This document shows positions 1 to 64,000 of a stretch of DNA of 64,000 nt, piece after piece; position 1 is the first letter of the stretch; every line of letters begins with the position of its first letter. The notes under the pieces are model-generated. The model worked only from the letters and a program-made list of their open reading frames with translations. It was not told the origin of the DNA and searched no databases. The position numbers and the translations under genes were made by a program. This DNA comes from Desulforamulus reducens MI-1 (GTDB lineage Bacteria > Bacillota > Desulfotomaculia > Desulfotomaculales > Desulfotomaculaceae): positions 1,088,332-1,152,331 of the forward strand of contig NC_009253.1 in the NCBI RefSeq assembly GCF_000016165.1. Reading direction: 5' to 3'.

Positions 1-18
1 GGTCGAGCGAAGCGAAGA

Positions 19-122
19 TTCTTGACTTCATGTGCTAGACTGAATAGACCCGACCGAGGTAACCAGATTTTAGCGTATATCCGTCGGTCGGGTAATTTTA
101 AATTAGCACATGGAGTCAAGAA
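19..122. repeat. Long nested inverted repeat (hairpin element)
   Basis: Positions 19-37 and 104-122 are complementary over 19 bp, including one G:U pair as RNA. Inside, 48-57 (ACCCGACCGA) pairs with 84-93 over 10 bp, leaving a loop of about 26 nt. No coding frame crosses it. It could be a transcript end, the end of a mobile element, or a structured RNA belonging to a gene upstream of the window. There is no T-run after the outer stem, so it is not a typical intrinsic terminator. Confidence 0.6.
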
Positions 123-488
123 CGGTGGCCAGGTTACTACCAGACCACTGCACATAATCAATATCTTAATGAAATATTAAGCAATTCTATGAAACAGGAA
201 GCAATACTTGTGTTTTATGTGTCTATTTAACGGGGGACGCCGCACTCACGAAACAGTGTCCAGAAAACTGAGAATGCCTCAATTAAGTTTATTTTGTTTT
301 TTCAGATTACGGGAGGTCTATACTACCAATAAGCTATAAATATATAGAAATATTTTTATAATCAGCAGGAGATTTGAATGGCAATTAGAAAATACTATGT
401 AAATAGGGAATAAGTCCTAAATTTAGAGGTTATTCTTTACATAAGTTAATATTTGCTACAATAAATAACCAAGAAGGTGATTATACAC
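123..488. other. Non-coding stretch before the first gene, possible weak promoter
   Basis: No convincing gene lies here. TTTACA (436-441) and TACAAT (457-462) resemble sigma-A boxes, but the 15-nt spacer is short. An 11-codon frame at 378-413 has an upstream AGGAGA and is probably chance. Nothing else was recognised. Confidence 0.35.
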
Positions 489-860
489 TTGACTAGTAAT
501 TTTCAGTTTTCCTCACGTCCGTCAGAACCTATCCGGAAGGCTGAACTATCAATCCGGTTATCAGAGTTTGAAATCCCTCCCATGAGGGATGTTTTATTGG
601 TAGGAAAGAAAGCACCCATTGGACCGGAGGCTGTACGTCATATGGTTGATGCGCTATCTCCAGATCAATATGAGATAATCCGTATGGATCATCCTTTATT
701 TGAAGCTGCCGTGATAAAGAAATCGATGCTGAAATTAATGCCACAGGAAAAGTTACTGCCGATACTTCTGGAAGAAGGGGAACGTGTGTCATCGGATAGC
801 TCGTTGTTAAAGGCTCAAATCAATATTGAGATCCAAGTAACCAGAGGAGTAGAATTGTAA
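489..860 (+). CDS. Hypothetical protein, about 123 aa
   Basis: I do not recognise the family. A GTG at 477 is in frame, but the TTG at 489 is preferred because GAAGGTGA (474-480) lies 8 nt upstream of it. The protein is soluble, with no signal peptide or membrane segment. It is mixed alpha/beta, with a central stretch containing VGKKAPIGPEAV and a C-terminal segment (IEIQVTRG) that ends in the TAATG junction shared with the next gene. The 1-nt overlap argues for translational coupling with the CBS-GGDEF gene and therefore for a related, possibly signalling, role. That is inference from position only. Confidence 0.6.
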   Translation: MTSNFQFSSRPSEPIRKAELSIRLSEFEIPPMRDVLLVGKKAPIGPEAVRHMVDALSPDQYEIIRMDHPLFEAAVIKKSMLKLMPQEKLLPILLEEGERVSSDSSLLKAQINIEIQVTRGVEL

Positions 861-1711
861 TGAATTGTGTGGAACAAATCATGATAAGAGAACTAATTAC
901 TATTTCCCCGTTCGATTCTGTCGGACGGGTTGTTAATGTAATGGAAAAACACAAAATAGGTGGTTTGCCGGTCCTGGAAAATAAACGTCTGGTGGGAATT
1001 ATAACATCTCGGGATGTGAGAAAGGCTCATCCAAATCGATTGGTAGCAGATGCAATGAGCAGAGAGGTTGTAACCGTTATGCCTCAATTTTCTCTTTGGC
1101 AGGCTAAGGAACTGATGGAAAATCACTGTATCGAGCGGTTAGTGGTGTTAAAAGAAGATTATCCAGTTGGTCTGATCACAAAGTCGGGTCTTATAACGGA
1201 GCTGGGAAAATATACTGATGCGCTAACAGGTTTGCCTAGGGCGGAGTTCTTATATGATAAGGCCCTGGAATTCTTACGGAAAGGGCAAGAGATTGCTATC
1301 ATTTTTTTAGATCTGGATGACTTTGGCTTTATAGATAAACAATTTGGCCATGTGGTAGGGGATGAAATCCTACGTCAGATGGCTCAAGTATTAAAGGGTA
1401 CAACTCAAGATAAGCTGGATTATCTATGTCGCTATGCGGGAGACGAATTTGCCATTGTAACAATAAGACCTTGGGAGGATGCCCAAAGGCTGGCACAGGG
1501 GATTGTTGAAGCCATTTCTCTGGAAAAATGGCCCCAGTTAATTAATGTTAAGGGGTCAGCGGGGGTTGTGGGAAGTCAGATCATGTGTTGCCATTCAATT
1601 AATAGGGAAGCAGATGTGATATCTGACCTCTTCAATATGGCCAGCTTGGCTTCGACGAAAGCCAAAAAGGAAGAAGGCTCCATTGTAATTGCAGGACAAG
1701 TTAAGTTATAA
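860..1711 (+). CDS. CBS-CBS-GGDEF protein (putative diguanylate cyclase, AGDEF variant)
   Basis: Two CBS repeats occupy roughly residues 5-115 (the first includes GIITSRDV; the second ends near VGLITKSG), followed by a GGDEF domain from about 118 (LTGLPR). The metal and substrate motif DLDDF is at 151-155, and the signature loop reads AGDEF at 193-197 instead of GGDEF. The product inhibition site RxxD is replaced by DKLD (184-187). Active AGDEF cyclases are known, so cyclic-di-GMP synthesis is plausible but unproven. CBS pairs usually bind adenine nucleotides, so energy status could control output. The protein is cytosolic, with no membrane segment. The start ATG overlaps the stop of the preceding gene. 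It lies 17 kb upstream of a cyclic-di-GMP riboswitch. Confidence 0.85.
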   Translation: MNCVEQIMIRELITISPFDSVGRVVNVMEKHKIGGLPVLENKRLVGIITSRDVRKAHPNRLVADAMSREVVTVMPQFSLWQAKELMENHCIERLVVLKEDYPVGLITKSGLITELGKYTDALTGLPRAEFLYDKALEFLRKGQEIAIIFLDLDDFGFIDKQFGHVVGDEILRQMAQVLKGTTQDKLDYLCRYAGDEFAIVTIRPWEDAQRLAQGIVEAISLEKWPQLINVKGSAGVVGSQIMCCHSINREADVISDLFNMASLASTKAKKEEGSIVIAGQVKL

Positions 1712-1828
1712 GCAAGGGAACATCAATGAATTACCTCTATTAAATTGAGTCATTAATATAGTTATGAAGGGAATTCCATTTAGGTCTATCCCTTGAAATA
1801 TAACAAGGGAGCAGTTGTTGATGGGAAG

Positions 1829-1858
1829 TTGACGGCGGATACCAAATAAAGGTAAAAT
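1829..1858 (+). promoter_or_regulatory. Sigma-A type promoter for yqeG-aro genes
   Basis: TTGACG at 1829-1834 and TAAAAT at 1853-1858 are separated by 18 nt, 45 nt before yqeG. The spacing and both boxes fit a vegetative promoter. It probably serves yqeG-aroE-aroC-aroK-aroB, which are closely spaced. Confidence 0.6.
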
Positions 1859-1902
1859 AAGAGCAACTCTATTACGACATCACATTAAAAATGGGGGAGA
1901 CC

Positions 1903-2406
1903 ATGTTAGCAAAGCTTTATCCTAAGCTGTTCGTACCCTCTTTATTTGATATCAACCTGTCAGACTTAAAGAGAGCAGGCATAAAGGCCATACTATTTGA
2001 TATTGATAATACGTTAATTCCCTGGGATCGAAAGGATTTGGATCCCAAAATTGAAAAGTGGTTTCGCAGCCTTGGTCAAGAGGGCTTCAAACTGTGTTTT
2101 GTATCCAATAACGATGAAAGAAGGGTTATAGCCTTAACTTCTTTATTACAGGTACCCGGTGTTCATAAGGCTGCAAAACCCCGTCGTAAAGGTTTACGCA
2201 GAGCTCTTAGAATTTTGGGGACCGATATTCATGAAACTGCTCTGGTTGGGGATCAAGTTTTTACAGATGTTCTAGCTGGCAATCGGCTGGGCTTGTATAC
2301 AATCCTAGTGGCTCCATTGGCCGGCAAGGAATTTATCGGAACAAGAATAAATAGAAAATTAGAGAAGTTAGTTTTAAGACGCATTAAAAAAAGGTATTTG
2401 AAATAA
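1903..2406 (+). CDS. yqeG: YqeG-family HAD phosphatase
   Basis: This 167-aa HAD-superfamily protein belongs to the YqeG/subfamily IIIA group, whose cellular substrate is not established. Motif I is DIDNT (Asp33 nucleophile, Asp35), motif II is the VSNN region near 67-70, a lysine follows in the AKPRRKG stretch, and motif IV is VGDQVFTD. Another ATG at 1891 is in frame, but the family begins with the ML..LYP-type sequence encoded from 1903, and a GGGGGAG sits just before it, though the gap is short. The gene precedes aroE by 46 nt. In Bacillus yqeG also lies next to aroE-like genes. Confidence 0.85.
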   Translation: MLAKLYPKLFVPSLFDINLSDLKRAGIKAILFDIDNTLIPWDRKDLDPKIEKWFRSLGQEGFKLCFVSNNDERRVIALTSLLQVPGVHKAAKPRRKGLRRALRILGTDIHETALVGDQVFTDVLAGNRLGLYTILVAPLAGKEFIGTRINRKLEKLVLRRIKKRYLK

Positions 2407-2452
2407 CGCTTGGTCAGGGGCCAAGCTTTTCTTACATCCGGGAGGGAATTTA

Positions 2453-3328
2453 ATGGGACATTGTAGAATAAATGGAAAGACCCAAGTGTGTGGTTTGTTT
2501 GGTTTTCCGGTGGAACACTCCTTTTCTCCGGCTATGCATAATGCAGCTTTTCAGCAATTAGATTTGAATTGGACCTATGTTCCCTTTCGTGTTCACCCGG
2601 ATAACCTTAAACAAGCAGTTACAGGAATCTTTTCATTAAATATGGCTGGTGTCAATGTTACGGTACCCCATAAACAGAGGGTTATGCCTTTTTTAGATGA
2701 ACTGGAGCCGGCTGCTCGAATCATTGGGGCAGTTAATACCATTGTTAACAACAATGGTAAACTTGTGGGCTACAATACCGACGGCAAAGGTTTTGTTCGA
2801 GCATTAACCGAAGAGGCTCGTTTTAACCCCCTAGGAAAAAGTGCAATTCTTATTGGCGCAGGGGGAGCTGCCCGGGCCGTTGCAGTACAACTGGCCCTTT
2901 CTGGACTACGAACCATTTACATAACCAACCGTAATCAAGAAAAAGCTGAAGAGTTGGCCAGAGATATCCTTGAATCCACTGACACCAGTGCCAGCATGAT
3001 ACCCTGGGGGAATAACCTCTTAGGGAAACGGATGGTTGAAGTAGACTTGGTGGTACAGGCCACGCCCCTTGGTATGAGCCCGGAAGTGGATCAAGTGCCG
3101 GAGTTTCCCTTTCAGATGTTAACTCCTCAACACCTTGTTTGTGATTTAATCTATAATCCGGAACAAACATGCTTTCTTAGAAGAGCAAAGAGCAGGGGCA
3201 GCAAAACCATGAATGGTTTGGCAATGCTGCTCTATCAGGGAGTTTTAGCCTTTGAATTATGGACAGGTTTTACGGCGCCGGTGGATGTTATGAGGAATGT
3301 GTTGCATAAGCAAGTTGCTAAAGGTTAG
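2453..3328 (+). CDS. aroE: Shikimate dehydrogenase (NADP+)
   Basis: Reduces 3-dehydroshikimate to shikimate with NADPH in chorismate synthesis. The 291 aa match the family length. The N-terminal substrate-binding part has SFSPAMHN near residue 23 and NVTVPHK with the catalytic Lys74. NTDGKGF provides the catalytic Asp. The Rossmann domain has GAGGAARAV and the [10 protein letters not shown] segment typical of NADP-binding AroE. An SD GGGAGGG lies at the right distance before ATG 2453. It is followed after 10 nt by aroC, giving an aroE-C-K-B operon. Confidence 0.95.
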
Positions 3329-3338
3329 GAGTGATTGC

Positions 3339-4502
3339 ATGTTACGTTTTCTTACCGCAGGGGAGTCCCACGGACCTGCCCTCACAGCCATTGTGGAGGG
3401 CATGGTGGCCGGGCTACCCGTCACTCATGAATATATAAATACCCAACTGGCCAGAAGGCAAGGGGGTTATGGTAGGGGTGGCCGGATGAAAATTGAAAAG
3501 GATGAGGTTCAGTTTTTATCTGGCATACGAGGTGGATATACCACCGGAAGCCCCATAACTTTGCAAATTGCCAACAGGGATTGGCAGAATTGGTGTCATA
3601 TTATGGCTTCTGGACCGGATGCCCTGCTGGATGAAAGGGTGGTTACCCGACCTAGGCCGGGTCATGCAGATTTACCCGGTGCCATAAAATATGATCATTC
3701 AGACATACGCAATATATTGGAACGTTCCAGTGCAAGGGAAACAGCTGCCCGAGTAGCTGTGGGTTCTATGGCCCGTTGTCTACTGGAGGAACTGGATATT
3801 AAGCTCGTGGGGTTTGTGTGTAGTATTGGTTCCATAAAAGCCAGTGTGGCAGAAAACCTGTCCATTGAGGATCTAGTGGCAAGAACCCAATCTTCACAGC
3901 TTTTTTGCCCAGATGAACAGGCAGAAGAAGCTATGGTTAAGGAAATTGATCAAGCAAAGGAAACGGGTGATTCCCTGGGAGGCGTTTTTGAAGTAAGGGT
4001 CTATGGAGTACCGGTGGGATTGGGGAGTCATGTTCAGTGGGATCGTAAACTGGACAGCCGATTGGCCGGTGCAATGATGGGAATTCAAGCTATAAAAGGT
4101 GTAGAAATAGGTCTAGGTTTTGGTGCTGCAGCGGTTCCTGGTTCTCAGGTACACGATGAGATCTACTATGCTGCTCAAAGAGGATTTTATAGAGGGTCTA
4201 ATCGCGCAGGCGGAATTGAAGGAGGTATCACCAATGGTGAGCCGCTTATTCTAAGAGCAGCTATGAAACCCATACCAACCCTATATAAACCTTTGCGCAG
4301 TGTGGATATAAAAAATAAAGAACCTTACTTAGCATCAGTCGAAAGATCTGATGTATGTGCAGTTCCTGCTGCCTGTGTGGTGGGAGAAGCCGTGGTGGCA
4401 TGGGAACTGGCTGTTGCCTTGATGGAAAAATTTGGTGGAGATAGCCTTGGGGAAATCAAAGCAAGACTAAACCAGTGGCAGCAATGGGTTAGGCAGGTGT
4501 AA
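3339..4502 (+). CDS. aroC: Chorismate synthase
   Basis: Last step of the shikimate pathway: EPSP to chorismate with reduced FMN. The 387-aa protein starts [12 protein letters not shown] at ATG 3339, behind TAGGAGTGA. Longer upstream frames would overlap aroE and lack conservation. Diagnostic motifs are GESHG near the N-terminus, [12 protein letters not shown] around residue 40, and [12 protein letters not shown] near 130. The gene ends 1 nt before aroK, which implies coupled translation. Confidence 0.96.
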
Positions 4503-4503
4503 G

Positions 4504-5037
4504 ATGAAGAACATTGTACTAGTTGGTTTTATGGGTTCCGGCAAAAGTTCCATCGGTCATCGTCTGGCAAGAAAATTAGGGTATCAGTTTGTGGATACAG
4601 ACTATGCCATCGAGGAAGTTACTGGACTCACAGTGGAACAAATCTTTGCTAAACATGGCATTAAACGCTTTCGAGGTGAAGAGGTTTTACTGGTAAGTAA
4701 GTTGGCAGATAAAGAAGGAGTTGTCATTGCCACCGGCGGTGGCTTAGTTCTGAATTCGCAAAACGTAGAAAAGCTTCAGCAGAATGGCATATTTATTTGT
4801 CTGCAGGCCTCCCCGGAAACCATCTGCAAGAGAGTAAAAAACAAAAGAACACGTCCATTACTGGCCAGGGGTAATCTGAAAGAAAAGGTTATAAAACTGC
4901 TGCAGGAACGAAAAGATGCCTATGACATGGCAGATTTGACAATTAGTACCGATCATTTAGAACCAGATGATATTGTTAAAATCATCTATAAGTTTCTTTT
5001 GGAGAGGGGAGTCATTCATGGGAACCATTCAGGTTGA
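4504..5037 (+). CDS. aroK: Shikimate kinase
   Basis: Phosphorylates shikimate at the 3-hydroxyl using ATP. It is a 177-aa P-loop NMP-kinase-like enzyme. The Walker A sequence GFMGSGKSS is at about residues 8-16, the shikimate-binding Asp lies in VDTDYAIEE, the GGG motif is in ATGGGLV, and the lid region carries RTRPLL. Its last 20 nt overlap the start of aroB. Confidence 0.95.
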   Translation: MKNIVLVGFMGSGKSSIGHRLARKLGYQFVDTDYAIEEVTGLTVEQIFAKHGIKRFRGEEVLLVSKLADKEGVVIATGGGLVLNSQNVEKLQQNGIFICLQASPETICKRVKNKRTRPLLARGNLKEKVIKLLQERKDAYDMADLTISTDHLEPDDIVKIIYKFLLERGVIHGNHSG

Positions 5038-6097
5038 CTTAGGTAACCGCAGTTATCCTATTTATATAGCAAGCGCTATTCTAGATAAGATAGGCACCTA
5101 TTTGTCAGAACAACCTCTGGGTAAAAAGGTTCTGCTGGTTACGGATCAGCAAGTGGCCCCTCTTTATGCACCAAGGGTAATCGAGTCCTTAAAGAATGCG
5201 GGTTTTAAGGTGGCTGTTGCAGAGATACCAGCAGGAGAACCATCCAAAACCCTGGAGCAGGCTAGTAGGTTATATGATTTAGCCTTTGACCATGCCTTAG
5301 ATCGCCAATCTTCTGTCATTGCCCTAGGGGGAGGTGTTGTAGGAGACTTGGCAGGTTTTGTAGCAGCTACCTATATGAGGGGCGTACCCTTTATTCAAAT
5401 ACCCACTACCCTGCTGGCTCAGGTGGATAGCAGTGTGGGGGGGAAGGTAGCGGTTAATCACTCCCGGGGGAAAAATATGATTGGCGCCTTTTACCAACCT
5501 CAAATGGTAATGATTGATGTGGCTACCTTACAGACGTTACCCGAGCGTGAACTAAAGGCGGGTTTAGCAGAAGTTATTAAGTACGGAGTGATTTGGGATG
5601 GCAGCTTTTTTACTTGGCTGGAGAAAAACTACTCCCGAATACTTAATTTAGACACTACGGCATTGGAACAGGTGGCCGAAACCTGCTGTAAAATTAAAGC
5701 CTCTGTGGTTGAACAAGACGAAAGGGAACAAGGTTGCCGGGCAATTCTAAATTACGGTCATACAGTGGGGCATGCCATTGAATCTCTGAGTGGTTATGGT
5801 ACTTACTTACATGGTGAAGCGGTGGCCATGGGCATGATCAGCGCGGCCCGCTTGGCTCTTAACGAAGGAATTCTTTCCCAACAAGATTTTGAGAGAATCT
5901 ACCGTTTGATTTCTGCAGTGGGATTGCCTACGGAGTTGCCCCGGGGCTTGGGACCACAGGACATAATAGATTCTATGTATCATGATAAAAAGACCGTTCT
6001 AGGTAAACTGGTTTTTGTTTTGCCCCGCAGCCTTGGTCAGGTGGATATATTCAAGGATGTAAAAGAGGCTGATATCTTAGCTGTCCTTAGTCAGTAA
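5018..6097 (+). CDS. aroB: 3-dehydroquinate synthase
   Basis: Converts DAHP to 3-dehydroquinate using NAD+ and a divalent metal (second step of the shikimate pathway). At 359 aa it has the usual family length. The start ATG 5018 follows GGAGAGGGGAG and lies inside the aroK 3' end. NAD-binding GGGVVGDLAGF, IPTTLLAQVDSSVGGKVAVN, and the metal ligands in AEVIKYG, NYGHTVGHAIE and YLHGEAVAMG are present. It closes the aro run. The next gene starts 44 nt later and belongs to the first filament locus, with a short AACAGT/ACTGTT hairpin between them. Confidence 0.96.
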   Translation: MGTIQVDLGNRSYPIYIASAILDKIGTYLSEQPLGKKVLLVTDQQVAPLYAPRVIESLKNAGFKVAVAEIPAGEPSKTLEQASRLYDLAFDHALDRQSSVIALGGGVVGDLAGFVAATYMRGVPFIQIPTTLLAQVDSSVGGKVAVNHSRGKNMIGAFYQPQMVMIDVATLQTLPERELKAGLAEVIKYGVIWDGSFFTWLEKNYSRILNLDTTALEQVAETCCKIKASVVEQDEREQGCRAILNYGHTVGHAIESLSGYGTYLHGEAVAMGMISAARLALNEGILSQQDFERIYRLISAVGLPTELPRGLGPQDIIDSMYHDKKTVLGKLVFVLPRSLGQVDIFKDVKEADILAVLSQ

Positions 6098-6141
6098 ACA
6101 GTGGGATACTGTTAAACTAGATTTTATTGCAGGGTGATGGG

Positions 6142-7806
6142 ATGCTAACCGTTGCACCGAAAAGTTTAATAGGCAATATTCTTCTTGAAAAGGGTGCCAT
6201 AAGTCAACAGCAGCTAAGGGAAGCCCTAAATAACCATCGTCAGACCGATCAACCTTTGGGACAAGTACTTGTTGATTTGGGTTATGTCACTAAGAAACAA
6301 GTATCCCAATATTTGGATTACCAGGAGCAAATGGAAGAAGAAGTCATTCATATACAGGAAATTGATAAAGCCCTTCTAAAGCTCTTCTCGGAACAGATCC
6401 TTCGCAGATATAAGATATTTCCTCTTTTTAAAAAGGGCAATAAACTAACTGTTGCTATGGCGGAACCAGCCAATGTGATTGCCATTGATGATTTAAAAGT
6501 GATTTCCAATCTGGATATTGTGCCGGTGGAGGTTCAGGAGCAGATCATTGAATTAGCCATAGACCTCTACTACGACATTACAAAAAGGGAAGTAAACGAT
6601 AAAGAACAAAGATTAGTCATTACGGATGAAGAAGAAGTCCCCATTATTCAGTTAGTTTACCAAATCATTGACAGGGCCATTGACCAAGGGGCCAGTGACA
6701 TTCATATTGAACCTCAGGAAAAGAGAGTGAGGATCCGATACCGTATTGATGGGATGCTGATACTGGGCATGGAATTAGCACCTACACTAGATAAAGCCAT
6801 CATTTCCAGAATAAAGATCATGTCGCAACTGAATATTGCCGAAAAAAGAGTACCCCAGGATGGCCGCATCCAGTATGGGAAGCAAAGCCGGAATTTTGAT
6901 CTGCGGGTTTCCACTATGCCCACAGTCTATGGGGAAAAGGCAGTTATTCGGATTCTAAATCCCGAAAGCATAAAAAAATACCAGCTTGCACAATTGGGAT
7001 TCTCCGCCTATAATTTGAAGAGCTTTCAGAAATGTCTTAGGGCCACCAGTGGGATGGTACTAATTACCGGCCCCACAGGTTGTGGTAAAACAACAACCCT
7101 ATACGCTATTCTAAATGAACTAAACCTTGAGGACAGAAATTTTAGTACCATTGAAGACCCGGTAGAATACCGTCTGGAAGGAATTAATCAGACCCAGGTT
7201 AATACCAAGACGGGCATGACCTTTGCCGTAGGGTTACGTGCTCTTTTGCGGCAGGATCCAGATATCATTATGGTGGGTGAAATTCGAGACCGGGAAACTG
7301 CTGAAATTGCTGTAACTGCAGCCGGTACAGGACACTTGGTATTTTCTACCTTGCATACTAACGATGCACTGGGTGCACTGGACAGGCTTATTCACATGGG
7401 GCTTGAGATTTTTCAAGTGGCTTCCTCTGTATTGGTGGTTGTAGCACAGCGCCTGGTTCGCAAGCTCTGTCCCTACTGCAAGGAGGGCTACTTAGTTGAA
7501 ACCAAGTCTCCTGAATATGCTTTTTTACAAAGCACTCCTTGGCAGGATCATATTTTTTATAAAGCAAAAGGTTGTGTGCATTGCAACTTTATTGGCTATC
7601 GCGGGCGCATGGCCATACAAGAGGTGTTGCAAGTTAATGGTAATATCCGTAAACTGCTGGTAGAAAGGGCTCCTAGCGGTGAATTAAAGAAAGCAGCCCT
7701 CCAGGGGGGCATGACAACCCTTAAAACTGATGGTATAGAGAAGGCCCTTCAGGGCTTAACCAGTATCCCAGAAGTTATGCGGGTGGCCTATTCCGATGAG
7801 GAATAG
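6142..7806 (+). CDS. pilB: Type IV filament assembly ATPase (GspE/PilB family)
   Basis: Cytoplasmic hexameric ATPase that powers pilin polymerisation. The 554-aa protein has an N-terminal MshEN/GspE-N domain (residues about 5-140), then the T2SSE ATPase domain. Walker A GPTGCGKTTT begins at residue 310, Walker B with DPDIIMVGEIRD begins near 372, and a zinc site has Cys443/446 and Cys478/481. The start ATG 6142 is chosen for the AGGGTGAT just upstream rather than TTG 6127. This is the first gene of locus 1. No retraction ATPase is found in this locus, which resembles a type II secretion or competence-type pseudopilus system. Confidence 0.93.
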   Translation: MLTVAPKSLIGNILLEKGAISQQQLREALNNHRQTDQPLGQVLVDLGYVTKKQVSQYLDYQEQMEEEVIHIQEIDKALLKLFSEQILRRYKIFPLFKKGNKLTVAMAEPANVIAIDDLKVISNLDIVPVEVQEQIIELAIDLYYDITKREVNDKEQRLVITDEEEVPIIQLVYQIIDRAIDQGASDIHIEPQEKRVRIRYRIDGMLILGMELAPTLDKAIISRIKIMSQLNIAEKRVPQDGRIQYGKQSRNFDLRVSTMPTVYGEKAVIRILNPESIKKYQLAQLGFSAYNLKSFQKCLRATSGMVLITGPTGCGKTTTLYAILNELNLEDRNFSTIEDPVEYRLEGINQTQVNTKTGMTFAVGLRALLRQDPDIIMVGEIRDRETAEIAVTAAGTGHLVFSTLHTNDALGALDRLIHMGLEIFQVASSVLVVVAQRLVRKLCPYCKEGYLVETKSPEYAFLQSTPWQDHIFYKAKGCVHCNFIGYRGRMAIQEVLQVNGNIRKLLVERAPSGELKKAALQGGMTTLKTDGIEKALQGLTSIPEVMRVAYSDEE

Positions 7807-7878
7807 GAAGGATGTTCTAAAAACTTGTTAAGTTATTGCCTATTTTATATTTAAGAATCTTAAATATATTAATTTTAA

Positions 7879-7903
7879 TTCCTGATTCTGCAGGGATTTT
7901 TTT
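7879..7903 (+). terminator. Possible weak intrinsic terminator between pilB and pilC
   Basis: TTCCTG (7879-7884) pairs with CAGGGA (7891-7896), including one G:T, and is followed by seven Ts. The stem is only 6 bp, so it may attenuate rather than stop transcription. Confidence 0.4.
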
Positions 7904-7971
7904 ATTGGTGTTGAAAATACAGAATAATTTGTAAATATTTTTCATTTTTTGAAATTTGAAGGGTGATATCT

Positions 7972-9177
7972 ATGGCTGTGTTTTTTAAATATCAGGCCAA
8001 AAAGTATTCAGGAGAAGAAGTTAGGGGCCGGATAAAAGCAGATCATAAAAATACAGCCCTTCAGATGCTCCGGAAACAAAGACTTTTTGTTACGAAAATA
8101 TGGCAAGTACCTGAACCAGGGTATCTGTCTGTAAAGATAAAATCAGGGGTACAGGTCAAAGAGTTGGCTCTTTTTTGTCGTCAATTTGCTACTCTAAGCA
8201 GTTCTGGAGTACCTATCGTTCAGAGCCTCTATCTTTTAAAAGAACAGACAGGGAATAAGGCTTTAAAGGGTGCTCTGGAGGCTATTGCAGAAGATCTCCA
8301 GGGGGGTAAGTCCCTGGGCCAAGCATTATCAAGTCACCACAAAATATTTTCAGCCTTTTTTATTAATATGGTTGAAGCGGGGGAGATGAGTGGCTCCCTA
8401 GATCATGTTTTGGACCGTTTGGCAGATTATTTTGAAAGGGCCTATGAATTAAGAGAAAAATTTAAAACGGCCATCACCTACCCTGCTTTCATCATGTCCA
8501 TGGCAATATGTACCATTGGTTGTGTTTTTATCTTTGTTCTTCCCACCTTTGCCCAAATCATCATAGAATTACAAGCTCCGATTTCTTTGCCCACAGCCAT
8601 CGTGATTCAAATCAGTGAATGGTTAAAGGGAAATTGGGTTAGCCTATTATTTTTTCCTCTTTTGTCAGGGTTATTGTATAAAAAGTATACCCAGACTCCC
8701 CAGGGGAAAAGGCGCTTGGATTACCTCACTTTGCAAACGCCTGTTTACGGAAAAATTGTTAAACAGATGAATATCGTACGTATCTGCCGGACGCTGGCTA
8801 TTCTTTTGGAAAGTGGCATTACTCTGATGACAGGGTTGGAGTTAATAAAAAACCAAACACGAAACACCCTTTTCAAAGAAGCCCTGGAGCAGGCCATTGA
8901 AAGTCTAAAAAAAGGAATTGGCTTGTCTGTACCTCTGCAAGAAAGTAGCTACTTTCCTCCTATGGTCAGTCATATGATTCGAGTGGGAGAGGAAACCGGA
9001 GGTTTAGATACGGTTCTGAGAAAAATTACAGATTTCTATGAAAAGGAAGTGCATCGAACCATTACCCGTCTGTCGACGTTATTGGAACCTGTCCTAATTT
9101 GTTTGATTGGGGGGATCATTAGCTTTATTATGATTTCTATTTTAATGCCAATTTTTAGCATTATGGATGCCATGTAA
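7972..9177 (+). CDS. pilC: Type IV filament inner-membrane platform protein (GspF/PilC family)
   Basis: Polytopic membrane platform that couples the assembly ATPase to pilin insertion. The 401 aa hold two GspF domains. Each has the pattern LALFCRQFATLSSSGVP or ICRTLAILLESGI and ends in a GEMSGSL/GEETGGLD motif. Hydrophobic segments are at about 165-195, 215-235 and 370-395. ATG 7972 is preferred because AAGGGTGAT precedes it. A second platform gene is in locus 2 at 21.7 kb. Confidence 0.93.
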   Translation: MAVFFKYQAKKYSGEEVRGRIKADHKNTALQMLRKQRLFVTKIWQVPEPGYLSVKIKSGVQVKELALFCRQFATLSSSGVPIVQSLYLLKEQTGNKALKGALEAIAEDLQGGKSLGQALSSHHKIFSAFFINMVEAGEMSGSLDHVLDRLADYFERAYELREKFKTAITYPAFIMSMAICTIGCVFIFVLPTFAQIIIELQAPISLPTAIVIQISEWLKGNWVSLLFFPLLSGLLYKKYTQTPQGKRRLDYLTLQTPVYGKIVKQMNIVRICRTLAILLESGITLMTGLELIKNQTRNTLFKEALEQAIESLKKGIGLSVPLQESSYFPPMVSHMIRVGEETGGLDTVLRKITDFYEKEVHRTITRLSTLLEPVLICLIGGIISFIMISILMPIFSIMDAM

Positions 9178-9214
9178 GTGGTTTATAAGAATACATTAGG
9201 GGAGGGGAAGTGTA

Positions 9215-9703
9215 ATGAAATGGGTAAAAAATAACCGGGGTTTTACCATGATTGAGATTTTGGTGGTGATCACGATGATTGGCATTTTATCTACCATTGT
9301 TGTTCCCAAAATAACCAGTCAGATGGACAAACCCAAAAAAAGTAGGGCCATGATTGAGATTAAAACCATAAAGGATGCCCTGGACATTTATTTTGCAGAA
9401 AACAGTAGCTATCCAACCACTCAAAAAGAAATAGCTGAGGTTATGCGGGATAACGGAGTACTTGGGGAAAAATTCGGCAAATACAGTGCCCTGGATCCTT
9501 GGAAGAATCCCTACTATATAAAAATTACGACTAATGAGTACACCATCTGGTCAGAAGGGCCTAAAACAGGTACAGAGCTAGATGACATTGTAACGACTAA
9601 TGAAGATACAGAGGTTTATGTTGATAAGAACAATAATCTAGACCCTTCAACAGCCACTACAGATTCCACCAAAAACGGAACTATCTCAACGGAGGGTTCA
9701 TAA
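9215..9703 (+). CDS. GspG-like major prepilin
   Basis: A 162-aa class III prepilin. The short leader MKWVKNNRG is followed by FTMIEILVVITMIGIL, with Glu5 of the mature protein present. The globular part has the GspG signature YPTTQKEI ... LDPWKNPYYI, which in family members surrounds a calcium site. A roughly 40-residue acidic and Thr-rich tail after IWSEGPKTG exceeds the normal GspG end and looks disordered. It would be cleaved and N-methylated by the prepilin peptidase at 32.8 kb, the only one in this window. As the only GspG type in locus 1 it is the likely main subunit. Confidence 0.88.
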   Translation: MKWVKNNRGFTMIEILVVITMIGILSTIVVPKITSQMDKPKKSRAMIEIKTIKDALDIYFAENSSYPTTQKEIAEVMRDNGVLGEKFGKYSALDPWKNPYYIKITTNEYTIWSEGPKTGTELDDIVTTNEDTEVYVDKNNNLDPSTATTDSTKNGTISTEGS

Positions 9704-9712
9704 ACCTTTGAC

Positions 9713-10210
9713 ATGAATACAAAATTTTATAAAAAACTCCTTAGCGTATTTGGTAAAAATCAGGCCTTTAGCCTGGTTGAAGTTATCATATCCCTTCTCT
9801 TTATTACAACCATTCTAGCCATTGCTTTACCAAAGCTAACCAATTCACTGGCACACTATCAAACCATTACCACCGTTCGTCAGCTTGTCTCAGACATTCA
9901 ATTTACCCAGCAATTGGCCACAAAAAGTGAGGATCCCTATGCTGGCTATGAAATATTTTTCAAACCTACCAAAGAGCAGTACCTAATTCTACATGGCACC
10001 AAAACTTTAAGAACTGTAACATTTCCCAACGCTGTGGATTTGGCCGGCACAAATCTTTCACAGGGCGGCAAGATAAACTTTTTATCCTTTAACATCCAGG
10101 GCAACCCTTTGAATGCAGGAACCATCACCATTATTAATCGAAGGTCCGGCAAAGGATATTTTATTCATATTACTGTCCTAACTGGCAGAATACGGGTTGA
10201 TACTACTTAG
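9713..10210 (+). CDS. GspH-like minor prepilin
   Basis: This 165-aa prepilin has a leader of about 17 residues ending at A, then FSLVEVIISLLFITTILAIALP. The cleavage-site residue at -1 is Ala (NQA|FSLVE) rather than the usual Gly, which is unusual but tolerated in some prepilins. The later sequence (beta-rich, TITIINRRSGKG near the end) fits GspH/FimT. It sits 9 nt after the GspG-like gene. Confidence 0.8.
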   Translation: MNTKFYKKLLSVFGKNQAFSLVEVIISLLFITTILAIALPKLTNSLAHYQTITTVRQLVSDIQFTQQLATKSEDPYAGYEIFFKPTKEQYLILHGTKTLRTVTFPNAVDLAGTNLSQGGKINFLSFNIQGNPLNAGTITIINRRSGKGYFIHITVLTGRIRVDTT

Positions 10211-10222
10211 GGGTGATGACCA

Positions 10223-10681
10223 ATGAGTGGGGGCAAAATTACCGGGCAAAGCAAAGGATTTACGTTTATTGAAGTATTGGCAGCCATGTCTATTTTAATG
10301 ATAGTTCTACTACCCATTACCACGATTTTATTCCAGACAAAACGCTTTAACATGGAGAATGAACGTAAATTAAAGGCCAGGCAGTTGGCCCAGGCTAAAA
10401 TAGAAGAAATAAAAGCAATGGATTGGCAAAAATTTAAGGGGGACTTTTTATTAGAGCCTTCTTATGCAACCTCGGAAGAACCTGCCTCCTTTGGTTCGGA
10501 GTATCGGGACGAAAAATACCTGGCAGATAACGATATAAATCCCAGGAATGATTTTACCTATCGAGTTCGACTTTGGCCTACTGAGTATAGCTATCTCTAT
10601 ACCGTACAGGTAACGGTTTATTATCAGGAAGCAGGAAAAGAAAAATGGCAGACCCTTTATACCGAAAAACTTCGCCGATAA
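10223..10681 (+). CDS. GspI/PilV-like minor prepilin
   Basis: A 152-aa prepilin. The leader MSGGKITGQSKG is followed by FTFIEVLAAMSILMIVLLP, with Glu5 present. The small size and position between GspH-like and GspJ-like genes fit a GspI/PilV tip-complex pilin. SD GGGGTGATG lies before ATG 10223. Its 3' end overlaps the next gene by 37 nt. Confidence 0.8.
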   Translation: MSGGKITGQSKGFTFIEVLAAMSILMIVLLPITTILFQTKRFNMENERKLKARQLAQAKIEEIKAMDWQKFKGDFLLEPSYATSEEPASFGSEYRDEKYLADNDINPRNDFTYRVRLWPTEYSYLYTVQVTVYYQEAGKEKWQTLYTEKLRR

Positions 10682-11283
10682 GCTGGCTTAAAGGCTTTAA
10701 CAAATCTGGCTTTAGCCTGATCGAGGTATTGGTGGCCAGTGTTATCTTTGTTGTGCTTGTAAATATTGCTTACGGATTACTGTTTAGCAGCCTTTTCTCC
10801 TATTTTCGCCTCAGTAACGAAAGTGACGTATTGGCACAATTGCGCATCGCGATGAATCGTATGGAGAGAGAGGTCCGGGAGGCAAGATGGTTAACCAGCA
10901 ACACCAGTGCTTCAGTCCTTAAATTTCGTCTACCAAAACATATGACACAAGCCAACCAAGGGATACCCCTTACATACTCCAGGGATAAAATAATCTCTTA
11001 TTACGTTAGTAATGGGCAATTGTTACGGCAAATCTATGATATCCCGCCCACAGGTTTTGATGGGAGCGCCCCCAACCGGGGGGATCCCGTTGTTCGCTAT
11101 AATGAGGGTGTCAATGTCATTGCCCGCAATATTCAATCCCTGGAGTTAACCTACTTACCTGCTGAAACAGAAGATCATTCATACAAAACAGCGGTAAGGA
11201 TTACAATCAGAGGACAAGCCCCGGGGTGCAAGACCCTGCTCCTGACCTCAACAGTGGGAATAAGAGCACAAAGGGGTTGGTGA
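10645..11283 (+). CDS. GspJ/PilW-like minor prepilin
   Basis: This 212-aa prepilin has a longer leader (about 22 residues, ending NKSG) and then FSLIEVLVASVIFVVLVNIAYG. The segment RIAMNRMEREVREARWL is typical of GspJ/PilW. The start ATG 10645 lies within the end of the previous gene behind GCAGGAAAAG, indicating translational coupling. The final ALTITIRG-like beta strand (VRITIRGQAPG) is the usual C-terminal feature. Confidence 0.82.
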   Translation: MADPLYRKTSPISWLKGFNKSGFSLIEVLVASVIFVVLVNIAYGLLFSSLFSYFRLSNESDVLAQLRIAMNRMEREVREARWLTSNTSASVLKFRLPKHMTQANQGIPLTYSRDKIISYYVSNGQLLRQIYDIPPTGFDGSAPNRGDPVVRYNEGVNVIARNIQSLELTYLPAETEDHSYKTAVRITIRGQAPGCKTLLLTSTVGIRAQRGW

Positions 11284-11287
11284 TAAA

Positions 11288-12769
11288 ATGGCAAATCCTT
11301 TAAAAAATTCCCGGGGCCAAGCCCTGCTCTTTGTTATTATGATTTTATTGCTGCTTAGTTTGGTTTGTACAGCGGGGCTGAAACTGATGCAAAACGAAAG
11401 GCTTACCATGAAAGGATCTCAGGAGGAAATACAAGCCTATTACCTGGCAGATGCAGCCATGGAAAAGGTTTGCGCCATCCTTAAAGACAACGTAGGAGTT
11501 CTGGATCGATTTACCCTCAATAGAACCTATGGCAAGTTCGAATTAGACAGTTTGCAAAAGGCACTGTCCGGCAAAGATGCAGTCACCCTTCAAGCCATAA
11601 GAGGCCTAATTAATTTACCCTATGCCACATTGGAGGTAACTAGGGAAAAGGGCGGGTCTTTCACACCAGTAGAAAATAGCCAAGCAGGAATTATACAAAC
11701 CATTCAACTTACCAAGACATCAGCAAGTGACAATACCTATCAAATCAGAATTGAAGTGACTGGAAAATATGGGCCTGCCAGAAGATCCCTGGTGACAAAT
11801 ATCAGAGTTACTGCACCCTTGAACCAGTACCGGGGGATTACGGTACAGAATTCACCGCAGTTAACCAATGACTGTACCATCCATACACCTATGTTTATTC
11901 TGAACAGTGTTGTATTTCAACCAACAGGTTGTTTTTATAATAATGTTTACATAAAAGGAAATTGTACCCTGCAGCAAGGAAGCCGTTTAACAACTGGGAA
12001 CCTTCAAGTAATGGGCAATGTTACGTTGGATGCTGGAGCTCAAATTACTGGAGAACTTATGGCCAACGGTCATGTTTTCCTTAACGGGGATGTACATGGT
12101 GGACCGGTTAGGAGCAGTGGCAGTGTGACCGTTGACCAAGGGCATGTAGGGTATCCGGTTACCTTGGAGAATGGTGATACTGAATGGAATGGGGATATCT
12201 ATGCTGCGGGAAGTATCACACCGGAAGTATCCGATCAGTTTGGTACGGCCTTTCCCCAGCAATCCCAGGCCATTATTAATAGTTTTTTAGAATACCCCCT
12301 TGTTGACAGTACCTGGTTTGCTAAAAACTGCGATTTTTTTTATACCTCAGATCAAAATCTTCGGGCAGAGGAGTTAGCTCAGGGAATTCATTATGTAATG
12401 GGCAATGTGACACTGACAGGGCACTACCAGGGTAACCTAACCCTAGTCGCCTCAGGCAATGTAACCATTCCTGCCGGAGCAACCCTCCAGGCGAAAAACC
12501 AGCAAACAGATTCTCTGATGATAATTTCAACTGGCAGTGTACAGGTGGAAAATCAGGCCCAGCTTGAGGCCTTGGTCTATACCGGACAAACCATGCAGTT
12601 AGCAAACCAAGCACAACTAACAGGGACTATTATTTGTAAAGATTTCATCTGTGATGGTGCAGTGGTATTTAATCAACCATTGCTTAACACAATTCACCCG
12701 GCATGGATCACCACCAACATAGAAATTTTATCCTGGCAGGAAAAATATCCGGTATTTAAAATGAATTAG
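11288..12769 (+). CDS. GspK/PilX-like tip prepilin with beta-solenoid domain
   Basis: The 493-aa protein begins with leader MANPLKNSRG and QALLFVIMILLLLSLVCTAG, without Glu5, as is usual for GspK/PilX subunits that cap the filament. The LADAAMEK stretch follows, as in PilX. From about residue 185 the sequence becomes a run of short repeats (GNVTLDAG, GHVFLNGDV, GSVTVDQG, GNVTIPAG) that looks like a right-handed beta-solenoid of the polymer-forming (bactofilin-like) type. It would be surface-exposed at the tip. Adhesion or scaffolding is inference. Confidence 0.75.
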   Translation: MANPLKNSRGQALLFVIMILLLLSLVCTAGLKLMQNERLTMKGSQEEIQAYYLADAAMEKVCAILKDNVGVLDRFTLNRTYGKFELDSLQKALSGKDAVTLQAIRGLINLPYATLEVTREKGGSFTPVENSQAGIIQTIQLTKTSASDNTYQIRIEVTGKYGPARRSLVTNIRVTAPLNQYRGITVQNSPQLTNDCTIHTPMFILNSVVFQPTGCFYNNVYIKGNCTLQQGSRLTTGNLQVMGNVTLDAGAQITGELMANGHVFLNGDVHGGPVRSSGSVTVDQGHVGYPVTLENGDTEWNGDIYAAGSITPEVSDQFGTAFPQQSQAIINSFLEYPLVDSTWFAKNCDFFYTSDQNLRAEELAQGIHYVMGNVTLTGHYQGNLTLVASGNVTIPAGATLQAKNQQTDSLMIISTGSVQVENQAQLEALVYTGQTMQLANQAQLTGTIICKDFICDGAVVFNQPLLNTIHPAWITTNIEILSWQEKYPVFKMN

Positions 12770-12786
12770 CTTTAGTGAGGTATAAG

Positions 12787-13818
12787 GTGAAAAAATTTTT
12801 ACAAAAACTGATTAAACCAAGAGCCTGTTTAACGGCGGTGGATATAGGAACCCATAGCCTAAAACTGGTTAAAGTAAAAGATAGCCAGAGGGTTCCTATT
12901 ATTACCACCTGTGCCAGCATACCCGCACCTCCCTCCAGGGAAGGAAAACTGGCTGAACAAGAAACGGCCCAGGCCATTGGCCGCTTGGTTGAAATAGCAG
13001 GCATTAATGATAAGAAGGTTATTACAGCCATAGCCGGTTCTAAGGTCATTACCAGGCAAATTAAATTGCCCTTTATGGAGGACAAAGCCTTGGCAGACAC
13101 AGTGGAAGCTGAGGCCGCAAAGTATATTCCTCTGCCTGTGGAGGACCTGATAATACGTTATGTAAAGCTGGGTAGGGAAGGGGGAACGGACCTACTGAAT
13201 ATCATGTTAATTGCTGCTCCCATAAGTCTGGTGGAACAGTATTATTATATTTTTTTAATGGCAGGTTTAACCATCAAAGCCATTGATTTGCAAGCCTTTG
13301 GACTTTGGCGCTTATTTTCTTCCCAGAATACAGGCACCCTGGCCGTTTTGGATATTGGTTTGACCTATGCTCAGGTTTTAATAATAAAAGAGAGAGAAAT
13401 AAAATTCCTGCGGGGAATAACAATTGGGGAACAGGCTTTCCAAGAAAGTAGTCTAGGGCAAGATTACTACTTGACCAACTTGGCCGAAGAATCCAACCAA
13501 CCACATAACAATGCGTTGATTCAGGTACCAAATGCTATAAAAGAATTATCTTTGGAACTAAAACGATCTTTAGACTTTTACAGTTCCCAAGTTGCAGGAG
13601 GCAAGGTAGACCGCGTTATTTTAACCGGCGGCGGTTGCCGAATACTTGGCGTGGATAAATATTTAAGCAATGCCTGTGGCATACCTGTCCAAGTGGAGGT
13701 GCCGGTTTTCTGGCAGGGATATGGTGACGGCAAGTCTTCAGATTTTCCCTATGATCCTTCCTATGCAGTTCCTCTGGGGCTTGCCCTGAGGGAGGTAAAA
13801 TCCCAATGTACAAAGTAA
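12787..13818 (+). CDS. pilM: PilM-like actin-fold protein
   Basis: Cytoplasmic actin-fold ATPase that docks PilN and links the motor to the membrane alignment complex. It is 343 aa from GTG 12787, chosen because GAGG lies 6 nt upstream. Nucleotide-binding features include AVDIGTHSLKLV at the start, LAVLDIGLTYAQVLI in the middle and ILTGGGCRILG toward the end. The gene overlaps pilN by 13 nt. The order pilM-pilN-pilO is repeated in locus 2. Confidence 0.88.
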   Translation: MKKFLQKLIKPRACLTAVDIGTHSLKLVKVKDSQRVPIITTCASIPAPPSREGKLAEQETAQAIGRLVEIAGINDKKVITAIAGSKVITRQIKLPFMEDKALADTVEAEAAKYIPLPVEDLIIRYVKLGREGGTDLLNIMLIAAPISLVEQYYYIFLMAGLTIKAIDLQAFGLWRLFSSQNTGTLAVLDIGLTYAQVLIIKEREIKFLRGITIGEQAFQESSLGQDYYLTNLAEESNQPHNNALIQVPNAIKELSLELKRSLDFYSSQVAGGKVDRVILTGGGCRILGVDKYLSNACGIPVQVEVPVFWQGYGDGKSSDFPYDPSYAVPLGLALREVKSQCTK

Positions 13819-14498
13819 ACCTATTACCCAACCATTTATCACCATCGGAAGCAAAGTACGACCCCAGGAAGAACTATTTTATTATGGGAACAATACTCAT
13901 GCTAATTTGCCTGTTAATTGTTTATGGCTTGTTTTACAGCAAGCTAATCCTATTACAAAGCCAATTGGAGCAGGAAACCAAAAACCTAGTGGAACTGCGG
14001 GAGAAAATTCAACCCATTCAAAGGTTGGCCTCAATGAACCAAAGGAAAAAAGAACAATACCTCACCCTTTCTACAATGATTAAGAACCGCCTGCTATGGT
14101 ACGATTTGTTGCAGGAATTGCCCCTGGCCTTGCCCATGGATACCTGGTTAACAGGCATAGAAATAAAAAAGGTGGAGAACATGCCACGGGGTAGCGGATT
14201 TGTGTCATCTGTTTTAGAGCTGCCAGCAAGGGCTCAAAAGAAAGAAAGCAAAGAAGCCACTGCCGATATGCACCAGTCCCCGCCGGTTCCCAATATGATA
14301 TACCTATACGGTGCCACCTGGTCCATGGGGTCTGTGGGTGTCCTGGTGGATAACCTGGGCCGGCTTCCCTATTTTGCAAATGTCATGTTGGTTGAAGCAA
14401 GATATGATCAGCAGTGGAAGGTAATAAAATTTGAACTGGCTGCCAGGGTCAAGGGAGGGGAGCGGCATGTTCAAAGGAGTACTTCTCCTAAGTCCTAG
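13806..14498 (+). CDS. pilN: PilN-like membrane protein
   Basis: This bitopic inner-membrane protein has the short PilM-binding motif YKVNLLPN at the extreme N-terminus. One membrane segment lies at about residues 25-46, followed by a coiled coil (LLQSQLEQETKNLVELREK) and a ferredoxin-like C-terminal domain. It is 230 aa. The start overlaps pilM and the end overlaps pilO, so the three are probably co-translated. Confidence 0.88.
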   Translation: MYKVNLLPNHLSPSEAKYDPRKNYFIMGTILMLICLLIVYGLFYSKLILLQSQLEQETKNLVELREKIQPIQRLASMNQRKKEQYLTLSTMIKNRLLWYDLLQELPLALPMDTWLTGIEIKKVENMPRGSGFVSSVLELPARAQKKESKEATADMHQSPPVPNMIYLYGATWSMGSVGVLVDNLGRLPYFANVMLVEARYDQQWKVIKFELAARVKGGERHVQRSTSPKS

Positions 14499-15222
14499 GG
14501 AAAAAGTGTTGCTGCTTTGCCTCCTTTTCATGCTGCTTTGCACAGGTTTTTATAGGCTGGTTATCGAGGGGCAGATGAATCAGTATAGTGAAGTGCAAAG
14601 CAAACTGCAAATCACACAGCAAGAAGTAAGCAAGTTAAAAATGGTTTTGGCTCGAGAAAAGCAACAACTAGAAACTGCCAAAGAAATGGACAAGAAACTT
14701 AACTCTCTGTTACCACTGTTTAATACCCGCTTGTACACGGGGGATGCTCTGGCCTATCTAAATTGGAAGGCCTATGAAAGCAAAGTTTTTATACAGGACA
14801 CCAAGCCAATGCAGGCTGTGGATAGAAAGCTATACTTAGAAATTCCCTTTACCCTGAAAGTTCAGGGGTATTATAACAATATTGTTGACTATGTAAAGGT
14901 TTTGGAGAACTTACCTAACATCTCGGAAATCCGCCGGACAGAATTTCGTCCATTGAGTAAAGCTGCTGATTTTCCTGGCTCTGCCAATGGAGAGAGCTCG
15001 TTACTTGAAAATGGAGTTATCACTGCTGAACTGGATCTGGTGATTTTTTCTGTTAAGGAAGAGGGACAAGCTTTGGAGCAGGGTAAATTACTTATGGACC
15101 AGTGGAAGGTAGGCAGGCATAACGCCTTTCAATCAGTGGAACCCCTTTCACCGCTGGAGGCTATGACAACGCCCTGGATGGATTTCCTGCCGGAAGAAAA
15201 GGAACGAATTGGCAATCCTTGA
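14467..15222 (+). CDS. pilO: PilO-like membrane protein
   Basis: PilN partner in the alignment complex, 251 aa. One N-terminal membrane segment (VLLLCLLFMLLCTGFYRLV), a coiled coil of about 50 residues, and a C-terminal PilO domain with PFTLKVQGYYNNIVDYVKVLENLPNI. ATG 14467 is preferred over upstream frames because GGGAGGGG (14454-14461) precedes it. Last gene of locus 1. Confidence 0.85.
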   Translation: MFKGVLLLSPREKVLLLCLLFMLLCTGFYRLVIEGQMNQYSEVQSKLQITQQEVSKLKMVLAREKQQLETAKEMDKKLNSLLPLFNTRLYTGDALAYLNWKAYESKVFIQDTKPMQAVDRKLYLEIPFTLKVQGYYNNIVDYVKVLENLPNISEIRRTEFRPLSKAADFPGSANGESSLLENGVITAELDLVIFSVKEEGQALEQGKLLMDQWKVGRHNAFQSVEPLSPLEAMTTPWMDFLPEEKERIGNP

Positions 15223-15326
15223 AATATACTATAAAATAGTAGTAATGCTCTATTGTATAGATTCGTTTTAACAGGCAGAAACTAGAAAGGATAAATAGTT
15301 TGCCTGATTTTAGGAGGGAACCCGTA

Positions 15327-16778
15327 TTGGTTGAGAAAAATAGTTTAAAAGAAGTATTAAGTGTTGCCCTGTCCAATGGAGGCGACTTTGCCGATATTTT
15401 TATGGAAGAAAAACAAACTACGGGTATTGGTATGGAAGCCGGCAAAATTGAGCGGGTTCATTCCGGGCTGGATGCCGGTGCCGGTATCCGAGTATTGTCC
15501 GGGGAAGTTACTGCCTATGCCTATACCAATGACACCAGTAAGGCAGGTCTGCTGGAAGCTGCTAAAATTGTTAGTCATGCTGCCAAGGGCAGCAAAAGAG
15601 ACCTTTCCATGGATCTAACGACCCTGAAACCTCTGGTGGATTTTGCAATCAAAACCCGGCCGGAAAGTGTCCCTACCACCAGCAAAGTAGAACTGGTGAA
15701 GCAGGTGGAAAAGGCCGCCAGAAATGTGGATAAAGAAAAAATCAAGCAGGTTATTGTAGGTTATGGTGACACCGTACAAAGGGTTACCATGGCCAACAGT
15801 GAAGGGGTCTATGTAGAGGACGAAAGAATCCGTACCCGTATGGTGGTAAATGTGGTGGCTGCGGAAGAGGGTGTCATCCAAACAGGCTACGATGCCATTG
15901 GTAGCCATGCCGGTTTTGAATTATTTGAGGAACACAATCCCGAAGAATTTGCCCAGGTAGCCGCTAAGCGAGCTGTTAGTATGCTCCGTGCGGTGCCTGC
16001 TCCCTCTGGTAAAATGCCGGTGGTTATGGCCGGAGAAGCCGGTGGTACCATGGTTCATGAGGCCTGTGGTCATGGCCTGGAAGCAGATCTAGAACAACGG
16101 GAGTTGTCAGTTTATACTAATAAAAAGGGACAGCAGGTGGCCAGTGAACTGGTAACTGTAGTGGACGATGCCACCCTGCCCAATCGTTATGGTTCTTACC
16201 GCTTTGACGATGAAGGGGTGCCCTCCCGTAAAGTAACCATGATTGAGAATGGTATTTTAACGGATTATTTGTATGACCACCTGACAGCAACCAAAGAGGG
16301 CAGGCAGTCCAATGGTCATGGGCGCAGGGAATCCTATCAGCATAAGCCACTGCCCCGGATGGGTAATACCTACATTGCGCCGGGCAAAGAAGATCCGGCA
16401 AAAATTATTAAGGACTATAAAAGCGGCCTGCTGGTAAAAAAAATGGGTGGTGGCCAGGTGAACACCACCACCGGGGATTTTGTCTTTGATGTGGCAGAAG
16501 GCTATCTAATAAAAGACGGTGAAATTGGCCAAATGGTCCGTGGCGCCACCCTTACGGGCAACGGTCCCGAGGTATTGAATATGGTGGAGCGGGTTGGTTC
16601 CGACTTGGGCTTTACCATCGGTACCTGTGGTAAAGACGGCCAGGGGGCACCGGTATCCGATGCCCAGCCAACCATGGCCATCAAAGAATTGGTTGTGGGT
16701 GGTACTGCCCATGGTGATGACGGTAAGCAACTTAGCAGAAAGTTGGAAGAAGGCTATGGCAAGATAAGAAGACTATAA
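15327..16778 (+). CDS. tldD: TldD metallopeptidase subunit
   Basis: Zinc peptidase half of the TldD/TldE heterodimer, which degrades unfolded peptides and matures some ribosomal peptide products. It is 483 aa from TTG 15327, with TAGGAGGG at 15311-15318 as SD. The zinc motif HEACGH starts at His244. The C-terminal ligand region GTCGKDGQGAPVSDAQPTM is present. The partner tldE is not adjacent; it lies at 34.2 kb, on the far side of the second pilus locus. Confidence 0.93.
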   Translation: MVEKNSLKEVLSVALSNGGDFADIFMEEKQTTGIGMEAGKIERVHSGLDAGAGIRVLSGEVTAYAYTNDTSKAGLLEAAKIVSHAAKGSKRDLSMDLTTLKPLVDFAIKTRPESVPTTSKVELVKQVEKAARNVDKEKIKQVIVGYGDTVQRVTMANSEGVYVEDERIRTRMVVNVVAAEEGVIQTGYDAIGSHAGFELFEEHNPEEFAQVAAKRAVSMLRAVPAPSGKMPVVMAGEAGGTMVHEACGHGLEADLEQRELSVYTNKKGQQVASELVTVVDDATLPNRYGSYRFDDEGVPSRKVTMIENGILTDYLYDHLTATKEGRQSNGHGRRESYQHKPLPRMGNTYIAPGKEDPAKIIKDYKSGLLVKKMGGGQVNTTTGDFVFDVAEGYLIKDGEIGQMVRGATLTGNGPEVLNMVERVGSDLGFTIGTCGKDGQGAPVSDAQPTMAIKELVVGGTAHGDDGKQLSRKLEEGYGKIRRL

Positions 16779-16858
16779 CAAAATTAAAAGAACCTTTGTT
16801 CTCTGGGTGTTGCAATGTCAATGTAATTGGTATATTCACAAGTTCAATCAAGAGTTAT

Positions 16859-16898
16859 AGATGGCCCTACTATTGCTCTTAAGTAGGGTCATCTATTC
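16859..16898 (+). terminator. Intrinsic terminator after tldD
   Basis: AGATGGCCCTACT (16859-16871) pairs with AGTAGGGTCATCT (16882-16894) over 13 bp with one G:T, followed by ATTCTTT. The T-run is interrupted but the stem is strong. Confidence 0.7.
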
Positions 16899-16980
16899 TT
16901 TAAAAATTCTTAGGTAAAATTAAACTAAACTTTAAATAAATAAAGTATCATATATAGGAAATTATATTTTTTTGCAGAAT

Positions 16981-18677
16981 TCCTGAATCCGTGAGTTACC
17001 TATTCTGTAACCTTATCTTTCAGTAAAATATGTAAAAATTTATATTTTAAGAATTGCCACTAGCATTTAATGAATCTCTCAATAGTATTGAGCTTAAATT
17101 TGGCAATAAAAATCTAAGCACTCCTTTTAGTGCAAAGTTTTATCGTTCTGTGGATATTTCTATCTTGCTAAACACACAGAGTAAGCTTGTTTAAATGTTT
17201 CAAACCAGGGACTGTGCTTTCCAAATCGTAATTTCTTCTTTCTTGCATGTGAAACTAACCGTGATGCCAACGTGATTAAGTTCTGAATCACCGTCCTAAT
17301 CCTACGGCGTTCTGCCTGCTTTCGCAAGGGCACATGCTGCATTCTAGTTGTTGATTGTCCTATCATGCGCAACAGATTGTAGGCCACTACTCCAAAATGT
17401 AGTATTAGGTTGTTAGTGTCAAATTTGCCAGAGGGCAGTCTTTCTAAATCCAGGTCTGTCTTAAGTTCGCTGTGAAACTGCTCACTGGTGCCATGTTCGT
17501 GGTATAGTCTTTCGATTACATGTGGAGGGTCTGGCAATGAGGTCCAATAGGTTTCTGCCTCCACCTGGGGTACGAGAAATATCTGGCCATCTTTACCAAA
17601 GGTTCTTTCGGTAATTTTGTAAACTACCCTGATTTCTCTTTTCAGCTCCTTTTTGTATTTCATCATGGAACCATAGTAGACTTTTTTACCTTCACGTTCC
17701 TGGCAGTAAATATCTTTATTGTTCTTTGCCAATAGTAGCCACCCTTCAGGGGTTTCTTTGCGAAGGTTTCGCTTAATAATGAAATCAGCCTTAGTATCAT
17801 CATTTAAGCAAATTTCAATATTACTAGCGCTGTCATTGCCTGAGTCCATCCTTAAAAGCAAAGGCAACTGGGTAATTTTTCTGGCATAGCGAATGCTTTC
17901 GGCAACGAATTCTGAGGTGTTCTTTTGGCAATGTTCACTCCCTTGGCGTAGCTCAGTATTTACGCAATAACCTTCCTTTGCTAGATATGCAAAGATGGGA
18001 GCGTAACCATCGGTGCCTTTGTAGGTGCGGGAGACCCCTTCTTTTTTGGTGTTGGAGTTATCAAAGGGAGACACATCAATATCTAGTGGAAGATAAGCTC
18101 TATTTTCTTGACCCAGGTACACTGGGGTTAGTGGTGCATTTGTTTTTTTGATTAGCCCCGCAGATTCTTCCAACAGGATATTATTCCATTGCTTATCTTT
18201 AGCAACCATATCTAATCGTTGGCGAAGGGTTGGGCTTGACGGTGTCTCTTTGATGTTTAACGAGATTGCAAAGAAATTATCTTCTCGAAAGGGTTCAATG
18301 TGGTCAAAATCACTCTTGCCTTGGCATAACAAGCCAATGTAGGCAATACCAACACTTCCATTAGAAATATGGGGTTTCTTTTGTTCAGCAGACATTGTAT
18401 TGTTCAGTCGTGTTTTTATCTTGGTATTAGTCAGTAAGGCTCCGATAAGAGCTAAGCCCGAATGGGTGGTTAGCTCTTCGTCACCTTGTTCAATTTCAAA
18501 GATAGTGAGCCTATCATCGTCTCTGTTTTTGGTTTTGATTTTCTTGTTTCTTATCTTTTTCATGTTGCACCCCTGAGGTGAAGATTAGAAATATCGATTA
18601 GATGTATATTTCTACATATTCCTTCATTTCCCTATAAATTATGGGGTGAGGCAGAAAATTACTTTACGGATTCAGGA
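16981..18677 (-). mobile_element. Intact IS1380-like insertion sequence, 1,697 bp
   Basis: The ends are imperfect inverted repeats. The left end starts TCCTGAATCCGT at 16981, and the right end reads the same 12 bp inverted at 18666-18677, with scattered further matches for about another 15 bp. A 4-bp target duplication GAAT flanks it (16977-16980 and 18678-18681), the size expected for IS1380. One transposase gene on the minus strand fills the element. The left end carries about 180 bp of AT-rich non-coding sequence and the right end about 110 bp. It lies between the tldD terminator and the riboswitch leader of the second pilus locus. Confidence 0.9.
17160..18563 (-). CDS. IS1380-family transposase
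   Basis: DDE transposase of 467 aa, full family length, with no frameshift or stop. The central part has LPLLLRMDSGNDSASN, the DSG motif around the second catalytic Asp of IS1380 enzymes. The C-terminal part has HEHGTSEQFHSELKTDL, containing the conserved Glu, and then NLILHFGVVAYNLLRMIG. The N-terminus is very basic (MKKIRNKKIKTKNR), fitting DNA-end binding. The start ATG follows AGGGGTG on the minus strand. Confidence 0.92.
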   Translation of the reverse strand: MKKIRNKKIKTKNRDDDRLTIFEIEQGDEELTTHSGLALIGALLTNTKIKTRLNNTMSAEQKKPHISNGSVGIAYIGLLCQGKSDFDHIEPFREDNFFAISLNIKETPSSPTLRQRLDMVAKDKQWNNILLEESAGLIKKTNAPLTPVYLGQENRAYLPLDIDVSPFDNSNTKKEGVSRTYKGTDGYAPIFAYLAKEGYCVNTELRQGSEHCQKNTSEFVAESIRYARKITQLPLLLRMDSGNDSASNIEICLNDDTKADFIIKRNLRKETPEGWLLLAKNNKDIYCQEREGKKVYYGSMMKYKKELKREIRVVYKITERTFGKDGQIFLVPQVEAETYWTSLPDPPHVIERLYHEHGTSEQFHSELKTDLDLERLPSGKFDTNNLILHFGVVAYNLLRMIGQSTTRMQHVPLRKQAERRRIRTVIQNLITLASRLVSHARKKKLRFGKHSPWFETFKQAYSVCLAR

Positions 18678-18734
18678 GAATTATAATACGTACTAACATA
18701 GTACAATAGAATCCTTTATAGTTTAATGTAATAA

Positions 18735-18816
18735 AATTAAAAGGCAAACTTTCCGAAAGGAAAGGACGCAAAGCCACGGGCCTAAGGACATTGTCTATGG
18801 TAGCCGGGCCGCCTTA
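18735..18816 (+). promoter_or_regulatory. Cyclic di-GMP-I (GEMM) riboswitch
   Basis: The sequence carries the class I core in order: AAGGCAAAC, a GNRA-capped hairpin TTTCCGAAAGGAAA, GGACGCAAAGCC, then GGGCCTAAGG, and GGTAGCCGGGCCGCC. These match the ligand-binding, tetraloop and tetraloop-receptor parts of the family. It is followed directly by a terminator hairpin and then pilB of the second pilus locus. CCTTAGG at its 3' edge can pair with CCTAAG at 18831-18836, giving an alternative to the terminator. A TATAAT at 18682-18687, just past the IS end, is a possible -10 box. Whether ligand turns expression on or off cannot be read with certainty. Confidence 0.93.
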
Positions 18817-18820
18817 GGAA

Positions 18821-18863
18821 GATCCAAAGCCCTAAGTTTTCAAACTTGTGTTTTGGATTTTTT
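18821..18863 (+). terminator. Riboswitch expression-platform terminator
   Basis: ATCCAAA (18822-18828) pairs with TTTGGAT (18852-18858), enclosing a second stem AAGTTT/AAACTT (18834-18847), followed by a T6 run (18858-18863). Position between aptamer and pilB makes it the likely regulated terminator. Confidence 0.8.
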
Positions 18864-18899
18864 GCATTTAATAATAAGTTTTATAGTAGGGGATTTGTT

Positions 18900-20576
18900 A
18901 TGAAATTTACCCGTGGTTTTTTAGGTACCTGGTTAGTAAATGAAGGTATTATTAGCCAGAAACAGTTGGAAGATGCCCTGGAATATCAAAGACAGCACCC
19001 GGGGAAAACCGGTGTTCTGGGTAAAACCCTGGTACAGTTGGGGTTTTGTTCAGAGGACGATATAGCCAGAATCATTGCCAAGCAGGCGGGGGTTCCCTTT
19101 GTGTCACTGGAAAACCATACCATAGACCCTGCAGCTATTACTGCCGTGTCTGTAGATGTTATGAAGCGCTATAAAGCCCTGCCCCTGGGTTTTAGTGAAG
19201 GAAAGCTGATGGTGGCAATGCAAAAACCTACGGATATTGTAGCCATCGATAATTTACGTGTCTTAACAGGCTTTGACATTAAGCCAGTGTTTTCTCCCGA
19301 TAGTGAATTGGACGTTGCCATTGAAAAATATAGCAGAGAAGCAATGGAATTTAACAAGGTTGAAGAAGAAACACCACAAATTGAAGAAATTACAGCAAAT
19401 ATAGATGACGACCAGAAACCGGCTGTCCAGTTAGCCAACATGATCTTATCCCAGGCTGTAGCCGCCAAGGCCAGTGACGTTCATATTGAGAGATATGAAC
19501 AACGCATGAGGGTACGCTTTAGAATTGATGGTGTATTGCATGATATTATGGAGCCGCCGGTAAAGATGCATGCCTCCCTGGTATCTCGCATCAAGGTTAT
19601 GGCTAATATGGATATAGCCGACCGCAGGATACCCCAGGACGGACGTATATCCCTGAAAATTGAAGGGAGACCCATTGATATTCGTGTGGCTACCTTACCC
19701 ACCAGTTATGGTGAAAGGTTAACCATGCGCCTGTTGGATAACTCAGCCAGAATGATTACCCTGGAAGAACTTGGTGTAGCACCCAAAATTCTTGAAAGAT
19801 ACCGTGAGATTGTTCAATTACCCTACGGTTTCATACTGGTAACCGGGCCCACCGGCAGTGGCAAAAGTACCACCCTATATGCCAGCCTAAACGCTGTGGA
19901 TTGGGTCGGTAAGAATGTTATTACCATTGAAGACCCTGTGGAATACCGGATGGAAGGCGTAAACCAGATTCAGATTAATCCCCAGGCAGGTCTTACCTTT
20001 GCCTCAGGTCTTCGCTCCATCCTGCGCAGTGACCCGGATATTATCATGGTGGGTGAGATTCGTGATCAAGAAACTGCAAAAATTGCCATAGAATCGGCCA
20101 TGACTGGACATATGGTCTTTGCTACCCTACATACCAATGATGCCCCTGGGGCCATCAGCCGTTTAACCGAAATGGGAATAGAACCCTTTCTTACTGCTTC
20201 ATCTTTAGTATGTGTTTTAGCCCAGCGCTTGGCCCGGGTCCTTTGCCCCCATTGTAAGGAAGCCATTCAGTTAACCAGAAGGGATTTGGCAAAGGTGCCG
20301 GACTTCCCCTTTGCAGAAGGAGAGGACGTGGTTACCCTATATAAGCCCAAAGGCTGTATGCGTTGCAGCAATACCGGCTTTCGAGGCAGGGTAGGAATCT
20401 ACGAACTATTATTTGTTACAGAGAAAATTCAACGCCTGGCCCTGGAGAAGGCCTCGGCCAAAGAAATAACAAGTGCCGCCCTAGAAGAGGGCATGGTTGT
20501 TCTCCGGCAGGATGGTTTGTTAAAGGTAAAACAAGGTATCACTTCGCTGGAAGAAGTATTGAGGGTGGTTGTTTAA
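18900..20576 (+). CDS. pilB: Type IV pilus assembly ATPase PilB (locus 2)
   Basis: A 558-aa assembly motor. The N-terminal MshEN domain (about 5-145) is a known cyclic-di-GMP binding fold in some homologues. Walker A GPTGSGKSTT starts at residue 316, Walker B is in DPDIIMVGEIRD, and zinc-type CPHC and CMRC pairs are near 445 and 483. ATG 18900 has TAGGGGAT upstream, and an earlier in-frame start would fall inside the terminator. First gene of the riboswitch-controlled operon; its stop is 1 nt from pilT. Confidence 0.95.
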   Translation: MKFTRGFLGTWLVNEGIISQKQLEDALEYQRQHPGKTGVLGKTLVQLGFCSEDDIARIIAKQAGVPFVSLENHTIDPAAITAVSVDVMKRYKALPLGFSEGKLMVAMQKPTDIVAIDNLRVLTGFDIKPVFSPDSELDVAIEKYSREAMEFNKVEEETPQIEEITANIDDDQKPAVQLANMILSQAVAAKASDVHIERYEQRMRVRFRIDGVLHDIMEPPVKMHASLVSRIKVMANMDIADRRIPQDGRISLKIEGRPIDIRVATLPTSYGERLTMRLLDNSARMITLEELGVAPKILERYREIVQLPYGFILVTGPTGSGKSTTLYASLNAVDWVGKNVITIEDPVEYRMEGVNQIQINPQAGLTFASGLRSILRSDPDIIMVGEIRDQETAKIAIESAMTGHMVFATLHTNDAPGAISRLTEMGIEPFLTASSLVCVLAQRLARVLCPHCKEAIQLTRRDLAKVPDFPFAEGEDVVTLYKPKGCMRCSNTGFRGRVGIYELLFVTEKIQRLALEKASAKEITSAALEEGMVVLRQDGLLKVKQGITSLEEVLRVVV

Positions 20577-20577
20577 C

Positions 20578-21660
20578 ATGGATAGCCGAAAAATACCGGA
20601 TATCAATGAAATATTAATACGCACCGTCGGCATGAACGGTTCAGACCTGCACTTAAATGTGGGGACATCTCCGGCGGTACGGGTTTATGGCGAACTTGTG
20701 CGGATGGAAGATGTACCGAGGTTGCTGCCCAAGGATATAGAGGATATCATTTATCCCATTCTTCAGCCACACCAAAGGGAGCAACTGGAGAAGGATTTGG
20801 AACTGGATTTCTCCTACTCAATTCCAGGGGTAAGTCGCTTTCGTGGTAATATTATGTGGCAAAGGGGAACGCTGGCTGTAAACTTCCGAGTGGTAGCCAT
20901 AAATATCCCACAACTGGATGATTTAGGCTTGCCGCCAACCGTCAAGGAATTTTCACGCTTACCCCGAGGGTTGGTGCTGGTGACTGGACCCACCGGCAGC
21001 GGCAAATCCACCACCCTAGCTTCGATCATTGATCTAATTAACCAAGAAAGAAGCTTAAACGTCGTAACCATAGAGAATCCCATTGAATTTTTGCATAGTC
21101 ACAAAAAATCCATTATTAAGCAGCGGGAGGTGGGCATTGATACCCACTCCTTTGCCAACGCCCTACGTCATGTACTGCGCCATGACCCCGATGTTATTTT
21201 AGTTGGGGAAATGCGGGACTTGGAAAGTATCTCCATAGCACTTACTGCCGCCGAAACGGGTCATTTGGTGTTTTCTACCCTGCATACCCAAACAGCCACC
21301 TTGGCAGTGAATCGTATTGTGGATGTGTTCTCAGAAGGCATGCGTAACCAGATCAGACAGCAACTGGCAGATTCTTTGCAAGCTGTTATTGCCCAGCAGC
21401 TGATACCCCGAGCGGACGGTAAGGGTAGAACCATTGCAGTGGAACTTTTACTCAGCAATCCTGCTGTGAGAAATTTAATTCGTGAAGGAAAAGAGCACCA
21501 ATTGTATACGGTTATGCAGACTTCCCGGAATACCGGCATGCAGACCATGGATCAAGCACTGGCAACCCTTTGTCTAACAGGGAAAATTAGCCGTAACATG
21601 GCCCTTGAGCGCTGTGTTGATAAAATTGAACTGGAACGGGCCTTGAACAGAGGCTTCTAA
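20578..21660 (+). CDS. pilT: Pilus retraction ATPase PilT
   Basis: Hexameric ATPase that depolymerises pili and drives twitching. It is 360 aa. The N-terminal PAS-like part holds GSDLHLNVGTSPAVR, Walker A is GPTGSGKSTT near residue 138, the Asp-box and Walker B are in LRHDPDVILVGEMRD, and a His box lies in TGHLVFSTLHTQTA. ATG 20578 follows a GAGGGTGG inside the end of pilB. It is the only retraction ATPase in the window, so locus 2 is a dynamic type IVa-like pilus. Confidence 0.95.
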   Translation: MDSRKIPDINEILIRTVGMNGSDLHLNVGTSPAVRVYGELVRMEDVPRLLPKDIEDIIYPILQPHQREQLEKDLELDFSYSIPGVSRFRGNIMWQRGTLAVNFRVVAINIPQLDDLGLPPTVKEFSRLPRGLVLVTGPTGSGKSTTLASIIDLINQERSLNVVTIENPIEFLHSHKKSIIKQREVGIDTHSFANALRHVLRHDPDVILVGEMRDLESISIALTAAETGHLVFSTLHTQTATLAVNRIVDVFSEGMRNQIRQQLADSLQAVIAQQLIPRADGKGRTIAVELLLSNPAVRNLIREGKEHQLYTVMQTSRNTGMQTMDQALATLCLTGKISRNMALERCVDKIELERALNRGF

Positions 21661-21706
21661 TAGATATGGTATAGAAACAGTTATATAAAGCGGGTGGGGG
21701 GGTAAT

Positions 21707-22912
21707 ATGCCTTTATACTCCTACGAGGCAATGGATAAGCTTGGCAACACAATTGAAGGGAAATTAGAGGCAGAAGACGAATGGACTGTGGCATCCCGCC
21801 TAAGCAAGATGGGCTACACAACCCTAGAAGTGGAAGAACTAAAAGAATCAGTCATTAAAACATCTTTTGGTAAGCGTAAGGTTAAGCTTGGCGAGTTAGC
21901 CTTTTTCAGTCGTCAATTGGCCGCCATGCTAACAGCAGGGATTCCTTTAACTCGTTGTCTGTATACCCTCAGTGAGCAAACCAGTAACCCTATACTGGCC
22001 AGTTGTGCTGGTGAAGTTGCCAGCAAGGTTGAGAGTGGTATTGGTTTTTCGGAGGCCCTAAGTTCACATAAAGCTATTTTTTCCACCATGTATATTGAAA
22101 TGGTAAAGGCGGGGGAAATGAGTGGTTCCTTAAATGAAATTTTAACAAGACTATCCCTACAACTGGAGAAGGATAAGCTGCTGCGAGATAGTTTAAAGGC
22201 GGCGACCTTTTATCCCTCCATTGTTCTAACCTTTGCGGGTCTTGTAATTCTGGCTATGATGTTTTTTGTAGTACCGATTTTTATTGGTATGTTTCCCCCG
22301 GGTATGAAATTACCCCTGCCCACCCAAATTGTGGTGGGGCTCAGTAATTCAATGCGGAATTATTGGTATCTACATGCCTTGGGCTTTGTGCTGACCATTC
22401 TGGGTCTTAAAATATATTTGGGCAGTGAGTTGGGCCGTAAAACTTGGGATGAAATAAAATTTCGCCTACCCATCTTTGGGGAACTATTTAAAAAGGCCAC
22501 CATTGCCCGTTTCAGTCGCATGTTGGCAACACTGCTTGGTGGGGGTATCCCTGTGTTACAGGCCCTGGAATCTGCCGGGCCATCCTCTGGCAGCAGGCAG
22601 GTGACCGAGGCGATCCGAATGACAGGGACACGGATTCAGGAAGGGCAGAGTATCGCTACCCCCTTGAAGGAAAGTAAATTCTTTCCTCCTATGGTAATAA
22701 ATATGATTGCGGTGGGAGAGGAAACCGGTCAACTGTCGGTTTTGCTGGGAAGGGTAGCTGATTTCTATGAGGAAGAAGTAGCCACCATGACCAAAGGTCT
22801 TTCTTCTATCCTGGAACCCCTGCTACTGATCATCGTTGGTATTACCATCGGGGCCATTGTAATTGCCATTTACCTACCCATATTTTCTGTTGTAACGTCG
22901 GTAGGCAAATAG
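21707..22912 (+). CDS. pilC: Type IV pilus platform protein PilC (locus 2)
   Basis: 401-aa polytopic platform protein, the same length as its locus 1 counterpart. Two GspF domains contain FFSRQLAAMLTAGIPLTRCL and RFSRMLATLLGGGIPVLQAL, each followed by a GEMSGSL/GEETGQLS motif. Hydrophobic segments lie near 168-192, 218-238 and 370-395. SD GGTGGGGGGG precedes ATG 21707. Confidence 0.94.
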   Translation: MPLYSYEAMDKLGNTIEGKLEAEDEWTVASRLSKMGYTTLEVEELKESVIKTSFGKRKVKLGELAFFSRQLAAMLTAGIPLTRCLYTLSEQTSNPILASCAGEVASKVESGIGFSEALSSHKAIFSTMYIEMVKAGEMSGSLNEILTRLSLQLEKDKLLRDSLKAATFYPSIVLTFAGLVILAMMFFVVPIFIGMFPPGMKLPLPTQIVVGLSNSMRNYWYLHALGFVLTILGLKIYLGSELGRKTWDEIKFRLPIFGELFKKATIARFSRMLATLLGGGIPVLQALESAGPSSGSRQVTEAIRMTGTRIQEGQSIATPLKESKFFPPMVINMIAVGEETGQLSVLLGRVADFYEEEVATMTKGLSSILEPLLLIIVGITIGAIVIAIYLPIFSVVTSVGK

Positions 22913-22958
22913 GTGTCAAACAGAATTATCATATTGCAGTTTATGGAGAGGGTATCTT

Positions 22959-24005
22959 ATGGCATTTTTTAAACCCGCTGGTGCAGTTGGGCTGCAGATA
23001 GATACTGGCATAATCAGGGTTGTGGAGTTAAAGGGGACTGCCCGCTTTGCATCACTGGTTACTGCTGGGCAAATTGACATTCCGGACCACGCTGTGGTTG
23101 ATGGAATCGTTGTTGATGTGCAAACCGTGGCACAGGCCATCCGGGATCTATGGGAAAGGCATAATATTAAGGATCGTGAAGTGGTACTGGGAATCTGCAA
23201 TCAAGGCGTGTTTATGCGCTACACTACCTTCCCCAAAATACCGGACAAAAAACTGGCACAGGCCCTGCGGTTTCAAGCCGGAGAATATTTTCCCATTGAT
23301 AACTCGCAACTTGTTTTTGATTATGCTGTGCTGGGTGAGGATAAAAAGGCAAACAATATTAAATTAAAAGTACTGCTGGTGGCTGCCAGAAAGGATTTGC
23401 TGGATATCAGCCTGAGGACCTTGGAGGCCGCCCATCTACAGCCTAAGGTCGTAGATATTTCTTATCTTGCTTTACTGAGAACACTCACCAGAGAGCAGCT
23501 TTCAGATAGCCTTGTTCTGGTGGACCTAGCCAATGGTCTTACGACCATTCAACTGGTACATGAAGGGATACCACGTTTTTCTAGGGTAATATCCCATTCC
23601 CTGCAATCCTATGCCCGTGAGGTAAATGTCCCGTTGGCTGATGAAAACCTGACCTCACTGCCCCTGGTGGCTGCAACGGAGGAGGTTGCTGCTAGAAGCT
23701 ATACAGGCTTTAATACTCCTGAGGATTGGAGCACCACCCTGGCCAATGAAATTCGATCCTCAGTTAGTTATTACCTGGCCCAGGCCAATGCAGGTTCAGT
23801 GGAAATAGTTATCCTCAGTGGCAGAGGGGCACGTATTTCCGGACTTGCGGAACGTCTGCAGGAGGAACTGGGAGTTCGTGTTGAAGTGTTGTATCCTCTA
23901 AAAAATCTTCAGGAGAGTCTTCAAAGTAATGGGTTAGGTTTTGCAGATATAGGTACAGATTTTACCTCTTGCATAGGTCTGGCTCTCAGGGGATTGGGGG
24001 AATAG
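22959..24005 (+). CDS. pilM: PilM (locus 2)
   Basis: 348-aa actin-fold protein. GLQIDTGIIRVVELKG is the phosphate-binding start, VLVDLANGLTTIQLV is the second nucleotide motif, and IVILSGRGARISGLAERL is toward the C-terminus. It recruits PilN through its N-terminal motif. It is spaced 4 nt from pilN. Confidence 0.92.
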   Translation: MAFFKPAGAVGLQIDTGIIRVVELKGTARFASLVTAGQIDIPDHAVVDGIVVDVQTVAQAIRDLWERHNIKDREVVLGICNQGVFMRYTTFPKIPDKKLAQALRFQAGEYFPIDNSQLVFDYAVLGEDKKANNIKLKVLLVAARKDLLDISLRTLEAAHLQPKVVDISYLALLRTLTREQLSDSLVLVDLANGLTTIQLVHEGIPRFSRVISHSLQSYAREVNVPLADENLTSLPLVAATEEVAARSYTGFNTPEDWSTTLANEIRSSVSYYLAQANAGSVEIVILSGRGARISGLAERLQEELGVRVEVLYPLKNLQESLQSNGLGFADIGTDFTSCIGLALRGLGE

Positions 24006-24009
24006 CTAC

Positions 24010-24750
24010 ATGGACATAAGGATAAATTTGTTACCCCCGGAAATTAAGCATCAATTTGAGCAAAGAAAAAAGCAGCAAAGGTTAATGATAATATCTGCAG
24101 TAATTTTAGCAATATTTGTTTGTGTTATGATCGGGCTCCAAATTGGCACGCAAAAAGTTAGAAGTGATATAGCAAAGCTGCAGCAACAGAAGCTGGGTTT
24201 AGAAAAACAGGTAACCCTCCTAAAACCATACCAGGAGCTTCAGGCAAAGAAAGAAAAGGTGGATAAACGTGTTAGGCAAGCAATGGGTACGTCTGCCGAT
24301 TACACTCCACTGCTGGAGGGGATCGGCATATATATGCCGCCCAATGTCTGGCTTGAGGAATTTTCAGTCAGTCTGGAAAAGAAAAATGACAAGAATGCAT
24401 CTCAGAATAATTTGATGTTAAATAAAGATAATGAGATGTTAGATAAAGTAAATAAAGTGGCAGATGATGTGGTAAACAAGGGTTTCTCTAATAACGGAGA
24501 TCAGGATAAAAAGAAAGCTGAACAACTTGTTTCCTACGGGGAAGTTTATATCAGGGGCTATGCTTTAGATCACTTTTCCGTCGCCAATTGGCTTAAGGAA
24601 CTGGAAAAGATACCCCAGATAACGGGTATTCGCTGCCAGTTCTCCTCCGAGGAGGAGACCGCTGGAGAACTGCTCACAACTTTTGAAATAAAGGCTGCCC
24701 TGGTACAGCCCAGGGATACACAACCATCCGGCCAAAGGGTGGGTGAATAA
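24010..24750 (+). CDS. pilN: PilN (locus 2)
   Basis: 246-aa bitopic membrane protein starting MDIRINLLPPEIK, the PilM-docking motif. The membrane segment is at about 26-47, with a coiled coil after it. A charged Asn/Lys/Asp-rich insertion at about residues 128-170 is not usual for the family and separates the two halves of the periplasmic-type domain. Confidence 0.9.
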   Translation: MDIRINLLPPEIKHQFEQRKKQQRLMIISAVILAIFVCVMIGLQIGTQKVRSDIAKLQQQKLGLEKQVTLLKPYQELQAKKEKVDKRVRQAMGTSADYTPLLEGIGIYMPPNVWLEEFSVSLEKKNDKNASQNNLMLNKDNEMLDKVNKVADDVVNKGFSNNGDQDKKKAEQLVSYGEVYIRGYALDHFSVANWLKELEKIPQITGIRCQFSSEEETAGELLTTFEIKAALVQPRDTQPSGQRVGE

Positions 24751-24755
24751 TTAGT

Positions 24756-25286
24756 ATGAAGCAAAAGAAATCGCAGCAATACCTTACTGCACTTTTAGCA
24801 GTCATCGCCGGTGTCCTAATGGTTTTCCTTATTTATCATCAGTTAATGTCATTAAAAGCGGCCCGGCAAGAGGCTTTGTCATTAGAGTCAGCCTTAACAC
24901 AAACCAATTCCCAATTACAGTCCCTGGTAAAACTGCAAAAACAAGCGGTTAATATACAAGAACAGATCGATAAACTGGAACAGGTGATGCCTGCTGAACC
25001 ATTGGAAGATTTACTTATCAAGGACTTACAGGCCAATGCCAGTATCCATGATCTCCACCTGCTTGAGATTTCCTTTGATGACTATATTAACCAAAAGGAC
25101 TATGGGGAGATACCCTTTAATTTCACACTGGAGGGCCAATATCTGGGCTTGCTGGATTTTTTAAAGGATTTGCAAAGGGGGCCTAGGGCTGTGCTGATTA
25201 AGGAAATAAAGATAACCAAGGAAGAACCTGACTTACCGATTATAACCATTAATGTAACCGCCAGTACCTTTTTCACCAATGAATAA
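24756..25286 (+). CDS. pilO: PilO (locus 2)
   Basis: 176-aa membrane protein. One membrane segment (TALLAVIAGVLMVFLIY), a coiled coil with SLESALTQTNSQLQSL and a C-terminal PilO domain with PFNFTLEGQYLGLLDFLKDLQ. It is shorter than the locus 1 copy. It partners PilN. Confidence 0.9.
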   Translation: MKQKKSQQYLTALLAVIAGVLMVFLIYHQLMSLKAARQEALSLESALTQTNSQLQSLVKLQKQAVNIQEQIDKLEQVMPAEPLEDLLIKDLQANASIHDLHLLEISFDDYINQKDYGEIPFNFTLEGQYLGLLDFLKDLQRGPRAVLIKEIKITKEEPDLPIITINVTASTFFTNE

Positions 25287-25324
25287 ATTTTGAGAAAGCT
25301 TTTTTGGCCAGGGGGAAGGTAGCT

Positions 25325-25963
25325 ATGCAGAAGAAAAGCCTGAAAGATATAGAAATAAACAAAGAACTATTTCAGCAGATATGGAAGAAACTCAACGAAA
25401 CCAAAGTTGAAGATATCCTTCCCTATCTTAAGAAAAATAAAAAGGTTGCCTTAGGGGCGGTTTTCCTGCTAATTACCCTGGTGGGGTTAGTCTATCTGGT
25501 AAAGTTAAATATGGACACCTTTAAGTCCCAGAATGGACAGACCGCAGAAGTTTCCCCGCCGGCAGGGGTTAACCCCAAACTACCGGTATCTACCTTTTTA
25601 CCCCAGGAAAAAAGAACCCTTGGGCAGGCAACAACCCTAAAGGACCCCTTCGCCGGCAGAATGAAGTTAAAGGGCATCATGACCGGCGGTGGGGGAAGCA
25701 ACCTGGCCATCATTGAGCTTGGCAACACCTCCTATATTGCCAAACCGGGAACGGAAATAAGCAAGGGGCTGTTTGTGGAAGCAATAAAACCCGATTTAGT
25801 CATTCTCAAGACCAAAGAAGAAAGAATGTATCTGGAATTCAATGGCCGCACAAAAACAGAGCAAATTAGCAAGGACAAACCAAAGGCAGAAGATAAGGCA
25901 AAAGAAGAGCCTGCCAAGGATAAGACTAAGGATACCACTGCCAGTGATAGTAATAAACAATAG
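25325..25963 (+). CDS. PilP/GspC-like membrane protein
   Basis: A 212-aa bitopic protein with a cytoplasmic N-terminus of about 45 residues, a membrane segment near 46-66, a Pro-rich linker, and a small beta domain with DPFAGRMKLKGIMTGGGGSNLAIIEL and YIAKPGTEISKGLFV. That domain resembles the PilP/GspC homology region. The C-terminus is a highly charged Lys/Asp/Glu tail. In diderms PilP bridges PilNO to the secretin; here the partner could be the barrel-less PilQ-like protein next door. ATG 25325 follows GGGGGAAGGT. Confidence 0.7.
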   Translation: MQKKSLKDIEINKELFQQIWKKLNETKVEDILPYLKKNKKVALGAVFLLITLVGLVYLVKLNMDTFKSQNGQTAEVSPPAGVNPKLPVSTFLPQEKRTLGQATTLKDPFAGRMKLKGIMTGGGGSNLAIIELGNTSYIAKPGTEISKGLFVEAIKPDLVILKTKEERMYLEFNGRTKTEQISKDKPKAEDKAKEEPAKDKTKDTTASDSNKQ

Positions 25964-25981
25964 CAGAAAGGGGGATAGGAT

Positions 25982-27109
25982 ATGTCACTGATAAATAATT
26001 ATCTAAGACAAAGAAAAAAAGACCTCATAAACGTTATAAAAAAGACACTGTTTATTGCATTTATGTTAACACTTATTTCTTATCAGATTGGTATAAGAGA
26101 ATCCTTTGCTGATTCAACTCCAATTAAAAGTGATAACGACCTTCCCACCTTCACAGAGGCTGCCTCTGACAATGGCAGTCAGGGGGGATTCTCCCTGGAC
26201 GTCAGGGGTGCCGACCTGCGGGATGTCCTTTCTGCCTTGGCCATAAAAATGGGAGTTAATATCATCCTGCTGGGCACAGAGCCAATAGAAATGGATTTTC
26301 AGGCGAAGAATATCTCTCCCAAGGGAGCCTTTGAGCTGATTATCCAAAGCAAAGGATTAGCCTATGTACAGAACGGAGACATCCTGATTGTTGGCACACC
26401 GGCAGATTTGGAAAAAGACTTTTTTAGTCAGATGATCTTAACCAGATTTGATACATATCATATTACAACCGACAAAGTGCAAAAGATGATTGCGGATCTC
26501 GGTGTACAAGGGGTTAAAAGTGTTCTTGTTGATACCAATCCTCATATTATATGGGTTCAGGGAACCGCCGAGGGCTTGGAAAAAGTTCACGAACTAATTG
26601 CCAATGTGGATGTGGAAGAAGTTAAAGAAAAAACCATCGAAGAACAGCAAGCCCGGTTTGTTTATACACTAACTAATGTAGTAGCAGCAGATGCAGCCAC
26701 CCGCCTAGAAAAATTTGGTTTTAAAGATATTGTTACCATTGCAACGGACGGTGACCGCTACGGGCACGAACTGATGGTGATCTGTCCGAAAAAGATTGAA
26801 ACCGAAGTAAAGACCGCTTTAAATAACATCGACGGAACCCGTAAAAGAACCAGGGCTCCTGTCCTAACGGCCAAGGGTACCTATGCCCACCAGGCTTTAG
26901 CTTCAGCCCGGGATCTCCTCAGCGAGATCAGCGGCGTATCCGCCGGCAACATGAATATCTCCAGAAACCTAGGCCCCAGCTCAGAACCCATCCATGTGCT
27001 GTGGGTAGAAGAAACACCTGATAAAATCAGGATGCTCAAGGACTTGGTGACAGAAATGAAGCTGGAGGAAATTACCCAAGGTGACTCCGATAAAAAGGAT
27101 TCTGAATAA
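25982..27109 (+). CDS. PilQ-like protein with N-domains but no secretin barrel
   Basis: 375 aa. A basic N-terminus and hydrophobic segment (about 19-42) give a signal peptide or membrane anchor. An STN/N0-like domain follows at about 70-135 (FSLDVRGADLRDVLSALAIKMGVNII ... AYVQNGDILIVG), then N1-like repeats at about 150-220 and 225-290 (TYHITTDKVQKMIADLGVQG; FVYTLTNVVAADAATRLEKF). The sequence stops after a third such module near 370 without the roughly 200-residue secretin beta-barrel of PilQ/GspD. In a cell without an outer membrane a periplasmic-ring-only scaffold would make sense. Function is inferred. Confidence 0.72.
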   Translation: MSLINNYLRQRKKDLINVIKKTLFIAFMLTLISYQIGIRESFADSTPIKSDNDLPTFTEAASDNGSQGGFSLDVRGADLRDVLSALAIKMGVNIILLGTEPIEMDFQAKNISPKGAFELIIQSKGLAYVQNGDILIVGTPADLEKDFFSQMILTRFDTYHITTDKVQKMIADLGVQGVKSVLVDTNPHIIWVQGTAEGLEKVHELIANVDVEEVKEKTIEEQQARFVYTLTNVVAADAATRLEKFGFKDIVTIATDGDRYGHELMVICPKKIETEVKTALNNIDGTRKRTRAPVLTAKGTYAHQALASARDLLSEISGVSAGNMNISRNLGPSSEPIHVLWVEETPDKIRMLKDLVTEMKLEEITQGDSDKKDSE

Positions 27110-27147
27110 AAAATAAGATATTTTTGATTTGAAAGGGGGTGAATTGG

Positions 27148-27510
27148 ATGTTAAAAATTGCAAAAATGCTTCGCAACAGAAAAGGCTTCACTCTGGTGGA
27201 GTTGATGGTGGTAGTTGCAATTATTGGTATTTTAGCGACTATTGCTGTACCAATGTATAACAATGTTACAAAAGATGCTCAAGATGCCGCTAATGAAGCA
27301 ACTGCAAGAACACTTAATGGAGCAATTTCTATGTATATGGCCAAACAGACTAGTACAGAAGTTGCAGCCTTTGTAGTTAAGGATAAAGCAGGTGTCCTTG
27401 CTGAGTTAGTTGCTAAGGGGTATATACAAGCAGGTGCTGATGTAACAAATTTGAATTTTACTGATGGTACTGCTACACCCCTTAAAGCACCTGTTTATGT
27501 TGCACCTTAA
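27148..27510 (+). CDS. pilA: Major type IV pilin PilA
   Basis: 120-aa prepilin. Leader of 13 residues ending NRKG, then [22 protein letters not shown], with Phe1 and Glu5. The mature form is about 107 aa with no cysteines, short for a type IVa pilin, and has an Ala-rich helix and a small C-terminal beta region. ATG 27148 is chosen because AAAGGGGGTGA lies 5 nt upstream. Strong SD, a separate upstream gap and two terminators after it fit the most highly expressed subunit of locus 2. Confidence 0.9.
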
Positions 27511-27582
27511 ACTTAAGAATCTAGGGCTTTAGAGCTAGGTACCATATTTGCTCTACAAAGTAAAGCTCCTGACGTCGCTTCA

Positions 27583-27629
27583 CTTTGCTAAAGTGCCAGG
27601 CACTTTACTTAAGCAAAGGAGTACTTTTT
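27583..27629 (+). terminator. Intrinsic terminator 1 after pilA
   Basis: CTTTGCT (27583-27589) pairs with AGCAAAG (27612-27618) around an inner stem from the perfect repeat TAAAGTGCC-A-GGCACTTTA (27589-27607). A T6 run follows at 27624-27629. Confidence 0.65.
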
Positions 27630-27685
27630 TATGTTGTGCAAGGTCCAAAAAGGGTAACTTGTTAACTTAATTACTGGAAACAATT

Positions 27686-27723
27686 ACGCCTCCTGTTACG
27701 AATATAGCAGTAGGCGTTTTTTT
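27686..27723 (+). terminator. Intrinsic terminator 2 after pilA
   Basis: ACGCCT (27686-27691) pairs with AGGCGT (27712-27717), extended by a CTG/CAG pairing across small bulges, followed by seven Ts (27717-27723). A tandem terminator pair isolates pilA from the downstream minor pilins. Confidence 0.8.
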
Positions 27724-27885
27724 CTGGGGAAGGGAAACCTAGAGAAATATTTGAAGCCGAAGAAAGGATAGTACTTTCCCCAAGGTTTAAGTACTCTTAA
27801 AATCTGTATAAAATTTTAAGGGTTATAGTGGTGAAACCATATTTTATACGATATTATAAAGTATAAAAATTAAAAAATTCTTAGA

Positions 27886-27929
27886 GGTATGCGGTGCCAT
27901 TGGCACAAATCATAGCCCATGGGAATACC
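27886..27929 (+). promoter_or_regulatory. Candidate structured leader (three-way junction)
   Basis: GGTAT (27886-27890) pairs with ATACC (27925-27929), enclosing TGCC-ATT-GGCA (27895-27905) and CCC-AT-GGG (27916-27923). It ends 41 nt before the ATG of the PilX-like gene. It does not match any riboswitch consensus I know. The rest of the 27,724-27,970 gap is AT-rich, with no gene. Confidence 0.35.
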
Positions 27930-27970
27930 CGAGAAATAGTTTTTGACCTTCGTTAAGGGAGGTAGATAAC

Positions 27971-29734
27971 ATGTTTATTAAAAACCAAAAAGGAATTGCT
28001 TTGGTTTCAGTACTTATTATTCTGGCGATTACATCCCTGCTGGGAACTACAGTATGGTATGCCAGTTCTCAGGAGACTTTATCCTCTGAACAGGTTGAAA
28101 ACCGGACGCAAGCTTATTACTATGCGCAATCAGGGGTGGAAATGGCTTTAAGTTATATTAAAGATCTTTGCCGTGAAAATAAAGTCATACCCTCAAAAAA
28201 AGTTTTTTATGGAGATCTTAATGGTGCTCTTAGTGAAGAACGAAATGACAGTTATAATATTGAAACGGAAATATTATATGAGGCAGGTACCTTTACTGTT
28301 AAGTCCGTTGGTATTGTAAGAAAGGGTCAGACTGGGGCTATACAAGCACAGGATGACTTAGCGTATGAGATTAGCAGAGATACCGTTTTACAAATGCTGG
28401 GGGCGGGAGGCGGTAATGGAGGTAGTGGTGGTCCGATCGCTCTGTTTTCGAATAAAGGGATACTTTTTAAGGGTAGTGCTGAAATAAGTGGTAATGTATT
28501 GACGAATACTGTAGAAAGTGGCCATGTTCACTTTCAAAATAATAAAACAGGTATATTTAACGGTAATCTATATATTGGTCCAGGAGCAAATAAAGAGAAA
28601 GTTGTAACGTATAGTGGTGGGGGTGAAGAAACCAAAAACATACCAAATGGCAAGATTGATTATCTCCCTGCACTACGAAGTTATCCCCTACCTGCTTTTC
28701 CAAACTTTCCTGAAGATTTGACATCAAAAGACAACCTTGTAACAGAACCAGGGGCGATTTCTGGTAAGGTAGCTGACAGCAATGGTAATGGAATTGGTGA
28801 TGTAGCAATTTACCTGAGTCCGAGTATACAGGGGAGTTTGGTTAAAACAAATGTAAAAACAACCAATGATCCAGGTTGGAAAAAAGGCCATGGGACATGG
28901 GCGGCCTATACTGGAGAAGGATCTGGACATCAAGAGGGAACAGTGATTGTTACACCCATGAAGGATGGGTATACTTTTGATCCGCAGTTTCGAGAGGTAA
29001 CAGGACCGATGTCAAACGTGAACTTCTTAGCAGTTCCATCTAATGCTACCTATAATACGCCACAGATAAACTCAAACCAGACGTGGTACTGGAAAATAGA
29101 CGAAGACGGCTATTACGATAAGATCTCAATAAAAGGTGATAGGACCCTGTGTATTGACTTAAAGGGGGAGACACGGAAACTCCGTGTAAAAAACCTGGAT
29201 ATACAACAAGGGAATATTGTTCTGGTTGGAGAGGGAAGACTTATTTTATACGTTGAAAATGATTTTAACCTTAGTGGAAGCAGTACGATTAACGCCAATG
29301 GTGAAAGCAATTCTTTAATTATGTATTATCAAGGAAAAGATTCACTAAAATTTGCTGGAGATACACGATTTAAAGGTTCTATTTATGCCAAGAATGCTAA
29401 TATTTCTATCCAAGGCAGTAATAATATAATTGGTAATGTTATTACAGGAGGAAAGTATGTTTCTGTACAAGGAGATGCAGATGTCTATCCTATGATTTTA
29501 TATGCACCAAAGGCTGAACTTACAGTTACAGGAAGTGGTAAAATATTAGGTACTGTTGTAGTTGATGATTGCATTGTACAGGGAGACTCTCGGATAACCG
29601 CTAATAATCCACTGGATACAACAATTTTTAATTCATTGGAATGGGGGTCTAATGGTCCTCCCTCTCTATCGGTAACAGTGGAAGAACCATCAAGATTAAC
29701 TTGGAGGGGATATGGTCAATGGATAAAAATTTGA
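27971..29734 (+). CDS. PilX/GspK-like prepilin with Cna-B-like and solenoid domains
   Basis: 587 aa. Leader MFIKNQKG then IALVSVLIILAITSLLGTTVWYA, without Glu5, as in PilX/GspK tip subunits; the YYYAQSGVEMALSYI stretch is PilX-like. A Gly-rich linker (GAGGGNGGSGG) is near 137-150. A carboxypeptidase-regulatory/Cna-B-like fold with ISGKVADSNGNGIGDVAIYLS lies at about 260-360. The C-terminal part (about 380-560) has short solenoid repeats (FNLSGSSTINANG, ANISIQGSNNIIGNV). It is likely an exposed tip adhesin or scaffold. Base composition is more AT-rich than the pilB-pilO genes. Confidence 0.75.
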   Translation: MFIKNQKGIALVSVLIILAITSLLGTTVWYASSQETLSSEQVENRTQAYYYAQSGVEMALSYIKDLCRENKVIPSKKVFYGDLNGALSEERNDSYNIETEILYEAGTFTVKSVGIVRKGQTGAIQAQDDLAYEISRDTVLQMLGAGGGNGGSGGPIALFSNKGILFKGSAEISGNVLTNTVESGHVHFQNNKTGIFNGNLYIGPGANKEKVVTYSGGGEETKNIPNGKIDYLPALRSYPLPAFPNFPEDLTSKDNLVTEPGAISGKVADSNGNGIGDVAIYLSPSIQGSLVKTNVKTTNDPGWKKGHGTWAAYTGEGSGHQEGTVIVTPMKDGYTFDPQFREVTGPMSNVNFLAVPSNATYNTPQINSNQTWYWKIDEDGYYDKISIKGDRTLCIDLKGETRKLRVKNLDIQQGNIVLVGEGRLILYVENDFNLSGSSTINANGESNSLIMYYQGKDSLKFAGDTRFKGSIYAKNANISIQGSNNIIGNVITGGKYVSVQGDADVYPMILYAPKAELTVTGSGKILGTVVVDDCIVQGDSRITANNPLDTTIFNSLEWGSNGPPSLSVTVEEPSRLTWRGYGQWIKI

Positions 29735-29886
29735 TTTTCGGACAGTGAATTATTTATTGTATTCACAAAGATTTTTTTATTAATAACTAGTTAGAAACAT
29801 GAATCAAAATTTTGGGTCAAACTAAACTATATTTATAAACATCTATGCGAAAAATGACAGTACAAATAGCAAAGTGATGTGAGGTT

Positions 29887-30303
29887 ATGAAGGGATTATC
29901 CCAAGATAAAGGGTTTACGCTTGTAGAATTGTTAGTTGCTTTGGCTATTTTGGCAATTCTTATTGTTGCATTCACCACTTTTTTTGGGTGGAATATAACA
30001 AGTATTTTGGAGACAGGTAAAAGAAGTGAAGCTATTGCAAATGCAGAGAAGAAGCTGGAAGAATTGTACTATAAGGAAGACAGAGAACTGTATTTTACCA
30101 ATAAAACATATCTGAATGATCCGACTGAGGGCGAGTATGTAGAAGATCCTGATAATATTAATTCTTATGATGGACGGAATAGGAAATTTTGCGTAGAGCC
30201 TTATGTTAGCGGGGTTGTTAAGGGCTATACAGTTACTGTGGTGGCCTTTTACCAGAACGGACAGCGTCATGTTACAATTTCCTCATTTATAGAAGCTGAT
30301 TAG
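29887..30303 (+). CDS. Minor type IV prepilin
   Basis: 138 aa. Leader MKGLSQDKG then FTLVELLVALAILAILIVAF with Glu5. The region ETGKRSEAIANAEKKLEELYY resembles GspI/PilV helices. The remainder is a small beta domain ending in VTVVAFYQNGQRHVTISSF. SD GTGAGGT precedes ATG 29887. It likely assembles with the PilX-like protein. Confidence 0.8.
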   Translation: MKGLSQDKGFTLVELLVALAILAILIVAFTTFFGWNITSILETGKRSEAIANAEKKLEELYYKEDRELYFTNKTYLNDPTEGEYVEDPDNINSYDGRNRKFCVEPYVSGVVKGYTVTVVAFYQNGQRHVTISSFIEAD

Positions 30304-30310
30304 AGGGGGC

Positions 30311-30818
30311 ATGAAAAATCTCTTTACCATTTAAAGAACAAAGAGGGATCACTTTAATTGAGCTTTTGATTACTTTGGCCATTATAGGTGCAGTAATTGC
30401 AGTTAGCTACAGCTTTTATTTTTATGTTAACAAATCCTTCATGACCTCATCCAAGCAGTCGGAAGTGCAGTTTAACGTCCGAATGGCCAGTGAAAGAATA
30501 GAGGATATTGTCCGTAGTGCTAGTGAAATGGAGATTCAACAGGACTATACCAGTGTGGCAGGAAAGGAAGCCATCTACATTGAAAATAGTTCTTTGAAAC
30601 ATTATAAAGATGGATCATCTACAGATCTTTTGGGAGGTAATTATGGAGATATAAGTTTTCATATTTCTTTTAATAAAGTAAGCGATGGTATATTAGGCTA
30701 TACGGTAACTGGAGAAATAGATGGGGAACACTCTTACCAAATAAGTAAGGATGTATGGATATTAAAGATAGAAAAGATTACCGGGAATTCTGGAAAGGCC
30801 ATTATCTTTAAGCCCTAA
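30311..30818 (+). pseudogene. Minor prepilin (PilW-like) with a frame break after the ATG
   Basis: The frame from about 30315 encodes KISLPFKEQRG followed by ITLIELLITLAIIGAVIAVSYSF, a clear class III prepilin leader and helix with Glu5, and then about 130 residues of a PilW-like body (RMASERIEDIVRSASEMEI). No ATG, GTG or TTG exists in this frame upstream of the helix. The only ATG with a good SD (GAGGGGG, ATG 30311) reads MKNLFTI and stops. Removing one A from the run AAAAA at 30314-30318 would join ATG to the prepilin frame. It is either a recent mutation, a slippage-controlled gene, or a sequence error; the rest of the frame is intact. Confidence 0.75.
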
Positions 30819-30861
30819 TATTGGAAAACTATTAATTAATTATCTTCCAATATTAAACAAA

Positions 30862-30898
30862 AGGTCTAACAGGGGAAGAGAATCTGTTAGACCTTTTT
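30862..30898 (+). terminator. Intrinsic terminator after minor pilins
   Basis: A perfect 11-bp stem AGGTCTAACAG (30862-30872) / CTGTTAGACCT (30884-30894) with an 11-nt loop and a T5 tail. It ends the minor-pilin transcript. Confidence 0.9.
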
Positions 30899-30985
30899 AC
30901 TTTTGTTAGAACAAATTTTATACCTTAAAAATGGTTATACTGCTACCCAAAGAAAAAATATTCCTCATCTACGGGGGTAGTACTA

Positions 30986-31282
30986 CTGAACTTATTATTT
31001 CTCATATGCTTACTTACCTTAGTTGATCTACTGTTAACCCATTATGGCTTGAGCCTAGGCGTTATTCAAGAGGCCAACCCTTTACTATCTAAAATATTAG
31101 ATAACAACCCTACGCCTACCGTCATAGGGGTATTTTGTTTTGTGAGTACCGCTTGCCTTTTCCTCTACAGTGTACGCCACAGAATTAGCTGGCTTCCTTC
31201 GGCATTAAGGCTGCTTTTGGTAATCAAGCTGGGTGTTATAGGTTTACATTGTAGGTGGTTGATGAAAATTGCCTTATTGTAG
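30986..31282 (+). CDS. DUF5658-like small membrane protein (start uncertain)
   Basis: The frame reads ...NLLFLICLLTLVDLLLTHYGLSLG and then VIQEANPLLSKIL, the arrangement of DUF5658 membrane proteins, with two more hydrophobic segments (VIGVFCFVSTACLFLY and ALRLLLVIKLGVIGL). The frame is open from 30929, but the only standard start in it is TTG 31049, which would cut off the first membrane helix. CTG 30986 lies 8 nt after GGGGG (30973-30977) and would give a full first helix. Alternatively an ATG at 30931 in another frame would join if one A were lost from the run at 30953-30958. Function unknown. Overlaps the convergent propeller gene by 9 bp. Confidence 0.5.
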   Translation: MNLLFLICLLTLVDLLLTHYGLSLGVIQEANPLLSKILDNNPTPTVIGVFCFVSTACLFLYSVRHRISWLPSALRLLLVIKLGVIGLHCRWLMKIALL

Positions 31283-32488
31283 TTTAAGTTTCATAAAATA
31301 AACCTCAACATCGTCGTTACGATTCTGAGTCCACTTCATCTTTTCGATACACCAACCGGTGATTATGATGCCGTTGTTCGTCTGCTGGATAGAGAAACTT
31401 GGGTCAAATTTATCTCTGGCCAGGGTCTTATCCCATAATTTCTTGCCTGCTTCATCCGTTTTGACCAGATAAAGATCAAACCCTCTCCGATCCTTTGCAG
31501 TGGTCCAGCCGGCCAGCAAGTAGCCGCCTTCTGGGACTTGCTGTACCGATTTACCCACAGCCCAACCGTTCCCACCGTAGGTTTTCTCCCACTGAAGATT
31601 ACCCGCATTGTCTATCTTTAGCAGATACGCATCGGACCCCGTTGGGTTATAGGTAGAGCTTTCACCTGCTATTATGTATCCACCATCAGTAGTCTCTTTT
31701 AAAGAGTTTACACAATCCAAGCCACTTCCACCAAGGGTTTTTGCCCACTCCTTTTTCCCCTTGCCGTCTACCTTAGCTAAGTAGATGTCAAAACTGCCGG
31801 CTCCTGTGGAATTGGTCTGACCTACCAGCAGGTAGCCACCGTCCTTGGTTGCTAAAACACTGACTCCGCTATCGGAACCCTTGCCACCTAAGGTTTGCTC
31901 CCACATCAGTTGTCCCTGGTCATTGGTCTTAATCAGGTAAATATCCTTATCCCCAGCCCCGGAGGAGGTAGTTTCCCCCACAATGATATAACCGCCATCG
32001 GAGGTTTGCTCCACCCAAGTGCCGCTGTCATCACCACTGCCACCATAGGTCCTATACCATTTTTTCTGGCCGGAGGCATCGGTTTTGACCAGATAGACAT
32101 TTTTGTCTAGGCTTTGGTTGAAGGATTGGGTAACACCGGTTAGGATAAAACCATCATCTTTAGTTTGTTTAATAGAAAGTGCTCGGTCGTCACTGCCCCC
32201 GCCATAGGTTTTCTGCCACTTCAATAAACCTTTGGCATCCAGTTTAAGCAGATAAGCATCATATTTACTATGTCCGTGCAAATAGGAGGACATTGTCTCA
32301 CCCACCACAACATAACCCCCGTCAACCGTTTGCAGGGCTGCAGTTCCTCGGTCAGTCCCGCTACTGCCGGCCACTTTCTCAAATTCAATTTCCAAACCTG
32401 CTCCCCAGGCTTGAAGTGAATGAAACGGGATTAAAAATAGCGATACCAACAGAATTAGGAAACGGGTTTTTATTTTCCTTAACATCAT
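31274..32488 (-). CDS. Secreted beta-propeller protein
   Basis: 404 aa on the minus strand. A signal peptide spans about residues 1-31 (MMLRKIKTRF, then a hydrophobic core, then QAWGAG). Six to seven repeats of about 53 residues follow, each with the pattern TxDGGYIIxGxTxSxGxGxxDxYLxKxDxxGxxxWxKTxGG, which build a beta-propeller. No catalytic motif is evident. The ATG at 32488 is preferred over one 57 nt upstream because AGGGGG lies 6 nt before it and the signal peptide then starts normally. It interrupts the + strand pilus genes, between the minor pilins and pilD. An extracellular binding role is inference. Confidence 0.8.
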   Translation of the reverse strand: MMLRKIKTRFLILLVSLFLIPFHSLQAWGAGLEIEFEKVAGSSGTDRGTAALQTVDGGYVVVGETMSSYLHGHSKYDAYLLKLDAKGLLKWQKTYGGGSDDRALSIKQTKDDGFILTGVTQSFNQSLDKNVYLVKTDASGQKKWYRTYGGSGDDSGTWVEQTSDGGYIIVGETTSSGAGDKDIYLIKTNDQGQLMWEQTLGGKGSDSGVSVLATKDGGYLLVGQTNSTGAGSFDIYLAKVDGKGKKEWAKTLGGSGLDCVNSLKETTDGGYIIAGESSTYNPTGSDAYLLKIDNAGNLQWEKTYGGNGWAVGKSVQQVPEGGYLLAGWTTAKDRRGFDLYLVKTDEAGKKLWDKTLARDKFDPSFSIQQTNNGIIITGWCIEKMKWTQNRNDDVEVYFMKLKLQ

Positions 32489-32664
32489 TAAATTCCCCCT
32501 TGTACGGAACACTGGAATTACCAATTTAAATAAATTGACTAACACATATTCTAATTATACAAAAAAGATGTGCTTCTTAATAGAAAGCTACAGGGGTTTT
32601 CACAAACTTAGAAGAAATAAAGATTGACATGCTTTTTTTTCTACTAACTTTTGAAAAGCAGATG

Positions 32665-32753
32665 GAGGATTTTCATTGTCTAAGGTGAACGACTTTTGTA
32701 GCAATGTCCAATGCAGAGATTTTAAGCGAGCAGAAACAATGAAATCCTCATAG
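32665..32753 (+). promoter_or_regulatory. Candidate leader: 25-codon ORF in a long hairpin upstream of pilD
   Basis: A TTG at 32676 behind GGAGG (32664-32668) opens a 25-codon frame ending TAG 32751-32753; the peptide contains FCSNVQCRDFKRAE, with two cysteines. The first codons (32665-32679) pair with the last codons (32736-32749) over 14 bp with one bulged base. The prepilin peptidase starts 45 nt later. It could be a small protein or a translated leader. The remainder of the 32,489-32,798 gap has no gene; TTGACA at about 32623 lacks a matching -10. Confidence 0.4.
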
Positions 32754-32798
32754 AAGGGTTTATACTTATTTCTAAAGTATTTGGAGGAGAATAAAGTG

Positions 32799-33545
32799 AT
32801 GGCTTTTTATATCCTTGTATTGATCACCGGACTGGTGGTGGGCAGTTTCCTAAATGTTTGCATATACCGGATTCCCCAGGGGGAAACAGTGGTTACCACA
32901 CCCTCCCACTGCTTTGCCTGCGGTACCCGTTTGAAGCCCTGGGATTTAGTACCCCTGTTCAGCTATCTTTTGTTAAGGGGAAAATGTCGTTACTGCAGGG
33001 TGAAGATATCCGTACAGTACCCTTTGGTTGAACTTATCACTGGTTTACTCTTCCTGGCAACTATTTATTATTGGGGCATATCCTGGCAAGCCCTGGCCAT
33101 GTTGGTATTTTTTTCCGTACTGATGGTTACCACTGTCATTGATATCCACCATCAAATCATTCCTGATAGCGTTTTGCTGGTAGGAGGACTGCTGGGGTTG
33201 CCGATCATCTTTTTTCAATCCTTAGATCACTTGAAATGGGGCTTAATCGGTTTTTTTGCAGCAGGCCTCTTACTGCTTTTAATTGCCCTGCTGTCAAAGG
33301 GTGGTATGGGCGGCGGTGATATTAAACTGGCAGCGGTGATGGGGCTTTATCTGGGGTTAAAGCCAGTGGCCATAGCCCTTTTCCTTTCCTTTTTATTAGG
33401 CGGGGCGGTGGGCATTTTATTACTGGCCACAGGCATCAAGGGTCGTAAAGATCCGGTTCCCTTTGGCCCCTTTTTAGCGGCCGGTGCAATTATATCTGCC
33501 TTCCTAGGAGAAAGAATTATTGTCTGGTATCTAGGTTTTTTATAA
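32799..33545 (+). CDS. pilD: Prepilin peptidase / N-methyltransferase
   Basis: Polytopic membrane aspartyl protease that removes prepilin leaders and methylates Phe1. It is 248 aa from ATG 32799 (GTG 32796 also possible; SD GGAGGAGA). The N-terminal domain has two CxxC pairs (CFAC and CRYC), typical of bifunctional enzymes. Catalytic aspartates are in VIDIHHQIIPD and in GGGDIKL. About seven hydrophobic segments are visible. As the only peptidase here, it probably serves both filament loci. Confidence 0.94.
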   Translation: MAFYILVLITGLVVGSFLNVCIYRIPQGETVVTTPSHCFACGTRLKPWDLVPLFSYLLLRGKCRYCRVKISVQYPLVELITGLLFLATIYYWGISWQALAMLVFFSVLMVTTVIDIHHQIIPDSVLLVGGLLGLPIIFFQSLDHLKWGLIGFFAAGLLLLLIALLSKGGMGGGDIKLAAVMGLYLGLKPVAIALFLSFLLGGAVGILLLATGIKGRKDPVPFGPFLAAGAIISAFLGERIIVWYLGFL

Positions 33546-33733
33546 ATTAATAACAATGCTTTCTAGACGTATTTCCTTAGAAACTGAGTAGTCCTGCTTT
33601 AGCTGGTGCCATTGCCCCAAAAGTATAAAAAGTGGCCAGACACACCTTCCTAAAAGAAGTCATATGTTAATGTAAGAATAATGGCAGGTTTTTTAACATA
33701 ATGACCTTTTTGTTAATAGCTAGGGGGTAGTGG

Positions 33734-33946
33734 GTGGTGAAAATTGGTGATATTGTAACAAGAAAGATTTACGGGGAAGATATGCAATTCTGTGTTTTAG
33801 GCTTTTATACCAATCAACGGACCGGAGAAAAGGTGGCCATACTGGCCTTGCTGGACCCAAATCTTATTGTAGAAGCTTCGGTACAGGAACTGAATCCGGT
33901 TTCGGCCAGAAAATTGTTTGCTTTAACCCAAAATTTTGTGCACTAG
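33734..33946 (+). CDS. Small protein resembling the YabG N-terminal domain
   Basis: 70 aa. VKIGDIVTRKIYGEDMQFCVLGF matches the opening of YabG-type sporulation proteases (a GD.VTRKSY pattern), but the protease part is absent and the protein ends at QNFVH. GTG 33734 or 33737 may start it; AGGGGGTAG (33722-33729) is the SD. Function unknown. It may be a stand-alone KOW/SH3-like barrel domain. Confidence 0.55.
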   Translation: MVKIGDIVTRKIYGEDMQFCVLGFYTNQRTGEKVAILALLDPNLIVEASVQELNPVSARKLFALTQNFVH

Positions 33947-34096
33947 GAAAGCCTTAGTTTGCAGCCAGCCCGGGAGGGCAATTCCATCTACCTTTATAAT
34001 TTTTTTCATCATACTTTTACAATGCCGCCTACTATGGGCGGTTTCATTTTAGTAAATCAGAAAGTTAAAACTTTCCGATTGTATAAGGGCAACTAA

Positions 34097-34149
34097 GGCT
34101 TACGCCGTCGCCTAAAGGCTCTCGTGCCCTATAGGGTATGGCATAAGCC
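34097..34149 (+). promoter_or_regulatory. Candidate structured element upstream of tldE
   Basis: GGCTTACGCC (34097-34106) pairs with GGCATAAGCC (34140-34149) with a single mismatch. Inside are two short hairpins, GCCT-AA-AGGC (34110-34119) and CCC-TATA-GGG (34127-34136), giving a three-way junction. It ends 60 nt before tldE, with a TATAAT at 34160-34165 between. A weak hairpin CCGCC/GGCGG also lies at about 34025-34042. Family unknown. Confidence 0.4.
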
Positions 34150-34209
34150 AAGTTTTCTTTATAATGTATATTTCGGAAGGAATATTTTGTCTTTGGGAGA
34201 ACAATACTT

Positions 34210-35583
34210 ATGTTGAAGGAAAGGAGTTGGGTATTTGCCTTGAGTAATAAATATTTGACCATTGCGCAAAATGCAGTTCAAAAAGCAACATCCGGTGGTG
34301 CAGCAATGGCTGAGGCTTTTTTGCTGAGCAGTAAGGAATTATCCATTGAAACTCGTGATGGTGAAGTAGAAACCATGAAACTGGCTGAAGACCGGGGAAT
34401 GGGTATTCGAGTAATAACCGACGGGCGAGTTGGTTTTGCTTATACGACGGATTTTAGTAGTGGCGGGGTGGATCAAGTTGTTCACCAGGCTCTGGCCAAC
34501 GGAGCCAACACAGAACCCGATACGCACTATACTCTGCCTCAAATTACAGATAAATATCCACAACTGGATATTTATGACCCTGCCATCCGGGGAGCTTCGG
34601 TGGAAAATAAAATTAAAATGGCAGTGGAAATGGAAAAAGTTGCCAAGGCCCATGATAACAGAGTTAAGATTATTGAAAGCTCCTCTTATCAGGACGGAGA
34701 AATGGAAGTCAGCATTGTCAATTCCTTAGGTATGCAGGCCCATTACCAGGGTACCTATTGCGGAATTTATCTATCCTTGGTGGCTGGCGAAGGTGAGGAC
34801 AGCCAGACTGGCTTTGCCATGAAATATGGTTTGAAATATGCTGACCTCGAGCCAATTATGGTTGGTAAGAAAGCAGCAGAACGGGCAGTTCGTATGCTGG
34901 GTGCCAAGCCGGTAAAAACCCAGAGAGCAGCTGTGGTGCTGGACCCCTATATTGCCACGAACTTTCTAGGCTTACTATCTCCCGCATTATCCGGTGAAGC
35001 TGTACAGAAGGGACGGTCTCTTTTTGGCGGGAAAGTAGGCCAACAGGTGGCCGGTGAATTGGTTTCAGTGGTGGATGATGGCAGATTGAAGGGGGGCATA
35101 GCCTCTGCACCCTTTGATGGGGAAGGTGTACCTACTTCAGAAACAGTTTTAATAGAACAGGGCCAATTAAAGGGCTTTTTGCACAATACTTATACCGCTG
35201 CCAAGGAAGGCATCCGGTCAACCGGTAATGGTGTGAGGGGTTCCTTTAAAAGTACACCGGAGGTCGGCACCACAAACTTCTTTATTCGCCCGGGGCAGGT
35301 CAGTGCGGATCAAATCATTCAGGAAGTTAAAAATGGACTTTATGTAACCGAAGTCATGGGAATGCATACAGCAAATCCAATTTCCGGCGATTTTTCCTTG
35401 GGGGCAGCGGGCATTTGGATTGAAAACGGCGCGTTGACAAAACCTGTGCGGGGTGTGGCCATCGCCGGTAATATCATGGAACTACTTGGTTCGGTGGATG
35501 CTGTGGGCAATGACTTGGAGTTCTTTGGTGGGAAAGGTTCACCTACCCTGCGGGTTGCTTCTATGTCCCTCAGCGGCAGTTAA
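34210..35583 (+). CDS. tldE: TldE/PmbA peptidase partner subunit
   Basis: 457 aa of the TldD/TldE superfamily without the HExxxH zinc motif: the equivalent region reads ALSGEAVQKGRS, as in PmbA/TldE, which is the non-catalytic partner that forms the substrate cavity with TldD. Other family segments are present (GVPTSETVLIEQGQLKGFLH, NPISGDFSLGAAGIWIENG, TLRVASMSLSG). ATG 34210 has GGGAG about 10 nt upstream; TTG 34240 is an alternative. Its tldD partner lies at 15.3-16.8 kb. Confidence 0.9.
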   Translation: MLKERSWVFALSNKYLTIAQNAVQKATSGGAAMAEAFLLSSKELSIETRDGEVETMKLAEDRGMGIRVITDGRVGFAYTTDFSSGGVDQVVHQALANGANTEPDTHYTLPQITDKYPQLDIYDPAIRGASVENKIKMAVEMEKVAKAHDNRVKIIESSSYQDGEMEVSIVNSLGMQAHYQGTYCGIYLSLVAGEGEDSQTGFAMKYGLKYADLEPIMVGKKAAERAVRMLGAKPVKTQRAAVVLDPYIATNFLGLLSPALSGEAVQKGRSLFGGKVGQQVAGELVSVVDDGRLKGGIASAPFDGEGVPTSETVLIEQGQLKGFLHNTYTAAKEGIRSTGNGVRGSFKSTPEVGTTNFFIRPGQVSADQIIQEVKNGLYVTEVMGMHTANPISGDFSLGAAGIWIENGALTKPVRGVAIAGNIMELLGSVDAVGNDLEFFGGKGSPTLRVASMSLSGS

Positions 35584-35695
35584 GCTTCGATGGGAAGTGT
35601 TATATCTGCAAAATTTTACGTATGACCTTTAGGGTATGATACCCAACCAAGTTTTTCGAAAAGAAAATGCTTTTTAGTTTTCTAGGAAACCATCT

Positions 35696-35724
35696 TTGCA
35701 AGAGGATAGGGAATATGGTAAAAT
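35696..35724 (+). promoter_or_regulatory. Sigma-A type promoter for aroQ-pepP-efp
   Basis: TTGCAA (35696-35701) and TAAAAT (35719-35724) are spaced 17 nt, 55 nt before aroQ. Confidence 0.55.
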
Positions 35725-35778
35725 GTGTGTCGGTAATGTGGGTTTTTACAGGAAAACCAGCCCGTGGGAGAAGTATAT

Positions 35779-36222
35779 ATGAAAATTCTTGTATTGCATG
35801 GTCCAAATTTAAATCGATTGGGCAAAAGGGAGCCGGCTGTTTATGGTTCTCTTACCCTGGAAGAGATTAATGCCCAGATTTTAAATTTTACCCAAGAACG
35901 AGGAATCAGGGTAGAATTCTTTCAATCCAACCATGAGGGAGATCTGGTGGATCAACTCCAGGCAGCTGCAGAAAGCATGGATGCCGTGGTGTTTAACCCC
36001 GGTGCTTTTACACATTATAGCATCGCCCTGCGGGATGCAGTGGCGTCCATTGATATTCCTGTAATCGAGGTGCATCTATCGAACATCCATGCCCGTGAAG
36101 AATTCCGTCACAAGTCGGTTATTGCACCAGTGGCTGCTGGTCAAATCAGTGGCTTTGGTTCTGCAAGCTATCTACTTGGCATTCAAGCGGCGCTATCCCT
36201 TGCTCAGTCGAGGAGGAATTAA
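35779..36222 (+). CDS. aroQ: 3-dehydroquinate dehydratase, type II
   Basis: Dehydrates 3-dehydroquinate to 3-dehydroshikimate, the step missing from the aroE-C-K-B group upstream. It is 147 aa, as usual for the dodecameric type II enzyme. Motifs: [18 protein letters not shown] with catalytic Arg and Tyr, [28 protein letters not shown], and [15 protein letters not shown] with the catalytic His. ATG 35779 follows GGGAGAAG. Confidence 0.96.
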
Positions 36223-36224
36223 TA

Positions 36225-37298
36225 ATGATTGAACGTATAGCGCACCTTCGTGAGAAAATGTCCCAAAGAGGGATTTCTTATTTACTGGTTACCAAACCGG
36301 AAAATCGTTATTACCTCAGTGGTTTTACCGGTACCACTGGGGTTTTGTTGATTGGTCAAGAGACAACAGATTTTTTAACCGATTTCCGCTATATTGAACA
36401 GGTTAAACTACAAAGCCCCCATTTTCGTGTGGTTAAGGTGGAACAGTCATCGCCCTTTGTATTAGTTTATGAATTATTGAGGAATTATAAAGCTGAAAAG
36501 CTGTTTTTTGAAGCAGAGCATTTAACCTATAAAGAATACCAGGACCTTCAGAGCAATTTACCGGGCATAGAACTGGCATCCTGTACAGGATTGGTAGAAG
36601 ACTTGCGGATGATTAAGGATGACTCTGAAATGACAATCATTCGTAAAGCAATGCAAATTGGTGACAAAGCCTTTGAACATATTCTACAGTACATAAAACC
36701 AGGCCGGTCAGAAAAGGATGTGGCCCTGGAACTGGAATTCTTTATGAGAAAGCTAGGTGCTTCGGGCGTTGCCTTTGAAACCATTGTAGCTTCCGGCCCC
36801 CGCTCGGCTCTCCCCCATGGGGTGGCCAGTGACAGGCTATTGGAAGACGGTGATTTTATCACCATGGATTTTGGAGCTTTATATCAGGGGTATAATTCAG
36901 ATATGACCCGTACCGTGGTTATCGGTAAGCCGGATAAAAAGCAACAGGAAATCTATCATATTGTACTGGAAGCCCAAATGGCCGGGCTCCGGGCAGTCAA
37001 GGCGGGTATCCCCGCCCGTCAGGCCGATGCAGCAGCCCGCAGTGTGATTACTAAATATGGCTATGGAGAATACTTTGGTCACGGCACAGGACATGGTGTG
37101 GGCCTCGCCATTCACGAAAATCCCCGGTTAAATACAAAGGACGAAACCATCCTGCAGCCAGGTATGGTGGTCACCGTTGAACCAGGCATTTACCTGCCCC
37201 AATGGGGTGGGGTGCGCATAGAGGATAGTGTTTTGGTAACCGAAGATGGTTGTGAGATACTCACTTCTTCACCAAAAAATGAACTAATTATTCTTTAA
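36225..37298 (+). CDS. Xaa-Pro aminopeptidase-like M24B peptidase
   Basis: 357-aa dinuclear-metal peptidase releasing N-terminal residues before proline. A creatinase N-domain (1-125, with [10 protein letters not shown]) is followed by the pita-bread catalytic domain. Metal ligands are visible in [17 protein letters not shown] (two Asp), [14 protein letters not shown] (His), TVEPGIYL (Glu) and RIEDSVLV (Glu). It starts 2 nt after aroQ and is followed by efp, an order conserved in Bacillus (yqhS-yqhT-efp). Confidence 0.93.
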
Positions 37299-37324
37299 AT
37301 TTTGTTACAGGAGGGCGATTTAGG

Positions 37325-37882
37325 TTGATTTCTACCAGTGATTTTAGGACCGGTTTAACGGTCGAGATTGACAACGATGTTTATCAAATCATTGAGTTCC
37401 AACACGTTAAACCCGGTAAAGGTGCTGCTTTCGTACGTACAAAAATGAGAAATATGCGTACCGGGGCAGTGATTGAAAGAACCTTTAACCCCAACGAGAA
37501 ATTGGCGCCTGCCAGAATCGAGCGTCAGGAAGTTCAATACCTGTATAATGATGGCGAGAGTTACAATATGATGAATATGGAAACCTACGACCAGTTTACC
37601 GTTTCCAAAGCAGATATGGGTGATGCCATCAAGTGGTTAAAAGAAAATATGACCCTGACCATTGCCAGCTTCAATGGCAATATTATTGCGGTAGATCTGC
37701 CCAATACGGTGGAACTGGCAGTGGTGGAAACCGCCCCCGGCATCAAAGGGGATACCGCTTCTGGTGGCGGCAAGCCCGCAACCTTAGAAACCGGTGCAGT
37801 GATTAACGTACCATTCTTTGTCAACATCGGCGATGTACTGCAAGTTGATACCCGTACCGGGAACTACGTAAAACGGGTATAA
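37325..37882 (+). CDS. efp: Elongation factor P
   Basis: 185-aa, tRNA-shaped, three-domain factor that relieves ribosome stalling at polyproline stretches. The N-terminal KOW-like domain has [19 protein letters not shown] with the tip Lys, and the C-terminal OB domain has the family signature around [11 protein letters not shown]. It starts at TTG 37325 with AGGAGGG (37309-37315) 9 nt upstream. Confidence 0.97.
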
Positions 37883-37899
37883 TCACCATAATAGGTATA

Positions 37900-37964
37900 A
37901 AACCCCCTTTGCCGAGGAATAATACTGTAGTGTTACTATGGTACCAAATGCAAAGGGGGTTTTT
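37900..37964 (+). terminator. Long-stem terminator overlapping the next gene's ribosome binding site
   Basis: AAACCCCCTTTGC (37900-37912) pairs with GCAAAGGGGGTTT (37950-37962), 13 bp, with a 37-nt loop and a T5 run at 37960-37964. The GGGGG in the 3' arm is also the only SD for the ATG at 37967. Confidence 0.85.
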
Positions 37965-37966
37965 CC

Positions 37967-38395
37967 ATGGATAGTTTAAAATCAAAGGTGGCCTACCTGC
38001 AAGGTCTGGCCGATGGCGTGGATCTGCCGATGGAGAGCAAGGAAGGGCGATTACTGAACGGGATTATCAATGTTTTACAGGATGTGGCCGAGGAATTGGA
38101 AGGTCTGGAGGAAGCACAGGAGCAGTTGGAAGACTATGTTGAGACCATTGATGAAGACCTCTATACGTTAGAAGAGGATATCAATGAATGTGACTGTGAA
38201 GCAGAAGACTATGTGGAGGTTGATTGTCCCGGTTGTGGTGAAACCGTCATGTTTAATTCCGATATCCTGGAGGATGATGATATTATTGAAGTAACCTGCC
38301 CCAACTGTGACGAAGTAGTCTACGTCAATGACGATACATATGACAATACCAGTGAGATAGAACCAACGGAAGGCAAAGAAAACAAGAGAATTTAA
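37967..38395 (+). CDS. Acidic zinc-ribbon protein (CD1247 N-terminal domain family)
   Basis: 142 aa, very acidic. A helical N-terminal domain (DSLKSKVAYLQGLADGVDL ... GRLLNGIINVLQDVAEELEGL) common in Clostridia is followed by a coiled Glu-rich region and a zinc ribbon with CPGCGE and CPNCDE (about residues 87-118). Found beside efp in related genomes, as I recall. Function unknown. Its SD lies in the 3' arm of the preceding hairpin. Confidence 0.8.
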   Translation: MDSLKSKVAYLQGLADGVDLPMESKEGRLLNGIINVLQDVAEELEGLEEAQEQLEDYVETIDEDLYTLEEDINECDCEAEDYVEVDCPGCGETVMFNSDILEDDDIIEVTCPNCDEVVYVNDDTYDNTSEIEPTEGKENKRI

Positions 38396-38413
38396 TGCAA
38401 TTTAAAATCACTA

Positions 38414-38446
38414 GGACAGGTGAGCTTTAATAGCACCTGTCCCTTT
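38414..38446 (+). terminator. Intrinsic terminator
   Basis: GGACAGGTG (38414-38422) pairs with CACCTGTCC (38434-38442), followed by CTTTT. Confidence 0.8.
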
Positions 38447-38515
38447 TGCTTTGTGCTAAAAAGTACGTTGTTAGTTCCTATGCTAACTAGTTTTGGTAAT
38501 AAGCAGTGGCAAGTA

Positions 38516-38545
38516 TTGAATCTTCTCTATGGTTGGAGTTATAAT
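38516..38545 (+). promoter_or_regulatory. Sigma-A type promoter
   Basis: TTGAAT (38516-38521) and a perfect TATAAT (38540-38545) with an 18-nt spacer, 38 nt before the CoA-disulfide reductase-like gene. It would make that gene a single unit with its own terminator. Confidence 0.7.
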
Positions 38546-38583
38546 AAAATTGTTGAATTTATGTAGAAATGGGGGAACTACCT

Positions 38584-40278
38584 ATGGCTAGCAAAAAGAT
38601 CCTAATTATTGGCGGTGTAGCGGCTGGTCCTAAAACAGCAGCCCGTGCACGCCGTTTAGATCCCGAAGCACAAATTACTATCTTGGAAAAAGGTAAATAC
38701 ATCTCCTATGCTGGTTGTGGTATGCCTTTTTATCTCTCTGGTAAAATCCATGACTTTGATCACCTTTACTCCACCTCCTATGGCGTAAAACGTGACCCAG
38801 AGTTTTTTAAATCCGAACGGGGCGTGGACGTGTTTACTGGAGTGGAAGCCATTTCCATCGATCGTACCAATAAAAAGGTTGTTGCTCGTGATGTGGAAAC
38901 CGGAGAGGAAAAGATTTTTGAATATGATAAATTAGTATTGGGTACCGGTTCCAATCCCATTACACCTCCCATTGAAAACCTTGACCTGAAGGGTGTCTAC
39001 CGTTTGAATCATCTTACCGACGCTGCTGCCATTAAACAGGCTTTAGATGCCGGCGAAGTGAACGATGTTGTTGTCATTGGCACTGGTTTTATCGGTATGG
39101 AGGCTGTGGATGCCATATTCAGCCCCAGGCGTACAGTAACCGTGGTAGAGTTTAGAGAAACCCTGTTGCCCGGTATTCTTGATCCCGACATGGGTAAGTT
39201 GCTGTACAAGAGCTTCTATGAGCAGGGCTTAGAAGGACGTTTTGGCGAAAAGGTTCTCAAATTAGAAGGTGAAGATGGTCGTGTAAGTAAGGTTATTACC
39301 GATAAGGGTTCCATTGATGCAGATGCTGTTATCTTGGCTGTGGGTGTTCGGCCCAATGTAAAACTGGCCCAGGATGCTGGCCTTACCATTGGTGAAACCG
39401 GTGCCATTGCAGTCAATGAATATATGGAAACCAGTGATCCCGATATCTATGCTCTGGGTGATTGCGCAGAAAATACCAACCTGCTCACGGGCAAAAAAGT
39501 CTTTGCTCCCATGGCCACCTATGCAAACCGACAGGGCCGTGTAGTTGGTGACAACGTTACTGGTCGTAAATCTACTTTCAAAGGTATTTTAGGGACCGGC
39601 GTACTGCACTGTATGGATATGAACGTTGCTCGGACTGGCTTGGGAGAAGTACAAGCCCGTGCCCTGGGCTATGATATTGAAACCATTACCGTAGCCACCT
39701 TTGATATGACCCACTATCATCCCAATAGCAACAAAATTGTTCTCAAGATGATAGCAGAGAAGGGTACCCAAAGAATTTTGGGCATCCAGGGTCTTGGCAA
39801 AGGTGAAGTTGCTAAACGGGCTGATGTGGTGGCTGCCTTAATTCAATACGGCGGCACCCTGGATGACCTGTTGAACGTTGACCTTGGTTATGCACCACCC
39901 TATAATACGCCCATTGACCCTATGGTGCATGCGGGCAATGCATTGAAGAACAAACTGGAGGGTATTGCCAATACCTATACTCCGGCAGAAGTACAAGCCA
40001 AGTTGGAAAAAGGTGACGACTTTGTCCTGTTAGATGTTCGTACAGCACAACAGTTTAATATGCGCTACATTGAAGATGAACGGACTAAACAGTTAGCCTT
40101 GGGAGAATTGCGGCAGAAATTGGCTGAGGTACCCAAGGATAAAGAAATTGTAACCGTCTGTGTCATGGGGTCCCGGGCCTATGAAGCAGCCCGTATCCTG
40201 GAAGGTGCCGGATTCAACAATGTAAAATTTATGGAAGCTGGTATGGAAGGTTGGCCCTTTGACATGGAAGATTTTTAA
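38584..40278 (+). CDS. CoA-disulfide reductase-like flavoprotein with rhodanese domain
   Basis: 564 aa. Flavoprotein disulfide reductase fold: FAD-binding GGVAAGPKTAARARRLDPEA, the single redox Cys in SYAGCGMPFYLSG (as in CoA-disulfide reductase and NADH oxidase), NAD-binding VVIGTGFIGMEAVD, and the second FAD motif DIYALGDCAE. A rhodanese domain (about 470-564) holds DVRTAQQF and the active-site loop CVMGSRA. The segment that is normally GHIPGA is replaced by YIEDER, so the rhodanese is atypical. Roles in persulfide or CoA-thiol redox chemistry are likely. ATG 38584 follows GGGGGAA. Confidence 0.85.
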   Translation: MASKKILIIGGVAAGPKTAARARRLDPEAQITILEKGKYISYAGCGMPFYLSGKIHDFDHLYSTSYGVKRDPEFFKSERGVDVFTGVEAISIDRTNKKVVARDVETGEEKIFEYDKLVLGTGSNPITPPIENLDLKGVYRLNHLTDAAAIKQALDAGEVNDVVVIGTGFIGMEAVDAIFSPRRTVTVVEFRETLLPGILDPDMGKLLYKSFYEQGLEGRFGEKVLKLEGEDGRVSKVITDKGSIDADAVILAVGVRPNVKLAQDAGLTIGETGAIAVNEYMETSDPDIYALGDCAENTNLLTGKKVFAPMATYANRQGRVVGDNVTGRKSTFKGILGTGVLHCMDMNVARTGLGEVQARALGYDIETITVATFDMTHYHPNSNKIVLKMIAEKGTQRILGIQGLGKGEVAKRADVVAALIQYGGTLDDLLNVDLGYAPPYNTPIDPMVHAGNALKNKLEGIANTYTPAEVQAKLEKGDDFVLLDVRTAQQFNMRYIEDERTKQLALGELRQKLAEVPKDKEIVTVCVMGSRAYEAARILEGAGFNNVKFMEAGMEGWPFDMEDF

Positions 40279-40284
40279 TATGTC

Positions 40285-40318
40285 ACAAAGCCCGTGTAAA
40301 AGACACGGGCTTTGTTTT
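40285..40318 (+). terminator. Intrinsic terminator
   Basis: A perfect 13-bp stem ACAAAGCCCGTGT (40285-40297) / ACACGGGCTTTGT (40303-40315) with a 5-nt loop and T4. Confidence 0.92.
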
Positions 40319-40422
40319 CAATGTGGGAGAATGGTCCTTTTTTCACAACCTTAAAGGGTTTTTAAAGAAGATCTAGAAAATCAATAATTAAGGGTATACA
40401 GTACAATAAGAGGAGGAGAAAA

Positions 40423-42048
40423 GTGAAGAAATTTATTGTTTTATTGTTATCTTTGGTGATGTGTTTTTCCTTTATTATTCCTGCGGGAGCCGAAGAGCTG
40501 TCCCAAGATAAAAAGGCTTTGCTGGATATTATGAATAAGAGTTTTACAGAAATGAACACAGAAATATCATCCACTGCCACTGGTTCTGTAGAATACAAAT
40601 TGAACCAACTGGGTGGCGGATTTTTGATGATGGTACCAGAATTAAGTAAATTGCAGGGAGCTAAGTTGGGTTTTGACTATAAGCTAAATGCTCCTGCGGG
40701 CCAAATGGCAATGCAATGGAAAATAAATTATCAAGGCAAAAGCTACCAGGGGGATATCTATCTTGCAGGGTCCAAAGTGATCTTTACCAAGGATGTTTTT
40801 AAAATGGTCAAAGAAATAGACCCTACTGCAGACATTCCAGACCTAAATACACTGCCCCAGTATCTGTATGTAGATGAACCGGAACTAACTCAGTTGTGGT
40901 CTAGCCCATGGCTTGGCGCAAAAATTAAAGATATCTTGCCATTACAAAACGAACTAATGGCCTTTATCCTAGAAGGAATGCCCAACGAATGCATTAGCAA
41001 TTCGGGTAATAATTTGCGTATTTCCATAAACCAAAAGCAATTTGCTGCTTGCTTAGCAGGTTTGGTGGAAAAAGCCGAAAGTGAACCAGAACGCTTTGCG
41101 GATCTGATGGCAAAATATATCACAAGCCTGGATGCTACCCAGAGCTATGATGAAGTGAAGAACGATATTCTGACTGATATTAAGTCAGAAGACAGTGAGA
41201 TTTCCAGTGCTGATAATATCCTAAAATCCATGGAAGAAGCTGGGATTGAGTTAAAAAATCTGGACTTTGATACTCCCAAAGGCCAAAATGGCTCAAGCAA
41301 ATTTATCTTAAATTTGAATATTAAGGACACCAACACCGCCAGTTCCATCGGTGAAATCAAGGTAACCGTTGATCAAGTTAAATCTGGCAATCAGATAAAG
41401 GGAAATATGGACTTTGACGTAAAATTCGCTGTTAAAGAGCAAAACATGAATGTGAGCTTTAAGCTGGCAGGGGATTATGATCAATCCCAAAGGGATGCAG
41501 CCTCTGATTTTACATTAACAATTGATGCGGCCCAGGGATCTACAAAAATGTTTAATCTGGGACTGGACATACTCTCAAAGGCAAAGGTTGATAAGAATGT
41601 AAACCCGGCAGTACCCCAATTGACAAAGGAAAACAGCCTTGACTTTAGTCAGTTAACCAATGAATCTGATGTTGAGGAAAAAAATCTTTTGCCCGGCTTG
41701 GAACCAAAGGTTAACATTGTTCTAGATGACATTCCCGTTGATTTTGATGTGCAACCCTTGGTAAAAGATGGCCGCACCATGGTACCTGTTAGAACTTTGG
41801 CAGAAGCCCTGGGCTGCAGGGTAAATGCAGTAAACGATCAGGAAGTATATCTAGCTAAGGGCAATCAGTATGTTATGATGAAGCTTGGCGAAAGAAAATA
41901 TACCGTCAACGGTAAAACGAAATTATTGGATGTGCCAGCCTATGTGAAGGATGGCAGAACCTTAGTTCCTCTCCGCTTTATTGCTGAAGAATTAGGCTGC
42001 CAGGTAGAAGCAGACGGTAACATGGTTTACATTACTAGTAATGAGTAG
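40423..42048 (+). CDS. Secreted protein with copper amine oxidase N-terminal-type domain
   Basis: 541 aa. A signal peptide (MKKFIVLLLSLVMCFSFIIPAGA) is followed by a long region of about 400 residues, rich in beta strands, that I do not recognise (it may bind a lipid- or peptide-like ligand). The last 120 residues are two copper-amine-oxidase N-terminal-like repeats (LVKDGRTMVPVRTLAEALGCRV and YVKDGRTLVPLRFIAEELGCQV), a module found in many exported clostridial proteins. GTG 40423 follows AGGAGGAG. No catalytic site is visible. Confidence 0.8.
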   Translation: MKKFIVLLLSLVMCFSFIIPAGAEELSQDKKALLDIMNKSFTEMNTEISSTATGSVEYKLNQLGGGFLMMVPELSKLQGAKLGFDYKLNAPAGQMAMQWKINYQGKSYQGDIYLAGSKVIFTKDVFKMVKEIDPTADIPDLNTLPQYLYVDEPELTQLWSSPWLGAKIKDILPLQNELMAFILEGMPNECISNSGNNLRISINQKQFAACLAGLVEKAESEPERFADLMAKYITSLDATQSYDEVKNDILTDIKSEDSEISSADNILKSMEEAGIELKNLDFDTPKGQNGSSKFILNLNIKDTNTASSIGEIKVTVDQVKSGNQIKGNMDFDVKFAVKEQNMNVSFKLAGDYDQSQRDAASDFTLTIDAAQGSTKMFNLGLDILSKAKVDKNVNPAVPQLTKENSLDFSQLTNESDVEEKNLLPGLEPKVNIVLDDIPVDFDVQPLVKDGRTMVPVRTLAEALGCRVNAVNDQEVYLAKGNQYVMMKLGERKYTVNGKTKLLDVPAYVKDGRTLVPLRFIAEELGCQVEADGNMVYITSNE

Positions 42049-42050
42049 GG

Positions 42051-42125
42051 TGGAAAGTTTGAGAGTTGGAAAGTTTGAAAGCAGAAAGTTGAAAGCTAAA
42101 AACTAAAGACTAAAAGCTAACAGCT
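42051..42125 (+). repeat. Short imperfect direct repeats
   Basis: TGGAAAGTTTGA occurs at 42051-42062 and 42067-42078 (16-nt period), followed by degenerate copies of GAAAGTT and of CTAAA/AGCTAA up to 42125. Purine-rich, non-coding, directly before a terminator. Confidence 0.7.
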
Positions 42126-42131
42126 ATTTTG

Positions 42132-42158
42132 AGAGTGTCATTTTGGCACTCTTTTTTT
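42132..42158 (+). terminator. Intrinsic terminator
   Basis: AGAGTGTC (42132-42139) pairs with GGCACTCT (42145-42152), with one G:T, followed by seven Ts. Confidence 0.85.
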
Positions 42159-42227
42159 ATTTCTTAAACTTAATTGGAATAAAATGACACCTAACTCAAT
42201 ATGTATAAGAAAGGGAGGGGACAAACT

Positions 42228-43241
42228 ATGTCTGTTTTGAGACAAGTTCATGTTTTGGATACAAGCAAGGGCTTGCCCTTGGATGAAGTACTAAAGTTAT
42301 TTCCCCCAAATCTACGCCAAATGCTGACCGAACTTCCCCTGCCCATTAAAGAAGAAGTGGAGGAAATTCGAATTCGACAGGGACGGCCCTTAATGCTGGG
42401 ACTGGCCCAGGGGGATTGCTTTGTAAATGATCAGGGCTCTGTGTCTGCTAAGGCCACGGAGGCCTATACCATTAATAACCTTGATGTAGAGCGGATAACT
42501 CAACTGGTGAGCCGAAGTTCCCTCTATGCCTTGGAGGAAGAACTGAGGAATGGTTATATTACGCTGCCTGGTGGACACAGGGTTGGCATTACCGGTAAAG
42601 TCCTAACTGACCAGGGAGGAATTAGAAATATTAAGTATATTTCCGGCTTTAATTTCCGAATTTCAAGGGCAGTGGTAGGTGTGGCAGATAAGGTTTTGCC
42701 TTACCTCATTTCTTCGGACGGTCGATTTTATCATACCATACTGGTGTCGCCGCCCCGCTGTGGTAAAACTACGATGTTAAGAGAGATCATTCGCAGACTC
42801 AGTGAAGGGGTGCCAGAATTAGGTTTTTCGGGTGTCACTGTGGGTGTGGTGGACGAGCGTTCGGAAATTGCCGGTTGTTATCGGGGTGTTCCCCAGAGGG
42901 ACATCGGCCCTAGAACTGATGTTTTAGATGCCTGTCCTAAGGCTCCGGGTATGATGATGTTGCTGCGTTCCATGGGTCCAATGATCATAGCTACCGATGA
43001 AATTGGACGACAGGAAGATGTGGCAGCCTTGGAAGAGGTACTAAACGCAGGCGTTAAGGTACTGAGTACGGTCCATGGCGCAACTCTGGAAGAATTGGCA
43101 GACCGCCCAGCTCTACAATATCTCTTTAGGATTAAGGCTATCCAAAGGTTTATTATACTGGGTCGGTCCCGGGGGGTGGGGACCGTAGAAGACATCATTG
43201 ACGGCCGGACCATGAGGTCGTTGGGGGTGAAACCATGTTAA
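42228..43241 (+). CDS. spoIIIAA: Stage III sporulation protein AA
   Basis: Mother-cell ATPase of the SpoIIIA-SpoIIQ feeding-tube complex, related to secretion ATPases. 337 aa. Walker A PPRCGKTTM, and GVVDERSEIAG and IATDEIGRQEDVAALEE downstream. ATG 42228 is preferred (GGGAGGGG 42213-42220). First of eight tightly spaced spoIIIA genes, which in Bacillus are transcribed by sigma-E; I could not see a confident sigma-E promoter. Confidence 0.95.
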   Translation: MSVLRQVHVLDTSKGLPLDEVLKLFPPNLRQMLTELPLPIKEEVEEIRIRQGRPLMLGLAQGDCFVNDQGSVSAKATEAYTINNLDVERITQLVSRSSLYALEEELRNGYITLPGGHRVGITGKVLTDQGGIRNIKYISGFNFRISRAVVGVADKVLPYLISSDGRFYHTILVSPPRCGKTTMLREIIRRLSEGVPELGFSGVTVGVVDERSEIAGCYRGVPQRDIGPRTDVLDACPKAPGMMMLLRSMGPMIIATDEIGRQEDVAALEEVLNAGVKVLSTVHGATLEELADRPALQYLFRIKAIQRFIILGRSRGVGTVEDIIDGRTMRSLGVKPC

Positions 43242-43753
43242 AAATCATTGGTGCAGCAGTGGTGGTGTTCTTTTGTACGTTAATAGGTATGACGGTAGCC
43301 AGTGGCTATAGCAGACGGCCCGGAGAGATTCGTGCCCTATTAAATGCCCTGCAAATCTTGGAAACAGAGATAGCCTACGGGGCGACACCCTTACCCGATG
43401 CTATGACCAGTGTGGCAGAACGTTGTGATCCCAGGGTGGCCTTGTTATTTAGCAGGGCTGGGACTGAATTAATGAGCATGCGGGGAATTACTGCCAGGGA
43501 AGCCTGGCAAACGGCCCTAAGTCAGTATTACCCAAAATCATCGATAGCCAAGACGGATCGGGCTATCCTTGTGGAATTGGGTACTAGTCTTGGGATGTCC
43601 GACAGGGAGGATCAGATAAAGCATCTGGTACTGGCAAAGGAACAATTAAAACTAGAGCATGCCAAAGCAGAAGAGGCCTCCCTAAAGAATACCAAAGTCT
43701 ATCATTATTTGGGTTTCCTGGGTGGTCTAACGGTGGTGCTAATCCTTATCTAA
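43235..43753 (+). CDS. spoIIIAB: Stage III sporulation protein AB
   Basis: 172 aa, GspF-like platform analogue with an N-terminal membrane segment, the RRPGEIRALLNALQILETEI stretch characteristic of the family, and a C-terminal hydrophobic segment (GFLGGLTVVLILI). The start overlaps spoIIIAA by 7 nt. Confidence 0.94.
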   Translation: MLKIIGAAVVVFFCTLIGMTVASGYSRRPGEIRALLNALQILETEIAYGATPLPDAMTSVAERCDPRVALLFSRAGTELMSMRGITAREAWQTALSQYYPKSSIAKTDRAILVELGTSLGMSDREDQIKHLVLAKEQLKLEHAKAEEASLKNTKVYHYLGFLGGLTVVLILI

Positions 43754-43770
43754 GAAGGGGGATGTGAGGC

Positions 43771-43971
43771 ATGGGTAATATCGATCTGATCTTTAAGATT
43801 GCAGGGGTTGGATTGTTAACGGCAGTTCTGACAACGTTACTCAAAGAGTACAAAAAGGATGATTATGCTGTTCTGGCCACTCTAGGTGGCTTAACAGTGG
43901 TGCTTTTCTGGGTGGTGCAACTCCTGGGAGGGTTGTTTGATCAGGTAAAATCGGTATTTAAGTTGTTTTAA
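43771..43971 (+). CDS. spoIIIAC: Stage III sporulation protein AC
   Basis: 66-aa membrane protein with two helices separated by LLKEYKKDDYAVLATLGG, the conserved SpoIIIAC/AD core. Likely forms a ring with SpoIIIAD in the mother-cell-side membrane. Confidence 0.93.
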   Translation: MGNIDLIFKIAGVGLLTAVLTTLLKEYKKDDYAVLATLGGLTVVLFWVVQLLGGLFDQVKSVFKLF

Positions 43972-43986
43972 AAAGGGGTCAGGGGT

Positions 43987-44373
43987 ATGGATATTTTACA
44001 AATCGTTGGGCTGGGGTTGGTGGTTTGCATTCTTGCCATTATCCTGCGCCAGCAGAAGCCACCCATGGCTACATTATTGACAATGACAGCAGGTATCATC
44101 ATATTTTTTGCCATGATGTCCCAAATTACAGCGGTCTTTAATGTTCTACGGGATTTGGCCAGTCAGGCCAATGTAAGTATGGTTTATATGGGTACCATTC
44201 TGAAAATTGTAGGCATTGCCTATATTGCAGATTTTGGCTCTCAGATATGCCGAGATGCCGGGGAAAGTGCCCTGGCTTCAAAAATAGAATTTGCAGCTAA
44301 AATTATTGTTCTGGTAATGGCAGTACCTATTATTGTGGCAGTGCTGCAATCTCTGATAAAACTGGTGCCTTAA
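43987..44373 (+). CDS. spoIIIAD: Stage III sporulation protein AD
   Basis: 128-aa, four-helix membrane protein. ILRQQKPPMATLLTMTAGIIIFF is the AC-like repeat; YIADFGSQICRDAGESALASKIEFAAK is the family signature. It ends 13 nt before the spoIIIAE start. Confidence 0.94.
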   Translation: MDILQIVGLGLVVCILAIILRQQKPPMATLLTMTAGIIIFFAMMSQITAVFNVLRDLASQANVSMVYMGTILKIVGIAYIADFGSQICRDAGESALASKIEFAAKIIVLVMAVPIIVAVLQSLIKLVP

Positions 44374-44386
44374 GGTGGGGAGAAGG

Positions 44387-45556
44387 TTGCCAAAGATCAT
44401 TTACACTTGGATATTGATATGTTTGTTCCTGGTCCCGGTACCCGTGCAGGCTGCACCTGAACAGCAAGGATTAAGTCCAGAGGGGCAATTGGCTGAGCTG
44501 GAGATAAGTAAACTGGAAGAATTTGTGGAACATCTTAACACGGAAATCGAAGGAGCAGTTCCAGAGATCAATTTTAAAGAAATGGTTATTCAACTGATGA
44601 AAGGAGACTTGGATTGGCAGGTTTCGGATATATTCACAGGTCTATTTAAGTTCTTCTTTAAGGAAGTAGTAGCGAACGCTTCTCTGCTTGGAAAATTGGT
44701 GGTTTTGGCCGTTATCTGTGCTGTACTGCAAAACTTAATGTCAGCCTTTGAGAAGGGGACCACTGGTAAATTGGCCTATGCCGTTAGTTATATGGCTTTA
44801 ATCACCTTGGCAGTGGGGTCCTTTGCCTTGGCCGTTAATATTGGGCGAGAAGCCATTGATCAAATGGTCCATTTTATGCAAGCGTTAATGCCACTCTTGT
44901 TAACCCTGTTGGCCGCCATGGGTGGTGTGGCCTCTACGGCCATTTTCCATCCCATCATTTTTGGTTCCATTGCCACCATTGGCACGGTTATCAAGGTGAT
45001 CGTGTTTCCTTTGATTTTTTTCTCTGCTGTATTAAATATCTTGAGTAATCTTTCCGAGAAATTCCAAGTATCCCGCCTGGCAGACCTGTTTAAGACGGTG
45101 GCCATGACGGTCCTGGGACTGTGCTCAACCATTTTTTTGGGTATTTTCTCTATCAAAGGTGTGGCTGGCTCCGTTACCGATGGAGTGGCCATACGTACAG
45201 CAAAATTTGCCACCGATGCTTTTATACCGGTAGTGGGAGGAATGTTCTCCGATGCCCTGGATGCGGTGATCGGCTCGTCTCTTTTAATTAAAAACGCCGT
45301 GGGAATTGCTGGGGTTGTTATTATCTTTGTATTAACAATACTGCCAATACTTAAAATTTTTGCAGTTGCCTTTGTGTATAAACTGGCCGGTGCCTTAATC
45401 CAACCAGTGGGGGACAAACAAATGGCAGATTGTCTTACTGGTCTAGGGAAAAGCCTGTTAGGTATTTTTGCTGCAGTGGCTACGGTGGGATTGTTATTTT
45501 TCTTTGCCATAACCATCGTAGTGGGAATGGGTGATTTAATGACCATGTTGCGTTAA
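44387..45556 (+). CDS. spoIIIAE: Stage III sporulation protein AE
   Basis: 389-aa polytopic membrane protein with a signal-like N-terminus (WILICLFLVPVPVQA) and about seven further hydrophobic segments, including LMPLLLTLLAAMGG and ILPILKIFAVAFVYKLAGALIQPVGD. TTG 44387 is preferred over GTG 44375, because GGGGAGAAGG lies between them and would be its SD. Confidence 0.93.
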   Translation: MPKIIYTWILICLFLVPVPVQAAPEQQGLSPEGQLAELEISKLEEFVEHLNTEIEGAVPEINFKEMVIQLMKGDLDWQVSDIFTGLFKFFFKEVVANASLLGKLVVLAVICAVLQNLMSAFEKGTTGKLAYAVSYMALITLAVGSFALAVNIGREAIDQMVHFMQALMPLLLTLLAAMGGVASTAIFHPIIFGSIATIGTVIKVIVFPLIFFSAVLNILSNLSEKFQVSRLADLFKTVAMTVLGLCSTIFLGIFSIKGVAGSVTDGVAIRTAKFATDAFIPVVGGMFSDALDAVIGSSLLIKNAVGIAGVVIIFVLTILPILKIFAVAFVYKLAGALIQPVGDKQMADCLTGLGKSLLGIFAAVATVGLLFFFAITIVVGMGDLMTMLR

Positions 45557-45574
45557 AGAGAGGTGACGGCACCT

Positions 45575-46192
45575 TTGGAGAGTATCAAAGAACTGGTACA
45601 GGCCCTTGTTATCATTATTGTTATGGTTTTGTTCTTGGAAATGTTCCTTCCTAACAACGATATGCAAAGGTATGTCAAAATGGTTATGGGTTTGCTGGTG
45701 ATTGTGGTGGTTATGGAAGCTGGCGCCAATTTTATCCGACAGGATTTTAAATTTGATTTACCGGCCTTAACCAAGGGCAACAACACTTCATCCCTGGAAA
45801 GTATTATGCATGCTGGACAAAAGCTTGCTGGTAAACAAAAACAAGAAGCCCTGCAAGAATACCAACAGGGAATCGAGAAACAGGTACTGGCTCTGGCGAA
45901 ATTACAAAAGGATATCACAATATCAGGGGTCCAGGTTACAACTTTAGATAAACCGGAAGACCCAAATTACGGTCGGCTAACCGGAATTGTACTGGAGATA
46001 TCCCCCAACCCAGTTGGTGATCAGCAGATACAAAGGGTGGAACCCATTCAAATAACGGTTGGAGCAACGGGGACTCCGAACACCCAAAAAACCTCTGTGA
46101 CAGATAGTGAACAAGCCCGGCGCCTGGCACGTACTGTTGCCGATTTCTATAATATTCCCCTTGAGCAAGTAAAGGTTGTGGAGGGTAGCTAA
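45575..46192 (+). CDS. spoIIIAF: Stage III sporulation protein AF
   Basis: 205 aa. Two N-terminal membrane segments (ALVIIIVMVLFLEMFL and KMVMGLLVIVVVMEA), then a ring-building-motif-like extracellular domain ending PLEQVKVVEGS. TTG 45575 has AGAGGTGA 8 nt upstream; GTG 45563 falls inside that SD. Confidence 0.9.
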   Translation: MESIKELVQALVIIIVMVLFLEMFLPNNDMQRYVKMVMGLLVIVVVMEAGANFIRQDFKFDLPALTKGNNTSSLESIMHAGQKLAGKQKQEALQEYQQGIEKQVLALAKLQKDITISGVQVTTLDKPEDPNYGRLTGIVLEISPNPVGDQQIQRVEPIQITVGATGTPNTQKTSVTDSEQARRLARTVADFYNIPLEQVKVVEGS

Positions 46193-46252
46193 GAACTTGC
46201 GAAGCCAAGTTTTACAAAAAGTTTTTCTCTAAAGAGATAAGGAGGCTGTTCT

Positions 46253-46873
46253 ATGAGCTGGTTTAAAAAACTGGTTGGTGACGGCGAAGTTGACGGGCCC
46301 AAAAAGGAACAACTAAAGAGAATAAAAATTATGGTTGTTGGTGCAGCCCTTGGCATAGGTTTGCTTTTTTTAGGAGGTCTAGGGGATGAAAAAAAAGCTC
46401 AAGCCCCGCCAGTAAAAGAAAAGGTTGAGGTAATAACGAAAGAAAATGAATCCATCAAAAACATCATGGCCTCTGAGGAAGAGTATCTGTCAGGGAAATT
46501 ATGCCAGATGTTAGAGCAGATAGATGGTGCCGGTAAAGTAAAGGTAACCATTCGGTTAGAAAATTCCACTCGTACAGAATATGCCATTAATACATCCACT
46601 GGCAAAAAAACCACCCAGGAGAAAGATCAAACTGGCGGAACCAGAACCCTTACCGAGGATACGGATACTGGCCAACTGGTATTGGTGACCCGTAATGGAG
46701 AGGAAACCCCTGTTATGAGTAGAGAGATTGCACCCACCGTGGCCGGTGTATTGGTGGTAGCAGATGGAGCCAATGACCCAAGGGTGAAGGCACAATTGTT
46801 CCGAGCTGCACAGGTTTCTCTGGGGGTAGAACCACAGAAAGTTATTGTGATGGCAAAAAAGGCAGGTGAATAA
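46253..46873 (+). CDS. spoIIIAG: Stage III sporulation protein AG
   Basis: 206-aa bitopic protein that forms the large ring in the intermembrane space. One membrane segment near 25-45, then a ring-building-motif domain with GAGKVKVTIRLENSTRTEYAINTS and VLVVADGANDPRVKAQLFRAAQVSLGVEPQKV. SD AAGGAGG precedes ATG 46253. Confidence 0.93.
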   Translation: MSWFKKLVGDGEVDGPKKEQLKRIKIMVVGAALGIGLLFLGGLGDEKKAQAPPVKEKVEVITKENESIKNIMASEEEYLSGKLCQMLEQIDGAGKVKVTIRLENSTRTEYAINTSTGKKTTQEKDQTGGTRTLTEDTDTGQLVLVTRNGEETPVMSREIAPTVAGVLVVADGANDPRVKAQLFRAAQVSLGVEPQKVIVMAKKAGE

Positions 46874-46874
46874 C

Positions 46875-47489
46875 ATGTCTAAACGATTCTGGTTCTTAGG
46901 ACTTTTAACCCTAGTGGGAATTACTTTATTGGTCGTAGGTTCCCAAGGGGGCATTGGTAATTTCAAAGAAACTACAAATCTTACTAATGCTCCCCATGTA
47001 CAAGCCAGTACTCAGGATAAAAATAATTCGCCCAATGCCAAGGAAAACAGCATTGTAAAGCCGGATAGTAATCCTTCGGGTAATGCTGTGGAAGTAAAGA
47101 AAGGAGAAATTGATCAGAACGAAGATGTCCTAAAGGATACCAGTGGTTTTTTTGTTGAATATCGCTTGGAGCGGGAAAGAAGCCGTGGGCACCAAATAGA
47201 AATAGCCAGAGAAATTATCAATAATACTAATTCAGACCCGGATATTCGAAAAAAAGCCCAGGAGCAATTGTATGTGATTAGCAACCGTTTACAAAAAGAA
47301 CTGGAAGTGGAAAGTTTAATTCGGGCCAAGGGGTATCAAGATTCTGTGGTATTCTTAGAAGGAAAAACCGTTACGGTTGTAATTCAAGCAAAGGATTTAA
47401 ATCAAGAAGACGCAGTTAAGATAACGGACCTGGTGTCACGCAGTACCCAGGTTGAAGCCCAAAATATTGTTATTATACCTAAGAACTAA
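46875..47489 (+). CDS. spoIIIAH: Stage III sporulation protein AH
   Basis: 204-aa bitopic protein that binds SpoIIQ across the septum. N-terminal membrane segment (FWFLGLLTLVGITLLVVG), a low-complexity linker, then a YscJ/FliF-like domain with RLERERSRGHQIEIAREIINN and VEAQNIVIIPKN. ATG 46875 follows AGGTGA at the end of spoIIIAG. Last gene of the operon. Confidence 0.93.
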   Translation: MSKRFWFLGLLTLVGITLLVVGSQGGIGNFKETTNLTNAPHVQASTQDKNNSPNAKENSIVKPDSNPSGNAVEVKKGEIDQNEDVLKDTSGFFVEYRLERERSRGHQIEIAREIINNTNSDPDIRKKAQEQLYVISNRLQKELEVESLIRAKGYQDSVVFLEGKTVTVVIQAKDLNQEDAVKITDLVSRSTQVEAQNIVIIPKN

Positions 47490-47647
47490 AGGGAGAAAGA
47501 TGTACAAAAATATTAGTCACAAAGAAGGCTTTTTATCAAAACCATAGAATATTGTATACTTAGACTTCTTTAGTAGCCTTTCCTTTACTCCTTCTATATA
47601 ATCTAGAGTAGGAAAATAAAATACTTTTTCGGCAACTGACGGACCCG

Positions 47648-47683
47648 CTCAGGTTGTTGCAGATTTACAATGACCTGAGTTTT
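47648..47683 (+). terminator. Hairpin with T-run upstream of the pyruvate carboxylase gene
   Basis: CTCAGGT (47648-47654) pairs with ACCTGAG (47673-47679), extended inward by five pairs including two G:U, followed by TTTT. It ends 30 nt before the PycB start. It may end the spoIIIA transcript or act as an attenuator. Confidence 0.6.
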
Positions 47684-47713
47684 CTGTTGCATTGTGCTGG
47701 GGGAGGAGGAAAA

Positions 47714-49618
47714 ATGTCTCATCATTTAAAAATTACCGATACAACATTACGTGACGCACACCAGAGTCTGTGGGCAACCCGTATGGCCACGGAAGACATG
47801 TTGCCCATTTTGGAAAAATTAGATCAAATGGGGTATCACTCCTTAGAAGTGTGGGGCGGAGCAACCTTTGATGTTTGCCTGCGCTTTCTGAACGAAGATC
47901 CCTGGGAACGTCTTCGGTTGATTAGGAAGTACGTTAAAAACACCCCCTTACAAATGCTACTCCGAGGACAGTCTCTGCTGGGATATATGCATTACCCTGA
48001 CGATGTGCTGGAAGCATTTATTCATAAAACCGTGGAAAACGGTATGGATATCATCAGAATTTTTGATGCTTTAAACGATATTCGAAATATGGAAAAGGCG
48101 ATTCAAGCCACCAAGGCTGCCGGGGCCCATGCCCAGGCAACGGTGGTCTATACCGTAAGCCCGGTGCATACAACCGAACACTACCTGGAAACTGCCCTGC
48201 GGCTGGAGGAAATGGGTGCTGATTCTATTTGTATAAAAGATATGGCCGGCCTTCTGGCACCTTTTAAATCTTACGAATTAGTTAAATTATTCAAAGCCCA
48301 TTTACAGGTACCTGTGCAATTGCACTGTCACTATATTGGTGGTATGGCAGTGGGAGCTTATCTAAAGGCCGCAGAGGCTGGTGTAGATGTGGTGGACACT
48401 GCTTCGGTTCCCATGGCCTTTGGTGCTTCGCAGCCACCGGTAGAAACCGTTGTAAGGGCCCTGAAAGGAACCCCCTATGATACTGGACTAAGTATGAAGG
48501 CACTGTTTGAAGTGGCTCAGTATTTTGAAGATATTCGCAAAGTGCTGGGACAGCAACGGGGTGTAACACGCATCAGTGACATGCGGGTGTTTGAACATCA
48601 GGTCCCTGGTGGTATGATTTCCAACCTAGTGTCCCAGCTAGAGGAGCAAAAGGCGCTGCATCGGCTGGATGAGGTTTTGGAAGAAATTCCTAGGGTGAGA
48701 GAAGAACTGGGCTTCCCGCCGCTGGTAACACCCACCAGTCAAATTGTTGGAACCCAAGCTGTTTTAAATGTCTTAACCGGGCAACGGTACAAATTAATTC
48801 CCGGTGAAGTAAAACTTTATGTTGAGGGCTACTACGGCCAACCCCCGGCCACCATTGATCCTTCGGTTAGTCGCAAGGTCCTAGGGGATAAGGAAGCTAT
48901 CAGCTGCCGACCCGCTGACTTATTAGAACCCAAACTGGATAAACTAAGAGATGAGATTAAGGATTTAGCCATTAGCCAAGAGGATATATTAAGCTATGCT
49001 ATGTTCCCCCAGGTAGCACGCAAATTTTTTGAAGCGCGCAAAAGAGGAGAAACAGGTCCACAGAGGAAGGAAGCTTCGATTAAACCAGGGGCGCCTGCCG
49101 ATTTTAGTGGCACCAAGAGTACCAAGGAGGCTAAGAACGTGAACCTTAGTGAATTAAAAGAACTAATTAAGGTATTAGATCAAACAGATATTACAGAAAT
49201 AGACCTGGAGAGTGATGGTGTTAAAGTATCCATCCGTAAAGGTGGAAAAGTGTCTGCCACTGTAACACCTGCGGCACCACAAAAGACAGCGGAAACACCG
49301 GTGACTGAAGCACCTAAAACAGGTGAAGCTTCTGTGGCACCGGAAGTTCCTGTGGTTTCAACCCAGCCCACAGAGGATTTAATCCCTGTTACCGCACCGA
49401 TGGTGGGTACCTTTTATAGAGCACCATCTCCGGATGCCGACCCCTTTGTTAACGTAGGAGATATTGTAGAAAAGGGTCAAACTCTTTGTATTGTTGAAGC
49501 TATGAAATTAATGAACGAAATTGAAGCAGAGCAAGCTGGTGAAATTGTCCAAATCATGGTGGAAAACGGCCAGCCCATTGAATACGGACAAAATCTCTTC
49601 ATGATTAGAAAAAAGTAG
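47714..49618 (+). CDS. Pyruvate carboxylase subunit B / oxaloacetate decarboxylase alpha fused to biotin carrier domain
   Basis: 634 aa. A carboxyltransferase TIM barrel with [17 protein letters not shown] at the start, the carboxylase lysine region CIKDMAGLL and metal-binding [11 protein letters not shown]. The PYC/OADA domain runs to about 470. A second half of about 155 residues begins [22 protein letters not shown], the N-terminus of an AccB-type protein, and ends with a biotinyl domain in which VEAMKLMNE carries biotin at Lys598. It is thus a PycB-AccB fusion paired with the biotin carboxylase gene 8 nt downstream. No decarboxylase beta/gamma subunits nearby, so anaplerotic pyruvate carboxylation is most likely. 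Confidence 0.87.
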
Positions 49619-49626
49619 GGTGACAG

Positions 49627-50973
49627 ATGTTTAAAAAGATATTAATTGCAAACAGGGGTGAGATTGCCCTTCGCATCATTCGTGCCTGCCGGGAGTTAAA
49701 CATCAAAACAGTCATGGTTTACTCAGAGGCTGACAGAGACAGTTTGCCTGTACGGCTGGCAGATGAGGCCTATTGCATCGGGCCGGCTCCCTCTAGTAAA
49801 AGTTACTTAAATATAACCAACATCATTAGTGCAGCCGAAGTATCTGGTGTAGATGCAATTCATCCCGGCTATGGCTTTTTAGCCGAAAATGCAAACTTTG
49901 CCGAAATATGTGAGGATTGTGGCATCGCATTTATTGGTCCTTCTCGTCATGCCATCGAATTTATGGGTAATAAAGCCCTGGCCCGCAATACCATGATCAA
50001 GGCCAATGTGCCGGTGGTTCCTGGTTCTGAAGGGGCCGTCAGTGATGAAGAAGAGGTCATTCGTATTGCCAAAGAAATTGGTTATCCTGTATTGATTAAG
50101 GCATCTGCGGGCGGCGGCGGCCGTGGTATGAGGGTGGCACACAGTGAAGAAGACTTACTGAAAGCCATCAATACTGCTAAGAACGAAGCCCAAGCGGCCT
50201 TTGGTAATGGCGATGTTTATTTAGAAAAATATGTGGAGCAACCCAGACATATAGAATTCCAAATCCTTGGTGATAAAGAAGGAAATATTGTCTATCTGGG
50301 GGAGAGAGACTGCTCTGTACAGCGTCGTAACCAAAAAGTAATTGAAGAGGCCCCCTCGGTGGCCCTGACGCCCGAACTCCGGAGAGTCATGGGGGATACA
50401 GCGGTAAAAGCCGCCCAGGCAGTAAATTACTATAATGCCGGTACGGTAGAATTTCTCTTAGACAAAAATAACAACTTCTATTTTATTGAAATGAATACCC
50501 GTATCCAGGTGGAGCACCCTGTTACTGAATTAATTACAGGTATCGACCTGATTAAAGAACAAATACGAATTGCAGCTGGGGAACCCTTAGGCTATGGTCA
50601 AGAAGATATTCGCATTGACGGGTGGGCCATCGAATGTCGTATTAATGCAGAGGACCCAGACAAAAACTTTATGCCCCATCCGGGTACCATCAAAACTTAT
50701 CACCAACCGGGCGGTCCTGGGGTCCGTCTGGACAGTGCAGCCTATAATGGTTATGCTATACCACCCTTTTATGATTCGATGATTGGCAAGCTAATTGTTT
50801 GGGGCAGAGACAGGGACGAAGCTATACGCAGAATGCAAAGGGCCTTAGACGAATTTGTCATTGAAGGGATACCTACCACCATTCCTTTCCATAAAAAGGT
50901 ATTAAATAACGCTTTCTTCCGCAGGGGTGAAGTCTATACAAACTTTATTCAACGACGAATATTGCCTGACTAA
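49627..50973 (+). CDS. accC: Biotin carboxylase
   Basis: 448-aa ATP-grasp enzyme that carboxylates biotin using bicarbonate and ATP. N-terminal [21 protein letters not shown] lid [13 protein letters not shown], catalytic [16 protein letters not shown] and [12 protein letters not shown]. In Bacillus accB-accC feed acetyl-CoA carboxylase. Here the only biotin carrier seen is on the PycB fusion, so it probably serves pyruvate carboxylase; a shared role cannot be excluded. Confidence 0.95.
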
Positions 50974-50981
50974 TAGTTTGG

Positions 50982-51011
50982 TTGCTGTGGTCAGGATGAA
51001 TATGGTATAAT
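50982..51011 (+). promoter_or_regulatory. Sigma-A type promoter for the Asp23 gene
   Basis: TTGCTG (50982-50987) and TATAAT (51006-51011) with an 18-nt spacer, 35 nt before the ATG at 51047. Confidence 0.55.
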
Positions 51012-51046
51012 TCCTAGGAAACATTGGATATTTTTGGAGGTGTACC

Positions 51047-51460
51047 ATGACAGATAATAAGCGCGATATCGTGGTTATGACTCCCCATGAAGGATTAGGT
51101 GGTATCCGCATTTCAGATGATGTAGTAGGGGTTATCGCCGGGATGGCTGCAACCGAGGTTTCCGGAGTTGCAGGTATGAGTGGAGGTCTTGGCGGCGGCA
51201 TTGCCGAAATGCTGGGCAGAAAGAACCTGTCCAAGGGTGTAAAAGTTGAAGTTGGGGAAAAGGAAGCGGCAGTGGATCTTTTCGTTATTGTTGAGTTTGG
51301 TGTCCGCATTCCGGATGTGGCTTCCCAGATCCAAATGAATGTAAAGCGTGCCATCGAAGGCATGACAGGTCTTTCTGTGGTGGAAGTGAATGTCCATGTG
51401 CAAGGCGTTACTTTTCCTAATGCAGATACAAAAGAAGATGAACCAAACCGCGTAAGATAA
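51047..51460 (+). CDS. Asp23/Gls24 family envelope-associated protein (YqhY-like)
   Basis: 137 aa. The Asp23 fold is shown by IRISDDVVGVIAGMAATEVSGVAGMSGG and VPDVASQIQMNVKRAIEGMTGLSVVEVNVHVQGV. In Bacillus yqhY lies in the same place between accBC and nusB and affects acetyl-CoA carboxylase control. The following AmaP- and DUF2273-like genes make this a small envelope cluster. Confidence 0.9.
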   Translation: MTDNKRDIVVMTPHEGLGGIRISDDVVGVIAGMAATEVSGVAGMSGGLGGGIAEMLGRKNLSKGVKVEVGEKEAAVDLFVIVEFGVRIPDVASQIQMNVKRAIEGMTGLSVVEVNVHVQGVTFPNADTKEDEPNRVR

Positions 51461-51487
51461 AATTAAAAAGGTGAAGATATATAGAAT

Positions 51488-51511
51488 CGGAACCAATACT
51501 TATTGGTTCCG
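51488..51511 (+). terminator. Hairpin (possible terminator) after the Asp23 gene
   Basis: An 11-bp inverted repeat CGGAACCAATA/TATTGGTTCCG with a 2-nt centre, followed by CATTTTATATTT. The T-run is broken. Confidence 0.6.
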
Positions 51512-51617
51512 CATTTTATATTTAGCATATGGAAACTATAATCTTTCTAATATGCACAAGGGTACATTCTTTTATTTTATAAAGGCTCATAGTATTATAA
51601 AAAAGGGAGGGGATTCA

Positions 51618-52154
51618 GTGAGTCCCTTTGACCGTTCTTTGCTCATATTTTATACCTTGTTAATGACAATATTTAGTCTGTTGGCATTGTTAATTGTTTC
51701 TGGTTGGTGGCAACAGCCCTTATACCTTTTGTGGCAAAGCCCCTACGTGCATGATTTGCAACTTTACCTGTCTATATTTATAGGCGTTTTATTACTTGTG
51801 GGCTTGCGCTTACTATGGGTTTCCTTTTCCCGGCGGCAAACCGGCAAGGCAGTGGTCCATGACTACACCCTGGGACAAGTAAGAATTTCCCTAACAACCA
51901 TTGAAAACTTGGTTAAGAAAGTTGTCTACCAGATACAGGGTGTAAAAGAAGTAAAACCACGTGTTATACAAACTTCAAAGGGAATGGGGTTGCATATTCG
52001 GGCAATCGTGTCCCCAGATATCAGTATTCCGGAAGTCAGCCGGCAAATTCAACAGCGGGTACAGGAGTACCTTTCACAAACCACCGGGATCGTGGTAACC
52101 GATATCAAAGTAATTGTGGATAATATATCCAGCACCCGTCCTAGGGTAGAGTAA
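51618..52154 (+). CDS. AmaP-like membrane anchor
   Basis: 178 aa. Two N-terminal membrane segments (LLIFYTLLMTIFSLLALLIV and LYLSIFIGVLLLVGLRLLWV), then an Asp23-like domain (LGQVRISLTTIENLVKKVVYQIQGV). This is the arrangement of AmaP, which anchors Asp23 proteins to the membrane. GTG 51618 with GGGAGGGG upstream is preferred. Confidence 0.87.
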   Translation: MSPFDRSLLIFYTLLMTIFSLLALLIVSGWWQQPLYLLWQSPYVHDLQLYLSIFIGVLLLVGLRLLWVSFSRRQTGKAVVHDYTLGQVRISLTTIENLVKKVVYQIQGVKEVKPRVIQTSKGMGLHIRAIVSPDISIPEVSRQIQQRVQEYLSQTTGIVVTDIKVIVDNISSTRPRVE

Positions 52155-52176
52155 GCCCGGCAGGAGGAGGGTGAAG

Positions 52177-52398
52177 ATGTTATATAAACTATTTCAGGAA
52201 ATTATCGAAAACCACAGGGGAAAAGCCGTAGGAGCAATACTGGGACTGGCCTTTGGCTGGTTTGCTATCAGCTATGGCTTATTTAAAGCCTTATTTGTGA
52301 GCCTTTGTGTATCAATCGGTTATTTTGTAGGCAAGGGCGTGGACCAAAGTTTTGATTTTCGGGAAGCCTTTGACAGACTTTTTCGGGATCGCTGGTAA
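52177..52398 (+). CDS. DUF2273 small membrane protein
   Basis: 73 aa with two membrane helices (AVGAILGLAFGWFAISYGLFKALFV... region) and a charged C-terminus ending FDRLFRDRW. This family is almost always beside Asp23 and AmaP genes. ATG 52177 with AGGAGG upstream. Confidence 0.88.
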   Translation: MLYKLFQEIIENHRGKAVGAILGLAFGWFAISYGLFKALFVSLCVSIGYFVGKGVDQSFDFREAFDRLFRDRW

Positions 52399-52472
52399 CC
52401 CAGGACTAATTTATGCAAATGAAGAAGAATGGCAAAACTAAAAATAAATAATGACTTTGAGGAGGTCCTAAC

Positions 52473-52904
52473 TTGGGCAGAAGGCAGGCCAGAGAAACTG
52501 CACTGCAGGTATTATTTCAAATTGACTTAGGAAAAACCGAACCAGACCTTGCACTTAACAATACTGCGGAGGAGTTTGGGGCTGGTCCCCAGGAGATAGA
52601 GTTTGCCCGACAATTAGTTATGGGCACCCTGGAACACATAGAAGAAATTGATGCTATGATTGGTAAGGTTAGTAAGGAATGGCAATTGAATCGGATGGCC
52701 AATGTAGACCGCAATATTATGCGGTTAGCAATCTTTGAAATGAATTATCGAGCCGATATCCCCAAGAGTGTATCGGTTAATGAAGCTCTGGAATTATCCA
52801 AGATATTTGGCACCCCGGACTCCGTCCGTTTTATAAACGGTATCCTAGGCAAACTGCTGGATAACAAGGACGAAGCAGCACCAGTCATAAGTAGTCTAGA
52901 GTAA
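52473..52904 (+). CDS. nusB: Transcription antitermination factor NusB
   Basis: 143 aa, all-helical RNA-binding partner of NusE in rRNA antitermination. Motifs GRRQAREALQVL-like start (GRRQARETALQVLFQ), WQLNRMANVDRNIMRLAIFEM and NEALELSKIFGTPDSVRFINGILGKL. It starts at TTG 52473, 8-9 nt after GAGGAGG. Confidence 0.95.
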   Translation: MGRRQARETALQVLFQIDLGKTEPDLALNNTAEEFGAGPQEIEFARQLVMGTLEHIEEIDAMIGKVSKEWQLNRMANVDRNIMRLAIFEMNYRADIPKSVSVNEALELSKIFGTPDSVRFINGILGKLLDNKDEAAPVISSLE

Positions 52905-52973
52905 ATTATAACTCTTATATAATCTAGGCTTGTTTAAATTACTGACTTATATGTTTGTGAGGAGGAGACTAGG

Positions 52974-53825
52974 TTGTATCAGATCATCTCAAAAAAAGCC
53001 TTGGCACCAGCTATTTACGAATACGAAATCTTGGCGCCGAAGGTGGCAAAAAAGGCAAAAGCAGGACAATTTATTATTGTCAAGGTCGATGAACAGGGAG
53101 AGAGGATACCGCTTACCATTGCTGATTTTAACAGGGAAACTGGAACTGTCACCATTGTTTTTGCTGAGGCAGGCTACTCCACTAAAAAACTAGGTCAATT
53201 AAATGCTGGGGATGCGGTACAGGACTTTGTTGGACCCCTGGGCGTTCCCTCCCATGTGGACAAGCTTGGCACAGTGATAATGGTTGCCGGTGGGGTAGGC
53301 GTTGCGCCTGTTTATCCCATCGCCAGGGAGATGAAAATTGCTGGAAGCCATGTGGTGGGTATCATGGGTGCCCGGAATAAAGATTTGATCTTTTGGGAAG
53401 ACCGTATGAAAGAAGCCTGTGATGAATTATTTGTCACCACAGATGATGGTTCTTATGTACGGCAGGGCTTTGTAACCGATGTTCTGCGTGAATATATTGA
53501 GAAAGAAGGCAACCCGGCCATGGTGATGGCCATTGGCCCCCTGCCTATGATGAGGGCAGTTGCCAATATGACCAAGGAATATGGTATTAAAACAATGGTC
53601 AGCCTAAACTCCATTATGGTGGATGGAACAGGTATGTGTGGGGCCTGTCGTGTAACCATTGGTGGAGAAACTAAATTTGTGTGTGTTGATGGCCCAGAAT
53701 TCGACGGCCATCTGGTAGATTTCGAAGAACAGTTGATGCGTTCCCGGCAGTATAAATCAGAAGAACAGCAGGCTATGCAACAGAGCAGTTGTGGTTGTGG
53801 GGGAGGAGGTAAATGCCATGGCTAA
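52974..53825 (+). CDS. nfnA: NfnA: NADH-dependent ferredoxin:NADP+ oxidoreductase small subunit
   Basis: 283 aa with FAD- and NAD-binding domains of the ferredoxin reductase type and a C-terminal [2Fe-2S] region (GTGMCGACRVTIGG ... FVCVDG). It works with NfnB in flavin-based electron bifurcation between NADPH, NAD+ and ferredoxin, or as sulfide dehydrogenase-type SudB. The tail SCGCGGGGKCHG adds four Cys of unknown role. TTG 52974 follows AGGAGGAG. It overlaps nfnB by 8 nt. Confidence 0.9.
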   Translation: MYQIISKKALAPAIYEYEILAPKVAKKAKAGQFIIVKVDEQGERIPLTIADFNRETGTVTIVFAEAGYSTKKLGQLNAGDAVQDFVGPLGVPSHVDKLGTVIMVAGGVGVAPVYPIAREMKIAGSHVVGIMGARNKDLIFWEDRMKEACDELFVTTDDGSYVRQGFVTDVLREYIEKEGNPAMVMAIGPLPMMRAVANMTKEYGIKTMVSLNSIMVDGTGMCGACRVTIGGETKFVCVDGPEFDGHLVDFEEQLMRSRQYKSEEQQAMQQSSCGCGGGGKCHG

Positions 53826-55224
53826 ACAAATTATCCCTAAAAAGCACCCCATGCCCCACCAAGATCCTAAGGTAAGGGCTAAGAACTTTGATGAAGTGGC
53901 ACTGGGCTATACAGAAGAATTAGCTTTGGCAGAAGCTGAACGCTGCCTTAAATGCAAAAATCCGATGTGTATGAAAGGTTGTCCCGTTAGTGTAGATATT
54001 CCTGAATTTATCGCCCATGTCAAGGAACGTAAATATGAGGAAGCAGCTAAGGTTATCAAACGTACCAACGCTCTGCCGGCTGTATGTGGACGGGTATGCC
54101 CCCAGGAGAACCAGTGCGAGAAATTCTGTATTGTTGGTAAAAAGAATGAGCCAGTGGCCATCGGTCGTTTAGAGCGCTTTGTCGGTGATTATATGGTTAA
54201 CAAAGAAGCTGAGATTGAAAAGGCGGAAGCTACCGGCTATAAAGTGGCCATCGTTGGCTCTGGGCCCGCAGGTTTAGCCTGTGCTGCGGATTTGGCACGA
54301 TTAGGCCACAGTGTTACCATGTTTGAGGCATTGCATACCCCCGGTGGTGTGTTGATGTATGGTATTCCGGAATTCCGGTTACCCAAGGCTATTGTGCAGA
54401 AGGAAATCCAAAATTTAAAGAAAATGGGCGTTGAAATTGAAACAAACGCCATTGTCGGTCAAATTGCTTCCCTGGATGAATTGTTGCAGGAAGAAGGTTT
54501 TGATGCTGTATTCCTGGGCACAGGTGCAGGTACACCCTACTTTATGAACCTGCCAGGGGAAAACTATAACGGGGTTTATTCAGCCAATGAATTTTTAACC
54601 CGTTCCAATTTAATGAAAGCCTATTGCTTCCCCCAGTGTGATACACCTATTAAGGTAGGTAAGAAGGTAGCAGTTTTAGGCGGTGGCAATGTTGCCATGG
54701 ATGCAGCCCGTACAGCTCTTCGGTTGGGTGCAGAGGATGTCTATATTGTTTATCGTCGCTCCCGGGCAGAACTACCAGCCCGACTAGAGGAAGTTGAACA
54801 TGCTGAGGAGGAAGGCGTCCAATTCCTATTCTTAACCAACCCAACCAAATATGTTGGAAGTGAAGAAGGCTGGTTAACTGGTTTACAATGTATAAAAATG
54901 GAATTGGGCGAGCCCGATGCCTCCGGACGCCGGAAACCCGTTCCAATTGATGGGAGCGAATTTGTTCTACCGGTGGATGTGGCCATTGTAGCCATCGGTC
55001 AAGGACCGAATCCGCTACTGACCAAGACTACTCCTGATTTGGAAACTAACAAGCGGGGTAATATTACGGCCGATGAAACGGGAAAAACCTCTAAAGAGGG
55101 GGTTTATGCCGGTGGAGACGTTGTAACCGGTGCAGCCACAGTCATTAAGGCCATGGGAGCAGGTCGCGTTGCAGCCACTAGTATTCATGAGTACTTAATG
55201 GGCAAAGGACCTAAGAAAAACTAG
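53818..55224 (+). CDS. nfnB: NfnB: bifurcating transhydrogenase large subunit (GltD-like)
   Basis: 468 aa. N-terminal [4Fe-4S] ligands CLKCKNPMCMKGCP and CGRVCPQENQCEKFC, then FAD-binding GSGPAGLACAADLARLG, NADPH-binding LGGGNVAMDAARTALRLGA and the final FAD motif GVYAGGDVVTGAATVI. GltD-like subunits without GltB next to NfnA are characteristic of Nfn. ATG 53818 has GGAGGAGG upstream. Confidence 0.92.
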   Translation: MAKQIIPKKHPMPHQDPKVRAKNFDEVALGYTEELALAEAERCLKCKNPMCMKGCPVSVDIPEFIAHVKERKYEEAAKVIKRTNALPAVCGRVCPQENQCEKFCIVGKKNEPVAIGRLERFVGDYMVNKEAEIEKAEATGYKVAIVGSGPAGLACAADLARLGHSVTMFEALHTPGGVLMYGIPEFRLPKAIVQKEIQNLKKMGVEIETNAIVGQIASLDELLQEEGFDAVFLGTGAGTPYFMNLPGENYNGVYSANEFLTRSNLMKAYCFPQCDTPIKVGKKVAVLGGGNVAMDAARTALRLGAEDVYIVYRRSRAELPARLEEVEHAEEEGVQFLFLTNPTKYVGSEEGWLTGLQCIKMELGEPDASGRRKPVPIDGSEFVLPVDVAIVAIGQGPNPLLTKTTPDLETNKRGNITADETGKTSKEGVYAGGDVVTGAATVIKAMGAGRVAATSIHEYLMGKGPKKN

Positions 55225-55233
55225 TCGTCAAGT

Positions 55234-55272
55234 AAAAGTGTATCGCTTCTGCGGGGGCGATACACTTTTAGC
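55234..55272 (+). terminator. Intrinsic terminator after nfnAB
   Basis: AAAAGTGTATCGC (55234-55246) pairs with GCGATACACTTTT (55257-55269), 13 bp, ending in T4. It may work in both directions. Confidence 0.85.
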
Positions 55273-55322
55273 TTAGCCTAACTTCATAGATAGATTTATA
55301 AAATATTGAAAGGAATAATCAA

Positions 55323-56519
55323 ATGAAAATCCTTTCTGTATCTGATTTAACAAAATACATCAAGAGAAAATTAGAAAGTGACTCTTTCTTAGCTAATATT
55401 TGGGTAAAAGGGGAAATATCTAATCTTAAACTGCACAGTTCAGGACATATTTATTTAACACTGAAGGACAAGGAATGCTGTCTGAAAGTTGTTATGTTCC
55501 GTTCCCGTGCCAGAGGTTTGGTGTTCCGGCCGGAAAACGGTATGTCTGTGATTATTCAAGGTTACCTTTCAGTTTATGAAAGGGATGGCAGCTATCAGTT
55601 ATATGCCGAAGCCATGGAACCAGATGGGGTGGGAGCTTTGTATATTGCCTTAGAGCAGCTTAAACAAAAGCTCTCAGCCCAGGGGTATTTTGATAAGGAA
55701 AGAAAACGGCCCATTCCCAGAGTACCTAAGGTTATTGGTATTGTTACTTCCCCCACAGGGGCTGCCATCCAAGATATGCTAAACATCATAGGACGACGTT
55801 GGCCCAACGTTCATATCATTGTAGCGCCGGTTTTAGTACAGGGGGAAGGTGCAGCAAACTCCATCAGTCGGGGCATTATACAAATGAATCACCTGGGTAC
55901 AGTGGACGTTATAATCGTAGGTAGAGGTGGTGGCTCGCTGGAGGAACTATGGGCCTTTAATACCGAGGCAGTGGCCATGGCCATCGTTCAGTCCAAGATC
56001 CCTGTCATATCAGCGGTAGGCCATGAAACGGATTTCACAGTAGCGGATATGGTGGCTGATTTACGTGCCCCTACGCCATCCGCTGCGGCTGAGTTAGTAG
56101 TTCCCGATGGTAAAGAAATGAGCCGCTATCTGGAGACCTTAGAAAAAAGATTGGCAAAAGGGATGGGAGGCTATCTAGAAAGGGCACAGCAGAGAGTGGT
56201 AAAGTGCCTTGCCATCCCTTCCATGCAAAGACCGTTCTTAATTACTGGCAATAGGCAACAAACGTTGGATACACTTACGAGTAATTTATATAGGGCAGGC
56301 AAGCTTTGTATTGCAGACAGAACCACCCAGCTTGCCAATTTAGCTGGCAAGCTAAATGTACTAAGCCCGCTGGCTACCCTCTCCAGAGGCTATGGCATTT
56401 GTACCACCACCGGTGGAGAAATTGTCTCGGACACCAAAGGTGTCGCAGTGGGACAGACAGTGCAAGTTGTGCTGCATAAGGGTAAGCTTCTCTGCCAAGT
56501 TGAAGAAAAGACTGAATGA
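55323..56519 (+). CDS. xseA: Exodeoxyribonuclease VII large subunit
   Basis: 398 aa. N-terminal OB fold (IWVKGEISNLKLHSSGHIYLTLKD), catalytic core with GIVTSPTGAAIQDMLNI, IIVGRGGGSLEELWAFN and SAVGHETDFTVADMVADLRAPTPSAAAE, and a coiled C-terminal stalk. Degrades single-stranded DNA with XseB, whose gene is three positions downstream. Confidence 0.95.
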   Translation: MKILSVSDLTKYIKRKLESDSFLANIWVKGEISNLKLHSSGHIYLTLKDKECCLKVVMFRSRARGLVFRPENGMSVIIQGYLSVYERDGSYQLYAEAMEPDGVGALYIALEQLKQKLSAQGYFDKERKRPIPRVPKVIGIVTSPTGAAIQDMLNIIGRRWPNVHIIVAPVLVQGEGAANSISRGIIQMNHLGTVDVIIVGRGGGSLEELWAFNTEAVAMAIVQSKIPVISAVGHETDFTVADMVADLRAPTPSAAAELVVPDGKEMSRYLETLEKRLAKGMGGYLERAQQRVVKCLAIPSMQRPFLITGNRQQTLDTLTSNLYRAGKLCIADRTTQLANLAGKLNVLSPLATLSRGYGICTTTGGEIVSDTKGVAVGQTVQVVLHKGKLLCQVEEKTE

Positions 56520-56556
56520 AGATAGGCAGACTGCATAATTTGAGGAAGGAGATCCT

Positions 56557-57411
56557 ATGACAAAAATTTTAGATGGGAAAAAAATTGCATCCATACTTCG
56601 GGAAGAGTTAAAGCAAGATATTATAACCCTAAAAGAAAGAGGTATTGAACCTAAATTAGCAGTGGTGCTGGTTGGAGAGGACCCAGCCTCAGTGGCCTAT
56701 GCAAAATTTCTGCAAAAGGTAAGTGAAAATGCTGGGGTTCTTTTTGAACTTCACCAATTGTCAAAAAGTACTGCCGAGGAAGAAATAATTTGCAAGATTG
56801 AAGATTTAAATCAGATTCAAGCCGTGCATGGGATTTTGATGATGATGCCACTGCCCCCCCATGTGAACAAACAGCACATCATGGAACATATTTCCCCACT
56901 AAAAGATGTGGATGGTTTACATCCCTTTAACAGGGGGCATTTGATCAGTGGTGGGATATGTCTGCACCCAGCTACTCCCACTAGCTGTTTAGAAATCCTT
57001 AAGCGTTCAGGTATTACACTGGCAGGTAAACACATTGTGGTGGTAGGTCGGGGTGAAACAGTGGGCAAACCCTTGGTTTTCATGGCATTGGCAGAAAACG
57101 CCACTGTGACCGTCTGCCACAGCCGTACGGTGGATCTAGGTAAGTTTACCAAACAGGCAGATATTATCATTTCTGCCGTGGGCAAGCCGGGATTAATCAC
57201 AGCGGATATGATTAAACCTGGGGCTGTGGTTGTGGATGCCGGAATACATGAAGAAGCTGGCAACATCATAGGTGATGTAGACTATGAACAAGTGAAGGAG
57301 ATAGCTGAAGCCATAACACCCGTACCCGGAGGTGTCGGCAGCTTAACCACTGTTTTAATGTTAAAGAATGTATTAAAAGGAATCCAACTTCAGATAGGGA
57401 CCCAGGAATAG
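56557..57411 (+). CDS. folD: Methylenetetrahydrofolate dehydrogenase / methenyltetrahydrofolate cyclohydrolase
   Basis: 284 aa. Active-site YAKFLQKVSENAG with Tyr and Lys, then PLPPHVNKQHI, KDVDGLHP, and Rossmann HIVVVGRGETVGKPLV; the C-terminal PVPGGVGSLTTVLM is diagnostic. Moves C1 units between methylene-, methenyl- and formyl-THF, also needed for Wood-Ljungdahl chemistry. Confidence 0.95.
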   Translation: MTKILDGKKIASILREELKQDIITLKERGIEPKLAVVLVGEDPASVAYAKFLQKVSENAGVLFELHQLSKSTAEEEIICKIEDLNQIQAVHGILMMMPLPPHVNKQHIMEHISPLKDVDGLHPFNRGHLISGGICLHPATPTSCLEILKRSGITLAGKHIVVVGRGETVGKPLVFMALAENATVTVCHSRTVDLGKFTKQADIIISAVGKPGLITADMIKPGAVVVDAGIHEEAGNIIGDVDYEQVKEIAEAITPVPGGVGSLTTVLMLKNVLKGIQLQIGTQE

Positions 57412-57423
57412 GGGGGATCAAAG

Positions 57424-58053
57424 ATGATAAATTATCTAAATTGGAGTGTTGAAGAGCTTTTTAAAAGGGCAGCTTCGCCTGAACCAGAGCCCGGTGGCGG
57501 GGGAGCCTCTGCTATGACCGGGTGTTTAGGCATTAGTATGCTGGTAATGGTTGCCCGAATTACCGAAGCGAAGGAAAAGGACCCAGTAACAAAAGAAACC
57601 TTGCTATCAATAATAGCATCATTGGAAAAAAATATGTTAGCTTTACAATCCCTGGCCCAAAAGGATATGGAAGCCTTCAATAATTTTATGAAGGTACTGT
57701 CCTTACCCCGTAACACATCCGAGGAAAAGACCCTGCGTGAAGAAAAAAAGCAACAGGCAGCCCTCTTGTCTGCCAATATCCCGCTGGAGATGGCCAAAGG
57801 TTGTATGGCAGGACTCCAAGCAGCTGTCAGCTTGGCCAGTAGTGGTAGTAAGTATGCCATCAGTGATGTGGGGGTCGGGGTGCACTTACTTGAAGCAGCC
57901 CTTAAGGGGGCTTTGCTGATGGTAGAAGCGAATCTACCTTATATTAACGTGCCAGATACAGTACAGAAATTAAGGCATGAATGTGAGCTACTTATAGTCG
58001 AAGCTGGGCGATTAAGTTGTGATACGCTGGATACTGTTCGAAAAAGAATGTAA
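57424..58053 (+). CDS. fchA: Cyclodeaminase/cyclohydrolase family protein (FchA-like)
   Basis: 209-aa helical protein. The N-terminus holds PEPEPGGGGASAMTGCLGISMLVMVARIT, the folate-binding segment of the FTCD_C/FchA family, and ISDVGVGVHLLEAALKGALLMVEANL matches its later helices. Likely methenyl-THF cyclohydrolase or cyclodeaminase. It directly follows folD, 12 nt away, which overlaps in activity. Confidence 0.85.
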   Translation: MINYLNWSVEELFKRAASPEPEPGGGGASAMTGCLGISMLVMVARITEAKEKDPVTKETLLSIIASLEKNMLALQSLAQKDMEAFNNFMKVLSLPRNTSEEKTLREEKKQQAALLSANIPLEMAKGCMAGLQAAVSLASSGSKYAISDVGVGVHLLEAALKGALLMVEANLPYINVPDTVQKLRHECELLIVEAGRLSCDTLDTVRKRM

Positions 58054-58069
58054 TACTGGGGGATTGTAA

Positions 58070-58315
58070 ATGAAAGCGGAAAAGAAAACCTTTGAGGAGG
58101 CCCTAGCTCGGTTGGAACAAGTTGTTAGGGAATTGGAATTAACGCAACTTCCCTTGGACCAGGCATTAGAGTTATTCGCAGAAGGAATTACATTATCGAA
58201 GTATTGCAACAGTTGCCTAGAACAGGCAGAACAAAAAATAAGCATGCTGATGGCAGATGGCGAATTAAAAGATATACCTGGGGCACTGTCAGGAGGTAGT
58301 TCCCGTGAACTTTAA
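58070..58315 (+). CDS. xseB: Exodeoxyribonuclease VII small subunit
   Basis: 81 aa. [17 protein letters not shown] and [31 protein letters not shown] are the standard XseB helices. It overlaps ispA by 11 nt. Confidence 0.94.
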
Positions 58316-59189
58316 GGAAGAATTAAAGCAATGGTCCCAAAAAGTGGATGAAGCGTTGGACCGATATATACCGTCTTCCGATGCTTATCCCTCGGTCATT
58401 CATGAAGCCATGCGTTACAGTATTTTTGCAGGGGGTAAAAGGTTAAGACCCATCCTGGTGCTGGCGGCGACCCAAGCTGTGGGCGGCAATACTGAAAAGG
58501 TAATGCCCGTGGCCTGTGCCATGGAACTGATCCATACCTACTCACTTGTCCATGATGACCTACCTGCTATGGATAATGACGATTTTCGGCGGGGCCGTCC
58601 TACAAATCATAAGGTATATGGGGAAGCCATGGCTATTCTGGTGGGAGATGCTTTACAAACTTTAGCCTTTGAACTGATTGCCCAGACAACGGAAAGTTTT
58701 GAAGCTGATAGGGTTAATCAGGTTACTTTAGAAATTGCCAAGGCAGCGGGTTCCAGTGGGTTAATTGGTGGTCAAGTGGTGGACATCTTATCTGAGAATA
58801 GGGATATAGATGGAGACACCTTGGAATACATCCACCGACACAAAACCGGTGCCCTGTTTAGAGCCTCCATACGTGCAGGAGCTATTCTCGGAGGGGCCAC
58901 AGTCAATCAATTGGCAGCCTTAACCCTATACGCAGAGCAAATGGGTCTTGCCTTTCAGATCAAGGATGATTTGTTGGATATAGAGGGTGATGAGGCAAAA
59001 ATTGGTAAACCGGTGGGTAGTGATATTAAAAATCAAAAATCTACTTATCCATCTATCTATGGAATAGAAGAAGCGAAGAGAATGGCTACGGAGGCCGCCG
59101 CAGAAGCGGTAAATGCGATAAAAATTTTTAATCATAAAGCGGAATTTTTACAAGACATCATGCATTTTATTATCAATAGGGATCATTAA
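58305..59189 (+). CDS. ispA: Farnesyl/geranyl diphosphate synthase
   Basis: 294-aa prenyl transferase making farnesyl diphosphate from IPP and DMAPP. First Asp-rich motif [10 protein letters not shown], second [12 protein letters not shown], and [13 protein letters not shown] upstream. GTG 58305 lies within the end of xseB behind AGGAGG. In OLE-bearing genomes this gene commonly precedes the RNA. Confidence 0.95.
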
Positions 59190-59285
59190 TCAAAGCTTGA
59201 GAGATTGCCTATGTGAGAGAATGAGCAGTATCATTAATTTAGCCTTTTATTCAATTGGCTGGTCAAGTTTGCATGATAGCGGCAT

Positions 59286-59314
59286 TTGAGACGGAAGTAT
59301 TCGCATGTTATAAT
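59286..59314 (+). promoter_or_regulatory. Sigma-A promoter for OLE RNA
   Basis: TTGAGA (59286-59291), a 17-nt spacer and a perfect TATAAT (59309-59314). Predicted start near 59321. The 59,190-59,285 gap before it has no clear gene. Confidence 0.8.
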
Positions 59315-59320
59315 TCATAG

Positions 59321-59925
59321 CGTGCTAAGAATATAACTTAAAAATAAGTGATACAGTATCCTAGTCAGCATTACCTTTCTGAAGGCGGGCCTAAAAATCC
59401 GTTAAGGGCACATCGATGAAGTTCCTGGTGCTGGCTTTTGACGCCCAGTTGGGGGCTGGTACTGGGAGTTAAGGGGATGGGGCGACCTACAACGGCATGT
59501 GGGCATCGACCCCGTCCCCGTGGAGACCCAAGTGCGTGGGGAGTCGGAAACGGCAAACTATGGCTTGGCTGTTAACCTGCATGTGGTAGGAAGCTGCGTG
59601 CAGTGTAGCCTGACTTGAAGTGGTACTGGTGGATATCTCTGGTACAATATAAAATACGGGCCCGTATTTTATATTGTGGGTTGAAACCTTTGCTGCAAAA
59701 GAGTCTAAGAAAGATTAATGCTGTTGAGGAAAACTCCTAGGCTGTTCGGCACTTGCCGGGGCAGATCAGGAATTAAAGTGTGGACTAAGTGGTAATCTAG
59801 CCCTGAGAGCGGTAACGCCTCAGATAGGGTTTAATGGGAAACCGCCGGTTTGGCGACAGCCGGTACCGCTATGGGAAAACCTGCTGGACCTAAGCCACAA
59901 CATTTACCTGATCTGCTACTCACTT
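59321..59925 (+). ncRNA. ole: OLE RNA (ornate large extremophilic RNA)
   Basis: About 600 nt without a gene, between ispA and the OapA gene next to dxs, exactly the known location of OLE RNA. Conserved-looking segments include GGCGGGCCTAAAAATCC near 59383 and GCTGGACCTAAGCCACAAC near 59884, which I recall as OLE consensus parts. Structure seen directly: a perfect 17-bp palindrome arm pair (59644-59677) and a 10-bp long-range helix GCAGATCAGG (59761-59770) / CCTGATCTGC (59907-59916) enclosing the 3' domain. OLE binds OapA at the membrane and is tied to alcohol, cold and magnesium stress responses. The exact ends are estimates. Start taken from the promoter. Confidence 0.9.
59644..59677. repeat. 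Perfect 34-bp palindrome inside OLE RNA
   Basis: Both 17-nt halves are exactly complementary (arm begins ACAATATAAAATACGGG at 59644) with no spacer at the centre GGGCCC. As RNA it forms a long rod with a minimal loop. Confidence 0.95.
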
Positions 59926-59960
59926 ATCTAAAATTTACATAAAATCCGGGGTGAAATTTT

Positions 59961-60542
59961 TTGGGAAACCATAAATCCAATGTTTCCACTCGTTACTTGT
60001 TTTTGGTGTCAATTGGATCTTTTTTACTGGCAATTATTTTTTCATTGTTGTCGGAAACCATGACGCGGGTTGTAAAAAGTGTTATTATATCCTTGTCTGG
60101 TTTGTTGTTTATTATACTAATCGGTATTCTTGCAGATATTATTGGAACAGCAGCCACTGCTGCTCAGGAGGCACCTTTTCATGCCAAAGCCGCCAAACGT
60201 GTTCGCGGGGCAAAAGAGGGTGTTTTTTTGTTACGTAATGCAGATAAAGTTGCAAATATTTGCAATGACGTTATAGGAGATATTGTGGGTACTGTCAGTG
60301 GTGCTTTAGGGATATCAATTGTGGTTAAAATAGTAAAGAGTAATCCGGGACTCGACGCCTTTTGGGCCAATATTGTAATGACGGCACTGATTGCCTCGAT
60401 CACGATTTCCGGCAAAGCTTTAGGAAAAGTACTAGCCTTAACAAGGGCAAATGATGTAATATTTTTTGTAGGTAAGATATTGGCTTATTGGGAGAAACTT
60501 ATTGGTAAAAAGCCAGTAAGAAAAAAGAACCCGAGGTCTTAA
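59961..60542 (+). CDS. oapA: OLE-associated protein OapA
   Basis: 193-aa membrane protein with hydrophobic segments at about 9-32, 38-60 and 125-150, a basic loop between (AKAAKRVRGAKEGVFLLRNADKVANICNDVIGDIVG), and a basic C-terminus (KKPVRKKNPRS). OapA binds OLE RNA at the membrane as a dimer; its fold is related to DUF21 of CNNM-type magnesium transporters. TTG 59961 follows GGGGTGA. It sits 35 nt after OLE and 6 nt before dxs. Confidence 0.88.
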   Translation: MGNHKSNVSTRYLFLVSIGSFLLAIIFSLLSETMTRVVKSVIISLSGLLFIILIGILADIIGTAATAAQEAPFHAKAAKRVRGAKEGVFLLRNADKVANICNDVIGDIVGTVSGALGISIVVKIVKSNPGLDAFWANIVMTALIASITISGKALGKVLALTRANDVIFFVGKILAYWEKLIGKKPVRKKNPRS

Positions 60543-60548
60543 AAGAGG

Positions 60549-62456
60549 GTGGAGCATATTACCTCAATATTAAAAAACATTGCTAGTCCAAAGGATCTAA
60601 AAAATTTAAGTTTAAAACAATTGCAAAGTTTAGCTTTAGAAATTAGGGAAACTATTATTAAAACTGTATCCAAAACGGGCGGTCATCTCGCCCCGAACCT
60701 GGGAGTTGTAGAACTGACCATTGCTTTACACTGTGTTTTTGATACTTCTGTAGATCGTATTATTTGGGATGTAGGACACCAAAGCTATGTTCATAAGCTG
60801 CTTACCGGACGACTGGCGCAGTTTTCGACCCTGCGACAGTATGGAGGCCTCAGTGGGTTTCCCAAACCCGAAGAAAGCATTCATGACGCCTTTGCCACAG
60901 GGCATAGTAGTACATCTATCTCCGCAGCCCTGGGAATGGCGTTAACTCGAGATTTAAAAGGCGAGAAGCATTCTGTTGTAGCGGTTATAGGTGATGGTTC
61001 TCTGACAGGTGGTATGGCCTTTGAGGCTCTGAATTATGCTGGTCACCTGAAGACCAATATGATTGTGGTTTTAAATGATAATGAAATGTCCATTGCACCC
61101 AATGTAGGTGCTTTATCCGGTTACTTGAGCCGATTAAGGACGGACCCTAAATATTCTAAGGGTAAGGATGAGATTGCGGATCTGTTACAAAAAATTCCCC
61201 ATGGTCCCAAACTTCTTAAAGTGGTGGATCGGTTAAAAGATAGTGTAAAATACCTAGTGGTACCGGGGATGCTGTTTGAAGAACTAGGTTTTACCTACTT
61301 GGGTCCGGTGGATGGTCATGATACCAAGGCTGTGTTGACCATGTTGCAGCAGGCTAAGGCTGTCAGTGGCCCTGTTTTAGTACATGTTATAACCAAGAAA
61401 GGAAAAGGTTATCTTCCGGCGGAACAAAATCCGGACCGTTATCATGGAGTTGGTCCCTTCGACCTAGAAACCGGTACGGTGGTGAAATCCCAGGGACCAC
61501 CTAGCTATACAGAAGTCTTTGGTGAAACCATTGTTAAATTAGCCAAAGAAGATGATCGAATTATTGGTATTACTGCAGCCATGCCTAGTGGGACAGGCCT
61601 GAATTCCTTTGCTAAAGAGTTTCCCAAAAGGTATTTTGATGTAGGTATTGCAGAGCAGCATGCCGTAACTATGGCCGCAGGAATGGCAGCAACAGGTTAC
61701 CGCCCCATAGCTGCTATCTATTCAACTTTTTTGCAAAGGGCCTATGATCAGGTTTTACATGATGTATGCATGCAAAATTTACCAGTTACCTTTGCCCTGG
61801 ATCGAGGCGGACTGGTGGGAGACGACGGACCTACGCACCATGGTGTTTTTGATATATCCTTTTTAAGAAACATCCCTAACCTAGTTATGATGTCGCCAAA
61901 GGATGAAAATGAGTTACAACATATGTTGAAGACGGCAGTAACCTATAACGGACCCGTGGCAATCAGATACCCCAGGGGTAATGGCATTGGGATTTCCATG
62001 GATGAAAAACTTCAATGTTTGCCCATAGGGAAAGGCGAAGTGATAAGAGAGGGAAACGATGTTCTGCTACTTGCCATCGGCAACATGGTACAGGAAGCAC
62101 TCAAGGCTGCTGAGAGTTTAAGTGCCCAAGGCATTGAGGCTACTGTAATCAATGCCCGATATACAAAACCATTGGATGAAGAGCTTATCTTAAACTATGC
62201 TGGCAGAATTAAGAACATCGTAACCATTGAGGAGCACGTACTGGCAGGGGGCTTTGGTAGTTCGATTCTTGAACTGTTTGAATCCTCTGGCCTGACCGAT
62301 GTAAAGATGAAACGGCTGGGTTTGCCTGATGAATTTATTGAACATGGAACACAAAATCAATTAAGAGCTCAATACGGGTTAACTTCGGCAGGGATTGTCG
62401 ATACTGTTTTAAATCATCATATCCATAAAAATAGAACCCGTAAAGAATTTTTGTAA
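60549..62456 (+). CDS. dxs: 1-deoxy-D-xylulose-5-phosphate synthase
   Basis: 635-aa thiamine-diphosphate enzyme, first step of the MEP isoprenoid pathway (pyruvate plus glyceraldehyde 3-phosphate). [18 protein letters not shown], ThDP motif [15 protein letters not shown]...NDNEMSI, catalytic [19 protein letters not shown], and [18 protein letters not shown] 60549 start with AAAAGAGG upstream. Confidence 0.96.
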
Positions 62457-62481
62457 ATGAAAATGTTGGAGGAAATGTACT

Positions 62482-63288
62482 TTGGCTGTTACCAAAGAAC
62501 GTTTAGATGTCTATCTCGTAAACAATGGTTTTTTTCCCAGTCGGGAAAAGGCCCGTGCCGCGGTGATGGCAGGGCTTGTTTTTGTTGATGGCGAACGGGT
62601 GGATAAGCCCGGACACCAGGTGAAAGCAGAGGTTTCTATACAAGTACAGGGCAAGACACTGCCCTTTGTTAGCCGTGGTGGCCTTAAGCTGGAAAAGGCC
62701 ATGAAAGAGTTTGATATTGATTTAAAAGATCGGGTGGTCATCGATATTGGGGCATCCACCGGTGGTTTTACTGATTGTGCCTTGCAAAATGGAGCTAGGT
62801 TGGTCTACGCCGTTGATGTAGGCTATGGACAGTTAGCCTGGAAACTTAGATCTGATCCAAGGGTTATCAGTATGGAGCGGACCAATATTCGGTACTTGGA
62901 GCCCGAAGCATTGACGGAACGCCCCAGCTTTGCCACCGTCGATGTTTCCTTTATTTCGCTGGCCCTAGTTTTGCCTAGGGTAGATCTTCTGACTGAATTG
63001 GTGGCGGAAGGGATTGCTTTAATTAAACCCCAATTTGAGGCCGGCAGAGAACGGGTTGGCAAAAAGGGTGTAGTGCGTGATCCTGAAGTGCATATAGAGG
63101 TGATCGAGAAGGTCCTGGGAGTTGTGCACAATCTGGGATGGCAGGCGGTTGGACTTGCTTTTTCGCCTGTACGGGGTCCAGAAGGTAATATTGAATATTT
63201 ACTGTACTTTACAAAGGGTCAGCAGGAAAGAGGAACTGCGCCCAATATTCGGGAGACTGTCTACAGTGCCCACACTACCCTTGAGTAA
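62482..63288 (+). CDS. tlyA: TlyA-family rRNA methyltransferase
   Basis: 268 aa. N-terminal S4 RNA-binding domain (RLDVYLVNNGFFPSREKARAAVMAGLVFVDG) and FtsJ-like SAM domain with DIGASTGGFTDCALQNGA, VDVSFISL and KPQFEAGRE. Methylates 2'-hydroxyls of rRNA, based on mycobacterial TlyA. TTG 62482 with GGAGGAA upstream. Confidence 0.94.
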   Translation: MAVTKERLDVYLVNNGFFPSREKARAAVMAGLVFVDGERVDKPGHQVKAEVSIQVQGKTLPFVSRGGLKLEKAMKEFDIDLKDRVVIDIGASTGGFTDCALQNGARLVYAVDVGYGQLAWKLRSDPRVISMERTNIRYLEPEALTERPSFATVDVSFISLALVLPRVDLLTELVAEGIALIKPQFEAGRERVGKKGVVRDPEVHIEVIEKVLGVVHNLGWQAVGLAFSPVRGPEGNIEYLLYFTKGQQERGTAPNIRETVYSAHTTLE

Positions 63289-63314
63289 CAATAGGTCTGT
63301 AGGGGGGGGTTTCT

Positions 63315-63842
63315 TTGCTTCCTGGTGACCTTCTTATTATCGGCATTATCCTAGGCGTTCTAATTAGCTATTATCTATTTAAAAAGGGACAATCCTATCT
63401 TGCAAAAAAACGAGTATTGAAGGCAGGCAGAGCAGAGATTGCTGCCAGAAGATTTTTGGAATCCGAGGGGTATACTGTACTGGCAGTGCAGGAAAGGGTG
63501 CCCATTATCACAAAAGTGAATGGCAAACCCCATAAGAGCCATATCAAAGCGGATTTAATTGTACAAAAGGGAAAAGAAATTTTTGTGGTGGATGTAAAAA
63601 CCGGTGAAGTTGCACAGAAACCGGCTTCGCCGGATAATCGAAGACAATTATTGGAGTACTTTTTAGTCTACCGTCCTAACGGGGTTTTAGTTTTGGATAT
63701 GGATAACAAGAAATTATACAGGTTGGAGTTTGAAATTGATTTTCCATCCCCGAAAGGAATGAACATTATTCCCTACATTTTATCCTTTTGTGCCGGTGCA
63801 TTGTTAACCTATCTTCTATTTAAAGGGGGATCTATCCGTTGA
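63315..63842 (+). CDS. Membrane-anchored PD-(D/E)XK nuclease-like protein
   Basis: 175 aa. An N-terminal membrane helix (LLIIGIILGVLISYYLF), a core with AARRFLESEGYTVLAVQE, KADLIVQKGKEIFVVDVKTGE (Asp ... DVK, the pattern of PD-(D/E)XK nucleases), and QLLEYFLVYRPNGVLVLD. A second membrane helix lies at the C-terminus (IIPYILSFCAGALLTYLLF). The fold assignment is from the motif only; substrate unknown. It starts at TTG 63315 and overlaps nadK by 4 nt. Confidence 0.65.
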   Translation: MLPGDLLIIGIILGVLISYYLFKKGQSYLAKKRVLKAGRAEIAARRFLESEGYTVLAVQERVPIITKVNGKPHKSHIKADLIVQKGKEIFVVDVKTGEVAQKPASPDNRRQLLEYFLVYRPNGVLVLDMDNKKLYRLEFEIDFPSPKGMNIIPYILSFCAGALLTYLLFKGGSIR

Positions 63843-64000
63843 ACACAATCGGACTGGTGGTTAACAGCAGTAAAGGCGACGTAGCAAAACCAGTTAGGGA
63901 AGTGATATCTTGGCTGGCTGAGCAGCGTATAAAAGTTTTGTATAATGAAGAGAGTGCAGTATTATTGGGATGTCCAGAAGAGGGAATATCAACCCGAGAG
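63839..64000 (+). CDS. nadK: NAD kinase, N-terminal part (cut by window end)
   Basis: 54 codons visible. NTIGLVVNSSKGDVAKPVREVISWLAEQRIKV is the usual NAD kinase opening (TIGLVVN). The GGDG motif is beyond the window. TTG 63839 overlaps the previous stop, with GGGGGA upstream. The order dxs-tlyA-nadK is conserved in related genomes. Confidence 0.85.
   Translation, partial: MNTIGLVVNSSKGDVAKPVREVISWLAEQRIKVLYNEESAVLLGCPEEGISTRE

Follow-up and report, generated by a model that had tools for sequence, protein, structure and literature searches.

The 64,000-nt stretch of Desulforamulus reducens MI-1 analyzed here (the window; contig NC_009253.1, positions 1,088,332 to 1,152,331) carries an ordinary and apparently complete locus of the already described OLE RNA family. 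The identity of the locus, its promoter and its partner assignment as an OLE ribonucleoprotein locus are proposed with high confidence. What is added to the known family is the conservation of the promoter and a putative stand-alone OLE lineage in relatives. Few structured bacterial RNAs that lack a known biochemical activity are as large as OLE, and a clean and complete locus in an anaerobic sulfate-reducer, whose genome is one contig of 3,608,104 bases, is therefore usable as a second system. The features of the locus, in window coordinates, are the following.

58305–59189, plus strand: ispA (farnesyl diphosphate synthase), the upstream neighbor; NCBIfam NF045485 (399.7 bits), Pfam PF00348
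59286–59291, plus strand: putative −35 element TTGAGA; TTG at the same spacing is conserved in relatives (scan)
59306–59314, plus strand: putative extended −10 element TGT-TATAAT, conserved in relatives
59332–59939 (model span), plus strand: OLE RNA, RF01071; predicted transcript start near 59321
59344–59351 (5′ arm) and 59920–59927 (3′ arm), plus strand: terminal helix, covarying
59354–59364, plus strand: 5′ arm of a conserved helix (CAGU and CUAG), with partners at 59741–59744 and 59737–59740
59393–59397, plus strand: loop L4, AAAAA (bridge B1 in cryo-EM dimers), conserved
59415–59470, plus strand: J4a/5 and P5 region with loop GCCCAG, conserved in relatives; OapC site by homology
59644–59677, plus strand: P9.3, a perfect 15-bp hairpin with the self-complementary GGGCCC at 59658–59663
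59760–59770 (5′ arm) and 59907–59917 (3′ arm), plus strand: long-range helix closing the 3′ domain, with covariation
59779–59783/59895–59899 and 59796–59801/59883–59888, plus strand: two further long-range helices, their 5′ arms within 59779–59801
59948–59953, plus strand: GGGGTG, likely ribosome-binding site of oapA, 7 nt upstream of the TTG start
59961–60542, plus strand: oapA, predicted 193-aa membrane protein with DxxxD (D103–D107), TTG start; orthologues adjoin OLE in relatives
60549–62456, plus strand: dxs, the downstream neighbor; TIGR00204 (914.8 bits)
62482–63288: tlyA, downstream of dxs

The first-pass annotation, made from the letters alone, had assigned the gap between ispA and dxs to OLE RNA. 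The Rfam covariance model bears this out: 59332–59939 on the plus strand is a full-length match to RF01071 (616 of 616 positions), with 529.7 bits (E 3.5e-153) against a gathering score of 50. Lack of a significant OLE hit had been named as grounds to refute the assignment, and the match far exceeds that threshold. Both flanking genes that it had named are supported by Pfam or NCBIfam. The genes from xseA to tlyA are closely spaced and all co-directional. The predicted RNA (59321–59960) folds 6.9 s.d. below shuffled sequence (20 shuffles). In the scan of the 64-kb window with covariance models, only two RNAs were found, OLE and a c-di-GMP-I riboswitch. The riboswitch (83.9 bits) is located at 18733–18816, just 5′ of an ORF of 576 aa (18846–20576) that resembles a GspE/PilB-type ATPase. 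A 175-aa protein is encoded at 63315–63842, and has a weak match to Cas4-like nucleases (20.2 bits against a cut-off of 65).

Secondary structure was evaluated by mapping the Rfam structure onto 44 OLE RNAs of the window genome and its relatives, aligned with MAFFT. For the 155 model pairs, 88.3% of cells are paired, and two-sided changes are seen in 92 pairs. When the partner is slid, the paired cells drop to 36.9–43.1%. The long-range helix 59761–59770/59907–59916, noticed by eye beforehand, is an exact reverse complement and covaries across the 44 RNAs. The full helix has 11 pairs (59760–59770/59907–59917); 96.2% of its cells are paired, and 10 of the 11 pairs show two-sided changes; only 30–44% are paired with the partner slid by 1–2 nt. 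In the two further long-range helices, 99.5% (59779–59783/59895–59899) and 99.2% (59796–59801/59883–59888) of cells are paired. For the terminal helix, which the Rfam structure line leaves unpaired, 332 of 352 cells of the 44 sequences show pairing, with exchanges between U-A and C-G and between A-U and C-G. The helix starting with the arm 59354–59364 is paired in all 44 sequences; it is nearly invariant and therefore shows little covariation.

Upstream of the RNA, TTGAGA and TATAAT (59309–59314) are separated by a 17-nt spacer. Together they contain 11 of 12 consensus bases, in addition to the upstream TG. This promoter, which had been read as TTGAGA-17-TATAAT, is exact in the sequence, and its architecture is conserved in related OLE genes. 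The comparison covered the OLE gene of the window and another 29 from its relatives; these 30 genes are related and not independent of one another. TATAAT is present within 60 nt upstream of the OLE model start in 28 of them, with TGn preceding the −10 element in 27, and all 28 have a TTG-type −35 element at a spacing of 16–18 nt. One more gene contains the full pattern 74 nt upstream. Among 4846 control stretches from other parts of these loci, none has the full pattern. Spacer sequences vary from genus to genus. Such a conserved pattern with variable spacers makes it very likely that OLE is driven by its own, dedicated extended −10 promoter. A transcript start near 59321, 7 nt past the −10 element, is plausible from its position. 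No description of an OLE promoter was found in the literature searched, which did not include the original OLE papers of 2006–2012. The conserved promoter narrows the position of the 5′ end of OLE, which is useful for the whole family. At the other end, no terminator was found by the sequence scan between OLE and oapA. Based on this, transcription is likely to read through, and the 3′ end of OLE is probably made by processing.

In cryo-EM, two OLE RNAs are joined into a dimer through an A-A bridge of L4, contacts of L5-L7, and a kissing loop of L9.3; L4 forms the intermolecular bridge B1 and L9.3 the bridge B3 (PMC12286853). In Halalkalibacterium halodurans, the k-turn bound by OapC was mapped to the J4a/5-P5 region (PMC9723947). 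The window OLE retains the A-run of L4, the L5 loop GCCCAG and the GGGCCC of P9.3. Among relatives, L4 reads CUAAAAAUC in 42 of the 44 OLE RNAs, and GGGCCC is found in the P9.3 region of 33 of 34 oapA-linked OLE RNAs. Since these features of L4, L5 and P9.3 are retained, the window OLE is expected, by analogy, to dimerize and to assemble into a particle as other OLE RNAs do.

The anti-Shine-Dalgarno mimic is a different case. CCUCC(U) in P6 has been tied to the binding of bS21 by H. halodurans OLE (PMC12054373). CCUCC is absent from the P6 strand of the window (59472–59522), which reads CCCCGUCCCC in place of the CCUCCU of H. halodurans, and it is present in only five of the 44 OLE RNAs. Binding of bS21 is an optional trait among OLE RNAs and does not define the family. 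Because the mimic is not retained, bS21 binding is not to be assumed here. A bS21 homologue is encoded in the same genome. CCUCC does occur in two congeners (L021 and L030).

The partner gene oapA had been placed 3′ of OLE, and a 193-aa ORF with a TTG start is indeed there (59961–60542). Its product, with +14 net charge, contains four distinct hydrophobic regions. D103 and D107 of the DxxxD motif are invariant in 17 orthologues, and the closest relatives belong to named Desulforamulus species. No Pfam or NCBIfam model matches the protein; because of this, it may be annotated as hypothetical. No sequence relatives were found in the PDB. The structure was modeled by AlphaFold2 from 17 sequences with moderate confidence (mean pLDDT 66.4). 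Where four transmembrane helices are expected of an OapA, hydropathy peaks are located at residues 13–31, 40–58, 104–122 and 131–149, and the model shows five long helices at moderate confidence. The first four fold matches of the model are all CNNM/CorC proteins with Z 11.4–12.2, including 7m1t (Z 12.2, rmsd 2.7 over 125 residues) and 7cff (Z 11.5), and the next match has Z 8.5. In Foldseek, no match to the model passes E 0.001, the best being 0.15. The predicted fold of OapA is thus closest to the membrane domains of CNNM/CorC Mg2+ transporters. A relation of OapA to CNNM domains has been reported (PMC11332333), and the model of the window protein agrees. For CNNM proteins of the MpfA type, an anticorrelation with OLE has been reported (PMC11332333). 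Besides OLE and OapA, the D. reducens genome also encodes a CNNM-domain protein of 449 aa (L034, C1:1717377–1717958).

Homologues of the other two partners are encoded elsewhere in the genome. The OapB homologue is found between map and infA and matches the solved OapB structure 7k9b (E 3.6e-13). The OapC homologue, between rpoC and rpsL, matches the YbxF-type protein 3v7e (E 4.7e-12) and also 4lck. OapB and OapC are common in genomes with OLE, and not universal. A search for OapB by the KOW domain (PF00467) gave rplX, a 182-aa frame taken for nusG, and weak matches, and was set aside. What looked like a stop codon within the gene for OapC does not break it: 83 codons can be read without interruption starting at the ATG of L031:1486.

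Among 120 related genomes, OLE was detected in 107 and OapA in 107; both are present in 103, and nine have neither. OLE is near-universal among these relatives. OapA was detected without OLE in four genomes (G078, G092, G102 and G107), and OLE without OapA in four (G012, G054, G061 and G070). The OLE matches of G012 and G061 sit at contig ends. In G054 (L045, 97% complete) and G070 (L048, 84% complete), the lack of a detected OapA may be due to loss or to assembly gaps.

OLE is located away from oapA in the f5 family, which consists of eight genomes (G013, G028, G038, G046, G054, G062, G070 and G077), and in G019 and G115. The features are as follows.

L040:3894–4489, minus strand, and L042–L049: stand-alone OLE genes, unlinked from oapA

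In all seven inspected loci (G013, G038, G046, G062, G077, G019 and G115), oapA keeps its place between ispA and dxs. A search across the genomes detected no OLE at any of these seven oapA loci. Read by eye, the f5 copies are preceded by promoter-like sequence, with a TTTTACA-type −35 element and a TGnTAnAAT or similar −10 element. The model match is followed immediately by terminator-like sequence, a hairpin with a T-rich tail. In the tree, the copies of f5 and G019 constitute one clade with support 1.0, and the copy of G115 is separate as the outgroup. Unlinking of OLE and oapA may have happened more than once, as the G115 copy lies outside the main clade. That copy (L052:3747–4322, minus strand) is a divergent OLE that scores 402.6 bits and is not next to oapA; its genome is a more distant member of the phylum. 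In the nine-member clade of f5 and G019, the L5 loop GCCCAG is shortened to GCCAU or GCCAA, L6 has a changed sequence, and P9.3 no longer contains GGGCCC. Of the three dimer bridges seen by cryo-EM, B2 and B3 have thus had their loops lost or changed. The L4 A-run is retained in the clade copies inspected. One genome, G028, contains two OLEs, an oapA-linked copy (L041:3700–4313) and the stand-alone copy L040.

These facts are consistent with a second, separately evolving OLE lineage in the relatives, in which the loops of B2 and B3 were changed or lost while L4 was kept. We hold this tentatively, judging it nearly as likely to be right as wrong. No description of OLE unlinking with a second copy was found in the literature searched. 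A short P9 also marks the variant 1 RNAs already published, and the structural part may therefore be known. Were the stand-alone form functional, OLE would have split into two RNAs, which might differ in how they assemble with a shared OapA. Mixed dimers would then be possible, and the lineage would offer a natural test of which dimer contacts are needed by the particle, its members being natural variants without the loops of two of the three bridges. The lineage also argues for action of OLE in trans.

In H. halodurans, OLE constitutes a membrane-associated particle with OapA, OapB and OapC, which makes cells more tolerant of cold, alcohol and Mg2+ as well as of poor carbon sources (PMC11332333, PMC9723947, PMC10898510). 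The following scenario carries this function over to the D. reducens locus, which is known from sequence and predicted structure. The extended −10 sigma-A promoter at 59286–59314 would start the RNA near 59321, and transcription would run on through OLE into oapA and dxs. OLE of approximately 600 nt could be released by processing near its 3′ end. It would then fold and pair with a second copy via L4, L5-L7 and the GGGCCC of L9.3, as suggested by cryo-EM of other OLE RNAs, and recruit the membrane protein OapA together with OapB and OapC supplied from elsewhere in the genome. The particle would most likely act as a membrane-bound stress and metal/energy controller that tunes OapA. For this reading as transporter control, drawn by analogy, we consider the chances evenly balanced.

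If OLE had no promoter of its own, it could merely be cut from a long folD-ispA-oapA-dxs operon transcript. The tight co-directional arrangement from xseA to tlyA would fit such a transcript, and promoter-like matches are expected by chance (2.7 in the 1.5-kb region). Chance matches would hardly place the extended −10 pattern before nearly all of the 30 OLE genes and in none of the 4846 control stretches, and we regard this origin as very improbable. Even less probable is that the segment is mainly a long structured 5′ leader and not a free RNA, with riboswitch-like control of oapA and dxs in cis. The lack of a detected terminator before oapA, together with the 21 nt between the end of the model match and the start codon, is what a leader would predict. 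A leader is difficult to reconcile with the monophyletic OLE lineage that stands alone, far from an oapA still flanked by ispA and dxs, and with the OLE of H. halodurans, which works as an RNP with OapA (PMC11332333, PMC9723947).

Another reading concerns what the particle does. OLE could be a ribozyme whose main job is the catalyzed reaction, with OapA acting mainly as a membrane anchor. The large size and strong conservation of the RNA have been used as an argument for catalysis (PMC11332333), but the biochemical function of OLE is called unknown in the literature, and the predicted fold of OapA, resembling a transporter domain, would go beyond the needs of a mere anchor. We consider the ribozyme unlikely, and retain control of a transporter by the OLE particle as the working model.

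Compared with the known systems, the window RNA is similar to OLE (RF01071) in its full length, in all long-range helices, and in the ispA/oapA/dxs neighborhood, and differs from it in nothing major. One difference is the P9.3 stem, which is a perfect AT-rich 15-bp hairpin in the window. Similarly, the window protein resembles known OapA in its length of 193 aa, hydrophobic segments, DxxxD, adjacency to OLE, and CNNM-like predicted fold. It shares only 12–15% sequence identity with CNNM/CorC domains in the best matches and, unlike CNNM/CorC proteins, is too short to hold CBS domains; the DxxxD motif characterizes OapA and not CNNM (PMC11332333). The published variant 1 RNAs of OLE have short P7–P9 (PMC11332333). 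The stand-alone OLE RNAs share the short P9 with them, whereas the window OLE is full-length.
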